DNA of 46,960 nucleotides. Source: Aquisalinus sp. GTDB taxonomy: Bacteria > Pseudomonadota > Alphaproteobacteria > Caulobacterales > Parvularculaceae. Where the stretch lies: NCBI GenBank assembly GCA_022763115.1, contig JALEGJ010000110.1, forward strand, positions 1 to 46,960. The letters run 5' to 3'. The notes below the pieces were generated by a model. The model searched no databases and was not told the DNA's origin. It worked only from the letters and a program-made list of their open reading frames with translations. Shown here piece by piece: positions 1 through 46,960 of this stretch. A program made the translations under genes and the position numbers. Each line of letters opens with the position of its first letter. Position 1 is the stretch's first letter.

Positions 1-2
1 AA

Positions 3-980
3 ATGGTCGTTTTACTGACTGGGGCAGCCGGGTTCATCGGCTTCCATACCGCTCAGGGCCTGTTGAAGCGTGGCGACAAGGTGCTCGGCATCGATAATTT
101 GAATGCCTACTACTCCACGGACCTGAAACAGGGGCGCCTGAAGCAGCTGCAAGCCCACCCGGATTTCACCTTCGTGCAGGCCGAGCTGGCAGATGCAGAC
201 AGTCTGGCGAAGGCTGTCGCCGAAAAGGGCGTCACCCGCGTTGTCCATCTCGCGGCGCAGGCCGGGGTGCGCTATTCCATCGAAAATCCGGCGGCCTATG
301 TCTCCTCCAATCTTGTCGGCCATGCCAACATGCTGGCCCTCGCCCAGAAGCTGGAGGTGCGGCACATGGTCTATGCCTCGTCCTCTTCTGTTTATGGCGG
401 CAATCGCAAGACTCCGTTCAGCGAAGGGGACATGACGGATGATCCAGTGTCTTTCTATGGGGCGACCAAGAAATCGAATGAGCTGCTGGCGAATTCCTAT
501 GCCCGCCTTTATGGCCTGCCCTTGACGGGCTTGCGCTTTTTCACCGTGTACGGCCCATGGGGGCGCCCGGACATGGCCTACTGGATTTTCTCTGAGAAGA
601 TCAGTCGGGGGGAGCCGATCAGGATCTTCAACAATGGCCGCATGGGGCGGGATTTCACCTATGTCGATGATGTGGTCAGCGGCGTTCTGGCCGCGCTCGA
701 CAAGTCAGCCGTTCTGTCGGGCATGGCGGTGCCGCACCGGGTTTACAATATCGGCAATGACCATCCGGAAGAATTGATGAGTCTTGTCACGCTGGTGGAA
801 AAAGGCATGGGCCAGGAAGCGGCTAAAGAGTTTACCGAAATGCAGAAAGGCGATGTTGTTCATACGTGGGCAGACATTTCCCGGGCACGGTCAGAATTGC
901 GCTATTCCCCCGGTGTCCCGCTGGAGGACGGCATTGGCGAGTTCGTTTCCTGGTACAAGAAGAGTGGTTTTTGTCCGTGA
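3..980 (+). CDS. NAD-dependent sugar-nucleotide epimerase, UDP-glucuronate 4-epimerase-like
   Basis: This is an extended short-chain dehydrogenase that probably interconverts UDP-glucuronate and UDP-galacturonate in the cytoplasm for surface polysaccharide synthesis. The N-terminus carries the Rossmann glycine motif GAAGFIGFH (residues 7-15). The catalytic YxxxK occurs as YGATK near residue 152, after a serine-rich stretch ending SSSSVYG. The segment RFFTVYGPWGRPDMA is typical of the CapI/LpsL subgroup. The 325 residues are slightly short for that subgroup (about 335). The ATG lies two bases from the window edge, so its ribosome site and any upstream start are not visible. UDP-glucose dehydrogenase at 4547-5884, which would make the substrate UDP-glucuronate, supports the call. 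Substrate specificity is inferred; other UDP-hexose epimerases look similar. Confidence 0.88.
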   Translation: MVVLLTGAAGFIGFHTAQGLLKRGDKVLGIDNLNAYYSTDLKQGRLKQLQAHPDFTFVQAELADADSLAKAVAEKGVTRVVHLAAQAGVRYSIENPAAYVSSNLVGHANMLALAQKLEVRHMVYASSSSVYGGNRKTPFSEGDMTDDPVSFYGATKKSNELLANSYARLYGLPLTGLRFFTVYGPWGRPDMAYWIFSEKISRGEPIRIFNNGRMGRDFTYVDDVVSGVLAALDKSAVLSGMAVPHRVYNIGNDHPEELMSLVTLVEKGMGQEAAKEFTEMQKGDVVHTWADISRARSELRYSPGVPLEDGIGEFVSWYKKSGFCP

Positions 981-1149
981 TTGGATAAGGTGAGATGCCA
1001 ATAGTATTGGTGCTGCGATACAATAGCGCATAATTAAGACTCGTCGAAATTTGTTCAGTGTATTAACTAAATTTTTACAAGTCGAATCAGGATAGCCTGA
1101 CGAGCGTTAATCATATCTATTATCGGCAATATGCTATCTATACGAAATT

Positions 1150-2067
1150 TCACGCATCAGTGTAGTCAGTAGGCATGAAGTAGTCAGTTCCAGTCAGTAT
1201 GCATGACGTGACCCTTACTTCATAGCGATCCAGATTGCTCTGTTGACTCACCTTTTCATTGGCAATTCGCATCAATGCTCCTTCAGCGTTCCTTATGGCA
1301 ACGTTCCTGGTATAAGAGCTGTCGTGCTCGCCTACCCGTCTGTTTATCTGTTGAACACCTTCTTGAGTTTCTTTATCTGCTAATTCGCCAAGAGAGTTGA
1401 AGTAATGGATAACTCCCATCCATTCGTATTTGTCGCGAGCCATCCTTCCGAAGCTGCGTTCCACTTCCAATTTGTGTTCAGAATTCAATAGCCCTTCGTC
1501 GTCAATTATGGGCGCTTGTGCTGGGAAATTTTCCGAGTAATCCTTGTCATCCTGACTTTCCCAGACTTGATCTTTCGCATCAAACCCGAAGAAAACTGCC
1601 GTATTTCCACGTACCCATGAGCGATAGCCTTCGGAGTTAAACATCCTGAGACCATCTTGTTGAAGCATTGTCAGCAATGCTTCTTGCTCGGTGATTGGCA
1701 GCTGATGCACTGAGTGCAATAGCTTAGTTTCCGATTCAATTATTTGGTGGGCCTTTTCCCAATGACCATTATTGCATGCTTTTTCTAGTGATAGATAGGT
1801 CGGACGCAATTTCCGAAAGAGTTTTTTCCTGAGGCCCCTGGCCTTACGTTCAGCCATTGGTTGCGAGCTAGCGCTCTGCTCATCACCGATGAATGCAGTT
1901 TTCACTTTGCGCTCATCGCGGACAATATTCACTTTGTATGAGTCGAATATCTTAACGATATTGATCTTCATACCTGCACTATCGGTCAGGATCACTTGAA
2001 AATCACCCTGTCCCAACGCAATCCCACATTTAGTACCCCAAGAGTGTAAGTGTGCGTACTTTGCCAT
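1150..2067 (-). CDS. Hypothetical protein, orphan in an AT-rich patch
   Basis: I do not recognise this 305-residue protein. It has no signal peptide or membrane helix. The first 65 or so residues alternate hydrophobic and polar positions and look beta-rich. A very basic stretch with many Arg and Lys follows (about residues 75-92), then a mostly helical, charged body. The gene is clearly more AT-rich than its neighbours and uses codons unlike them. It interrupts the stretch between the epimerase and the ergothioneine genes and points the opposite way. A GAGCAAGC-type purine-rich stretch lies just before the ATG. Composition and isolation suggest horizontal acquisition; function is unknown. Confidence 0.7.
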   Translation of the reverse strand: MAKYAHLHSWGTKCGIALGQGDFQVILTDSAGMKINIVKIFDSYKVNIVRDERKVKTAFIGDEQSASSQPMAERKARGLRKKLFRKLRPTYLSLEKACNNGHWEKAHQIIESETKLLHSVHQLPITEQEALLTMLQQDGLRMFNSEGYRSWVRGNTAVFFGFDAKDQVWESQDDKDYSENFPAQAPIIDDEGLLNSEHKLEVERSFGRMARDKYEWMGVIHYFNSLGELADKETQEGVQQINRRVGEHDSSYTRNVAIRNAEGALMRIANEKVSQQSNLDRYEVRVTSCILTGTDYFMPTDYTDA

Positions 2068-2166
2068 TCAGCTTGCTCCTCACTAAACGCCTCATCTGAG
2101 ACCAGCCATTCAATTATAACCGGTGATCTAGAAACCGATACCCCTATGAGCGAACGCCACTCTTAA

Positions 2167-2194
2167 GCATACGATAATGTCCTTTATCTTATGC
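2167..2194. repeat. Imperfect inverted repeat upstream of egtB
   Basis: The arms GCATACGATAA (2167-2177) and TTATCTTATGC (2184-2194) are inverted with one mismatch around a 6-base centre. The repeat lies between the divergent orphan gene and egtB. It may be an operator or a weak hairpin. The rest of 2068-2319 is AT-rich. It holds two possible egtB promoters (TTGACC 2209 with TATCAG 2233; TTGGCT 2264 with TATCCT 2286), neither convincing. Confidence 0.4.
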
Positions 2195-2319
2195 TGTTTG
2201 AGCGACGGTTGACCGGCAAAGACGGCTATCGATATCAGTAACCGTACCATAAAAAATCCCGACTTGGCTGTTGTCACTGGCGGTGTATCCTGCAAAGACC
2301 CGTTTCACAGGAGACCTGA

Positions 2320-3585
2320 TTGGCCAAGAATTTACCAGCACAGGAACTGTCCCATCTTCAGGATGCCTATCAGCGCATCCGGGGTGAAACGCTGGGTCTG
2401 GCTGACGGTCTTTCTGATGCCGATGCAACGGCGCAATCGATGCCCGATGCCAGCCCGGCAAAATGGCATCTGGCACACACCAGCTGGTTTTTCGAGACAT
2501 TTATCCTTGCGCCCCATATCCCCGGCTATGACCTCTTTCACGAGGCGTATAATTTCCTCTTCAACTCCTATTATGAGGCGGTGGGCGCGCGCCACCCGAG
2601 GCCGCAGCGCGGACTGCTGACCCGGCCCTCGCTTGACGAAGTAAAAGCCTATCGGTTGCATGTGGATGAAGCGATCATGGCGATTTCCGCCGAGAGCTTC
2701 ACCGGACAGATGGGCGCCCTGCTGGAACTGGGCTTACATCATGAGCAGCAGCATCAGGAATTATTACTGACCGACATCCTGCATCTATTTGCCCAGAACC
2801 CTCTCAAGCCCGCCTGGCGCAACCCGGTGCCTCTGGAAGTGATTGATGAGGACACATCATCAGCCCCGGTCTGGCAGGAATTTCCCGGCGGCGTTCTGAC
2901 CGTCGGGCATACAGGCAACGAATTTGCCTTTGACTGTGAGGGGCCTGCTCACGACTGTGTGGTGCGGCCATTTGCTCTTGCACCCCGCGCTGTCACCAAC
3001 GCTGAGTGGCTCGGTTTCATGCAAGATGGTGGCTATGAGAACCCGAAACTCTGGCTCGCCGATGGCTGGGACGTGGTGCAACGGCAAGGCTGGCAGGCCC
3101 CTTTATATTGGCAGCGGGCGGATGATGGCTGGGCGCAAATGACCTTGCGCGGTTTGCAGCCGGTGCACATGCAGGCGCCGGTGTCGCATATCAGCTATTA
3201 CGAGGCGGATGCCTATGCGACCTGGGCCGGGGCGCGCCTGCCAACGGAGCAGGAGTGGGAACAGGCAAGCCTGACCGTTGAGGTGACAGGCAATTTCGCT
3301 GGCGCAGAGCGTTTTCGCCCCCGGCCGCAAACAGGGCCGGGATTGACCGGCATGTTCGGGGATGTCTGGGAGTGGACGCAAAGTCCGTTTACGGCCTATC
3401 CCGGTTTCAGGGTGTCTGATGGTGCTATGGGGGAATATAACGGCAAGTTCATGAGTGGGCAGATGGTTTTGCGCGGTGGCTCCTGTGTTACGCCGGAAGG
3501 GCATATCAGGCCGACATACAGAAACTTCTTTCATCCGGATAAAAGGTGGCAGTTCTCGGGGCTTCGCCTCGCCAGGGACTGCTGA
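2320..3585 (+). CDS. egtB: Ergothioneine biosynthesis protein EgtB (sulfoxide synthase)
   Basis: EgtB is a non-heme iron enzyme that uses oxygen to join a thiol donor (gamma-glutamylcysteine or cysteine) to hercynine. The N-terminal DinB_2-type domain carries the expected iron ligands: WHLAHT (His53) and HHEQQHQE (His141, His145). The C-terminal half is a formylglycine-generating-enzyme fold, seen in PTEQEWEQA, GDVWEWTQSPF and VLRGGSC followed by an RPTYRNFF-type ending. The length of 421 residues is normal. The start is a TTG at 2320, chosen because CAGGAG (2308-2313) lies just upstream and the protein aligns from there. egtD follows after 6 bases, so the two are surely one operon. egtA, egtC and egtE are not in the window. 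Confidence 0.93.
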   Translation: MAKNLPAQELSHLQDAYQRIRGETLGLADGLSDADATAQSMPDASPAKWHLAHTSWFFETFILAPHIPGYDLFHEAYNFLFNSYYEAVGARHPRPQRGLLTRPSLDEVKAYRLHVDEAIMAISAESFTGQMGALLELGLHHEQQHQELLLTDILHLFAQNPLKPAWRNPVPLEVIDEDTSSAPVWQEFPGGVLTVGHTGNEFAFDCEGPAHDCVVRPFALAPRAVTNAEWLGFMQDGGYENPKLWLADGWDVVQRQGWQAPLYWQRADDGWAQMTLRGLQPVHMQAPVSHISYYEADAYATWAGARLPTEQEWEQASLTVEVTGNFAGAERFRPRPQTGPGLTGMFGDVWEWTQSPFTAYPGFRVSDGAMGEYNGKFMSGQMVLRGGSCVTPEGHIRPTYRNFFHPDKRWQFSGLRLARDC

Positions 3586-3591
3586 GACAGT

Positions 3592-4542
3592 ATGCTGAAG
3601 AAAAAACAACTGGCTGACTCAGCCAGCGATGATTTTGCTGCGGACGTTCTGGCCAGTCTCAGGGCCGATCCACCCTCCATTTCCAGCAAGTGGCTGTATG
3701 ATACGCAAGGCTCTGCCCTGTTTGAGCAGATCACCCGGGTTGAAGATTACTATCTCACCAGAACCGAGGCAGCGATTTTTGATGAAGCATTTCCGGCTCT
3801 CGCTGACATGTTCGGGCCGGGTATGGCGATTACGGAATTTGGCAGCGGCGCCAGTATCAAAACACGCCGCCTGCTGACGGCTCTTGAGCCACAACTCTAT
3901 GTGCCGATAGATGTGGCAGAGGAGTTTCTGCAGGACGCGGCCGAGGAATTGCACGCCCTGTTTCCGAAGCTGGAGATCATCCCGCTGGTGGCTGACCTGA
4001 CCGCGCCCTATGAATTGCCGGAAGCGTTCACGCGCAAGAATCGACGTCTTGGGTTTTTCCCCGGCTCCACGATTGGCAACTTTCCGGAAGAAGTTGCTGT
4101 GCAGTTCCTGCGCGGCGCCAGGGCCGCCATGGGCGACAAGGCGCATCTTTTGATTAGTGCTGACCTTGTGAAGGACAAGGATGTTCTGGAGCGCGCCTAT
4201 GATGACAGCGAAGGCGTGACCCGCCAGTTTACCCTGAATCTTCTGACACGGATGAACCGGGAATTATCAGCTGACTTTGACATATCGCAGTTTCGCCATG
4301 TCTCCCGGTTCAATACCGAAAAAAGCCGTATCGAAATCTTTGTGGAGTCTTTGGCGGCACAGACGGTCAGCATTGCGGGGGAGGCCTTCACCTTTGAGAA
4401 AGGTGATCGTATCCAGACAGAGTATTCCTATAAATATACGCAAGAGAGTTTCGCGCAGCTCCTCAGCCAGTCGGGTTGGGAGGTAGAGCAAGTCTGGACC
4501 GACCCCAATGACTGGTTCGGCGTCTTCCTGGCAAGCGCCTGA
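3592..4542 (+). CDS. egtD: L-histidine N(alpha)-methyltransferase EgtD
   Basis: EgtD trimethylates histidine with S-adenosylmethionine to give hercynine, the substrate of EgtB. Recognisable family segments are KWLYDTQGSALFEQIT (33-48), the SAM-binding EFGSGAS (82-88), and FPGSTIGNF near 150. The C-terminal ending with WFGVFLA is also typical. The length of 316 residues fits the family (about 320). It starts 6 bases after egtB with only a weak ribosome site, so translation is probably coupled. The end lies 4 bases from the convergent ugd stop, with no visible terminator between them. Together with egtB it gives the two core steps of ergothioneine synthesis, an antioxidant thiol. Confidence 0.93.
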   Translation: MLKKKQLADSASDDFAADVLASLRADPPSISSKWLYDTQGSALFEQITRVEDYYLTRTEAAIFDEAFPALADMFGPGMAITEFGSGASIKTRRLLTALEPQLYVPIDVAEEFLQDAAEELHALFPKLEIIPLVADLTAPYELPEAFTRKNRRLGFFPGSTIGNFPEEVAVQFLRGARAAMGDKAHLLISADLVKDKDVLERAYDDSEGVTRQFTLNLLTRMNRELSADFDISQFRHVSRFNTEKSRIEIFVESLAAQTVSIAGEAFTFEKGDRIQTEYSYKYTQESFAQLLSQSGWEVEQVWTDPNDWFGVFLASA

Positions 4543-4546
4543 TCGT

Positions 4547-5884
4547 CTAGCGTTCAACCGGCACTGACGGGCGGCCGATTGAGTGATATGCGAAACCTTG
4601 CTCCGCCATGTAGTCCGGCTTGTAGATGTTACGCAGATCGACAATGGTTGGTGTTGAGAGCAGGGATTTAAGACGCTCAAGATCAAGCGCTCTGTAGGCG
4701 TCCCATTCTGTGATGATCGCTGTCAGGTCAGCGCCTTCAAGCGCGTGGTAGGGGCCGTCGCAATACATGATTGTGTCGCCGAAATGTTTCCGGGCTTCCT
4801 CCATGCCCGCCGGATCATGCGCGCGAATAGTGGCGCCCGCTTCGATCAGGGCCGGGATGATGTCGAGTGACGGGCTGTCGCGCATGTCGTCCGTGTTGGG
4901 CTTGAAGGTCAGGCCGAGGACAGCAATCGTCTTGCCGTTCAGATCGCCGCCTGCCGCAACCTTGATGCGTTCTGCCATGGCTTTCTTGCGCTGGTCATTG
5001 ATCTCGACAACTGCCTCGACGATTTTTGTCGGCGCTTCAAACTGCTGTGCAGTGCGCACCAGAGCTAACGTGTCTTTCGGGAAGCAGGAGCCGCCATAAC
5101 CGGGCCCGGCATGCAGGAACTTGCCGCCGATGCGGCCATCAAGACCGATGCCTTTCGCGACTTCCTGAACATTTGCGCCCACTTTTTCGCACAGGTCTGC
5201 CATTTCGTTGATGAACGTGATCTTGGTCGCAAGGAACGCATTGGCCGCATATTTGATCAGTTCGGACGTCACACGATTGGTGATGACCATCGGTGTCTCG
5301 TTGATGAACAGCGGGCGGTAGAGTTCGCGCATGACGGCTGCCGCGTGGTCGTCCTCAACACCGCAGACAACGCGGTCCGGCCGTTTGAAGTCCTCAATGG
5401 CAGCACCTTCACGCAAGAACTCGGGGTTCGAGGCCACAGAGAAATCGATGCCAGCTTTCAGGTCCTTGCGCTCCAGCTTGATGATGTCTTCAACTTCGCT
5501 GCCGGTGCCGACCGGGACCGTGGATTTCGTGATGACGACTGTATAGCCCTGGAGCAGAGTTGCGATTTCTTCCGCAGCAGCATGGACATAGGAAAGATCG
5601 GCGAAGCCGTCGCCGCGTCGTGACGGGGTGCCAACAGCAATGAAAACGGCATCAGCACCGGGCACAGCAGCGCCGAGGTCTGTCGTGAAAGACAGGCGCT
5701 CGGCGGCCACGTTGTCGGCCACCAGCTTTTCGAGGCCGGGCTCGTAAATCGGGATTTCGCCTTTTTGCAGACGCTCGATCTTGCTCTCATCCTTGTCCAC
5801 GCAGATGACTGTGTGACCAAAGTCAGAAAAACAGGCGCCGGAAACCAATCCAACATATCCGGTTCCGATCATCGCGACCCGCAT
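4547..5884 (-). CDS. ugd: UDP-glucose 6-dehydrogenase
   Basis: This enzyme oxidises UDP-glucose to UDP-glucuronate with two NAD+, in the cytoplasm, for capsule, exopolysaccharide or lipopolysaccharide sugars. The N-terminal Rossmann motif is GTGYVGLVSG (residues 7-16). The catalytic cysteine is Cys267 in GYGGSCFPKD. The segment LTFKPNTDDMRDSPS near 325 is the C-terminal UDP-binding domain signature. The 445 residues are normal. An AAGGAG ribosome site precedes the ATG. It is transcribed alone, away from pckA and toward egtD. The product could feed the epimerase at 3-980, and the two may once have been part of a single polysaccharide locus. Confidence 0.95.
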   Translation of the reverse strand: MRVAMIGTGYVGLVSGACFSDFGHTVICVDKDESKIERLQKGEIPIYEPGLEKLVADNVAAERLSFTTDLGAAVPGADAVFIAVGTPSRRGDGFADLSYVHAAAEEIATLLQGYTVVITKSTVPVGTGSEVEDIIKLERKDLKAGIDFSVASNPEFLREGAAIEDFKRPDRVVCGVEDDHAAAVMRELYRPLFINETPMVITNRVTSELIKYAANAFLATKITFINEMADLCEKVGANVQEVAKGIGLDGRIGGKFLHAGPGYGGSCFPKDTLALVRTAQQFEAPTKIVEAVVEINDQRKKAMAERIKVAAGGDLNGKTIAVLGLTFKPNTDDMRDSPSLDIIPALIEAGATIRAHDPAGMEEARKHFGDTIMYCDGPYHALEGADLTAIITEWDAYRALDLERLKSLLSTPTIVDLRNIYKPDYMAEQGFAYHSIGRPSVPVER

Positions 5885-6066
5885 GGGCGTACTCCTTCAA
5901 TTCATTTCGTCGAGTGAAGGGTTCCTTACGCGCTTGTTTTCGGTTTGACCAGCATGGCATTGAGGTCACATGAAAAACACCCAAAACACTCCCGAATGTT
6001 TGCAGTCCTGCGCCCCTGCCTGTAAGGAGACGGCCTACATATAAAACACTGTCGTGGAGGATAGTT

Positions 6067-7665
6067 ATGGACGGAGCGGCCCTGGGCAAGGAATCGCTGT
6101 TGGCGGATATCGGTTTCAGAAATCTTGAGAAGGCATACTTCAATCTGAAAGAGCCTGCACTCTACGAAATATCTGTGCGCCGCGGCGAAGGTGAAATTGC
6201 CCTGCATGGGCCGCTGGTCGTTAAAACCGGCAAGCACACCGGACGCTCGGCCAAAGATAAATACATCGTCCGTCATTATGCGTCTGAAGGAAACATCTGG
6301 TGGGATAATGCTGCAGAGATGTCTCCCGAGCAGTTCGATACGCTGAAAGAAGACATGATCGCCTATGCAGAAGGCAAGGAACTGTTTGTGCAGGATCTGT
6401 TTGGCGGAGCTGATCCGCGCCACCGTCTCAGCGTGCGTGTGGTAACCGAACTGGCCTGGCACTCCCTGTTTATTCGCCATCTGTTACGACGCCCTGATGT
6501 GGAAGAGCTGGAAAACTTCCAGTCCGGTTTCACCATCGTTAATCTCCCTGGTTTCAAGGCAGACACAGAACGCCATGGCACCCAGAGTGAAACGGTTATT
6601 GCCTGTGACTTTGATCGCCGCACAATCCTGATTTGCGGCACGTCCTATGCCGGTGAAACTAAAAAATCCGTGTTCACCATTCTGAATTACCTGCTGCCTG
6701 AAAAAGGCATCATGCCCATGCACTGCTCGGTCAATGTCGGCAAGCAGGGCGACTCGGCAATTTTCTTTGGCCTGTCCGGCACGGGCAAAACAACGCTATC
6801 GGCTGACCCGAACCGTGAGTTGATTGGTGATGATGAGCATGGCTGGTCACCGGACGGCTTGTTCAACTTTGAAGGCGGCTGTTATGCCAAGATGATCCGT
6901 CTGTCGGCAACAGCCGAGCCCGAGATCTATGCGACCACACAGCGCTTTGGTACGGTGCTGGAAAATGTGGTTATGGACCCGGTGACGCGGGCATTGGACC
7001 TCGATGATCCAACATTGGCGGAAAACTCACGCGGGGCGTATCCGATTGAGTACATCCCCAACGCCAATCTTGAAGGCGTTGCCGGTCATCCAAAGAACGT
7101 CATTATGCTGACAGCAGATGCCTTTGGTGTCATGCCGCCAATCGCGAGATTGACTTCGGCGCAGGCCATGTATCACTTCCTGTCCGGCTTTACCGCAAAA
7201 GTCGCCGGCACAGAAAAAGGCCTTGGCAATGAGCCACAGCCGACATTTTCGACCTGCTTCGGTGCGCCGTTCATGCCGCGCCATCCATCAATCTATGGCG
7301 ACCTGCTCGGCAAGCTGATTGAGGAGCATGATGTGACCTGTTGGCTCGTTAATACAGGCTGGACAGGTGGTCCGTTCGGTGAGGGCGAGCGTATGCCGAT
7401 CCGTGTGACTCGCCTTCTGCTGAATGCGGCGCTTGACGGCTCCTTGAATGATAAAGAATTCCGCACGGACGAAACCTTTGGTTTTGAAGTCCCGCTGGAA
7501 GCCAACGAAGTTCTGGCGAAAACGCTGAACCCGCGCGACACCTGGAAAGACAGTGCTGCCTATGACGCACAGGCCGCCAAACTGGCGGGCATGTTCGTTG
7601 AGAACTTCGGTAAGTTTGAGGCCTATGTCAGCGATGAAGTGAAGGCTGCTGCGCCGCGCGTCTGA
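6067..7665 (+). CDS. pckA: Phosphoenolpyruvate carboxykinase (ATP)
   Basis: PckA converts oxaloacetate and ATP to phosphoenolpyruvate, CO2 and ADP, the first committed step of gluconeogenesis. The P-loop GLSGTGKT (235-242) and the metal/ATP-binding segment DDEHGW (255-260) are present. [12 protein letters not shown] and the adenine-site region [13 protein letters not shown] are also intact. At 532 residues it is full length. GGAGGA at 6056-6061 supports the ATG at 6067. Its stop overlaps the start of the Nramp-like gene by one base. In rhizobia pckA usually lies beside chvI; here it is 26 kb away. The DASS dicarboxylate transporter nearby fits growth on C4 acids. Confidence 0.96.
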
Positions 7666-8891
7666 TGGGGAAGCTGAAACTGCCGTTTGGTCCCGGCGCG
7701 CTGGTCGCGGCGGCATTTATTGGCCCGGGCACGGTAACGGCGTGTACGGTTGCCGGGGCAAATTTCGGGTTTGCCCTGATCTGGGCGCTGGTCTTTGCAA
7801 CAGTTTCGGCCATCATCCTGCAGGAAATGTCGGCGCGCCTCGGCGTTGTCTCCGGCAAGGGACTGGGCGCGGTGTTTGTCGACACAATGCCCGCGCCCGC
7901 CTTGCGCTATGCCGTGATCGGACTTGTTATCTCGGCGCTTTACATCGGCAATGCGGCGTATGAGTCAGGCAATATCGCCGGGGCGGCCCTTGGCATGGAA
8001 GCACTGCTGACCGGGTTGGGCCTGCCGTTCAAGGTATATATCGGGAGCATCGCCCTGCTGGCCGGGTTGTTGCTCTGGCGCGGCAGTTATCAGCTGCTAG
8101 AACGTATCCTTGTCAGCCTTGTGCTGGTCATGGCGTTTGCGTTTCTCGTGGCGGTACTGATTATCCGACCGGATATTGCGGCGCTGCTGGCGGGACTCAG
8201 GCCCACCGTGCCGGATGGCAGCCTGTTGCTGGTATTGGCCCTGATTGGCACGACTGTCGTGCCGTATAATCTCTTCCTGCACGCAGCGGCTTCGGCAGAT
8301 CGCTGGCAGGGGCATGAAGCGCCGGTCAACGCGGCCCGGCAGGATACGATTTTCTCGGTCGGACTCGGTGGGCTCATTTCAATTCTGATCCTGTCTACAG
8401 CAGCGGCCAGCCTTTTTGGCAGCGGTGTCGCCGTGGAAAACGCCGCCGATATGGCACAGCAGCTGGAGCCTGCCTTCGGCATTGCCGCGACCTGGCTGGT
8501 CGCGACCGGGCTTTTTGCCGCCGGCCTTTCCTCTGCGATCACGGCACCGCTGGCGACCGCCTATGCTGTAAGTGAATGTCTTGGCTGGGCGCGGGATACG
8601 CAGTCTTTCCGCTTCCGGGCGATAGCTCTCAGTATTTTGCTGATTGGTACAGTGGTCGGATTATCTGGTGTTCGGCCGGTCTCGGTGATTCTTTTTGCGC
8701 AACTGGCGAACGGCTTGCTGTTACCGGTTGTCGCGGTATTTCTGCTATATGCCATGAACCAGCGCCGCATTCTTGGCAATCAGGTCAACTCCCTGGCGAC
8801 GAACCTGATCGGCGGCGCGGTTGTGCTGGTCACCTTCCTGATCGGCGCGCGACTGGTTTTTCTGGTCGTCACGCGCCTTGCAGGTGGATGA
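7665..8891 (+). CDS. Nramp-like membrane transporter lacking the canonical metal-binding motifs
   Basis: This 408-residue inner-membrane protein has about 11 hydrophobic segments and the overall Nramp (MntH/SLC11) pattern. Examples are FGPGALVAAAFIGPGT at the first helix, LSARLGVVSGK-like sequence after the second, and VVPYNLFLHAA at the sixth. The metal-binding residues of true Nramps are changed. DPGN in helix 1 reads GPGT, and MPHN in helix 6 reads VPYN. It may therefore carry a different cation or use another mechanism. The ATG overlaps the pckA stop (TGATG), so it is translationally coupled to pckA. It ends directly against the convergent lipoprotein gene, with no space between the stops. 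Confidence 0.85.
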   Translation: MGKLKLPFGPGALVAAAFIGPGTVTACTVAGANFGFALIWALVFATVSAIILQEMSARLGVVSGKGLGAVFVDTMPAPALRYAVIGLVISALYIGNAAYESGNIAGAALGMEALLTGLGLPFKVYIGSIALLAGLLLWRGSYQLLERILVSLVLVMAFAFLVAVLIIRPDIAALLAGLRPTVPDGSLLLVLALIGTTVVPYNLFLHAAASADRWQGHEAPVNAARQDTIFSVGLGGLISILILSTAAASLFGSGVAVENAADMAQQLEPAFGIAATWLVATGLFAAGLSSAITAPLATAYAVSECLGWARDTQSFRFRAIALSILLIGTVVGLSGVRPVSVILFAQLANGLLLPVVAVFLLYAMNQRRILGNQVNSLATNLIGGAVVLVTFLIGARLVFLVVTRLAGG

Positions 8892-9386
8892 TTATCTGAC
8901 ATTCATGCGGGGGCGGATGTTCTGCTGCACGGTCCGGGCGTCATAGGCATTCGGGGTTGCAGGCTTTTCACCATTGCCCATGACAATTTCCAGAATACGC
9001 ACACTTGAAGAGGAAATCTGTCCGCCACCAAGGCCAATCCCGACCCCGACGCCAACACCGCTGCCAAAACTTCCTGTAGAGCCACCAATCCGGACTGATG
9101 ATCCCGAGTTGCGATTGCCGCTATTTTCTGTGTCGGCACTGACGATTTCAAACCAGTCATACCCGTTTGCAATGGTCAACTCGGCGGCACGCAATAGCGC
9201 ATAGTCACTCGCGACGCTGGAATTATTGGCGCGATAGCTGATGCGATAGCGATTGCTCTCAATGGCAGTGTCACGATAGCCATAGCTTCTGTCAGAACTG
9301 GCTTGCTGATAGGCGGGTACGGAACTGGCGCAAGCGGCAAGGGCCAGTGTGGCGATACCGACTGTGAAAAGGCGAGAAATGGGCAT
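8892..9386 (-). CDS. CC0125/CC1285-type lipoprotein
   Basis: A small exported lipoprotein of 164 residues. It has a signal peptide ending in the lipobox LAAC (Cys19), then an alpha/beta domain with YRISYRANNSS and LLRAAELTIANGYDWFEIV. That block is shared by the CC0125/CC1285 family, named after Caulobacter proteins. A glycine-rich run (GSGVGVGVGIGLGGG, about 110-124) separates this block from a short C-terminal strand. The function of the family is not known to me. AAGGAGG lies upstream of the ATG. The stop touches that of the Nramp-like gene, so the two transcripts must terminate within each other or overlap. Confidence 0.8.
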   Translation of the reverse strand: MPISRLFTVGIATLALAACASSVPAYQQASSDRSYGYRDTAIESNRYRISYRANNSSVASDYALLRAAELTIANGYDWFEIVSADTENSGNRNSGSSVRIGGSTGSFGSGVGVGVGIGLGGGQISSSSVRILEIVMGNGEKPATPNAYDARTVQQNIRPRMNVR

Positions 9387-9476
9387 AATGGTAACTCCTC
9401 CTTATGAGATAACAGGAGCCTAGCACGAACAGCGCATAAGACGAAATCATGCTGCCATGACGGAAATGCGCCTTGG

Positions 9477-10952
9477 TCAGCTGCCAAAAACGCGCGGTGC
9501 GATCAGGTACACAGCCAGCGTAATCAGGACAATGCCAAGGGCATTCAGGCGAAAGCCGACAGCGGCCATCTTGCGAATGGGGACGTGCCCAGTCGCAAAG
9601 ACAATTGCATTGGGGCCCGTGGCAATCGGCAACATGAAGGCACAGCTCGCGGCCATGGCGGCAGGTGCAGCCAGCAGCAGCGGGTTCATCTCACCCCCCG
9701 TGGCAATGGCCCCAATGACCGGCAAAAGGGCCGAAACTGTCGCCACATTGCTGGTCAGCTCTGTCGCGAAAATCACGAAGACAACCAGGATCAGCATGAT
9801 CAGGATAAGCGGCAGTGTGGCGACACCGCCCATCTGATCGCCCAGCCAGGCCGCAAGCCCTGTGCCACTGATGGCACTTGCCAGGCTCAGGCCGCCCCCA
9901 AACAGGAGCAGCACGCCCCAGGGGATTTGCTCTGCCGTCTGCCAGTCCAGCAGGGCGCCGCGCTTTTGCTTGTCACCGGACGGCACCAGAAACATGAGGA
10001 TAGCTCCTGCGATGGCGATGACATGGTCTGTGAAGCCGGCAAAAGGCTGAACACCGAACAGCTCAAGGTTGTTCAGTGGGCGACGGAACATCCAGAAGGA
10101 GGCCACCAGCAGAAAACAGACCAGCACTCGGAACTCCGGCGTGCTCATGCGCCCGAGACCAGTCAGTCGCTCGCGTACCGTGGCAGCGCCAGCTGCGCCT
10201 GATAGGGTCTCAATTTTAAGGCCCCAGCGGGTCAACACCAGCCAGGCCGCTGGCAGCATCACTGCCACGACAGGCAGGCCGAGCATCATCCACTGGTCAA
10301 ACCCAATCGAGAGCCCAAACTGGTCCTCAAGGTAGGAGATAACGATCAGATTGGTCGGTGTGCCAACCGGCGTGCCAAGCCCGCCAATAGAAGCGCCATA
10401 GGGAATCGCCAGCAGGATGGCGAGCGTGAAAGGGGCATCCATATCGTCGCCCAATACTGACCGGGCGACAGAAAGGGCAATCGGGGCCAGCATGATCGTG
10501 GTGGCGGTGTTGGAAATCCACATCGACAGGATCGCCGAGGCCAGCATGAACCCGCCAACCAGCGCTGCCGGGTTGCTGCCTGCGCGCGCCACGATGTTCA
10601 GGGCAATGCGCGTATGCAGGTTCCAGCGTTCCACAGATTTGGCGATGATGAACCCGCCCATCAGCAGGATCACCACGCGGTTGGCGTAGCCGACTGCTGC
10701 TTCGCTGATCGGCATGACATTGGTGGCTGGCAGGATCACAAGCGGCAATAGCGCCGTGACCGGGATGGGGATGGCTTCGCTCACCCACCACACAGCCATC
10801 AGGATTGTCAGGCAGGCGACGATCCAGCCTTCCTGCGAGAGGCCATCCGGTGCGCCAAGGGCATACATGCCAAGCGCCAGTATTGGTCCCAGAAAGAGGC
10901 CAATACGCTGCGTTTTCTCCTGCGCTGTCATCTCCGGCTGGTCGCTGCTCAT
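9477..10952 (-). CDS. DASS (SLC13) family sodium/dicarboxylate symporter
   Basis: An inner-membrane transporter of 491 residues that probably imports C4-dicarboxylates or related anions with sodium. Both signature SNT-type motifs are present: WISNTATTIM in the first repeat and ELTSNVATVS in the second. These form the sodium and carboxylate sites in the VcINDY fold. The segment SEAIPIPVTALLPL near the N-terminus is also typical. It begins with a soluble stretch (MSSDQPEMTAQEKTQR). A GAGAG ribosome site precedes the ATG. It is monocistronic as far as I can see, and divergent from rph. Exact substrate (succinate, malate, citrate or sulfate) cannot be told from the sequence. Confidence 0.9.
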   Translation of the reverse strand: MSSDQPEMTAQEKTQRIGLFLGPILALGMYALGAPDGLSQEGWIVACLTILMAVWWVSEAIPIPVTALLPLVILPATNVMPISEAAVGYANRVVILLMGGFIIAKSVERWNLHTRIALNIVARAGSNPAALVGGFMLASAILSMWISNTATTIMLAPIALSVARSVLGDDMDAPFTLAILLAIPYGASIGGLGTPVGTPTNLIVISYLEDQFGLSIGFDQWMMLGLPVVAVMLPAAWLVLTRWGLKIETLSGAAGAATVRERLTGLGRMSTPEFRVLVCFLLVASFWMFRRPLNNLELFGVQPFAGFTDHVIAIAGAILMFLVPSGDKQKRGALLDWQTAEQIPWGVLLLFGGGLSLASAISGTGLAAWLGDQMGGVATLPLILIMLILVVFVIFATELTSNVATVSALLPVIGAIATGGEMNPLLLAAPAAMAASCAFMLPIATGPNAIVFATGHVPIRKMAAVGFRLNALGIVLITLAVYLIAPRVFGS

Positions 10953-11122
10953 CCCGCTCTCTTCTTGCTTGACGCCTTTCTTAGCATGTTTGGCCGCTGT
11001 GAGAACGCGTCCTGTCAGACCGCATTCTCGTAAGCTTTGTTTATGCCGGGCTCGACAAGTATCAGGCAGGCGTCTAGGGAGGGGCGATTATCCATATCCC
11101 CTCATTGAAAAGGAATTCTCTC

Positions 11123-11833
11123 ATGCGACCATCCGGCCGGGCTTTTAATGAAATGCGGTCCGTCACTCTGGAACCCGGCTATGCGAAACATGCCGAGGGC
11201 TCCTGTCTGGTGAAATTTGGTGACACCCATGTGTTGTGCACGGCCAGCTGGGATGAGACCATTCCGCCATGGTTGCGGGGCGAGGGGCGTGGCTGGGTCA
11301 CAGCCGAATACGGCATGTTGCCCCGGTCGACGCACTCGCGCATGAGGCGCGAGGCGAAATCCATCAGCCAGTCAGGGCGCACCCAGGAAATTCAGCGGCT
11401 GATCGGTCGCTCCTTGCGGGCTGTGGTTGACCTCAAGAAACTTGGCGAGCGCCAGATCATGCTGGATTGCGATGTGATCCAGGCCGACGGTGGCACGCGC
11501 ACGGCCTCCATTACTGGCGCGTATGTCGCCCTGAAACAGTGTCTCAACTGGGGCGTCGAGCAAGGCATTATCAAGGAGCTGCCGCTGACGGACAGTGTGG
11601 CCGCGATTTCCTGCGGTCTGGTCAGCGGGGCACCGGTCTGTGATCTTGATTACGCAGAGGATTCCACGGCTCAGGCAGATGCAAACTTTGTGCTGACCGG
11701 TTCCGGCGGCATTGTCGAGATACAAGGTACAGCTGAAGGCGATCCGTTTACGGAAGAGCAGTTCATGGCATTGCTGACATTGGCCAAGAACGCTTGCACA
11801 GACCTGAAAGAATTGCAGGCGAGCGCCCTGTAA
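11123..11833 (+). CDS. rph: Ribonuclease PH
   Basis: RNase PH is a phosphate-dependent 3'-to-5' exoribonuclease that trims tRNA 3' ends. The family opening MRPSGR starts at 11123. [19 protein letters not shown] (about 56-74) and [20 protein letters not shown] hold the phosphate-binding and active-site residues. A longer frame opens at a TTG at 11105. I chose the ATG at 11123 because AAAGGA lies 10 bases upstream and the protein then has the usual 237 residues. In many alphaproteobacteria rph is adjacent to hrcA; here about 4.8 kb of other genes separate them. The acyltransferase follows after 50 bases and may be co-transcribed. Confidence 0.94.
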
Positions 11834-11883
11834 GGTGCGCTACCGGCGCTGGCGTTACGGGTAAAACGGTTCTAAGTACAGGT

Positions 11884-12801
11884 ATGACCGAGACAGAACA
11901 GTTGAGCAAGGCAGAGATCCGGCGCCGCGCCCGGGTTGTTGCCCATGCCAAAAAATACAACCACATTGTCGACCAGCTGATTCTGGAACGTGCCAAGAAG
12001 CTGAGCCGTAGCCGCTGGTGGCCGATCTATCGCATCGTTCTGAACAAGCTGCTGGGTTATGATCGTGCCGTGCAGATGGTTGATGAGGCCGGGGATTATC
12101 CGGCGATAGATGCCTTTGAATATGTCAGCGAAATGCTGGACATGCGCCTTGATATCAGTGGCATGGAGCATGTGCCGGAAGAAGGTGCGTTTCTGATGGC
12201 ACTCAACCATCCATCAGGTATTGCGGATGGTGTCGCCATTTACGACGTGCTCAAACAGAAACGCCCGGACATGACGTTTTTTGCCAATGAAGATGCCGTG
12301 CGCCTGAACCAGCATCTGAAAGACATGATTATCGCCGTGCCCTGGCGGCAGACTGACAAATCCCGCGCCAAGTCGCGTGAGACACTGGTCAATACCGCGC
12401 GCGCCTTCAAGGCTGGCATGGCGGTGGTATTGTTCCCCTCCGGACGGATTGCCTTCATGGATGAAAACAAGGTGCTGACCGAGCAGCCCTGGATGAACTC
12501 CGTGGCGCAGCTACCGAAAAAGTATGAATGCCCGATCCTGCCGGCGCATATGGTCAGCCGGAATTCGTGGCTCTACTACTGGTTCTGGAATGTGAATGAG
12601 GAATTGCGCGACATGACGCTGTTCCATGAGCTTCTGAACAAGAAGGGCCGGACGTTTAAGATCACGATTGGCCCGCCAATCCAGCCGGATGATCTGCCTG
12701 AAGATAATGATGTGGCAGCCGCCGCCTTGCGGGAATACATCTCCAAAGGCTTGCCCGCGGGCAAGAGCTGGTCAGAATATAAGGACTATCGACCCGACTA
12801 A
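11884..12801 (+). CDS. PlsC-like glycerol-3-phosphate/lysophospholipid acyltransferase
   Basis: A 305-residue membrane-associated acyltransferase of the PlsC superfamily, probably acting in phospholipid or lipid A-related acylation. The catalytic motif is NHPSGIADG (108-116). It has five residues between His and Asp instead of the classical four, a variant I know from related alphaproteobacterial proteins. The second block VVLFPSGRIAF corresponds to the glycerol-phosphate-binding motif (FPEGxR). The start is the ATG at 11884; the frame is open further upstream into rph but that part has no similarity. The gene ends 16 bases from a convergent GIN-domain gene. The exact acyl acceptor is unknown. 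Confidence 0.82.
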   Translation: MTETEQLSKAEIRRRARVVAHAKKYNHIVDQLILERAKKLSRSRWWPIYRIVLNKLLGYDRAVQMVDEAGDYPAIDAFEYVSEMLDMRLDISGMEHVPEEGAFLMALNHPSGIADGVAIYDVLKQKRPDMTFFANEDAVRLNQHLKDMIIAVPWRQTDKSRAKSRETLVNTARAFKAGMAVVLFPSGRIAFMDENKVLTEQPWMNSVAQLPKKYECPILPAHMVSRNSWLYYWFWNVNEELRDMTLFHELLNKKGRTFKITIGPPIQPDDLPEDNDVAAAALREYISKGLPAGKSWSEYKDYRPD

Positions 12802-12817
12802 CTTCGGGTCATTAGTT

Positions 12818-13405
12818 TCAGCGCGGGCGAACCTGTCCGCGCCCTGTAATATCCTGTTGAACGCGCGGCGATCCGCCATAGGTAATCGTGCCATTGCCCA
12901 GCACATTGGCGCGTAGCGTTGTCGTCGCCGTGATATTGATGTTGCCGCCGCCACGCACCGTGGCTGAAACATCTGCGGCGTCCACTTCAGAGGCATTGAC
13001 TGTGCCGCCTGCCGTGACAGCAGCGGTCAGGCTTGTCTGGGCCGGGAAGCCTGCGGCCACATTGATGACGCCGCCATTCTCAATACGCAAATTGGGCGTG
13101 GACGGAACGCGAACCTCGATTACCCGGCGCGCATTGCTGCGGCAGGGACGCTTGCACTCAATCAGAAGATCGCCATCATCCGTATGCATAGCAACAAGGT
13201 CGCCGCCCTGAACAACCGTGGCAGACCAGGCAGTTGACGGGCGGATCGACACTTCACCGCCGCCCCGCAGGACGAGCGTTGAAAAGGGAGAGAGTTGAAC
13301 CGGCGCTCCCTGGCGGAAAGGTAAAACATCCTTGGCGACGACGGCGGTCATTGACATCATCAGGAGCAGGGCAACAAGCCCGCCTGCGATCCGTGCAAAT
13401 ACCAT
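12818..13405 (-). CDS. Secreted GIN-domain (DUF2807) protein, copy 1
   Basis: A 195-residue exported protein. A signal peptide (hydrophobic 8-23, likely cleavage after VVA) is followed by a predicted beta-helix of the GIN/DUF2807 type. Repeating short strands are marked by GGG (RGGGEVSI, RGGGNINI). A conserved IECKRPCRSN gives two cysteines four residues apart that could form a disulfide. GGGAGGGAGAG-type purines before the ATG form a strong ribosome site. It lies 23 bases after its paralog 13429-14025 and is surely in the same operon. The role of GIN-domain proteins is not settled; envelope or adhesion-related roles are guesses. Confidence 0.82.
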   Translation of the reverse strand: MVFARIAGGLVALLLMMSMTAVVAKDVLPFRQGAPVQLSPFSTLVLRGGGEVSIRPSTAWSATVVQGGDLVAMHTDDGDLLIECKRPCRSNARRVIEVRVPSTPNLRIENGGVINVAAGFPAQTSLTAAVTAGGTVNASEVDAADVSATVRGGGNINITATTTLRANVLGNGTITYGGSPRVQQDITGRGQVRPR

Positions 13406-13428
13406 CTCTCCCTCCCTGACTTTTTTCT

Positions 13429-14025
13429 TTAACGGGGACTAATCGAGCCGCCGCCAATGGTGCTGCGACTGATATCAGTCGGGTTGCCTTCATAAACGAT
13501 GCTGCCACCACCAACGATGGCCGCGCTCAAATTGCCCGATACATTCACCTGAAGAGAGCCGCCACCGGTCACGGCAGCATTGACGTCCCCGGCTTCAAGG
13601 TTGAAGGCGCGCAGGCTGCCCCCACCTACAACGGCTGCATTCAGTTCCGGGACGCTGTCGAAGCCATCAGCAAACAAAATGGAGCCGCCGCCTGCGACAG
13701 CCACATTGGTCATGGCACCATCCGTCGGAGCCGTAACTTCAATCTCGCGGTTGATATTGCCGCGACAAGGCCGGGCGCACTCAATCTGCAGGGCCTCGCC
13801 TTCGAGAAAGAGCACGACTTTCTCGCCGCCTTCGACAACCGTCACAGAATATGTATTACCCGGTGACACGGTAACACTGCCGCCGCCTTTAACGGCAATG
13901 CCCGTCAGTGTGGGCAGCGACAGGGCAGTGCCTTCGGTGCAATCCAGTCGGTCCTTGGCAGTGGCGGCCGGCGCCAGCATCAGGACCATCAAAGCTGCCA
14001 GTGCAGCAGAAAAACGCATCAACAT
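13429..14025 (-). CDS. Secreted GIN-domain (DUF2807) protein, copy 2
   Basis: A 198-residue exported paralog of the downstream gene. It has a signal peptide with likely cleavage after ATA, the same mature start (KD), and the same cysteine block (IECARPCRGN). It shows a clearer run of beta-helix repeats: VAGGGSILF, VVGGGSLRAF, VTGGGSLQV, IVGGGSIVY and IGGGSISP. The spacing is about 19-20 residues, as expected for one helix turn. GAGGGG lies 8 bases before the ATG. The ABC ATPase gene upstream ends 95 bases away and could be in the same transcript. The tandem arrangement shows local duplication with divergence. Confidence 0.82.
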   Translation of the reverse strand: MLMRFSAALAALMVLMLAPAATAKDRLDCTEGTALSLPTLTGIAVKGGGSVTVSPGNTYSVTVVEGGEKVVLFLEGEALQIECARPCRGNINREIEVTAPTDGAMTNVAVAGGGSILFADGFDSVPELNAAVVGGGSLRAFNLEAGDVNAAVTGGGSLQVNVSGNLSAAIVGGGSIVYEGNPTDISRSTIGGGSISPR

Positions 14026-14120
14026 GGTTGTCTTCCCCTCTTGGGTTCAAGGTTGCCCAACACCGCCAAAGTCATGGAAACAGGAATTAACCATCTTGTC
14101 AAAGGACGGATTGGACAGGT

Positions 14121-15149
14121 TCAGCCTGTTACCTGGGGCTTATCACTGCCATATGTCAGCTCCATGAAGACATCCTCCAGATCAGCTTCGACCGTTGAGA
14201 GGTCCTTGACGCTGATACCCGCGTCATTGATTCCGTTCAGGATATCTGACACCGCCACGCGGCTGGGCTTGTAAGACACATAGAGATTGCCATCCTCGCG
14301 CAGTTCAGCCGCGCAGGCGCTGCCCAAATCGGGCGCCGCAGTAATATCATTCTGAGGTGTAATCATCAGCATCTTGCTGTCGAGGGAGGCAATCAACTCT
14401 GTCTTGGGTTGGCAGGTGACCACATTGCCATGATGAATGATCGCTATCGTGTCGCACAATTCCTGCGCTTCTTCGAGGTAATGGGTGGTCAGGATAACCG
14501 TCACGCCCTGGGCGTGCAGTTCCATTACCTGTTCCCACATCTGCTTGCGCAACTCGATATCAACTCCGGCTGTTGGCTCATCGAGGATCAGCACCGGCGG
14601 GGAGTGGACCATCGCCTTGGCAACCAGCAAGCGCCGCTTCATGCCACCGGAGAGTTGGCGCACATACGCATCGGCCTTGTCCTCCAGCCCCAGTTTGCGG
14701 AGAATTTCCATCGTGCGGCGCTGGGCCTTGGGCACCCCGTAAAGACCAGCCTGAATTTCCAGGCCTTCCTTGGGGGTGAAGAACACATCTGACGATATTT
14801 CCTGCGGTACGACGCCGATGGAGGCCCGGGCCTGGCGCGGGTTTTTGTCAATATCGAAACCCCAGATCGAAACATCGCCGGCGGTTTTGTTGACCAGCCC
14901 GGCGAGGATATTGATGAAAGTGGACTTGCCAGCGCCATTAGGGCCGAGCAGGCCGAAAATCGAGCCTTGCGGGATATTGAGATCAATTCCTTTCAGGGCT
15001 TCCTTGGGCGGAGATTTTTTGGTGCCTGCATAGGTTTTACGCACCCCGCGCGCCGCAATCGCCCAATTCCGATTACCTGCTGTCGATGTGTCCTGGTTCA
15101 GTGATTGTCCGTCCGGCATGAGCGCTCTCTTTCCTGCCTCACATATCAT
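14121..15149 (-). CDS. ABC-2-type transporter ATP-binding protein without adjacent permease
   Basis: A cytoplasmic ATPase subunit (342 residues) of an exporter of the ABC-2/drug-resistance subfamily. Walker A is GPNGAGKS (69-76), the Q-loop is VPQE (Gln116), the signature is LSGGM (166-170) and Walker B is LILDEP (187-192). The H-loop lies in ILTTHYLEEAQELCDT. A C-terminal regulatory domain of about 100 residues ends with VEADLEDVFMELT. Two starts are plausible: 15149 (after GGGAGACA) and 15119 (after AGGAAAGAGAG). No membrane permease gene adjoins it on either side, which is unusual because these subunits are normally next to their partner. The substrate is unknown. Confidence 0.88.
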   Translation of the reverse strand: MICEAGKRALMPDGQSLNQDTSTAGNRNWAIAARGVRKTYAGTKKSPPKEALKGIDLNIPQGSIFGLLGPNGAGKSTFINILAGLVNKTAGDVSIWGFDIDKNPRQARASIGVVPQEISSDVFFTPKEGLEIQAGLYGVPKAQRRTMEILRKLGLEDKADAYVRQLSGGMKRRLLVAKAMVHSPPVLILDEPTAGVDIELRKQMWEQVMELHAQGVTVILTTHYLEEAQELCDTIAIIHHGNVVTCQPKTELIASLDSKMLMITPQNDITAAPDLGSACAAELREDGNLYVSYKPSRVAVSDILNGINDAGISVKDLSTVEADLEDVFMELTYGSDKPQVTG

Positions 15150-15257
15150 TGTCTCCCGACATCAGGTCAAGTTGCCGTGCCAGCGCGCCTTTGGCTTGAT
15201 TTGTCAGGCGGTCTGGCGGAAAAGATCGACTTTGAGGATTTGGAGTGAGAGTGCAGC

Positions 15258-15473
15258 ATGGCCGACCTGACCGTGGATGTTGATGAAATAATTGCCCGGC
15301 TCGGTGACGTGCCGGAAGTGACATTTGTTGCTGAAACCCGTGTATCCTGTTCCGGCAGTGGCGGGGCACTTGGTCACCCCAGAGTCTATTATACGATCAA
15401 TGATGAGGGGTACGCTGAGTGTGGTTACTGCGACCGCGTTTTCATTTACGCGCCGGACCGGGTTAACGGCTGA
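15258..15473 (+). CDS. CHCC-type zinc-finger protein, NDUFS6-like
   Basis: A small 71-residue protein with the zf-CHCC pattern: Cys in SCSGSGGALGHPRVYY, His in GHPRV, then CGYCDRVF. These Cys and His residues would bind one zinc ion. The family is the bacterial counterpart of the complex I accessory subunit NDUFS6, and is common in alphaproteobacteria. A role in complex I assembly or stability is therefore the best inference. The ATG at 15258 follows a purine-rich GGAGTGAGAG. It stands alone between the divergent ABC gene and the SMP-30-like gene, 40 bases upstream of the latter. Confidence 0.86.
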   Translation: MADLTVDVDEIIARLGDVPEVTFVAETRVSCSGSGGALGHPRVYYTINDEGYAECGYCDRVFIYAPDRVNG

Positions 15474-15513
15474 GCGCGCATAACTACGCGCATATTAAAA
15501 GAGTAGGGACGGC

Positions 15514-16605
15514 ATGGGTAAGGTCATTGGTTTTCTTTTTGTGGTAACGCTTGTTCTCGCCGGCGCATATTTTCTGCTCTGGCCAACCGGTCTTTCGCCA
15601 AAGGCCTGGGTCGCACCGCAGGATAAGGGGCTGACAGGAGATTTTGTCCCAAATGACCTGATCGCCCGCGCGGAGCAGATTGATCTGTCAGGGCGTTTCG
15701 GCCCGGAAGATATTGATATTGGTGCAGATGGCCTTCTTTATACCGGCGTTAGTGATGGCAGCATTATCAAGATCGATCCGCGTACGGGGGAGTTTGATAT
15801 TGTGGCGATCACCGGCGGCCGCCCTCTGGGGGTCGAGTTCGATGACGCGGGCAATCTGCTGGTCGCTGATGCCTATAAGGGGCTCATCAGCGTATCTTCG
15901 GATGGCACGGTGACGGTGCTGGCAGACACGGCAGATGACGGCTTGGTGATCGGCTATGCGGATGATGTGGATATCGCGCCGGACGGGAGAATTTGGTTCT
16001 CCGACGCGAGCACGAAGTTTTTCCCTGGTCAGTGGGGTGGCACACTGGAAGCTTCCATCGCCGAGATATGGGAACATGCGGGCACGGGCCGTGTCCTGTC
16101 TTATGACCCTGCCAGCAACAGTGTCACAACACATATGACAGGTCTTGTCTTTGCCAATGGTATAGCTGTTGACCCGGCAGGGCAGTTCGTTCTGGTCAAT
16201 GAGACCGGGAAATACCGTGTGCTGAAATACTGGCTGGCAGGTCCAAAGGCAGGCCAGACGGATGTGTTGATTGATAATCTGCCGGGCTTTCCGGATAACA
16301 TCAATCCTGACCCCGCCGGTGGCTATTTTATCGGACTGGTGAATCCGCGCAGCGCAGAAGTTGATTCCTATGCGGAAAAGCCTTTCATGCGTAATGTTTT
16401 GTGGCGCATTCCCGGCTTCAGTGATGCCGCTGCGCCCCCCCCTTACAGCCACCTCATTCGCATAGACGGCAACGGTAATATTCTCGCAACCTGGCAGGAT
16501 CCCGAGGGATCATATACCGACGTTACAGGGGCTGTGCGGGCAAGTGATGGATCAATCTATGTCTCCAGCCTGCAGGAAGACAGTATTGCCAGGCTGGCAG
16601 AGTAA
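15514..16605 (+). CDS. SMP-30/strictosidine synthase-like beta-propeller protein, membrane-anchored
   Basis: A 363-residue protein with an N-terminal hydrophobic segment (about 4-23), which acts as an uncleaved anchor or signal. A six-bladed beta-propeller of the SMP-30/gluconolactonase/strictosidine-synthase superfamily follows. Typical segments are GPEDIDIGADGLLYTG, GRPLGVEFDDAGNLLVADAYKG, and FANGIAVDPAGQFVLVNET with LPGFPDNINPD. The acidic and Asn residues in these blade loops usually bind a divalent metal. Likely activity is hydrolysis of a lactone or ester in the periplasm, but the substrate is not known. AGGGA precedes the ATG at 15514. Confidence 0.83.
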   Translation: MGKVIGFLFVVTLVLAGAYFLLWPTGLSPKAWVAPQDKGLTGDFVPNDLIARAEQIDLSGRFGPEDIDIGADGLLYTGVSDGSIIKIDPRTGEFDIVAITGGRPLGVEFDDAGNLLVADAYKGLISVSSDGTVTVLADTADDGLVIGYADDVDIAPDGRIWFSDASTKFFPGQWGGTLEASIAEIWEHAGTGRVLSYDPASNSVTTHMTGLVFANGIAVDPAGQFVLVNETGKYRVLKYWLAGPKAGQTDVLIDNLPGFPDNINPDPAGGYFIGLVNPRSAEVDSYAEKPFMRNVLWRIPGFSDAAAPPPYSHLIRIDGNGNILATWQDPEGSYTDVTGAVRASDGSIYVSSLQEDSIARLAE

Positions 16606-16661
16606 CCTTGCCACGCCCGGTCAGGGCTTGGCATTGCCTTCGGGCGCTATAAATTAGTCTT

Positions 16662-17690
16662 ATGTCATTGCTCACCACCATAGATGATCGCACGCGGGAA
16701 ATTTTTCGCCGGGTCGTGGAGGCGTATATTGAAACGGGCGAGCCTGTTGGCTCCCGCACTCTGTCTCAGGGCGGTGGTCTCAACGTATCACCGGCAACAA
16801 TCCGCAATGTTCTTTCCGACCTGACAGATATGGGCCTGCTTTATGCGCCACACGTTTCTGCCGGGCGTATGCCGACCCAGCAGGGGTTGCGGTTATTCGT
16901 GGACGGATTGCTGCAGGTTGGTGATGTCTCGGAAGTCGAGCGCAAGGCGCTGGCCGAGCAGGAAGGCTCCGGCCGGTCGGCAGACGATATTCTCAGTGGT
17001 CTTGCCGCACGCCTCTCAGGCCTCACCCAGACCGCGGGTCTTGTCATGGCCACCAAGGGTGAAGCCCCGCTCAAACATATTGAATTCGTGCAGACAAGCC
17101 CGGAAAAGGCGCTGGTCGTTCTTGTCTCCGGCAATGGTGATGTCGAAAACCGGATCATTGATCTGCCGCCGGGCCTGCCGCCTGCCGCGCTTGTTGAAGC
17201 CGGCAATTATCTCAGTGCCCGGTTGAAAGGGCGTACGCTGGCGGAAGCCAAGTCGGTCATAGAAGTGGAGATTCAGGAAAACCGGGCGGCGATCAATGAG
17301 CTGACAGCGGAACTGGTGCGCAAAGGCGTGGCGGAGCTGGCTAGCGACGGGGCCAACCTTATTGTGCGCGGGCAGGCAAACCTTCTCAATACAGATAATG
17401 AAGCCGACCTTGAGCGGGTGCGTATGCTGATCGAGGACCTTGAACAGAAGAAAGATGTGATCGAGTTGATGGAAGCTGCCCGCGAGGGGCGCGGCGTGCG
17501 TATTTTCATTGGGTCGGAGAATCGCCTTTTCTCACTATCTGGTTCATCCGTCGTGGTCTCGCCTTATCGGGACGAGGGCGACAACATCATCGGCGTTGTC
17601 GGTGTCATCGGCCCGACCCGCCTGGATTATGCGCGGATTATCCCCATGGTCGATTACACGGCAGAAATCGTCACGCGGCTGTTGAAATAA
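16662..17690 (+). CDS. hrcA: Heat-inducible transcription repressor HrcA
   Basis: HrcA represses heat-shock operons by binding the CIRCE inverted repeat, with activity tuned by GroEL. The N-terminal winged helix is evident in REIFRRVVEAYIETGEPVGS and SPATIRNVLSDLTDMGLL (about 12-65), followed by SAGRMPTQQGLR. The C-terminal ending LDYARIIPMVDYTAEIVTRLL is typical. The 342 residues are normal. grpE follows 49 bases downstream in the classic hrcA-grpE order. I saw no CIRCE element in the window, so its targets (probably groESL) lie elsewhere. No clear ribosome site precedes the ATG at 16662. Confidence 0.94.
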   Translation: MSLLTTIDDRTREIFRRVVEAYIETGEPVGSRTLSQGGGLNVSPATIRNVLSDLTDMGLLYAPHVSAGRMPTQQGLRLFVDGLLQVGDVSEVERKALAEQEGSGRSADDILSGLAARLSGLTQTAGLVMATKGEAPLKHIEFVQTSPEKALVVLVSGNGDVENRIIDLPPGLPPAALVEAGNYLSARLKGRTLAEAKSVIEVEIQENRAAINELTAELVRKGVAELASDGANLIVRGQANLLNTDNEADLERVRMLIEDLEQKKDVIELMEAAREGRGVRIFIGSENRLFSLSGSSVVVSPYRDEGDNIIGVVGVIGPTRLDYARIIPMVDYTAEIVTRLLK

Positions 17691-17739
17691 TGCAGGTAAA
17701 TGCGTAAATGCCGGTCCTTCGAATTTTCCAATAAATGAT

Positions 17740-18342
17740 GTGAGTGTGCCCAAAATGAATGACCAACCATCCAGCGAGATAGATGAAGATCTGACTGATG
17801 AAGCTGTGGCTGACGCTATTCAGGCTGCCAATGAGGGGTTCGATGAACTCGACCCGGAAGCGCGTATCACACAGCTGGAAAGCGAGCTGGAAGTTGCCAA
17901 GGACCGCATGATGCGCCTTGCCGCTGACCTTGAGAATACGCGCAAACGTGCGGCGCGTGAAAAGACAGAAGCAAGCCAGTATGCGATCAAGAATTTTGCC
18001 GGTGACCTTCTCTCCGTTGCGGATAATTTTCAGCGCGCGCTTGAAAGTGCACCGGAAGACCCGACGGCAGCCGGTCCGGACGTGCTGAAAGGTCTCATCA
18101 ACGGTATCCGCATGACGGAAAAAGAGCTGCTCACTGTGTTTGAGCGTAACGGCGTCACCCGGATTTTCCCGGCTGGTGAGCCATTTGATCCGAACCTGCA
18201 TCAGGCCATCGCAGAGGTGCCGGGCAATGGTGAGCCCAAAGGCCATGTGGTTGATGTGGCTCAGCCGGGCTTTACCATTGGCGACCGCGTCCTGCGCGCT
18301 GCGATGGTAACAGTTTCCACCGGCGCCGGGGCTGCCGGTTAG
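17740..18342 (+). CDS. grpE: GrpE nucleotide exchange factor for DnaK
   Basis: GrpE releases ADP from DnaK and thus drives the chaperone cycle; it works as a dimer in the cytoplasm. A long N-terminal helix predicted as a coiled coil runs through ITQLESELEVAKDRMMRLAADLENTRKR (in part). The C-terminal beta-wing contains PFDPNLHQAIAEVPG and GDRVLRAAMVTVS. The 200 residues are normal. The start is uncertain: GTG 17740, GTG 17746 or ATG 17755 are all in frame and none has a strong ribosome site. It follows hrcA in the same direction; dnaK and dnaJ lie about 6.7 kb downstream. Confidence 0.94.
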   Translation: MSVPKMNDQPSSEIDEDLTDEAVADAIQAANEGFDELDPEARITQLESELEVAKDRMMRLAADLENTRKRAAREKTEASQYAIKNFAGDLLSVADNFQRALESAPEDPTAAGPDVLKGLINGIRMTEKELLTVFERNGVTRIFPAGEPFDPNLHQAIAEVPGNGEPKGHVVDVAQPGFTIGDRVLRAAMVTVSTGAGAAG

Positions 18343-18400
18343 CGCAACATGATCTATTATAGTCAACTAAGAACTTAATAGTTTGCTACAAACAAAGGGT

Positions 18401-18895
18401 TTATGGCGCATGTGCATCTGTAAAGGGTAAACTTTTAATCCATGCAGCAAGGCGCTCAGCTTCATGCTGGGTGAAATTTTCAGGCAACTTTAAAGTAACT
18501 GTCATATTTGGTCTGAGGTTGAACGCGTGCTTCAACATATCTTCGCTCTCATCATCAATTGGGGTATCACGAGAAAAGTCCTCAGGACTATCTGCCTCTC
18601 CGACGGCGATTTCGGCGATGCTTTTGACGTCATATTCCCAGTAAAACCGTGTTTCTGCCCCGCGTCGACCAACTAAAAATCGGCCCAAGTCCATGTCCTC
18701 GAGTGAGCGGAATAACTCAACTATGTCTGAATAGTCTTGTTCGGTTCGCTCAGCTGCAACACGAGCTTTTGTCTCACGGCTACCCCTTCCTCGGCTTTGA
18801 TACCAATCAAAGAAGTTTCTTGCTACTATGTCATTGTTGTACAAGTGTCTAAGTTTATGCTTTAAAGTTTCTTTATTTATATCGGTTAATACCAC
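18401..18895 (-). CDS. Hypothetical protein, paralog of the upstream 92-residue gene
   Basis: I do not recognise this 164-residue protein, but its first 100 residues match the product of 18899-19177. Over 68 ungapped positions I count 28 identities, including FxxW, TKxRVA, LFxxLE and GRRGxExRxxWxxDxKSIA. This copy has an extra C-terminal part: an acidic linker, then a strand-helix unit with LKLPENFTQHEAERLAAWI. The helical array followed by a GRRG beta-hairpin resembles a winged helix, so nucleic-acid binding is a reasonable guess and no more. It starts with GTG three bases after the upstream stop, so translation is coupled. The DNA is AT-rich compared with grpE. Confidence 0.72.
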   Translation of the reverse strand: MVLTDINKETLKHKLRHLYNNDIVARNFFDWYQSRGRGSRETKARVAAERTEQDYSDIVELFRSLEDMDLGRFLVGRRGAETRFYWEYDVKSIAEIAVGEADSPEDFSRDTPIDDESEDMLKHAFNLRPNMTVTLKLPENFTQHEAERLAAWIKSLPFTDAHAP

Positions 18896-18898
18896 AGT

Positions 18899-19177
18899 TC
18901 AAAGTCCTTGCGCAATTGACTTGATATCTACATTCCAAGCTATGCGGCTCTCATAGCCACGACGCCCCTCTATGAAAGTGCCGAATCCCAATGACTCAAG
19001 TAGCTTAAATAATGCTATTGTTTCGGTATATGTGGAGCCCATATTTTGGGATGCGACGCGTACTTTTGTAATATGAGTTCTGCGTGCACGCTTGTTGAGC
19101 CACAAAACAAAACCTTTAGCGGATTTGCTGCAGCGTGTGAGTTGTGAGAGTGAGTCTCGGGGTGAATTCATTTCCAT
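18899..19177 (-). CDS. Small hypothetical protein, first gene of an AT-rich two-gene operon
   Basis: A 92-residue basic protein of unknown function. It consists almost only of the block shared with the downstream gene: helical N-terminus, TKVRVAS, LFKLLESLGFG, then GRRGYESRIAWNVDIKSIA. Two starts are possible, ATG 19177 and ATG 19171, both just after AAGGA. A near-consensus sigma70 promoter (19210-19238) lies only about 25 bases upstream of the start, so expression should be strong and constitutive unless repressed. The pair lies alone between grpE and a secreted-protein gene, pointing the opposite way. Composition suggests acquisition from elsewhere. Confidence 0.65.
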   Translation of the reverse strand: MEMNSPRDSLSQLTRCSKSAKGFVLWLNKRARRTHITKVRVASQNMGSTYTETIALFKLLESLGFGTFIEGRRGYESRIAWNVDIKSIAQGL

Positions 19178-19209
19178 TTCCTTTTCTATCTTAAATGTGT
19201 TATGGGCCC

Positions 19210-19238
19210 TTTATAGCACTTTATAACCCTAAAGTCAA
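19210..19238 (-). promoter_or_regulatory. Sigma70-type promoter of the orphan pair
   Basis: Read on the minus strand, TTGACT (19233-19238) and TATAAA (19210-19215) are separated by exactly 17 bases. That is five of six matches at each hexamer. The start of transcription would fall near 19203, about 25 bases before the ATG at 19177. Confidence 0.7.
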
Positions 19239-19268
19239 AGTGTTATTCCTTAAAAAATTCCTTATTAG

Positions 19269-19290
19269 GCCCTTAGGGAGGAGTAAGGGC
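19269..19290. repeat. Perfect 7-bp inverted repeat with purine loop
   Basis: GCCCTTA (19269-19275) and TAAGGGC (19284-19290) flank the purine loop GGGAGGAG. It lies about 30 bases upstream of the -35 box of the orphan pair and may be an operator. The loop resembles a ribosome-binding site, but no useful reading frame follows (only three codons). Confidence 0.45.
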
Positions 19291-19579
19291 GCGTGATGGC
19301 TTTTTAAGTATCCATGTTTTAAGGTTTTAATTGGCCACTTGTCGGCCAAGCTTGTTTCATTTTCAGGAATGTCAATTTCTGATTATCGCCAAAGTCTGGT
19401 GCTTTTGACAGGGATGATAAATTTCGACTTGATGGTCCTAATTAGAGGATACACTTTTTTTAGTGTAAATCTGCATCACCCTAAGAGCTAATTTATAGCT
19501 CGGGAACGATTTTTAAGGCTTGTAGCGATGAGCTAACCGTTGGTGACTGCTTTTAAGCAATACCTTGGTGCCCAACTGC

Positions 19580-19608
19580 TTGAATGTTATCCAATAACTC
19601 ATCATACT
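19580..19608 (+). promoter_or_regulatory. Possible promoter of the DUF305/LVIVD gene
   Basis: TTGAAT (19580-19585) and CATACT (19603-19608) have a 17-base spacer and four of six matches each. Transcription would begin near 19615. That fits translation from the ATG at 19638 but not from the earlier ATG at 19584. Confidence 0.4.
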
Positions 19609-19637
19609 CCTGTGTTGGAGTTAATGGAGGGATGGAC

Positions 19638-22103
19638 ATGCGTCGCCTGAGCCGGAACGAGATAAAGTATACTTTGGGATCAACAATCGCCATGGCCCTG
19701 TTGGCCTGCGCGAGTGGCGCATCTGCGCAGGATGCGCCGATCATACAGCCAGGTGCACCGGGACAGCCCGGCCGGGCTCTTTCTGCCGAGGAGGCAGCAA
19801 AGGTCGCTGATACACGGTACACGGAAGATGATGTGCGCTACATGCAGGACATGATCCCGCATCACTATCAGGCGGTTGAAATGGCAGCGCTTGTGGCGGA
19901 CCGAACCAACCGCCCTGAAATCGTGGACCTTGCCGGGCGCATTGATGCCTCACAGGAAGACGAAATCGAGTTCATGCAGACATGGCTGCGGGATCGTGGT
20001 GAAAAGGCGCCTGATCCGGCGAAGCCGCACCACAGTGACTCAGGTCACGATCATGGTCACGGCCATCATAAAACGCATATGAGTCACGAGATGATGGGCA
20101 TGGCCAGCCCGGAGCAGATGGAGCAACTGGCTGCATCAGAAGGCGCTGCTTTCGATCGGCTGTTCCTTGAGCTGATGATTCCGCATCATGAAGGCGCCGT
20201 GCGCATGTCGCAAGACCTGCTGTCAAAGCGAGGCTCAGCCTATGACCCGGTGCTGTATGATTTCGTGAACGATGTCATCAACGACCAGAATGCAGAAATC
20301 ACCAGAATGACGGCTCTCTTGGCGAGCCTTTCCGAGGATCCGCGCGTTGACCTTGCCGCCGGTTTCCGGGACGCCGGGGAAGCGATCAGCAATCTGGAAC
20401 TCGTGGCCACCCTGCCCAAGCCGCAGGGCTTTTTTGATCCGGAAAATCCGGCTGGGTTGCCGCCAATCATTGATCCGGATGAAGATGAAGCCGAAGATGA
20501 GGAGACCGCCACGGAATGGGGCGCTCGCTCACCCCTGTTGAGCTTCTCCAATACGGACATGGCTTTCTTCGATGATACGCTGGTCGTCGGGAATTATCAT
20601 GGCTTCAACATTTATAAACTGGACACTGAAGGGTTGCCGACATTGACAAGTTCTGTTGTGTGTCCGGGTGGTCAGGGTGATGTCTCGGTTGTTGGTGACC
20701 TGCTCATTATGTCTGTGGAGCAGACGCGCGGGCGTGTTGACTGTGGACAGCAGGGCGTTCCCGAAGATGTCAGTGCCGAGCGTTTCCGTGGGTTGCGGAT
20801 TTTTGACATCAGTGATCTGTCGCAGCCGGTTCAGGTGGGACAGGTACAAACCTGTCGTGGCTCACACACCCATTCTGTCGTCTCCGGCCCGGGCCGTGAT
20901 GGCAAGATCATTGTCTATAACTCCGGCACGGCATCCGTGCGGGACGAGGAAGAGCTTGCAGGCTGCATCGGTGATATTCCGGGCGATGACAGAACGGCGC
21001 TGTTCCGTATCGACGTTGTCGAGATTCCGGTAGACGATCCGTCCAAGGCGCGCATCGTGGATAGCCCTGCGGTCTTTGCGGACCCTGAAACAGGAGCGCT
21101 TGCCGGCCTGTGGCGTGGCGGCGATCATGGAGACGACACGCAGGACACCGAGATTACAGATCAGTGCCATGACATTACGGTTTTTCCATCTGCGAAGATC
21201 GCGGCGGGGGCCTGTTCCGGTAACGGTATTATTTTCGATATCTCCAATCCGTTGAAGCCACGCCGGATTGATGCCGTGGTGGATAAGGGGTTCGCTTACT
21301 GGCACTCTGCCACATTCAATAATGACGGTACAAAAGTGCTGTTTACGGATGAATGGGGTGGCGGTGGTCGTCCACGCTGCCGAGTGCATGATCCGATGGA
21401 TTGGGGCGCCAATGCTCTCTACGACATCGAGGATGGCAAGCTGGAATTCCGCAGCCATTACAAGATACCGGCACCGCAATCCGATCAGGAAAATTGTGTC
21501 GCGCATAATGGCTCGATTGTGCCGGTGCCGGGTCGCGATATTTTCGTACAGGCCTGGTATCAGGGCGGTCTTTCCCTGATTGATTTCACTGACTCCTCCA
21601 ACCCGTTTGAGATCGGCTTCTTTGACCGTGGTCCGGTGCACCCGGAGCGCATGATGGTGGGCGGTTTCTGGTCGACCTACTGGTATAATGGGCGCATCTA
21701 CGGCACGGAAATCATCCGTGGTCTGGACGTGCTGGCGCTCAAGCCAAGCGATTACCTGTCAGAAAATGAAATCGCTGCGGCTGCCCTCGCAGATCAGGGC
21801 GCGGTGTTTAATCCGCAACAGCAACTGCCGGTCACCTGGCCTGCCGTGCCTGTGGTAGCCCATGCCTATCTGGACCAGCTTGAGCGCGGTAATAACCTCC
21901 CGGCGGATCGTCTGGCGGAATTGCGTGTGATGGTTGACACAGTGGAAGCTGGCCTTGCGAGCGAAGAGCGTAACACAAGCCTCGCGCGGGATGTGCGGCA
22001 AACAGCGCGCGATCTGCGCCGTGAGGACGCCACGGGGCAGGCTGCCAAGCGCCTTGCTGCCCTGGCGGACACACTGCAGGAAATGGCCGATAATCTGCGC
22101 TAA
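19638..22103 (+). CDS. Exported DUF305 plus LVIVD-repeat fusion protein
   Basis: A large exported protein of 821 residues. A signal peptide (cleavage probably after ASA at 30; LLAC at 21-24 is a poor lipobox) leads into two DUF305 units, each with MIPHH (72-76 and 180-184). A His-rich linker (about 130-150, with GHDHGHGHH and several Met) lies between them. DUF305 proteins such as CopM bind copper or other soft metals. The C-terminal 500 residues are LVIVD-type beta-propeller repeats (VVGNYHGFNIYKL, GLRIFDISDLSQPVQVG, SLIDFTDSSNPFEIG), ending in a helical tail. I chose ATG 19638 because GGAGGG at 19626-19631 precedes it; ATG 19584 lies in the promoter. A strong terminator follows. Metal sequestration at the cell surface is a reasonable inference. 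Confidence 0.85.
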   Translation: MRRLSRNEIKYTLGSTIAMALLACASGASAQDAPIIQPGAPGQPGRALSAEEAAKVADTRYTEDDVRYMQDMIPHHYQAVEMAALVADRTNRPEIVDLAGRIDASQEDEIEFMQTWLRDRGEKAPDPAKPHHSDSGHDHGHGHHKTHMSHEMMGMASPEQMEQLAASEGAAFDRLFLELMIPHHEGAVRMSQDLLSKRGSAYDPVLYDFVNDVINDQNAEITRMTALLASLSEDPRVDLAAGFRDAGEAISNLELVATLPKPQGFFDPENPAGLPPIIDPDEDEAEDEETATEWGARSPLLSFSNTDMAFFDDTLVVGNYHGFNIYKLDTEGLPTLTSSVVCPGGQGDVSVVGDLLIMSVEQTRGRVDCGQQGVPEDVSAERFRGLRIFDISDLSQPVQVGQVQTCRGSHTHSVVSGPGRDGKIIVYNSGTASVRDEEELAGCIGDIPGDDRTALFRIDVVEIPVDDPSKARIVDSPAVFADPETGALAGLWRGGDHGDDTQDTEITDQCHDITVFPSAKIAAGACSGNGIIFDISNPLKPRRIDAVVDKGFAYWHSATFNNDGTKVLFTDEWGGGGRPRCRVHDPMDWGANALYDIEDGKLEFRSHYKIPAPQSDQENCVAHNGSIVPVPGRDIFVQAWYQGGLSLIDFTDSSNPFEIGFFDRGPVHPERMMVGGFWSTYWYNGRIYGTEIIRGLDVLALKPSDYLSENEIAAAALADQGAVFNPQQQLPVTWPAVPVVAHAYLDQLERGNNLPADRLAELRVMVDTVEAGLASEERNTSLARDVRQTARDLRREDATGQAAKRLAALADTLQEMADNLR

Positions 22104-22171
22104 AGAACGATTGCGATGGTGAACCAGTCAGCTGGTTAACCATCGTAAATCACCTGTTAACCACGACCGGT

Positions 22172-22206
22172 AAGACTGCCGCGCGATATGCGGCAGTCTT
22201 TTTTTT
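22172..22206 (+). terminator. Rho-independent terminator of the DUF305 gene, overlapping the Slam start
   Basis: An 11-bp perfect stem, AAGACTGCCGC (22172-22182) with GCGGCAGTCTT (22190-22200), closes a 7-base loop and runs into eight T residues (to 22206). The ATG of the next gene (22188-22190) sits in the loop and the first base of the 3' arm. Confidence 0.85.
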
Positions 22207-23549
22207 CAGACAGGAAAAGCGTTTTTCAGCGCAGCGCAGCGGCCCTAGCTCTTGCCGCTGCGCTGATGACTGCTGCGCCCGCCACTGCAAAAACCGATGA
22301 GCCGTCAGGAAGGCAACCCGAGACGGTCACGCTTTCCGGCCAGCAGGCCCTAAAAGTTGCCGAGGAGTTGCTTCTCAAGAAAGAGTACGATGAGGCAGAA
22401 GCGATCTTGCTGCGCCTGGCCCAAGCGGACCCGGGCAAAGTTGACCTGACGCAAGTGCGTTTTCTCACCGGACTGGTTGCGGTGGGGCGCAAGGATTTTG
22501 TGGCGGCAGAGGAGTATTTCCGGTCCATCCTCGACAATAACCCTGATTTGATCCGGGTACGATTGGAATTGGCCCGCAGCCTTTATGAGCAGCAGAAGGA
22601 CGGCGCAGCCGCCTATCACTTTCAGTATGTGCTCGGCAACGGCCTGCCGGAAGAGACCAAAGCCCTGGTGCGTCAGTTTCTGCGCCGCATCGAGGCGCGA
22701 AAGGTTTTTCACCTGCAACTCGGCACGGCCATTGTTCCCAACAGCAACATCAATAATGGCCCGAAGGATGATACGGTCACGGTATTTGGTCTGCCATTCC
22801 AGTTGGACGATGCGGCGCAAAAGCAGTCCGGCACGGGTCTTTCCACCTCGTTGAATGTGGCCGCGTTCCCGAAACTGACGGACAGATTGCGGCTTGAAAC
22901 GCGCGCCGGTGCGCGTGTTGTGGACTACTCCAATGCCGATTTCGATGATGTGTTCATGTCATTTGAAATCGGCCCGAGATTACAAACAAAAAAAGCAACT
23001 GTCAGTGTGTTGGGCGCTTTTTCAAAACGCTGGTTTGGCGGGGAGCGTTTTTCGCGCAGTCACGGGATGCGGATGGTGCTGACCACGCCTCTATCTGACA
23101 GAATGCGTTTTTCGGTGCGCAGTTCCTATGCGCAGGTTGATTACAGCAGTAACCCGAACCGTTCAGGCCCGGTTTATTCCGGCGCTGTGTCCATGCAGCG
23201 GGTAATGGACAAGCGCACGGTGGCCGGGCTCGGTTTCCAGGTAACGCGGGAGGAAGCCAATGCGAATAATCTCAAAAACCATCAGTACAGGCTGAACGCC
23301 TTTATTTCCCGCGAGTTGCCGTGGGGGATCACCGCACAGGTGGCACCGGATTATTATGTACGAGACTTTCAAAGCTCTTCCCGCCTTGACGAGACCTATG
23401 GCCTCTCATTCCGGGTCACCAAGCGGGATTGGCGCTATCATGGTTTCGCGCCAGTGTTCAGCTATGCATATTTGAAGAATGTCTCGAACAATCCGTTCTT
23501 CAACTATGATCGCCACTCGGCTGATATAGGCGTGACGCGAAACTTCTGA
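22188..23549 (+). CDS. Slam-like outer-membrane lipoprotein translocon (TPR plus DUF560 barrel)
   Basis: Surface lipoprotein assembly modifiers (Slam) move lipoproteins across the outer membrane to the cell surface. After a signal peptide (hydrophobic 17-30, cleavage near ATA at 34), residues about 45-170 form TPR-like helices (LLLKKEYDEAEAILLRLAQ, DFVAAEEYFRSILDNNP). Residues about 175-453 form the SlamC/DUF560 beta-barrel, opening with FHLQLGTAIVPNSNINNG and ending with Phe as outer-membrane proteins do. At 453 residues it is near the Neisseria Slam length. The only usable start is ATG 22188, which lies inside the upstream terminator hairpin and has no ribosome site. The convergent lipoprotein at 23556-24764 is the likely cargo. 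Confidence 0.85.
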   Translation: MRQSFFSDRKSVFQRSAAALALAAALMTAAPATAKTDEPSGRQPETVTLSGQQALKVAEELLLKKEYDEAEAILLRLAQADPGKVDLTQVRFLTGLVAVGRKDFVAAEEYFRSILDNNPDLIRVRLELARSLYEQQKDGAAAYHFQYVLGNGLPEETKALVRQFLRRIEARKVFHLQLGTAIVPNSNINNGPKDDTVTVFGLPFQLDDAAQKQSGTGLSTSLNVAAFPKLTDRLRLETRAGARVVDYSNADFDDVFMSFEIGPRLQTKKATVSVLGAFSKRWFGGERFSRSHGMRMVLTTPLSDRMRFSVRSSYAQVDYSSNPNRSGPVYSGAVSMQRVMDKRTVAGLGFQVTREEANANNLKNHQYRLNAFISRELPWGITAQVAPDYYVRDFQSSSRLDETYGLSFRVTKRDWRYHGFAPVFSYAYLKNVSNNPFFNYDRHSADIGVTRNF

Positions 23550-23555
23550 ACATGC

Positions 23556-24764
23556 TCAGTTTTGCTGTGACTGTGCTTCCGGGTTGGCACCAAGGAAGCC
23601 GCCAATGCCGTGAACACTGCTGTTGCCGAAGACCAGCGTCCCGGCAACTTCATCTGCGTCAGCACCGAAGAAAGCGCCTTCCAGTTCACCTGTAATTGTT
23701 GGGTCAGAGCGGCTGACAAAAGTGCCGAAGAATGTGTCATCCGTAATGTCGCCTGTTCCGTCAAAGACATCGTAGTCAAAGAAATCTGACGTACCATCAA
23801 TGCCTGTTTCGCGAATGTTAGCGTCATAGACAAAATCAAGCTGATCGGTTGTGAAGTCGAAGTTGAATGCAATCGAGCCAACAAGATCCTGAATATTGTT
23901 GTTTTGCAGAATATATCCTTCAACGGTTGCCGTATAGGAAGCCGTGCCAGAGGTTGGTATTTCATTGAGGGGCGTGCGCTCACCCCAGACGGCGGCGCCA
24001 TAGGTTTCCTGACCATTGCCAGCAGTTGCATCCACCCACACGCCAAGCGTCGCGTAGTTCGTCGTACCCGCCCCATTGGTCAGATTCAGGTGGAAGTACT
24101 GAACACCATTTGTCTCATAGTAGTAGAAGTCACTATTCGTGATCAGATCATTCACACGGTCCGTAATCGCAGCGGCAAGATCCTGGGCTGCCGGATCAGT
24201 TGACTCGGAGAGTGCCGCCATGAAAGCGTTCACAGCACTCGGGTTGCCAAAGAAGCCGTCCATCTCGGTCTGATCGAAAAAACCGCCCCAGATATAGGGG
24301 TTTGAAGAGATAACGATCGCTTCATTGTTGAACTCAAAGCCGAGATCGACAGGGTCAGTCAGCATCACATTGAAAAATGTTTCTGACATGGAAGACACGC
24401 CGGATGTCACATCAAATGTGAAAGTGTCGTTGTCAGAATCGTAGAACATCGTGTTCCCGTCATCGAAAAAGCCGCGAACGGATTCCTGAAACACGAGTGC
24501 TTCCTGCCCGGTCGTGGCGTCAACCACCTGGCGGTTCACGGTCAACGTGGTCGCGGCCACATCATAGAATACGCTGACACCGTCGCCGCTACTCGGATGC
24601 AGATAGGACGTATCTGTCATGATGAGGTTGCGTGCCGGCGCCGGGGTGCCATTGGGCCCAAGCAGTGGCCCAGGGTCGCCAGGGGCGCCGCTGCCACCGG
24701 AAGTACAGGCAGCGAGCGAGAAACAGGCAGCAGAAACAAACAGGCGGCTGAATATGGCGTTCAT
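23556..24764 (-). CDS. Lipoprotein with TbpB-like C-terminal barrel, probable Slam cargo
   Basis: A 402-residue acidic lipoprotein. The signal peptide ends in the lipobox LAAC (Cys20), followed by a Gly/Ser/Pro linker. The C-terminal 120 or so residues look like the eight-stranded barrel of transferrin-binding-protein-B-type surface lipoproteins. The marker is the hairpin GELEGAFFGADADEVAGTLV. The middle is rich in Asn, Asp and Phe and matches nothing I know. The start is ATG 24764; a longer frame to 24806 would spoil the signal peptide. It ends 6 bases from the Slam-like gene, which is the classical neighbour of such cargo. The ligand (heme, metal complex or protein) is unknown. Confidence 0.8.
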   Translation of the reverse strand: MNAIFSRLFVSAACFSLAACTSGGSGAPGDPGPLLGPNGTPAPARNLIMTDTSYLHPSSGDGVSVFYDVAATTLTVNRQVVDATTGQEALVFQESVRGFFDDGNTMFYDSDNDTFTFDVTSGVSSMSETFFNVMLTDPVDLGFEFNNEAIVISSNPYIWGGFFDQTEMDGFFGNPSAVNAFMAALSESTDPAAQDLAAAITDRVNDLITNSDFYYYETNGVQYFHLNLTNGAGTTNYATLGVWVDATAGNGQETYGAAVWGERTPLNEIPTSGTASYTATVEGYILQNNNIQDLVGSIAFNFDFTTDQLDFVYDANIRETGIDGTSDFFDYDVFDGTGDITDDTFFGTFVSRSDPTITGELEGAFFGADADEVAGTLVFGNSSVHGIGGFLGANPEAQSQQN

Positions 24765-24857
24765 GGAACGTAACCTCGAAATTGAAACTCTGGGATTTGG
24801 TAACAAAACGAGGTGAATGGATGCTTAAGCGGCCGTTCAGCCATCTTTAAGGTTTTG

Positions 24858-24900
24858 CCTATCGCGAGAGTAAAATTTCTCTCATTTCACCTGTCGCGAG
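24858..24900. repeat. 11-bp direct repeats flanking a dyad upstream of dnaK
   Basis: CCTATCGCGAG (24858-24868) and CCTGTCGCGAG (24890-24900) differ at one base and start 32 bases apart, about three helical turns. Between them GAGAG (24866-24870) and CTCTC (24879-24883) form an inverted repeat around an AT core. The array ends two bases before the -35 box of the dnaK promoter. It is an operator candidate. Confidence 0.5.
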
Positions 24901-24902
24901 TG

Positions 24903-24931
24903 GTTGAACCGTGATTATGGCCTGCTTATAT
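24903..24931 (+). promoter_or_regulatory. Heat-shock (sigma32-type) promoter of dnaK
   Basis: GTTG (24903-24906), an 18-base spacer and CTTATAT (24925-24931) match the alphaproteobacterial RpoH pattern CTTG-N17/18-CYTATNT with one mismatch in the -35 box. Transcription would start near 24938, giving a leader of about 130 bases before dnaK. The gap 24765-25070 otherwise holds only the repeat array. Confidence 0.6.
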
Positions 24932-25070
24932 CCCCGTTGAAGCCGCTGCTGAATGGTAGAGGCGCAACTATCAAACTTTTAAGTCTGGGGCTGTCCCTCC
25001 GGGTGCTTGATCAACGCACAAAGGTGCAAAGGCTCGGTAATTCAGCCTGCTGTAAGGAGAAGAAGACAAA

Positions 25071-26987
25071 ATGGGTAAAATAATTGGTATTGACCTCGGT
25101 ACAACCAATTCCTGCGTAGCCGTGATGGAAGGCGGCGATCCGAAGGTAATCGAGAACGCCGAAGGCATCCGCACAACGCCATCTGTTGTTGCTTTCACTG
25201 AAGATGGTGAGCGCCTGATGGGCCAGCCAGCTGTGCGCCAGGCCGTGACAAACCCGCAAAATACGTTCTTTGCCATCAAGCGCCTGATTGGCCGCCCATT
25301 TACGGACCCGACCGTCAAAAAAGATGCTGACATGGTGCCATATGCCATCGTCAAGGGTGACAATGGCGATGCCTGGGTCGAAGCACGCGGCGAAAAGTAT
25401 GCGCCTTCCCAGATTTCAGCCTTCATCCTGCAGAAAATGAAGGAAACCGCCGAAAGCTATCTCGGCGAGACAGTGACCCAGGCCGTCATCACCGTGCCTG
25501 CCTACTTTAATGACGCCCAGCGTCAGGCCACCAAAGATGCCGGCAAGATCGCGGGCCTTGAAGTCCTGCGGATCATCAACGAGCCGACAGCAGCAGCTCT
25601 TGCGTATGGTCTCGACAAAAATGAAGGCAAGACAATCGCTGTTTACGACCTTGGCGGTGGGACATTCGACGTCTCCATTCTGGAGATCGGTGATGGTGTC
25701 TTTGAAGTGAAGTCCACCAATGGCGATACTTTCCTTGGTGGTGAAGATTTTGACCTGCGCATCGTGGACTACCTTGCTGATCAGTTCAAAAAAGACAACG
25801 GCATGGACCTGCGCAACGACAAGCTCGCGTTGCAACGCCTGAAAGAAGAGGCAGAAAAAGCCAAGAAAGAGCTGTCTTCTGCAGCCCAGTATGAAGTGAA
25901 CCTGCCTTATATCACGGCGGATGCGTCCGGGCCCAAGCACCTCAACCTGAAACTGACCCGCGCCAAATTCGAGTCATTGGTCGAGGATCTGGTCAAACGT
26001 ACCGTTGATCCATGCAAGGCCGCGCTGAAAGATGCCGGTTTGTCTGCTTCAGATATTGACGAAGTCGTTTTGGTTGGCGGCATGACCCGGATGCCGAAAA
26101 TCCAGGAGACAGTGAAAAACTTCTTCGGCAAGGATCCGCATAAGGGTGTGAATCCGGATGAGGTTGTTGCGCTTGGTGCCGCTATTCAGGCCGGCGTCCT
26201 GCAAGGCGACGTGAAGGACGTCCTTCTGCTGGACGTAACGCCACTTTCCCTTGGCATCGAGACGCTTGGTGGCGTGTTCACCCGTCTGATCGACCGCAAC
26301 ACGACCATCCCGACCAAGAAATCGCAAACCTTCTCGACGGCGGAAGATAACCAGAATGCGGTGACTATTCGCGTTGCACAAGGCGAGCGTGAAATGGCGG
26401 CAGACAACAAGATGCTGGGTCAGTTTGATCTGGTCGGCATTCCGCCAGCACCGCGCGGCGTCCCGCAGGTGGAAGTCACCTTCGACATCGATGCGAACGG
26501 CATTGTGCATGTTTCTGCGAAGGACAAGGCAACCAACAAGGAGCAGTCTATCCGCATTCAGGCCTCTGGCGGTTTGAGCGATGATGATATCGAGCAAATG
26601 GTCAAGGATGCAGAAGCGAACGCGGAAGCTGACAAGCAGCGCCGTGAGACTGTGGAAGCCCGCAATCAGGCAGAAGCACTTATCCACTCAACAGAAAGTG
26701 CACTGAAAGAGCATGGTGACAAGATTGAGGATGGCGACAAGAAAGCCATCGAAGACTCCATCACCTCCATGCGCGAAATTCTGGATGACGAAAACGCTGA
26801 TGCAGAGAAACTGCAAGGCGGCGTTCAGGCACTGGCCGCTGCTTCCATGAAGCTCGGCGAAGCGATGTACAGCCAGAACGACGGTGAGGCTGATGCACAA
26901 GCAGCTGCTGATGCTGCCCGTGACGCGGCCGAAGAGGCTGACATTGTCGATGCCGACTACGAAGAAGTCGACGGCGACAAAAAATAA
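25071..26987 (+). CDS. dnaK: Molecular chaperone DnaK (Hsp70)
   Basis: DnaK binds unfolded proteins in an ATP-dependent cycle driven by DnaJ and GrpE. The N-terminal [14 protein letters not shown] (5-18) and [12 protein letters not shown] are the ATP-binding loops. The linker [18 protein letters not shown] joins the nucleotide domain to the substrate-binding beta-sandwich. A helical lid ends with EEVDGDKK. The 638 residues are normal. GTAAGGAG lies upstream of the ATG at 25071. dnaJ follows after 105 bases, and grpE and hrcA are in the same window, so most of the Hsp70 machinery is clustered here. Confidence 0.98.
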
Positions 26988-27014
26988 AAACGCAGGAAAC
27001 TGCTGAACCTGTCC

Positions 27015-27047
27015 GGCGGCGCTGACCTCGACCAGAGGCGCGCCGCC
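27015..27047 (+). promoter_or_regulatory. GC-rich hairpin between dnaK and dnaJ
   Basis: GGCGGCGC (27015-27022) pairs with GCGCCGCC (27040-27047), and inside it CCTC (27026-27029) pairs with GAGG (27035-27038). A short T-rich run follows at 27057-27065, about 10 bases later. It could reduce dnaJ expression relative to dnaK by partial termination, or block decay of the dnaK message. Confidence 0.6.
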
Positions 27048-27092
27048 GCGCAATTTGGCTTTTCTTCAAAAAGTGGTAGGTCGCTTTAGCTT

Positions 27093-28250
27093 ATGGCACA
27101 GGATTACTACTCCACACTGGGCGTCTCAAAAGATGCTGATGAAAAGGCGATAAAATCAGCCTTCCGCAAGCTTGCCATGAAATATCACCCGGACCAGAAT
27201 CAGGGTGACGCGGAGGCAGAAAAAAAATTCAAGGAAATCGGTGAAGCCTACGAAGTTCTGTCCGATGAACAGAAGCGGGCGGCTTATGACCGTTTCGGCC
27301 ATGCAGCTTTTCAAAATGGTGGCATGGGCGGTGCCGGTGGCGGCTTCAATCGTCAGGGCGGTTTTTCCGCCGGGGCCTTTTCAGATATTTTTGATGATAT
27401 TTTCGGCGAGTTCATGGGCGGTGCGCGCCAGCAGGGCGGTGCACGGCGCAGCCCCGGACGCGGTGCGGACTTGAAGCATGAAATGTCCATCAGCCTGTCA
27501 GAGGCATATGCTGGCGCAAAAAAAACCATCACTGTCCCGTCGTCAGAAGCCTGTGATAATTGCGAAGGGTCCGGTTCCGAACCGGGTTCAGGCCCAACTA
27601 CCTGTGGCACCTGTCAGGGTCAGGGCCGGGTGCGGGCGCAGCAGGGCTTCTTCACCGTTGAGCGCACCTGCCCGACCTGTAACGGTCAGGGCCAGGTGAT
27701 TACGGATCCGTGTACAGTCTGTAACGGACAGGGCCGGCTGCGCAAGGATCGGACACTACAGGTCGAGATTCCGGCTGGTGTTGAGGACGGCACCCGTATT
27801 CGCCTTGCCGGAGAGGGCGAGGCGGGCGTTCGCGGTGGCCCGTTTGGCGATCTTTATTTGTTTGTCTCGGTTGAAGGACACGACCTGTTCGAGCGTGACG
27901 GCCCCAACCTCTATTGTGTTGTGCACGTACCAATGACCACAGCCGCCCTTGGCGGTGAAATTGAAGCGCCGACCATTGATGGTGGCCGCGTCAAAATAAA
28001 AATTCCTCCCGGCGCGCAGCCCGGTAAAAAATTCCGCCTGCGGGGCAAGGGCATGACTGTTTTGCGCCGCAAGGGCACAGGCGACATGCTGGTTGAGTTG
28101 ATGGTCGAAACGCCTGTCAACATGACGGCGCGCCAGAAAGAACTCCTGCAGGAATTTTGTGAAGCAGGTGGCGATGAAGCCTGCCCGCAATCAAAAGGCT
28201 TCTTCGCCAGAGCAAAAGATTTCTGGGATCAGATGAAAGACGCCTCATGA
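27093..28250 (+). CDS. dnaJ: Co-chaperone DnaJ (Hsp40)
   Basis: DnaJ delivers clients to DnaK and stimulates its ATPase. The J-domain (1-70) has the essential HPD within [12 protein letters not shown] Gly/Phe-rich region follows (about 75-115). The zinc domain has all four CxxCxGxG-type repeats: [24 protein letters not shown] and CTVCNGQG. The C-terminal substrate domain is complete, for 385 residues in all. It lies downstream of dnaK beyond a hairpin, and its stop overlaps the start of dapB by four bases (ATGA). The ribosome site is weak. Confidence 0.97.
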
Positions 28251-29059
28251 CGGAGTCGTTGCGCATCGCCATTGCTGGGTGCGCAGGCCGTATGGGTCGT
28301 TCGCTTCTGCATCTCGTCGAGAGTGACGACACTTTATCGCTTGCAGGGGCTCTGGAGCATGAAGGAAGTCCCTATCACGGCAAGCCATTATCAACCCTGA
28401 TGCCTGGCTTGCCAGAGGCGCTTGTGATCGAGGGGTCCGTCAAGGCGCTTGCTGAAAAAGTAGATGTACTGATAGATTTCACAACGCCATTCGCGACCAT
28501 TGAGCATATTGGCGACCTGGTTGAACGCAATATCCCGGCAGTGATCGGCACGACCGGCTTCAAGCCTGAGCAATTGAAAGAGATCGAGGAAGTCGCAAAG
28601 CATATTCCTGTTGTTCGCTCTGGCAATATGAGCCTCGGCGTCAATCTGTTGACGGAGCTTGTGCGCCGTGCCGCAGCCAGCCTCGGGGAGGATTTCGACA
28701 TTGAAATTCATGAGAGCCACCATCGTCACAAGGTTGACGCGCCTTCCGGCACGGCGTTGATGCTGGGCCATGCGGCAGCCAAGGGGCGCAAGGTTGAACT
28801 TGAAGAAAAATCGGTCCGTGTGCGTGATGGTATCATGGCCGAGCGTGAGGCAGGGCAGATCGGTTTCTCTGTGACACGTGCTGGCGGCATTGTCGGCGAT
28901 CATCAGGTGCTGTTCGGATCAGAAGACGAGATCATCACTCTGTCACACCGGGCGACGGATCGCAGTCTCTTTGCCCGCGGTGCGTTGACAGCTGCGAAAT
29001 GGGTCAAGGCGCAGAAACCGGGCCTTTATTCCATGCGGGATGTCCTCGGCCTAAAGTAA
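28247..29059 (+). CDS. dapB: 4-hydroxy-tetrahydrodipicolinate reductase
   Basis: DapB carries out the second dedicated step of diaminopimelate and lysine synthesis, using NAD(P)H. The N-terminal nucleotide-binding motif is [10 protein letters not shown] (10-19). The substrate-binding signature [16 protein letters not shown] (about 150-165) contains the catalytic His and Lys. The 270 residues are normal. The ATG overlaps the dnaJ stop (ATGA), so translation is coupled and dapB probably responds partly to the heat-shock promoter. This dnaK-dnaJ-dapB order recurs in proteobacteria. Confidence 0.96.
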
Positions 29060-29133
29060 TTGTTTACCATGCCTGTTAGGGGCGACTTAAAATGCCTCGC
29101 GTAAACTGCCAGTTCACTATGGGAGACTGGCAT

Positions 29134-29664
29134 ATGCGGGACACACTGATTGGCATTGTTGCTTTGGGCATCATCTCCGTTTTTGCTGTGAAGCATCTGG
29201 ATCAGAAAGCAGCATCCATCACGGCCACACCCCAGCAAGATGAGCAGGTGATGCGCACCGAACCATCCTATGTGGCTGCGGCCTATGCAGATATCATTCG
29301 CATACCGCGTGCTGATAACGGGCACTATTACGCTGATCTCGCAATCAACAGGCGCAACGTGAAAGTGCTTGTGGATACCGGCGCCAGCATTCTCGCGCTG
29401 CGGGAAAGTGACGCAGAACTGGCAGGCCTCTATCCACGGCACAATGATTTCACACAACCAATCAGTACCGCGAACGGTCAGACCATGGCCGCATTGATGC
29501 GGGCAGATGAAGTAGAACTGGGCAGATTGATCGTCCGGGATGTGGACGTTTTCATTTTACCGGACGAAAGTCTGGCGATCAGCCTTCTGGGCATGAACGT
29601 CCTGTCCGAGCTTGGTTCGATCACTTTCGATAAAAACGAGCTAGTGATTGAGCGCAGCCTTTAG
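29134..29664 (+). CDS. Membrane-anchored retropepsin-like aspartic protease (TIGR02281 type)
   Basis: A 176-residue clan AA aspartic protease. A single N-terminal helix (about 4-19) would hold it in the inner membrane with the protease domain in the periplasm. The catalytic motif is VLVDTGASILALR with Asp81. ISLLGMNVLSELGSITFD near the C-terminus is the second signature of the family. It would act as a homodimer, like retropepsins. The ATG at 29134 is chosen over 29092 because GGGAG (29121-29125) lies 8 bases before it. Its stop shares bases with the stop of the convergent hydroxylase gene (TTAG at 29661-29664). Substrates are unknown. Confidence 0.86.
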   Translation: MRDTLIGIVALGIISVFAVKHLDQKAASITATPQQDEQVMRTEPSYVAAAYADIIRIPRADNGHYYADLAINRRNVKVLVDTGASILALRESDAELAGLYPRHNDFTQPISTANGQTMAALMRADEVELGRLIVRDVDVFILPDESLAISLLGMNVLSELGSITFDKNELVIERSL

Positions 29665-30905
29665 GGACGCATCAGACTTGGCAGGTCACCAAGGTCACCG
29701 CCTGCCTGTCGCATGAACATCTTCCGTAAAGGATCAATCCGGTTGACAAGCCCCATGCCAGCGCTGCGGGCGGTGCGTAAAAGCGGATTATCAATCGACA
29801 TAATCCTGTTCAGCGCGTCCGTACCAAAGGCAAGCGATGCTGAATCAAACCGTCGCCAGCGATCATATTTGGCAAGGGGTGTGCCGTGGCCAATATCAAG
29901 TCCGGCTTGCCGCGTCTCCAAAAGGACATCCCGCAGGGCAGCGATGTCCTTCACACCAAGATTATATCCCTGCCCGGCGATCGGGTGGATGCCATGCGCC
30001 GCATCGCCAATCAGAGCCAGGCGATCTGCATAAAACCGGGAGGCTATGTGGAAACCGAGAGGATAAGACCAGCGTGGCCCGGCAAGCGACAATTCGCCCA
30101 GATAAGGACCAAAGCGCTTGGTAATCTCGGCAAGGAACAAATCATCACTTAACGCCATATAACTTTCAGCGCTTCTGGCATTCTCCGTCCAGACGAGAGA
30201 TGAGCGATTATCCGTTAACGGTAGAATAGCGAACGGCCCAGCCGGAAGAAACACTTCCTGCGCAATACCCAGATGGTCTTTCTCATGAGCAACCGTGCAG
30301 ACGATGCCTGTCTGATGATAATGCCATTGGGCTGTCTTGATTTTAGCCTGCTCCCGCAAGGGGGAGCGCCGTCCGTCCGCACCAATCACCAATCGTGCCT
30401 GAAAAGTATCACCATTGGTCAGAGTCACTTCCGCCTGTCCGGCTTCCGCTTTCATGCCCTTGCAAAAGGCCGGGGCAATAAGGGTGATGAGATCATTTCC
30501 AGCGATGGCCTCGAAGAAAACGCGGCGCATCAGACGATTTTCAACGATCCAGCCGAGCGGCGTCGCTTCGTCGCCGTCTCCCAGTTCACGGCTGTCAAAA
30601 TGCAGGAAGCCGGGCGCAACCTCGCCTTTGCGGAACCGTCCTGCCGGGCGGCCATCTGTCACCAGAATATCATTGATCGCACCCGCGTGCGGCGCCATTG
30701 CGTCCCAGAGATTGAGCTTTTGCAGCAGCCTTGCAGAGGCATAGGCAATGGCGGTCGTCCGCCCGTCAAAATTGTCCCCGGTCATGGTAGCCGGATCATC
30801 TGCGTCAATGAGCGTAACGGAAAAGCCGGCGTCAGCCAGCGCCAGGGCAGCAAGGCTACCGGTCAGCCCGCCGCCAACAATTATTGTATCTGTCAGTTGT
30901 GCCAT
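29661..30905 (-). CDS. FAD-dependent ubiquinone-biosynthesis hydroxylase (UbiH/UbiF/COQ6 family)
   Basis: A flavoprotein monooxygenase of 414 residues, probably adding a hydroxyl group to the ubiquinone ring precursor. The FAD-binding dinucleotide motif is IIVGGGLTGSLAALAL near the N-terminus. The second FAD/NADPH region is VIGADGRRSPLRE. The family signature LIGDAAHGIHPIAGQGYNLG lies near residue 290. An upstream extension to 31055 is open but runs into the terminator of the porin gene, so I start at ATG 30905. Which ring position it hydroxylates cannot be told; alphaproteobacteria may use broad-range UbiL/UbiM-type enzymes. Confidence 0.88.
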   Translation of the reverse strand: MAQLTDTIIVGGGLTGSLAALALADAGFSVTLIDADDPATMTGDNFDGRTTAIAYASARLLQKLNLWDAMAPHAGAINDILVTDGRPAGRFRKGEVAPGFLHFDSRELGDGDEATPLGWIVENRLMRRVFFEAIAGNDLITLIAPAFCKGMKAEAGQAEVTLTNGDTFQARLVIGADGRRSPLREQAKIKTAQWHYHQTGIVCTVAHEKDHLGIAQEVFLPAGPFAILPLTDNRSSLVWTENARSAESYMALSDDLFLAEITKRFGPYLGELSLAGPRWSYPLGFHIASRFYADRLALIGDAAHGIHPIAGQGYNLGVKDIAALRDVLLETRQAGLDIGHGTPLAKYDRWRRFDSASLAFGTDALNRIMSIDNPLLRTARSAGMGLVNRIDPLRKMFMRQAGGDLGDLPSLMRP

Positions 30906-30953
30906 GTCCGAAACATAAGCGCAGGCGAGGCTGAGGTCGAGGTGGGGACATAC

Positions 30954-30982
30954 AAAAAACCCCGGCTCATCATGAGCCGGGG
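30954..30982 (-). terminator. Rho-independent terminator of the TorF-type porin gene
   Basis: A 10-bp perfect stem, CCCCGGCTCA (30960-30969) with TGAGCCGGGG (30973-30982), has a three-base loop. On the minus strand it is followed by six T residues (30954-30959). It lies 23 bases after the porin stop codon. Confidence 0.88.
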
Positions 30983-31005
30983 CCACACAGTGGAGGAGAA
31001 ACCAC

Positions 31006-31737
31006 TTAGTTAGAGGCAGAAAAACCGATCCCGAACCAGAAGCCTGTAGACTCAAGCTGTGTCAGGTCTCCATTATTGAACAGATCATTTGAGTCATCGA
31101 TGAACGTATCTTCGCTGTTCGCGCCAAAATTGACACTCACATAGGCTTCCGCATTGTCCGCAACCGGTTTGGTCAATGCCGCTGAGGCAAGGAAGTAAGT
31201 AAAGTCATCGCCGTCAGCATCAATGAAACCAAGCGTGCCGCCCAGATCCAGGCTGACAGTCTCTGAAACCGGATAGGAATGCCCCGCTGAGCCTTCCAGT
31301 GTCGTGGCTTCAAGATCAAGGTCGTAATAGAGGTAAATGGACGGCTTTAACGGCGCCTCGATGGCAAGGCCAGCATACAGCTCTGTTGTATCCGACTCAC
31401 CGTCAGAGTCTGTGTAAATGTAACGGGTGAAACCCACATCGCCTGACAGGGACTCCGAGATGTCGAAAGAGTAGCCAGCATAAATATCGACCTCATTATC
31501 GAAGAATTCCCGGCTGTCGAGGGGCGTTGAGAACCAGACCCCTGTGTAAAAGCCGCCCTTGCCAATTTCAACATATGGCTGAATGGCTTCGTCGGCCAGT
31601 TGAAAGCCCCGGAAGACGTAAGTCGAGACGATGTCCACGCCACCGGAAATAGATATTTCTTCGGCACTGGCTGGTATCGTTACAGCAGTCCCGGAAACAA
31701 CAAGTGAGGCCAGTACGGCCAGTGATTTTTTGAACAT
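31006..31737 (-). CDS. TorF-family putative outer-membrane porin
   Basis: A 243-residue outer-membrane protein with a signal peptide (cleavage near ASA at 24). A beta-barrel follows, opening with ISGGVDIVSTYVFRGFQLADEAIQPYVEIG, a block typical of the TIGR02001/Gcw_chp family. Alternating strands such as PSIYLYYDLDLEA and GFWFGIGFSA at the end support a barrel. GAGGAG precedes ATG 31737 at 7 bases, so I prefer it to ATG 31752. It is divergent from amtB; in other proteobacteria members of this family lie beside glnK-amtB, so a role in passage of ammonium or small nitrogen compounds is a plausible inference. Confidence 0.83.
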   Translation of the reverse strand: MFKKSLAVLASLVVSGTAVTIPASAEEISISGGVDIVSTYVFRGFQLADEAIQPYVEIGKGGFYTGVWFSTPLDSREFFDNEVDIYAGYSFDISESLSGDVGFTRYIYTDSDGESDTTELYAGLAIEAPLKPSIYLYYDLDLEATTLEGSAGHSYPVSETVSLDLGGTLGFIDADGDDFTYFLASAALTKPVADNAEAYVSVNFGANSEDTFIDDSNDLFNNGDLTQLESTGFWFGIGFSASN

Positions 31738-32077
31738 GATAAAGCTCCTCAAGAAACGGTTAGGTTGGCCGATATAGCCTTTATTGTTCTCCCTAATAGC
31801 AGAATATATTGCTTATTACGCAGTTGCAGCAAAGCGCAAACTGCATCGCGATTGCCGTCTTTTCGTTTTCTGTGTCAGTTTTGCAACAAAATGTCTTCTT
31901 GGAAGTTCAAGTAGGCATTATATGCCTGAAACTAGGCGATGATGGCCCTATTCCTTCATTCATATTGCGATGCACAAAATTCTTGCCTGCCTTTTTGAAT
32001 GAAGTTACGGTTTCGGCTTTTCCGGACGTTCCAACCATTTCGAAGAAGACGTCAAAAAAACCAGAGGGCGCAAACCC
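31738..32077. promoter_or_regulatory. Divergent control region between the TorF-type porin and amtB
   Basis: This 340-base AT-rich region holds no gene that I can support. GCAGTT (31820-31825) and AACTGC (31839-31844) form an inverted repeat that could bind a regulator of both genes. A weak sigma54-like match with correct GG-N10-GC spacing reads toward the porin at 31842-31857. No good sigma70 promoter for amtB stands out. Confidence 0.35.
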
Positions 32078-33430
32078 ATGAAAAAAAACAACAGGATTAT
32101 CGGCTTCGCAGCGGCAGCACTCATTGCTGCCTTACCAACTGGCGCTTTTGCCCAGGAAGCCGCAGTGGAGGTAACCGCTGCCTCTGACACTTCCGCTTAT
32201 GTCTTCAACTCGCTCCTGTTCCTCATCAGTGGCATGGTGGTCATGTTCATGGCGGCGGGCTTCTGCATGCTGGAAGTTGGACTGGTGCGCTCGAAGAATG
32301 CAGCGACAATCTGCCTCAAGAATATCGCGCTTTATTCCATTGCCGGGATCATGGTCTGGGTCACCGGCTATAACATCATCTATGGCGGGCCCGGCAATCA
32401 CCTGCTGACCCCATTCACGGAATGGTTCTTCTGGACTGAAGGCAGCATGGAAGATCAAATCGAGGCCGGTTATTCCGCACATTCTGACTGGTATTTCCAG
32501 ATGGTGTTTGTGGCAACGGCTGCCTCGATTGTGTCCGGAACTCTGGCAGAGCGGATCAAGTTGTGGCCGTTCCTGATTTTTGTCGTTTTCCTGACAGGCT
32601 TCATCTATCCGATCCAGGCGTCATGGGAGTGGGGCGAAGGCTTCCTCGATGCCACGTTCAACTTCTCTGATTTTGCCGGTTCAACGCTGGTGCATTCAAC
32701 TGGTGGCTGGGCTGCGCTTGCCGGGGCCATTGTTCTCGGGCCGCGTACCGGCAAGTTTCTCGGTAACCGGATTGACCCGATGCCAGGCTCCTCATTGCCC
32801 CTGGCGACTTTGGGGACGTTCATCCTGTGGCTTGGCTGGTTCGGATTTAATGGTGGTTCACAGCTTGCAGCAGGCTCGATGGAAGACATCAACGCCGTGG
32901 GCAAAATCTTTGTGAATACCAATACAGCAGCAGCAGCAGGTGTTGTCTCGGCGATGCTGCTGTCCAACATTCTGTACAAGAAAGTTGACCTGACCATTGC
33001 TTTGAACGGTGCCATTGGCGGCCTTGTGTCAATCACTGCGGAGCCATTGATGCCAGCCATCTGGCAGGCGCTGATTATCGGCTCGATTGGCGGTGTGATC
33101 GTGACACTCTCCATTCCGCTCCTTTATCGCTTCAAGATTGATGATGTGGTTGGTGCCATCCCTGCGCACCTGTTCTGCGGCATCTGGGGCACACTGGTTG
33201 TGGTCTGGTCCAACAATGCAGTAACCGCCGGAGAAGGTGCCCCGACCTTCCTCGGGCAGCTTGTGGGTGTCCTGCTGGTCGGTGTATTCGTGTTTTCTGT
33301 GTCATTCCTGATTTGGTTTATCCTCAAGAATACCATCGGTATCCGCGTGACGCCGGAAGAGGAGCTTACAGGACTTGATGCCATCGAGCTTGGACAGGAA
33401 GCCTATCCGGAATTTACAGCCGGTAGATAA
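32078..33430 (+). CDS. amtB: Ammonium transporter AmtB
   Basis: Amt channels move ammonium across the inner membrane. The 450-residue protein has a signal-like first helix (about 8-25) and the expected eleven membrane helices. The pore twin histidines are His206 (LVHSTGG) and His364 (AIPAHLFCG). [18 protein letters not shown], in the region after the first core helix, is typical. The short C-terminal tail has ...[26 protein letters not shown] (in part), the segment that binds PII in homologues. Usually glnK precedes amtB; here no PII gene is adjacent. A strong terminator follows. Confidence 0.95.
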
Positions 33431-33482
33431 TCTATGTGCCCTCTGGACGGGGGTGCTATCTACGCCTCTTCATACTATAAAC

Positions 33483-33512
33483 ACGGGCAGGCGGACAAAG
33501 CCTGCCCGTTTT
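33483..33512 (+). terminator. Rho-independent terminator of amtB
   Basis: A 10-bp perfect stem, ACGGGCAGGC (33483-33492) with GCCTGCCCGT (33500-33509), has a 7-base loop and runs into a short T tract. It ends only four bases before the ribosome site of the next gene. Confidence 0.8.
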
Positions 33513-33527
33513 CATGGAGGATGTAAG

Positions 33528-33818
33528 ATGCCTACAAAACTGACTGATGATGAAAAGCACGAATTTCTGGGCAGTCACTCTGGCTGGTCCCTGGTTGAAG
33601 GCCGTGACGCGATATTCCGCCGCTTTCAGTTCTCTGATTTTAACGAGGCCTTCGGCTTCATGAGCCGGGTCGCCTTGCTGGCAGAAAAGATGGATCACCA
33701 CCCGGAATGGTTCAACGTCTATAATAAAGTTGAAGTCACGCTCACGACCCATGACGTGGACGGACTTTCCGAGTTTGATGTCAAGATGGCTGACTTCATG
33801 GATGGCCTGGCAGGGTAA
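33528..33818 (+). CDS. phhB: Pterin-4a-carbinolamine dehydratase
   Basis: This 96-residue enzyme removes water from 4a-hydroxytetrahydrobiopterin formed by aromatic amino-acid hydroxylases. The active-site histidines are in KMDHHPEW (His57, His58) and TTHD (His75), as in the family. A frame is open from 33375, but GGAGG (33516-33520) is placed for the ATG at 33528 and the upstream part belongs to the amtB terminator. No phenylalanine hydroxylase gene is in the window, so its partner lies elsewhere. Some homologues serve in molybdopterin-related repair. Confidence 0.92.
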
Positions 33819-33850
33819 GTTGGTAACAACCTGCCCCAAAACTGCCGCAA

Positions 33851-33872
33851 GCCTGCCCTCAGGCGGTCTTTT
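33851..33872 (+). terminator. Weak terminator-like hairpin after phhB
   Basis: GCCTG (33851-33855) pairs with CAGGC (33860-33864) around CCCT, followed by GGTC and four T residues. The stem is short, so termination would be partial. Confidence 0.4.
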
Positions 33873-33925
33873 CAGCCTGCTCAAAACAAGGCTAGAGTAA
33901 AGGAAACCTGAAGGGGATAATAACA

Positions 33926-34624
33926 ATGGCAACAATAGCCCTTGTCGATGATGACCAGAACATTCTTACTTCCGTCTCCATGGCGCTCGAGGCGGATGGT
34001 CATGAGGTCAGCACGTATGAAGACGGCGCGCAGGCACTTGAGGCAATCAATCTCAAAGCGCCTGATCTTGTCATATCGGATATCAAGATGCCCCGCATGG
34101 ATGGTATGGAGCTTTTGCGTCGCTTGCGACAGGATTCCAGCCTGCCGCTCATCTTCCTGACGTCCAAGGACGAGGAGATTGATGAGGTTCTGGGCCTGAC
34201 CCTGGGGGCTGATGATTATGTCAAAAAGCCATTCTCGCAACGCCTGCTGCTGGAACGTGTGAAAGCTGTCCTGCGCCGGGCAGATGCAGGCCCATCGGGC
34301 AGTTCCGCTGATGAGGAGAAGCAGGTCATCAAGCGCGGCAGCCTGACTCTGGACCCCTTGCGCCATGCCTGTTCATGGAAAGGCGATAATGTCACGCTGA
34401 CCGTGACGGAATTTCTCATTCTCCAGTCGCTGGCGTCGCGCCCCGGTTTTGTCAAAAGCCGTGATGCGTTGATGGATGCAGCGTATGACGACCAGATTTA
34501 TGTGGATGATCGGACGATCGACAGTCACATCAAGCGCATTCGCAAGAAGTTCCGGGTGCATGACAAGGAATTCGATCAGATCGAAACGCTGTATGGTGTC
34601 GGATACAAATATAAGGAAGGTTGA
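33926..34624 (+). CDS. chvI: Response regulator ChvI
   Basis: A 232-residue OmpR-type regulator, partner of ChvG. The receiver domain has the acidic pair DDD (8-10), the phospho-accepting Asp52 in [12 protein letters not shown], and the conserved Lys in LTSKD. Its close match to ChvI lies in the stretch [24 protein letters not shown]. The C-terminal winged helix ends with [15 protein letters not shown] and a YGVGYKY signature. In rhizobia ChvG/ChvI respond to acid and envelope stress and control exopolysaccharide and carbon metabolism. AGGGGAT precedes the ATG. chvG follows with nearly no gap. Confidence 0.93.
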
Positions 34625-34656
34625 GCGCCTTCCGGTCTCAAGGGTAGGAGAGGTAT

Positions 34657-36423
34657 CTGGAGGAGAATCCTGAGACGGCAGAGCGCCGCAGATATGCAGC
34701 GCAGCGAAATCCCGGCAACCTTGTTGGCGGGCTGACTTTTTCGCGCCTGACGCTCACAATCGTCGTTGCCAACCTAATTGGCCTCACCATTCTATTGCTC
34801 GGCTCTCTCGGCATGACGCAATATCGCGATGGCTTGATCGCCGCGAAGCTGGAAGGTGTGCGGGCGCAAGCACAGGTAATTGCGGACATTATGGCGCAAG
34901 TTGCCGCAGACGATAATGTCTGCGACCAGCCGTTGGACTTTGGAGCAGAAGAGGCGGGCGGGTGCCGTGTTGCCTTGCGCGAGGATTATGTCAACGAAGT
35001 CTTCAACCGCCTGTGGGATGGTTTTGAAGGCCGGGTGCGCGTCTTTAATGCACCCCGCAGTTACGATGAACTTCCTATTCCCAATGCGCGTGACCTGCTT
35101 CTGGAAGATGTTGTGCTGCGTAAGGATGAATTTGATATCAGCACCCTGCCTGATATCGAGGAAGAAGGCTTCAGTTTCGAAAAGATGATGCTGTCCATCC
35201 GGCAGGATATTGTGGAGCTTTGGCCGACAGCTGGTTTCCGCCGCGATGCCCTGAGCCGCACGCTGGAGCAGGAATTGACAGAAGCATTTCTTGCCCCGCC
35301 TGACGGCAGTGGAAGTGTTGCGTCCGTGCGCTTCAATGAGGAAGGGGAACTGGTGGCGTCGGTTTCTGTGCCCGTGCGCCGGGTGCAAGCCGTGTACGGT
35401 GTTGTGACAGCAGAAATTGGCGGCATTCAGGATCTGGTTGATGAAGCGCGCGGCGCCATTTTGCCGTTCTTTGTTCTGGCGCTGGCGGCAGCGTTCCTTT
35501 CATCCCTGTTGTTGACGGCCACTATCGCCCAGCCGATCCGCCAACTGGCGATAGCAGCTGACAAGGTACGTGAAGGCATTGCGGTGGCCGGCCGGGTGCG
35601 CATTCCGGACTTTCCCAACAGGCGGGATGAAATCGGCGAATTATCTTCTTCTTTACGTGCCATGACCCGCGCGATTTATGCGCGTATTGAGGCCATTGAG
35701 AGCTTCGCCGCTGATGTGTCCCATGAACTTAAAAACCCGCTAACATCAATTCGTAGCGCCACAGAAACGCTGGGTATCGCCAAGACGCCAGAAGCGCAGG
35801 AAAAACTCATCGGTGTTATCCAGAAAGATGTCATCCGTATGGATCGTCTGATTACGGATATTTCAAATGCTTCACGCCTCGATGCCGAGCTGGCGCGCGA
35901 AACCCGCGAAATCGTTGATGTGGAGAAGCTCCTCAAGGATATTATCGACATGTATGTTGCGACCCATAAAGAGGGGCGCGCGGAAGTAGTGTTTCAGCCG
36001 CCCCATACAGCCGGGCAGTTGTTTGTGCTTGGCTCGCCAACGGCTCTGGGGCAAGTGTTCCGTAATTTGATTGATAATGCGATTTCCTTCAGCCCGGCGG
36101 ATAAAACTGTTTTTGTTACTTTCACCACCACAGGGTCCGACAAGGACCGGGATCGGCAGGTGCGGGTATCTGTTCTGGATGAAGGGCCGGGTATCCCGCC
36201 GGAGAACCTCGAGAGTATATTCAAAAGGTTTTATACGGAGCGCCCTGCAGGAACAGCCTTTGGCAATAACTCCGGCCTTGGTCTCGCCATCTCCCGGCAG
36301 ATAGTTGAATCTCACGGCGGGGAAGTGTGGGCTGAAAACCGTCAGCAGGCGGTTGATGCTCAGCCCGGAGCTGCTTTCCACGTCACCTTGCCCTTGCAGG
36401 CCGTGCAGGAGCGACGCGGATGA
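34657..36423 (+). CDS. chvG: Sensor histidine kinase ChvG, start codon non-standard or unresolved
   Basis: Membrane sensor kinase that phosphorylates ChvI. A first membrane helix (about 34735-34805), a periplasmic domain with two Cys, a second helix (about 35452-35530), HAMP, the His box FAADVSHELKNPL, the N box RNLIDNAISFSP and DEGPGIPP/GLGLAI ATP-lid motifs are all in one frame. The first ATG, GTG or TTG after the in-frame TAG at 34645 is TTG 34795, which falls inside the first helix. The frame between 34648 and 34795 encodes a basic N-terminus and the rest of that helix, as in known ChvG. CTG 34657, just after GGAGAGG, is my tentative start. hprK overlaps its stop (ATGA). Confidence 0.85.
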   Translation: MEENPETAERRRYAAQRNPGNLVGGLTFSRLTLTIVVANLIGLTILLLGSLGMTQYRDGLIAAKLEGVRAQAQVIADIMAQVAADDNVCDQPLDFGAEEAGGCRVALREDYVNEVFNRLWDGFEGRVRVFNAPRSYDELPIPNARDLLLEDVVLRKDEFDISTLPDIEEEGFSFEKMMLSIRQDIVELWPTAGFRRDALSRTLEQELTEAFLAPPDGSGSVASVRFNEEGELVASVSVPVRRVQAVYGVVTAEIGGIQDLVDEARGAILPFFVLALAAAFLSSLLLTATIAQPIRQLAIAADKVREGIAVAGRVRIPDFPNRRDEIGELSSSLRAMTRAIYARIEAIESFAADVSHELKNPLTSIRSATETLGIAKTPEAQEKLIGVIQKDVIRMDRLITDISNASRLDAELARETREIVDVEKLLKDIIDMYVATHKEGRAEVVFQPPHTAGQLFVLGSPTALGQVFRNLIDNAISFSPADKTVFVTFTTTGSDKDRDRQVRVSVLDEGPGIPPENLESIFKRFYTERPAGTAFGNNSGLGLAISRQIVESHGGEVWAENRQQAVDAQPGAAFHVTLPLQAVQERRG

Positions 36424-36953
36424 CCTCACGAGCAGATCTTGGGGAACTTGTAGAAGGTACCGGCGTCGCTGTGGCCGTTGATCCGGACGGGCCGCTGGCC
36501 GGTGTCCTGCTGCGCGGCGCTTCAGGTGTCGGCAAGTCTGATCTGGCCTTGCGATTGATTGAAGAGTGCCCGTGGCGACGGACACGCCTCGTGGCCGATG
36601 ATCTGGTGATTGTCGGCGCTGAAAAGGATGGCCTTGCAATGCGACACCCCGGTTCACTGGCGGGCAAGATGGAGGCCAGAGGGTTCGGGATCATTCGCGT
36701 GCCATTTATCGATGTTTGCGCACTGCACCTTGTTGCAGAATCTAACGGGCCTGCCGGGCGATTGCCGGAACCTCGCGAGATGCAATTGACAACGGCATCC
36801 AGTACAAAAATTCCTGTCATTGCCAGCACATTTCTGGAGCCGTCAGCGCCAGCGAAGATCCGCCACGCACTACGTGCATTTTTGGCTAGACATTTCGACT
36901 CACAAGGGCAGGATACCTTTTCGACTCAGGCAAAAGGGCAGCAGGAAATATGA
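36420..36953 (+). CDS. hprK: Short HPr kinase/phosphorylase
   Basis: HprK phosphorylates HPr on a serine and can reverse the reaction, adjusting the PTS phosphorelay to metabolic state. The 177-residue protein is the alphaproteobacterial form that keeps only the C-terminal catalytic domain. Walker A is GASGVGKSD (33-41), the Mg-binding acidic pair is VADDLV, and the family signature is MEARGFGIIRV (about 83-93). A Gln-rich, charged tail of about 20 residues is extra. It overlaps chvG upstream and the EIIA gene downstream by four bases each, so all are one translation-coupled operon. Confidence 0.93.
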   Translation: MTSRADLGELVEGTGVAVAVDPDGPLAGVLLRGASGVGKSDLALRLIEECPWRRTRLVADDLVIVGAEKDGLAMRHPGSLAGKMEARGFGIIRVPFIDVCALHLVAESNGPAGRLPEPREMQLTTASSTKIPVIASTFLEPSAPAKIRHALRAFLARHFDSQGQDTFSTQAKGQQEI

Positions 36954-37369
36954 TCGGCCTTGTGGTTGTAACACACGGAAATCTGGCAGATGAATTTCTG
37001 AAAGCGGCTGTCCACGTGGTTGGGCCGCAACCCAACATGGCAGCTGTATGTATCGGCGAAGACGATGACATGGAGCGTCGCCGCGAGGATATTCTTCAGG
37101 CCGCAAGTGCTGTGGGCGAGAGCGGTGATGGCACAATCATCCTCACGGACATGTTCGGCGGTACGCCCTCCAATCTGGCGATCTCTGTCATGGACAAGGT
37201 CGGCGCGGAAGTTATCGCTGGCGTCAACCTGCCCATGCTCATCAAGCTGGCACCGGAACAGTTCCGTACAGAAAACGATATCAAGGATGCCGTGGCTGCA
37301 GCGCATGAAGCAGGCCGCAAATACATCAATGTCGCCTCCTGGGTTCTGTCGGGAGAGCAGGCGAGTTAG
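36950..37369 (+). CDS. Mannose-type PTS component EIIA
   Basis: A 139-residue soluble EIIA of the mannose family. The phospho-accepting His9 is in VVVTHGNLAD. TDMFGGTPSNLAI near 62-74 and AGVNLPMLIKLA are family markers. No EIIB, EIIC or EIID genes are nearby, so it acts in regulation, not sugar uptake, as in other alphaproteobacteria with an incomplete PTS. It overlaps hprK by four bases and is followed by HPr after 9 bases. The HPr and HprK products are its likely partners. Confidence 0.92.
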   Translation: MIGLVVVTHGNLADEFLKAAVHVVGPQPNMAAVCIGEDDDMERRREDILQAASAVGESGDGTIILTDMFGGTPSNLAISVMDKVGAEVIAGVNLPMLIKLAPEQFRTENDIKDAVAAAHEAGRKYINVASWVLSGEQAS

Positions 37370-37378
37370 TACCCGAAG

Positions 37379-37657
37379 ATGACATCGATCCTGACGCGAG
37401 ATGTTGAAATAACCAATAAACGGGGATTGCACGCCCGCGCTTCAGCGAAATTCTGCGCCGTCGCAGGGTCTTTCGAGGCAACAATACGTGTACGCCGTGA
37501 AGGTGTGGAGGTCGGCGGTTGTTCGATTATGGGCCTGATGATGCTGGGCGCCGGTATCGGCTCCAGCATCCGGATTACAGCTGAGGGTCCCCAGGCCGCC
37601 GAAGCACTGGATACGCTGGTTCGGCTGGTGGAGGAGCGCTTTGGAGAAGACGAGTAG
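37379..37657 (+). CDS. ptsH: HPr phosphocarrier protein
   Basis: A 92-residue HPr. Phosphate is taken on His18 in GLHARAS, and the HprK target serine is Ser49 in GCSIMGLMML. It passes phosphate from enzyme I to the upstream EIIA. Enzyme I (ptsP/ptsI) is not in the window. The last 83 bases overlap, in antisense, the 3' end of the large hydrolase gene on the other strand. This closes the chvI-chvG-hprK-EIIA-HPr cluster; ahcY, which often follows in rhizobia, is absent. Confidence 0.94.
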   Translation: MTSILTRDVEITNKRGLHARASAKFCAVAGSFEATIRVRREGVEVGGCSIMGLMMLGAGIGSSIRITAEGPQAAEALDTLVRLVEERFGEDE

Positions 37658-39335
37658 CCTCATTTGACGCACTTTTGCGCGTCATGTCTGTCGGGCGAAT
37701 GCCAGCGCGACGCAGGGTTTCATGAATGATGAATTCCTTGCTTTCCGGCACCCGGAAATAGGATGTATGGATCAGCTCCCGCCAGCTTAGTTGTTCGGTC
37801 AGTTCATCAATCAGGTTATGATCCGTATGGATTGTATCATCGGCAAGCACATTCTGGACATTGAGTAGGGACTCTTTCGCGTGGTCCGCCGCAAACTCGC
37901 ATAAGGCAAGGCTTGCTTTTTCTGACATCGGGACCGCATGGCTGTCATCCCATCCCTGCGGCACTCGGCCAACCCCCGCAACATCCTCGCCCTTGGTCGT
38001 GTTGCCAAGGGCCTGACGCTTGACCTGATTGCCAAAGGCTGCATTCAGGCGACGGGCAAGGAAGTTACCAAAGAACAGGCGATTGATGATGTCGGTCAAC
38101 GGAAATACAGCAACCACAATCAGAAGTTTTGACAGAACACTGATAACATCAATCAGGAAGGACAGGGCAAATGTTGGTTGGCCACGATCATCGTAAGCGG
38201 TCGCGTTCACAAAATCAGGCAGGAATGTCAGGTTCGGCGCGATGTTGATATTGTACCAGAGCATGATTTCGAAGGCGAGCGGCTCGGCGATCGAATACCA
38301 CAATGTCCAGTGCACATCGGCGGCGAGGCTTTCTTCCGCATACCATTGCAACCAGTTCTGCACTTGCGGGTCTGTCATGAAGGTCCAGCCGGGCAGATAA
38401 TCGCGGGCAATTTCCATCGCGCCCAGTAATTCGTCTGCAACGACAGCACTGCCGAGGAAAAACACAACGATCAGTACCACGACGAGACGCAGGAACCCCC
38501 GACTCTGGGTGGGCTGCATCAGGGTCAGATTGAGGTCATATACCCTGCGCAGGCCATTGATCGCTTCGTCGCGCTTGTCATAAAGCGCTGTCCAGACCGG
38601 ACTGAACTGGTCGTGAAAGTCTCTCGCCACTTCCTTGCTGTGCAGCGCACGGATACGGCGCTGCGAGCGCAATAACAGATACCAGGTCAGGCTGATGAAA
38701 AGCAGGGAGGAGGCAATGGTCGAGAGAGCAACTGTGCGCTCATTGCGAGCGGCCTCAATTTGGGACTCCATCTGTTGCACCTGGACAGCATATTCGTCCA
38801 TGCCTTTGCGTTGTTGAACCATCTCGGCTGCCTCGCCCATCTGGCCCGCGTCAGTCATGGAAACGCCAAAAATGACAACGGTGATGATAGATGAGACGAC
38901 AAGAAATGTCAGAAAGATCGAATACAGAAGAGCAAGTTGGCCAGAGAAGTCCAGCCGTTCCCAGAGCCAGCGCTGCGGTTTCATCCGTATAAAGGGGGTG
39001 CCGACCGTGATAACACCTTTGATATGGTCGAAGTCGCGCTCAGTAGAGGTGGCTAACCGCAGGGCCGTAGAAATGACAGAGCCGCCATGGCTGTGGCCGA
39101 TCAGGGTAACATCCTCTTCGCGTTCATCATACTGGATCAATTCCCAAAGCAGGCCTTCAGCGGCGTCCCGACGCGATAATTCATCGTTCTTTCCATCCCA
39201 CATGAACGGGATGATCTCGCCACCACCTGCTTTTTCCAAAAGGTCTTTCGAAAAATCGGACTCCGGCTGCCACCATTTCGGGTCAGCAGAATCCGGTATG
39301 TCATCGCCAGTGCCGTGTACGGTGATGAACTTCAT
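37575..39335 (-). CDS. Large membrane protein with alpha/beta-hydrolase (lipase-like) N-terminal domain
   Basis: A 586-residue protein I cannot place in a named family. Residues 1-115 look like an alpha/beta hydrolase: the strand FITVHGTGDD (oxyanion-type HG) and the nucleophile elbow GHSHGGS with Ser82. Helices follow at about 135-158, 204-222, 282-300 and 390-412, with a coiled-coil-like Gln/Glu-rich loop between the first two (165-200). The last 150 residues are soluble and charged. The start is ATG 39335, at the first hydrolase strand; the frame upstream to 39572 is in UDG DNA. Its 3' end overlaps ptsH by 83 bases. The likely activity is hydrolysis of a lipid or ester at the membrane; other options remain. 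Confidence 0.8.
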   Translation of the reverse strand: MKFITVHGTGDDIPDSADPKWWQPESDFSKDLLEKAGGGEIIPFMWDGKNDELSRRDAAEGLLWELIQYDEREEDVTLIGHSHGGSVISTALRLATSTERDFDHIKGVITVGTPFIRMKPQRWLWERLDFSGQLALLYSIFLTFLVVSSIITVVIFGVSMTDAGQMGEAAEMVQQRKGMDEYAVQVQQMESQIEAARNERTVALSTIASSLLFISLTWYLLLRSQRRIRALHSKEVARDFHDQFSPVWTALYDKRDEAINGLRRVYDLNLTLMQPTQSRGFLRLVVVLIVVFFLGSAVVADELLGAMEIARDYLPGWTFMTDPQVQNWLQWYAEESLAADVHWTLWYSIAEPLAFEIMLWYNINIAPNLTFLPDFVNATAYDDRGQPTFALSFLIDVISVLSKLLIVVAVFPLTDIINRLFFGNFLARRLNAAFGNQVKRQALGNTTKGEDVAGVGRVPQGWDDSHAVPMSEKASLALCEFAADHAKESLLNVQNVLADDTIHTDHNLIDELTEQLSWRELIHTSYFRVPESKEFIIHETLRRAGIRPTDMTRKSASNEATRLLQSAPPPAEPAYPVLRRPGDPQL

Positions 39336-39463
39336 CTCTAAGCAACCCCCAAATACCCAAACTGACCCCATTAAATGCCATCGCTGGCGCAGTGTCAAAA
39401 CCTCAAATGGGGGGGTAAGCGTGAGCGCTTGACGCTGGGCGAATCCGGCGTCACGCTTCATAC

Positions 39464-40339
39464 ATGCCGGAAAATCAGACCAGTCCAGAACAATTACGCG
39501 CCGTCCTGCAGTGGTATGCTGACATGGGTGTTGAGGACGTGATCGGAGCCGAACCGTCTGATTTCTCCACATGGGCGAACCGTGGTCCGGTCAGTGCCCC
39601 GCAAGCACCGCGCAAGGCGCCTGCCCCCCCGCCCGGTCTCGGTCAGACGCAGAAAGCCTCGACGCCGCAGCGCAGTGCCCCGTCACCTGTCTCCGGGCTG
39701 GAAGCGCCAATGCCGACAGATGAAGCGATTGCCCTCGCAAAGTCTCTTGCCGCCTCGGCAACCACACTCACCGACTTGCGCTCTGCCATTCAGGGCTTCG
39801 ACGGGTGTCCGCTGAAACCGGGCGCGCGCAATACCGTTATCGATGACGGCATTGATGGCGCGCCGCTGATGGTGCTGGGGGAAGCGCCGGGCCGGGATGA
39901 AGACCGGATCGGCAAGCCTTTTGTTGGCCGCGCCGGACAGTTGCTCGACAAGATGCTGGCAGCCATAGGTCACTCGCGTTTTGAGGATGAGATGGCAAGC
40001 GCCTACATTTCCAATTCTATTTTCTGGCGCCCGCCCGGCAATCGCACGCCAACCAAGGCGGAAGTGGCGATCTGTATGCCTTTCGTCTGGCGGCTGATAG
40101 AGTTGGCAAAACCGAAGGTGATTATTCTTGTTGGCAATACGCCCACACAGGCCCTGTTTGACGGTGCGCCGGGGATAACGCGGGCGCGCGGGCTATGGCG
40201 GGAACATCAGACCTCTGACGGGCAGACCATTCCGGCCCTGCCGATGTTCCATCCGGCCTTCCTTCTTCGGCAACCTCTGCAGAAACGGCTAGCCTGGGCG
40301 GATCTCATCGCCGTGCGCAAAAAGCTGGAAAGCGCATAA
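39464..40339 (+). CDS. Uracil-DNA glycosylase, family 4-like
   Basis: This 291-residue DNA repair enzyme removes uracil from DNA. The catalytic/uracil-binding segment GEAPGRDEDRIGKPFVGRAGQLLDKML and the C-terminal FHPAFLLRQP motif (with the catalytic-side His) are both intact. Residues about 40-95 form an Ala/Pro-rich linker after a short N-terminal helix. Only two cysteines are present (in GCPLK and in AICMPF). The four-Cys iron-sulfur site of classical family 4 is therefore not complete. No ribosome site is clear. It is divergent from the hydrolase gene. AAGCGTGA and TCACGCTT (39417-39424, 39451-39458) form an inverted repeat just upstream. Confidence 0.88.
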   Translation: MPENQTSPEQLRAVLQWYADMGVEDVIGAEPSDFSTWANRGPVSAPQAPRKAPAPPPGLGQTQKASTPQRSAPSPVSGLEAPMPTDEAIALAKSLAASATTLTDLRSAIQGFDGCPLKPGARNTVIDDGIDGAPLMVLGEAPGRDEDRIGKPFVGRAGQLLDKMLAAIGHSRFEDEMASAYISNSIFWRPPGNRTPTKAEVAICMPFVWRLIELAKPKVIILVGNTPTQALFDGAPGITRARGLWREHQTSDGQTIPALPMFHPAFLLRQPLQKRLAWADLIAVRKKLESA

Positions 40340-40411
40340 GGGTTATCCTCAGGCGGCATTGCTCGTTCAGCGCCAGAGTGGCTAGGCTTTCACAAAACTC
40401 GGGAGGAACAA

Positions 40412-41068
40412 ATGTTTGTTGGTCATTACGGGCCGGCCCTGATGGGCAAGGCTGCTGCGAAGTCGGTCAAGCTCTGGCATCTGTTCCTGGCGGTGCAGAT
40501 CGTCGATGTTTTCTGGGCGATTTTTATCATGACAGGCATAGAGCAGGCGCGGGTCGTGCCCGGCTTTCTCGAAGCCAGCCATCTCGACCTCTATCACATG
40601 CCCTACACGCATAGTCTGGTTGCAACCCTTGTCTGGATGCTGGCCGGGCTCATTTTCTATCGCCTCGTTCGGCCAGCCGCCGGATGGAGCGGGGCGGTCA
40701 TCATTGCCCTTGCCATTGGCTCGCACTGGCTGACCGACCTGGTCGTGCATACGCAGGACCTGCCCATCATGCTGGACGGGCCGATGGTAGGCTTCGGGCT
40801 TTGGGAGAGCCTGCTCTGGTCGCAAGTGGCAGAAGTCAGCCTGCTTCTGGTCGGCATGGTATTTTATCTTAAGAGCACATCGCCCAAATCCGGCCTTGGC
40901 CGCATTGCGCCGTGGCTCCTTTTCGGGTTCCTGTTGATATTACAGGCCTACAATCAGATCGCCCCACCACCAGAGAATATACAGGAAATGGCCCCGCTGG
41001 CGCTTGCAAGCTATCTGCTTCTGGCGGGTGCGGCGGCGCTGACAGATATGACGCGCACCTCACGGTAA
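40412..41068 (+). CDS. Integral membrane protein of unknown function
   Basis: A 218-residue inner-membrane protein with about six hydrophobic segments. Two His-rich conserved-looking motifs, HMPYTHSLVATLVW and GSHWLTDLVVHTQDLP, have the spacing and character of metal-binding sites. They resemble membrane-bound metal-dependent hydrolases (YdjM-like), but I cannot assign a family. GGGAGGAAC precedes the ATG. It follows the uracil-DNA glycosylase gene by 72 bases and precedes the structured RNA region. A hydrolase role is a guess. Confidence 0.75.
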   Translation: MFVGHYGPALMGKAAAKSVKLWHLFLAVQIVDVFWAIFIMTGIEQARVVPGFLEASHLDLYHMPYTHSLVATLVWMLAGLIFYRLVRPAAGWSGAVIIALAIGSHWLTDLVVHTQDLPIMLDGPMVGFGLWESLLWSQVAEVSLLLVGMVFYLKSTSPKSGLGRIAPWLLFGFLLILQAYNQIAPPPENIQEMAPLALASYLLLAGAAALTDMTRTSR

Positions 41069-41095
41069 AAGGCCTCAGCAGCAATTTGGAGAAGC

Positions 41096-41111
41096 TGTGA
41101 TCTGCATCACA
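41096..41111. promoter_or_regulatory. CRP-type palindromic binding site
   Basis: TGTGA and TCACA flank a 6-base spacer exactly as in the CRP consensus TGTGA-N6-TCACA. It lies about 25 bases after the membrane protein gene and upstream of a possible promoter (TTGAAT 41121, TATGTC 41143). It would control the structured RNA and mini-ORF downstream. Confidence 0.65.
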
Positions 41112-41196
41112 TAGCGCCGCTTGAATGGTTGCTACTAGCACTTATGTCAGGGCTGTTACTTGTTTTGAAAAGTTAACCGTTCTCAAGGAGGCACTC

Positions 41197-41223
41197 ATGA
41201 ACGCGCACGAAACATTTATCTAA
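41197..41223 (+). CDS. Eight-codon mini-ORF with perfect ribosome site
   Basis: AAGGAGG (41185-41191) lies 5 bases before an ATG that opens the reading frame MNAHETFI and a TAA stop. The ribosome site is better than that of most full genes in this window, so the peptide is probably translated. It ends six bases before the first hairpin of the structured region, the geometry of a leader peptide or a dual-function RNA. I do not recognise the peptide. Confidence 0.45.
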   Translation: MNAHETFI

Positions 41224-41229
41224 AGATCT

Positions 41230-41263
41230 ATTCTGAGCCCATTTTATCAGAATGATATTTTTT
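41230..41263 (+). terminator. Terminator-like hairpin after the mini-ORF
   Basis: ATTCTGA (41230-41236) pairs with TCAGAAT (41247-41253), with a 10-base loop and six T residues at 41258-41263. The stem is AT-rich, so it would be a moderate terminator. Ribosome movement through the mini-ORF could affect its folding. Confidence 0.5.
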
Positions 41264-41289
41264 GATTTCATCACTTTGTTTGTGATGCG

Positions 41290-41357
41290 GCCAGCAACAA
41301 AAGCGCACCTCTCTCCCTCTCTCTTCATGCGCTGGCGTTGCTGGCTATTTTTGTTTT
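41290..41357 (+). terminator. Strong terminator with long pyrimidine loop upstream of lepB
   Basis: GCCAGCAAC (41290-41298) pairs with GTTGCTGGC (41337-41345), and AGCGC (41302-41306) with GCGCT (41329-41333). The loop is almost only C and T. A T-rich tail follows at 41348-41357. It marks the 3' end of the candidate RNA. Confidence 0.75.
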
Positions 41358-41430
41358 GGCCCTACCAAATTTTCAGTAGCAGCTTATGCTCCCGAACGGC
41401 ATGATGGTATTTCGGATCAGGGGAATAGTT

Positions 41431-42165
41431 GTGGTGAAAAAAATCTGGGAAAAATATCGCGGGGATATCCGATTTTTCGTGATCTTCCTTTTATGTTTTG
41501 GCCTGTTCAGGTCGGTGGCTTTTGCGTCCTATCACATCCCGTCAGAAAGTATGGTCCCGACGCTTGAGGTTGGTGACAGGATCATTGTCAGCAAATGGCC
41601 CTATGGCTATTCCAAACATTCCGTATGGTTCCCGTTTTTCACGAAACTGCCTGATGCCAACAGTCGCTTGTTCAGTCGTCTGCCGGAGCGTGGCGATGTT
41701 GCCGTCTTCAAGCACACGCGAGATGATATCGTGATGATAAAGCGTGTTATCGGATTGCCCGGAGATGAAATTTCCATTGTGGACGGGGTGCTGCATGTCA
41801 ACGGCAAGGCTGTCGAGCGCAAGCCAATCCGTGCCTATGCCTATCGTGAGCATAAAGGCAGCGTTGCAAGTGTCCGGCAATATACGGAAGTTTTACCGGA
41901 AGGGATGCAGCATACGATTATTGAGCGCAGCGACACCTGGCGCGGCGATGCGGCGGGGCCGTATTTTGTGCCTGAAGGTCATGTATTCATGATGGGGGAC
42001 AATCGGGACAATTCCGCCGACAGTCGCTATCTGTCAGGGCTCGGTTTCGTACCTGTGGAGCACTTGATTGGCCGCGCAGAGATGATCTTTGCCTCCACGC
42101 ATTCCTGCCAGCAGGAGGACGGGCTGGAGTGCGCGGCGCGGCGCTTCTTCTCGGTCATTCACTGA
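41431..42165 (+). CDS. lepB: Signal peptidase I
   Basis: LepB cleaves signal peptides on the periplasmic face of the inner membrane. The catalytic Ser lies in IPSESMVPTL (Ser40 from this start) and the general-base Lys in VMIKRVIGLPGDE (Lys104). The family box MGDNRDNSADSR is complete. One membrane helix precedes the serine. The frame is open from ATG 41386, but AGGGGA (41419-41424) points to GTG 41431 or 41434 as the start, giving about 244 residues. It overlaps the convergent TetR gene by 11 bases. Because it sits far from rnc-era, it may be a second signal peptidase; the window cannot tell. Confidence 0.93.
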   Translation: MVKKIWEKYRGDIRFFVIFLLCFGLFRSVAFASYHIPSESMVPTLEVGDRIIVSKWPYGYSKHSVWFPFFTKLPDANSRLFSRLPERGDVAVFKHTRDDIVMIKRVIGLPGDEISIVDGVLHVNGKAVERKPIRAYAYREHKGSVASVRQYTEVLPEGMQHTIIERSDTWRGDAAGPYFVPEGHVFMMGDNRDNSADSRYLSGLGFVPVEHLIGRAEMIFASTHSCQQEDGLECAARRFFSVIH

Positions 42166-42769
42166 CAAGTGCATTGATGACTATTTCAGTATGCTGTTCA
42201 AATTCTTTGGCAGTCTGCTTTTGTAAGGCTTTGAAGTTGCGGGTGCCATAAATCTGCGACAGCACTGTTTCAGAGGCAGCGAAGTAATTGATGATCCCCA
42301 GCAAGGGGTAAATTTTACCAAGTGCATCAATCTCGCTATCGCCGGTAATGTTGCACACAACACCAGTAAGCTCCTGCAGGAATGGTTTCAGATACCAGGT
42401 TGAGACATTGTTCGCGCGGCGCTCCACATCCAGTAATTCCCGCATGAGGATCTTTGTTGCATCCGGATAGTCAACTGTGTGCTGATAAACTTCAAACATA
42501 ATTGCGCGTAACTGCTCGACAGGGGTGGCCTTGGATGCCTTGGCGTCCTGCGTTGCAGCCATCATCGAGGCGCTGATTTCCGCCAGTACGGCAGCATACA
42601 GTTTTTCCTTACTGCCAAAATGATGCAGCACAGCCTGCTTGGTGATGCCGCGCTCTTTCGCAATGTCATTCAGGCTCGCGCCATAGAACCCTTTTGCCGC
42701 AAACAGGCTGCGCGCAGTGTCGATGATCTGCTGCTGAGGGTCGGTGGGTGTGAGCAAGAATGCCTCCAT
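42155..42769 (-). CDS. TetR-family transcriptional repressor
   Basis: A 204-residue regulator. The N-terminal helix-turn-helix is in DTARSLFAAKGFYGASLNDIAKERGITKQAVLHHFGSKE (about 16-55, in part), the standard TetR pattern. The C-terminal helical domain would bind an effector. The gene is divergent from the Rieske oxygenase, with two copies of a CTTACC-N4-GGTAAG palindrome between them, so it almost certainly controls both. The effector may be the oxygenase substrate. Its stop overlaps lepB by 11 bases. Confidence 0.9.
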   Translation of the reverse strand: MEAFLLTPTDPQQQIIDTARSLFAAKGFYGASLNDIAKERGITKQAVLHHFGSKEKLYAAVLAEISASMMAATQDAKASKATPVEQLRAIMFEVYQHTVDYPDATKILMRELLDVERRANNVSTWYLKPFLQELTGVVCNITGDSEIDALGKIYPLLGIINYFAASETVLSQIYGTRNFKALQKQTAKEFEQHTEIVINALVSE

Positions 42770-42783
42770 GGCTGCCTTGACGA

Positions 42784-42799
42784 CTTACCACCCGGTAGG
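42784..42799. promoter_or_regulatory. TetR operator 1
   Basis: CTTACC-ACCC-GGTAGG, one mismatch from a perfect palindrome. It lies 15 bases from the TetR start codon. Confidence 0.7.
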
Positions 42800-42814
42800 T
42801 ACAAAGGCAATGCG

Positions 42815-42830
42815 CTTACCACTCGGTAAG
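42815..42830. promoter_or_regulatory. TetR operator 2
   Basis: CTTACC-ACTC-GGTAAG, a perfect 6-bp inverted repeat, 31 bases (three turns) from operator 1. It lies just upstream of the Rieske oxygenase ribosome site. Confidence 0.78.
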
Positions 42831-42857
42831 TGCGTTGCCTATGACGGGGAGGACCAG

Positions 42858-44012
42858 ATGGATCGCAATACGGAAATCAGACTCATAAAAGAAATTCTGG
42901 ATCTGCATGAAAAAGGCGAAACGCAATATGCGCCCGCAAGCTCCGGCGCGACGACAGACCTATATACGAGTGAAGAAATCTACAAGCGCGAGATGAGCCA
43001 TATTTTCAAGGCCAATCCCAATGCTGTAGCGATCACCAGTCAGTTGCCAGAACCCGGCAGCTACATTGCCCGGGAATGGGTCGATAACTTTCCACTTCTC
43101 TTGGTGCGGGATCACAATGGCGATATCCGCGCCTTTGCCAATATCTGCCGACATCGAAATTCACGCCTGGTCGATCCGGGCGCGGGCTGTCGCAAGCGCT
43201 TTACCTGTCCCTATCATGCCTGGACTTATGCCACTGATGGGCGACTGGTTGCAGCGCCGCAATTTGATGCGGGCTTCCCGGATCGTCAGATGGAGGAGTT
43301 CGGCCTCATCGAATTATCCGTTGCTGTCGTGCACGGTCTCATCTTTGTGCATCCTGACCCGGCGCAAAATATAGCAGATAATTTTCTGCCAGCAGAAATA
43401 CGCTCAATGCTTGAATGGCTCGATCTTGAAAATCACCGCGTTTACGACGTGCACGACAAAACCTGGAAGTCGAACTGGAAAATCATGTATGAAGGCGGTA
43501 TAGAAGCCTATCACTTCAATGTTGCCCATAAAGATACAATTGCCCCTTTCTTTCTCGGCAACCTGTCCACCTGGGAAGGGTGGGGCCATTACTCCCGCTT
43601 TATCCTGCCAAAGAAGTCGATACTCGATTTCAGGAGCCAGCCAGAAGAGAAGTGGGATATTCGTCAGGGCAGTAACATTCTGGTCAGCCTCTATCCCACA
43701 CTGACTTTCCTTGTTCAGCCTGACCATATTTCCGGGATCATGACAACGCCGCTGGCACCGGGCCTGACCCGCGTGGAAGAGATCACCTATGCGCCAAAAC
43801 CGGCAGATGGCTCTGACATATGGTCGGAAGAAGAAGAGACGCTCTACAGAACCAATCACGACCTGACAAAGCGTGTGCTCGATGAAGATTATGAACTTGG
43901 CGAAACCATCCAGGCGAATATGGAGACCGGTATTGTGCCGAACGTCAATTTCGCCCGGTTTGAGTCAGCCCTGACTGAACTGCATCGCCATTATAATCTG
44001 GCGATGCAGTAG
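42858..44012 (+). CDS. Rieske-type aromatic ring-hydroxylating oxygenase, alpha subunit
   Basis: A 384-residue oxygenase. The Rieske 2Fe-2S cluster ligands are Cys97/His99 (CRH) and Cys117/His120 (CPYH). The catalytic domain has the mononuclear-iron histidines His219 and His224 in IEAYHFNVAH. The bridging residue is Glu216 where dioxygenases of aromatics usually have Asp; some GbcA/CntA-like members differ in the same way. GGGGAGG precedes the ATG. No beta subunit, ferredoxin or reductase is adjacent. The TetR operators suggest substrate induction. Substrates such as quaternary amines, aromatic acids or steroids are all possible. Confidence 0.9.
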   Translation: MDRNTEIRLIKEILDLHEKGETQYAPASSGATTDLYTSEEIYKREMSHIFKANPNAVAITSQLPEPGSYIAREWVDNFPLLLVRDHNGDIRAFANICRHRNSRLVDPGAGCRKRFTCPYHAWTYATDGRLVAAPQFDAGFPDRQMEEFGLIELSVAVVHGLIFVHPDPAQNIADNFLPAEIRSMLEWLDLENHRVYDVHDKTWKSNWKIMYEGGIEAYHFNVAHKDTIAPFFLGNLSTWEGWGHYSRFILPKKSILDFRSQPEEKWDIRQGSNILVSLYPTLTFLVQPDHISGIMTTPLAPGLTRVEEITYAPKPADGSDIWSEEEETLYRTNHDLTKRVLDEDYELGETIQANMETGIVPNVNFARFESALTELHRHYNLAMQ

Positions 44013-44031
44013 ATCTTACAGGCCAGTATCT

Positions 44032-44412
44032 TCAGATCAGTCCGGGTGCGATAAAAGCGAAAAATGCGCCCGTAGCGTATATCGCAACTGAGAACCAGTA
44101 AATGTAACCGCTGCGTCGGCGCAATCTCATACAGGCCTGCGCTTCTTTCTGGTCAATTGGACACGGATCGTTTCGGGAGCGCCAGCGCAAATAACCTGCC
44201 AGTGCCAGCATTGCTCCAGCAAAGGTGAATACAGCGCCTTTGTGAGCCGAGAGCCAGATCAGCTGCGGGAAAGCTGAAACCATACTTGCGAAAGTTGCAC
44301 CCATGCCGAGTGTAATAAACACGGCAGGCAAGGCGCAGCAAATCAGTGTGCCCGCACTTGTAAAAAGTGACAGAGTTGGTGCCAGGGCCTGGCGGGATAG
44401 CATCACCATCAT
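44032..44412 (-). CDS. MerT-like inner-membrane metal transport protein
   Basis: A 126-residue protein with three hydrophobic segments. The first contains a vicinal Cys25-Cys26 pair followed by Pro (LICCALPAV), as in MerT, where it takes Hg(II) from MerP. Two more cysteines (NDPCPI and QACMR) lie in the loop before the last segment. Its start overlaps the stop of the HMA gene upstream by four bases (ATGA), so the two are co-translated. No merR, merA or merC is present. The transported metal is therefore not certain. Confidence 0.78.
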   Translation of the reverse strand: MMVMLSRQALAPTLSLFTSAGTLICCALPAVFITLGMGATFASMVSAFPQLIWLSAHKGAVFTFAGAMLALAGYLRWRSRNDPCPIDQKEAQACMRLRRRSGYIYWFSVAIYATGAFFAFIAPGLI

Positions 44413-44774
44413 GCCCTCACAATTCCGGCAAGCTCATAACCTGCCCAATTTACAGCTTCTGCGATTTCTTCATCTGACAAGGCCATGCCTTCATTCAGGA
44501 TGATGGTAATCAACTTGGTCTCCAGGCTGATATCAACAGAGCTTACAGCATCTTTCCGCCCAAGGACTTTCTTGAGAGATTGAGCGCAGAAGTCGCAGAC
44601 CATGCCGATCACTTCGGCCTGAACTACCCTGCCTTCCAATGCGGGCTCAGCGGCGACAATCTCGGCAGCAAGGCGTGTTTCAGCTTCCTCCGCTAGGGCA
44701 GGAGCGGCCAACCAAACAGCAGAGACCGCGAGAATGGTAGTGGCGAATGTGGTAAATATTGAAGTTTCTTTCAT
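44409..44774 (-). CDS. Periplasmic heavy-metal-associated (HMA) protein, copy 1
   Basis: A 121-residue exported protein. The signal peptide (cleavage near ALA at 28) is followed by a 25-residue acidic segment (AEEAETRLAAEIVAAEP), then an HMA ferredoxin-like domain with GMVCDFC (Cys60, Cys63). It matches copy 2 (45946-46293) at 52 of 94 ungapped positions by my count. It would pass a soft metal ion to the MerT-like protein, as MerP does. AAGGA precedes the ATG. Confidence 0.85.
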   Translation of the reverse strand: MKETSIFTTFATTILAVSAVWLAAPALAEEAETRLAAEIVAAEPALEGRVVQAEVIGMVCDFCAQSLKKVLGRKDAVSSVDISLETKLITIILNEGMALSDEEIAEAVNWAGYELAGIVRA

Positions 44775-44792
44775 GGATTTAGGTCCTTGTGC

Positions 44793-45452
44793 TTAAAATC
44801 TATAGACGAAGTTGAAAAGCGGTTCATCATTGGATGAATACCCCACTTCCAGCAGGCTGTTGCCTTTGAAAAAGCGCACCAGCGGGGTGACGGTAAAAGC
44901 ATCCTGCCCCTGGTCCGCGTCGCGGTTCTGGGTCCAGTTTCCCTCCACCATCAGCCAGGTATGCAAGGCGCCGAAGTCCGCTACATAAGGTGCAACGCCA
45001 AGGCGTGCCTTCTGGCTGGTCATCGCTTTGCCTTCGCGGGCATAGACACTTGCATTCGCGGCGGTGAACCAGCGGCGGGTTTCCCAATCAGCCGCAAAGC
45101 GGACAAAGCCGGCGGCTTTCGTCGCATCAAGCGCGTGATTGAAGTCACCATCCGCAACGCCAAGCCCCAGCTTGAGGTAAGTGTTGCCCTGGGAGTTCGG
45201 GGCGTTCCACCGTTTCAGCAGGCGGTTATATTGCCCGCCGACGAAAACATGGTCCGCATAACCCTGGTTCTCGATCTTGAGACCGATCGAGGTTCTCGGG
45301 TCCGTTGTGTAGTGCAGATGCAGCCAGTTGGCTTCGGCTTCATTCATCTGCATCAGCGTCCAGCCTTGCGGATAGGACACCGGGCGCGCCCCGGCAGGGG
45401 CAGCCTGTAACGCCATCACCCCTGCAAGGGCGACAGCACATAATTTCTTCAT
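44793..45452 (-). CDS. Predicted outer-membrane protein of a metal operon
   Basis: A 219-residue exported protein with a signal peptide ending near AGA at 22. Alternating strands follow, ending NSLLEVGYSSNDEPLFNFVYRF; the final Phe is typical of outer-membrane beta-barrels. I do not recognise the family, although it resembles proteins found beside copper and mercury genes in marine bacteria. It contains no cysteine cluster. It lies 18 bases upstream of HMA copy 1 and 45 bases downstream of the His/Cys-rich gene. AAGGAAC precedes the ATG. Confidence 0.75.
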   Translation of the reverse strand: MKKLCAVALAGVMALQAAPAGARPVSYPQGWTLMQMNEAEANWLHLHYTTDPRTSIGLKIENQGYADHVFVGGQYNRLLKRWNAPNSQGNTYLKLGLGVADGDFNHALDATKAAGFVRFAADWETRRWFTAANASVYAREGKAMTSQKARLGVAPYVADFGALHTWLMVEGNWTQNRDADQGQDAFTVTPLVRFFKGNSLLEVGYSSNDEPLFNFVYRF

Positions 45453-45497
45453 GAGTTCAGTTCCTTGTTCCTGTTACTGATTTTCTGGAGTCAGAGT

Positions 45498-45869
45498 TCA
45501 GGAACGGGAGCGAGGAGGCGGGTCGGTCAACAAGTGCAGTGCTTCATTGAAGCTGTCAGCACGTTGCGCAGCAAGGGCGTCAGGCGAAGCTGAGAGGATT
45601 GACTGGCCATGAGTAAACGGCAGGGCAGACATGCTGCTGCCAGCGACTTTGCACAGGCAGGCACCGTCGCAGCAACCATCACCACAATCTTCATCATGGC
45701 CGTTATGGCCAGGCTCATTATGCTCTGGCCCATGATGGTCAGTCATGACTTCGACCATAGTATCTGCTCCCGTCATCTCACCACAGCTGAACAGATCATG
45801 TATGTCTGCCGCAGAGACGTTCATGCTCAGCATCCAGAGCAGGCTGGTGAGGATCAGAAGTACTTTCAT
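45498..45869 (-). CDS. His/Cys-rich periplasmic metal-binding protein
   Basis: A 123-residue exported protein. After the signal peptide (cleavage near SAA at 21) comes a cluster of His, Asp, Glu and Cys (about 45-73: DHHGPEHNEPGHNGHDEDC, then CCDGACLC). This region would bind several metal ions. The C-terminus LLTDPPPRSRS recalls short CopL/DUF2946-like proteins that accompany metal efflux genes. The ribosome site is weak, and the gene lies 76 bases after HMA copy 2. It probably buffers the metal handled by this operon. Confidence 0.72.
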   Translation of the reverse strand: MKVLLILTSLLWMLSMNVSAADIHDLFSCGEMTGADTMVEVMTDHHGPEHNEPGHNGHDEDCGDGCCDGACLCKVAGSSMSALPFTHGQSILSASPDALAAQRADSFNEALHLLTDPPPRSRS

Positions 45870-45945
45870 CAGTCTTTATCTAGCAGTCTGCGGGCAGCGT
45901 TGCAAACTGGTCTCATTGCCTGCATCTCTTCTAAGAGAGCTGCTA

Positions 45946-46293
45946 TCAGGCACGTGTAATTTCGGCGATGTCATAACCGGCCCAGAAGATAGCCTTCTCG
46001 ACAACCTCGTCAGACAGGCTCATGCCTTCCTTCACGGTAATCGTGACGACTTTTGCCTCAACGCTGACCTCAACGGCTTCCACGGCCTCTTCGCGCAGAA
46101 TGACTTTGGAAATGGAGTCAGCACAATTCTCGCAATGCATACCATCCACACTCGCCTGAATGATACGGCCTGTTTTTTCCGGTTCAGCGCTGACGATCTC
46201 GGCTGCGGAGCGGCTTTCAGCTTCCTCTGCGAGGGCAGGCCCGACGAACACAAGGCCAACGGAGGCGATAATGAGTGTAAGGAGTTTTTTCAT
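45946..46293 (-). CDS. Periplasmic heavy-metal-associated (HMA) protein, copy 2
   Basis: A 115-residue exported protein, first gene of the minus-strand operon. It has a signal peptide (cleavage near ALA at 22), the acidic segment AEEAESRSAAEIVSAEP, and an HMA domain with GMHCENC (Cys54, Cys57). It is about 55 percent identical to copy 1. The motif GMHCENC is the more canonical of the two. AGGGA precedes the ATG. No MerR-type operator is evident upstream (46294-46457). Confidence 0.86.
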   Translation of the reverse strand: MKKLLTLIIASVGLVFVGPALAEEAESRSAAEIVSAEPEKTGRIIQASVDGMHCENCADSISKVILREEAVEAVEVSVEAKVVTITVKEGMSLSDEVVEKAIFWAGYDIAEITRA

Positions 46294-46457
46294 CAGTTTT
46301 ATCCCTGGTTATGCGCCTGCCAACGATAATTTCAGGCCGCTTGCAGACACGTTATTCCCGCGAACAATACAGAATTGAGTATCTCTACGCAACGAAATCC
46401 GCCTTGCATGCGCGGCAACGGGCACTACCTAAGTCATTGCAAAAGAATGGGGCCAAA

Positions 46458-46862
46458 ATGATTGATATCCGTTTCGATCACCATCAGGCGATCCTCGAAA
46501 TCGAGGTCTATGATCGTTATGAAACAGCAGATCTGGGCAAGACACTCGCGGCCTATCTGGAAATGGCGCGGCAGCATCCTCAGTTCTATGTGCTTGAAAC
46601 GGTGCACAAAGGCTGGGGCAACTGGATTGCCATCTCAACGGGCATGAATACGCATCTGGAAGAAGCTGGCGTCGAGGCCGAAGAGTTTGCCCGGCTGATG
46701 AAGCGGTTGAAGAAATACGCCATCGTTTCAGACCGCAAGATCGTAGCCGGTATTTACAGCCTGATCTTGCGGGCATCCGGCACGCAGTCGAAGGTTTTCC
46801 CGTTCAGCGAGCAGTATAACGCCCGCCTGTGGCTGGCCGGTCAGTATCTCGCGGATAGCTGA
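46458..46862 (+). CDS. SpoIIAA-like (STAS-related) protein
   Basis: A 134-residue soluble protein of the SpoIIAA-like family. Strand-helix units such as FDHHQAILEIEVYDRYE and FYVLETVHKGWGNW lead to KKYAIVSDRKIVAGIYSLI and a final LWLAGQYL helix. The family has an anti-sigma-antagonist-like fold but no confirmed role. The frame is open from 46311; ATG 46458 is chosen because the upstream part overlaps promoter DNA of the divergent metal operon. It ends only 7 bases before a repeat that may be the end of a mobile element. Confidence 0.78.
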   Translation: MIDIRFDHHQAILEIEVYDRYETADLGKTLAAYLEMARQHPQFYVLETVHKGWGNWIAISTGMNTHLEEAGVEAEEFARLMKRLKKYAIVSDRKIVAGIYSLILRASGTQSKVFPFSEQYNARLWLAGQYLADS

Positions 46863-46869
46863 AGACCTA

Positions 46870-46960
46870 GGGTCAGGACCCATTAATATCGCCATTTTGG
46901 CGCAGCGAGGATTTGCGATGATTAGGAGAAGACTTGCAGGAATGGTTGCTCCCTTTCAAA
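46870..46960. mobile_element. Possible left end of an IS or MITE
   Basis: GGGTC-AG-GACCC (46870-46881) followed by CATTAATA is a short palindrome of a kind I associate, from memory, with ends of insertion sequences. It starts 7 bases after a stop codon and the window ends 79 bases later. The other end is not visible, so this stays unproven. A short frame from ATG 46918 (MIRRRLAGMVAPFQ), with GCGAGG upstream, runs off the window. Confidence 0.3.

Follow-up and report, generated by a model that had tools for sequence, protein, structure and literature searches.

What is encoded in the 365 bases that separate two neighbouring genes of Aquisalinus sp., and does the unit found there act on the gene behind it or on other messages? 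In the window, by which we mean the whole stretch of 46,960 bases that was analysed, this gap lies between the gene of a 218-residue protein (40412-41068) and a lepB-like gene, a signal peptidase S26 paralogue whose start was taken as the GTG at 41434. All on the plus strand, the gap contains a TGTGA-N6-TCACA palindrome without mismatch, an eight-codon open reading frame (mini-ORF) preceded by a ribosome site, and three hairpins, the last of which is a terminator. A preliminary description had likened the order of these parts to that of a regulated small RNA or a leader-peptide attenuator. The first likeness gains from the closer analysis: changes in the CRP site are symmetric, the mini-ORF is the best-kept part and the loop is pyrimidine-rich.

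Judged from its sequence, the locus is likely a lineage-restricted small RNA gene with a mini-ORF under the control of CRP. For the fuller reading of 41096-41353, as the gene of a small RNA of the Hfq type, activated by CRP and containing a mini-ORF, that would act on other messages via an anti-Shine-Dalgarno loop, we see about an even chance. Directly observed are the parts and how they are conserved, genes for CRP-like and Hfq proteins, and a nine-base match to the loop. If real, the RNA would connect Hfq-type control with catabolite signalling in a family that has received little study.

A CRP-type operator and a conserved putative promoter block

The earlier claim of a perfect CRP palindrome at 41096-41111 is confirmed, and besides this operator, TGTGATCTGCATCACA, no other exact TGTGA-N6-TCACA occurs in the window. 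When up to one mismatch is allowed, the window holds three such sites against a shuffle mean of 1.28, and 17 of 100 shuffles reach three. The operator is identical in the related genome G001 (16/16) and matches at 14/16 positions in G005, where the two changes are symmetric and the palindrome is retained as TGTGACCTGCGTCACA. Across the six genomes of the genus, exact sites number 8, 6, 8, 13, 2 and 2 (G000, which carries the window, G001, G005, G003, G002 and G004), whereas the reversed pattern occurs 3, 1, 1, 0, 0 and 0 times, which makes 39 sites in total versus 5 in the control. The form TGTGAY-N4-RTCACA accounts for 32 of the 39, where a quarter would be expected. The motif class hence appears enriched and in use across the genus, and binding at 41096-41111 is predicted.

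Other sites of this class were seen in passing. G002 (C2:948993-949027) and G004 (C1:2065075-2065109) each carry a pair of perfect CRP boxes 3 bases apart, and no other exact sites there. In G000, a perfect box (L135:1501-1516, G000:C16:21928-21943) lies upstream of the gene of a small membrane protein, which we take to resemble the Pmp3/YqaE family; similar boxes at G001:C8:18416 and G005:C1:201069 are candidate counterparts.

Downstream of the operator, a putative promoter block (41121-41141) with the extended -10-like element TGCTACTAG (41130-41138) is kept at 21/21 positions in G001 and 20/21 in G005. Between the operator and the -10-like TACTAG lie 21 bases. Such a spacing is the rule at class II CRP promoters, and the fit predicts activation as well as a start near 41145, where cAMP-bound CRP centred at -41.5 would activate transcription. 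An alternative promoter pair, TTGAAT-16-TATGTC (41121-41148), is also largely conserved and would move the start about 10 bases downstream. A generic sigma-70 promoter scan returned no match at the promoter block. Together with the fold and the three-genome alignment described below, the start near 41145 delimits a predicted transcript of about 209 nt (41145-41353), both ends being predictions.

As to the regulator, G000 encodes a CRP homologue with a cNMP-binding domain and a Crp-type HTH. In E. coli CAP, TGTGA is read by an R-E-x-x-x-R pattern, and the recognition helix of the homologue, RENVNRQ, keeps this pattern. A comparison with the PDB places CRP/FNR-family regulators on top, the best matches being presumably actinobacterial regulators, and E. 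coli-type CAP lower. The homologue scores 82.8 bits, the cut-off of the NCBIfam CRP equivalog being 266. HTH_Crp_2 has three matches in G000, the homologue among them, and two of the three exceed the HTH_Crp_2 cut-off. Since its score is far below that of the equivalog and two further HTH_Crp_2 matches exist, we regard it as a candidate regulator and no more.

The eight-codon reading frame

The Shine-Dalgarno sequence AAGGAGG (41185-41191) and the mini-ORF (41197-41223; ATG-AAC-GCG-CAC-GAA-ACA-TTT-ATC-TAA, MNAHETFI*) are present as first described. The pattern AAGGAGG-N4-9-ATG occurs a single time on both strands of the 46,960-base window. The segment 41184-41223 is identical in G001 (40/40) and has two substitutions in G005 (38/40), one within the spacer and one synonymous at a third codon position, so that the Shine-Dalgarno sequence and all eight codons are found in 3/3 copies. 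With 38/40 positions identical in G005 versus 119/176 in the remaining transcript (Fisher p = 1.6e-4), this is the best-kept part of the predicted RNA, and the sequence makes it likely that the eight codons are translated. In the folds, the Shine-Dalgarno sequence is partly open (0.18 to 0.93 per base). The mini-ORF is able to pair with the 3' arm of hairpin 2, which leaves room for a ribosome-driven switch, without reach to the terminator. The mini-ORF might hence yield an eight-residue peptide, or it might serve to load a ribosome, by which the 5' half would be held open and hairpin 2 released.

This raises the possibility that the peptide is the sole product, i.e. that a CRP promoter makes a tiny mRNA for MNAHETFI whose CU-rich loop is merely the head of a terminator. 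The superior conservation of the Shine-Dalgarno and mini-ORF segment, the synonymous nature of the only change within the frame and the modest agreement of the loop with that of G005 (13/21 in the alignment) all fit a tiny mRNA. However, a single synonymous substitution is insufficient to separate selection on the peptide from selection on the RNA, and conservation also extends to both arms of hairpin 2 and to the loop's CU character. Besides, we know of few functional eight-residue peptides. On balance, we consider the tiny mRNA unlikely and prefer an RNA with an embedded mini-ORF; if real, it offers a clean test case for whether an eight-codon ORF of a small RNA is selected as a peptide or as a ribosome landing site.

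Fold, terminator and the question of a lepB leader

The segment 41145-41360 folds with -60.9 kcal/mol (z = -2.79), and only 1 of 200 dinucleotide shuffles folds as well. The fold contains hairpin 1 (41229-41254; 8 pairs, 91.7% of the cells paired in the three sequences), hairpin 2 (41269-41287; CATCAC-loop-GTGATG, 6 pairs), which competes with the mini-ORF pairing, and the terminator hairpin (41289-41346) with an outer stem of 10 and an inner stem of 6 pairs. In the window copy, hairpin 1 is predicted with a probability of 0.94-1.0 and the terminator with 1.0 for each of the three 5' starts considered, and for these two the earlier claim of three hairpins stands. Hairpin 2 is uncertain: its probability varies with the 5' start (0.30 for 41145, 0.67 for 41155 and 0.04 for 41183), and it is missing from the minimum-energy folds of shorter pieces. 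Its stem is invariant in the three sequences and its loop has changed. The T-rich tail that had been reported is present and T-rich in all three copies, with its position refined to 41347-41357, and the closed loop of the terminator comprises 20 nt (41308-41327) instead of the 18 nt initially given.

In the alignment of the three sequences, 96.7% of 90 stem cells are paired, compared with 25.8-52.8% for slid partners. Shuffling the 3' letters gives a mean pairing of 95.9%, and 169 of 500 shuffles equal the observed value, only three sequences being aligned. A single pair has changed on both sides in a compensatory manner; it lies within the terminator, the cells of which are 97.9% paired. Covariation with three sequences is not significant.

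RNA polymerase would stop at the terminator (41289-41357), and Hfq would bind the U-rich tail. A Rho-independent terminator with such a tail and a gene for Hfq, which is encoded in all six genomes of the genus, are two traits of Hfq-dependent small RNAs that are present here, and binding is predicted on this basis.

In each of the three genomes, lepB lies directly behind the RNA and the mini-ORF precedes a terminator; this order also suggests a leader in cis, in which translation of the mini-ORF would decide on read-through past the terminator into the signal peptidase gene. Two details of the arrangement suit such a leader. The stop codon lies 5 bases before hairpin 1, so that a ribosome at this place would cover its 5' arm, and the pairing of the mini-ORF with the 3' arm of hairpin 2 means that translation could switch hairpin 2. 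However, the outer terminator stem is present in the folds of all three copies and forms regardless of hairpin 2, and no antiterminator is seen. The U-run that follows hairpin 1 in the window is missing in G005, and the codons of the mini-ORF include no run of one amino acid. Pairing between the lepB leader and the loop is weak (-9.3), and the lepB orthologue of G003 (76% identity) has a different upstream region without such a leader. Besides, lepB may have a promoter of its own: the block TTGGCCCTACCAAATTTTCAGTAGC past the terminator (41356-41380), of which the window has a single copy, is possibly a promoter or operator of lepB, and 41358-41382 is identical at 25/25 positions in G001 and 24/25 in G005. 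Altogether, a leader in cis seems improbable. Attenuation of lepB, the second likeness drawn in the preliminary description, was rejected on these grounds. Likewise, hairpin 1 was discarded as an early terminator because of the U-run missing in G005.

Conservation and phylogenetic range

The small RNA unit occurs in this order before lepB in three of the six genomes of the genus (Aquisalinus group, Parvularculaceae), namely G000, G001 and G005. Conservation in close relatives, on which the preliminary description had staked its reading, is therefore seen in two of the five other genomes; in G002, G003 and G004, neither a DNA search nor a covariance model found the unit. Compared with G005, identity rises and falls along the region, with peaks in the functional blocks: 14/27 before the operator, 14/16 within it, 3/9 behind it and 20/21 in the promoter block, followed in the transcript by 27/42 in the 5' leader, 38/40 in the Shine-Dalgarno and mini-ORF segment, 27/46 around hairpin 1 and 15/19 in hairpin 2. 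Next come the terminator (42/57), the tail (8/12), the block behind the tail (24/25) and the remainder up to the start of lepB (20/51). The coding sequence of the 218-residue protein is identical at 464/657 positions. This protein has no Pfam or NCBIfam family match; it is apparently a membrane protein and, among the examined loci, occurs only in the three RNA-bearing genomes.

Outside these three genomes, the unit was not seen in any of the sets searched, which overlap and of which the class set is a sample. A DNA search of 100 genomes found it in 3, the window's own genome counted, and a pattern search for the Shine-Dalgarno and mini-ORF segment gave 3 matches in 398 genomes of the order. 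A covariance model built from the three copies (R1) and run with the stricter filters of Infernal, at which some weak matches are lost, yielded 7 matches with E <= 0.5 in 149 relatives; 3 of them are the training sequences, and in the remaining four (E 0.05-0.27) the stretch inspected lacks the Shine-Dalgarno/mini-ORF, the CU run and the CRP box. Under the same filters, the class sample of 385 contained two matches with E <= 0.05, the window and one other (E 0.037), again without Shine-Dalgarno/mini-ORF, CU run and CRP box. Among 28 lepB-like loci, a scan of the upstream regions detected the parts of the unit in L005 (G000), L006 (G001) and L035 (also G001); its blanks are uninformative for the minus-strand loci L007, L010, L016 and L017, and L007 is the G005 locus that has the RNA. 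Rfam 15 gave no match above gathering in the window and two at chance level (E 2.1 and 2.5) in 41060-41440, in agreement with the earlier statement that no described family fits. A weak 19-base copy of the 5' end of the RNA lies in the same sense elsewhere in G000 (E 0.54).

This narrow range, together with the negative generic promoter scan, is what would be expected if there were no RNA gene at all and the gap merely held conserved promoter remnants and terminator hairpins between two genes. Yet blocks of 95-96% identity with G005 stand out from the surrounding stretches of 33-64% in this intergenic region, and the native sequence folds better than 199 of 200 shuffles, so that we consider the absence of an RNA gene quite improbable.

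The terminator loop and its candidate targets

The pyrimidine-rich loop CCTCTCTCCCTCTCTCTTCA (41308-41327) is the predicted seed of the small RNA. Its mean unpaired probability is 1.0 in the ensembles of all three copies, and the loops of G000 and G005, although different, share CTCTCTCCC and stay pyrimidine-rich. The open CU loop would cover Shine-Dalgarno sequences of the GGGAGAGAG type and thereby lower translation.

The antisense of the shared 9-mer occurs before an RTG start 4, 5 and 7 times in G000, G001 and G005, versus 2, 3 and 4 times for the reversed control. One match, GGGAGAGAGTGAATG, is common to all three genomes and forms the ribosome-binding site (RBS) of an RTX gene (products of 930, 876 and 858 residues in G000, G001 and G005) that carries a perfect CRP box 48, 51 and 55 bases before the match, respectively. 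The protein has RTX repeats (Pfam) and the motif HELAHGLGF, and it matches the metalloprotease family NF038122 with 46.6 bits, below the cut-off of 80. The duplex of loop and RBS is predicted at -19.2, -19.3 and -18.2 kcal/mol in the three genomes. The other three matches in G000 fall on the opposite strand of the RNA itself, inside a frame that we take to be CysD-like and antisense to a presumably topoisomerase-like frame. Inspection covered all matches of G000, the RTX and RNA sites of G001 and G005, and one G005 site beside its G000 counterpart.

By a hand estimate that assumes 7 other boxes, one real RBS and about 2,900 genes, a CRP box and a 9-mer RBS would coincide by chance in a few cases in a thousand; with the 7-mer GGGAGAG (49 matches, control 17) the value is some 3 to 8 in a hundred, and in both estimates the three genomes are not independent. 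Shuffled loops equal the pairing with the RTX RBS in 3.7%, 7.4% and 3.8% of 1000 trials for the three copies. The RTX orthologue of G003 (66% identity) has the RBS CTGGGAGAGAGTAC, in which GGGAGAGAGT is kept, and no perfect CRP box was found within 400 bases upstream of it. As G003 has no detectable RNA, the RTX RBS is independent of the RNA and either predates or outlives it.

The RTX gene is not the best partner by pairing energy alone. Gene starts were sampled mechanically in the window and in the stretch that surrounds the RTX gene; of the 54 obtained, the RTX RBS ranks third, and 2 of the 53 others pair better: a DUF2807 gene (12818-13405; -28.2 kcal/mol) and an SLC13-type transporter gene (9477-10952; -25.0 kcal/mol), both on the minus strand of the window. 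Across the genomes, GGGAGAG precedes an ATG 49, 48 and at least 62 times in G000, G001 and G005, versus 17, 21 and 13 times for the reversed control. Of the 49 places in G000, 20 were followed further; 7 of them open frames of at least 140 codons and 13 frames of at most 90 (one due to the end of a piece). Two of these 20 places also exceed the RTX RBS, with -25.1 and -20.4 kcal/mol. The stronger pairing at other starts indicates that the loop is promiscuous. Two other CRP-boxed genes pair weakly with it (-10.5 and -12.7).

Taken together, the loop most resembles an anti-Shine-Dalgarno element of broad reach. Of its possible targets, the CRP-boxed RTX gene attracts the most interest, and it is only moderately supported by the sequence data. 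In such a circuit, CRP would raise transcription of the RTX-repeat metalloprotease gene and the RNA would damp its translation, which amounts to an incoherent feed-forward loop. The complete picture, an alphaproteobacterial, CRP-activated dual-function RNA that combines an eight-codon ORF with a terminator loop silencing the message of a CRP-induced, secreted RTX metalloprotease in this feed-forward manner, we nevertheless regard as doubtful. L199 (G000:C8:16896-18104) encodes another protein that is more distantly related to the RTX metalloprotease, and similar matches exist in G001 and G005.

Relation to known systems

CRP-linked small RNAs are known from gammaproteobacteria. Together with CRP, Spot 42, which is repressed by it, and CyaR can form feed-forward loops on common targets. 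These two enterobacterial RNAs are referred to as being under CRP control in a passage of PMC8672173; the RNA described here differs in having no Rfam match above gathering. Among the systems compared, the nearest in design is VcdRP of Vibrio cholerae, which passages of PMC8672173 present as a CRP-repressed dual-function RNA of more than 300 nt that encodes 29 residues. Both have a CRP site in the promoter and unite a small ORF with a pairing part in one RNA; in VcdRP, according to the same passages, pairing is Hfq-dependent and uses one C-rich seed on translation start regions (PMC8672173). In contrast, activation is predicted in Aquisalinus, the ORF has 8 codons and the seed is the loop of the terminator, and no sequence link between VcdRP and the RNA of 41145-41353 was found.

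No alphaproteobacterial CRP-linked small RNA is named in titles or abstracts among the matches listed, a search whose scope leaves out most of the subscription literature, and titles and abstracts under the genus name contain no description of an RNA at this locus. In the passages of PMC3927594 and PMC5869019 considered here, the sole mention of "CRP-dependent" is a reference to CyaR. None of the known systems compared is a family match. GsrN of Caulobacter is, like our candidate, alphaproteobacterial and lineage-restricted, and it uses an exposed C-rich loop to pair with target mRNAs in their 5' leaders; in contrast, it is a general-stress RNA near ecfG/nepR with its loop in the 5' half, it activates katG, and the passages of PMC5869019 that describe it mention no mini-ORF. 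A C-rich loop can thus also activate, and repression by the Aquisalinus loop is a predicted sign of control. The CCUCCUCCC-loop RNAs of Rhizobiales (SmelA075/SmelA099) likewise expose anti-Shine-Dalgarno pyrimidine motifs in hairpin loops, yet they carry three or four CCUCCUCCC hairpins according to passages of PMC3927594, whereas our candidate has a single hairpin of this kind, its loop being of the CUCUCUCCC type, behind a mini-ORF.

The aR8 RNAs SisA-D and CrfA of Caulobacter are alphaproteobacterial Hfq RNAs, as the predicted RNA would be, and passages of PMC12559287 describe an anti-Shine-Dalgarno 10-mer and a starvation-induced partner. The single-stranded aR8 core UUUCCUCCCU given there (PMC12559287) is absent from 41145-41357, the N-formylglutamate amidohydrolase neighbour of most species is absent, the neighbours being the 218-residue protein and peptidase S26, and the seed lies in the terminator loop. 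Following this model, the purine-rich AAGGAGG could serve as a sponge that titrates anti-Shine-Dalgarno small RNAs, as the G/A-rich loop of CrfA does with SisA-D; this is very improbable, for although the Shine-Dalgarno segment belongs to the best-kept block and sponging of UUUCCUCCCU RNAs by CrfA is reported for Caulobacter in passages of PMC12559287, only five contiguous pairs with the aR8 core are seen by eye (GGAGG/CCUCC), no aR8 RNA reaches the gathering score in the window, and selection reaches past the Shine-Dalgarno segment and over the codons as far as the stop, an extent that sponging would not require.
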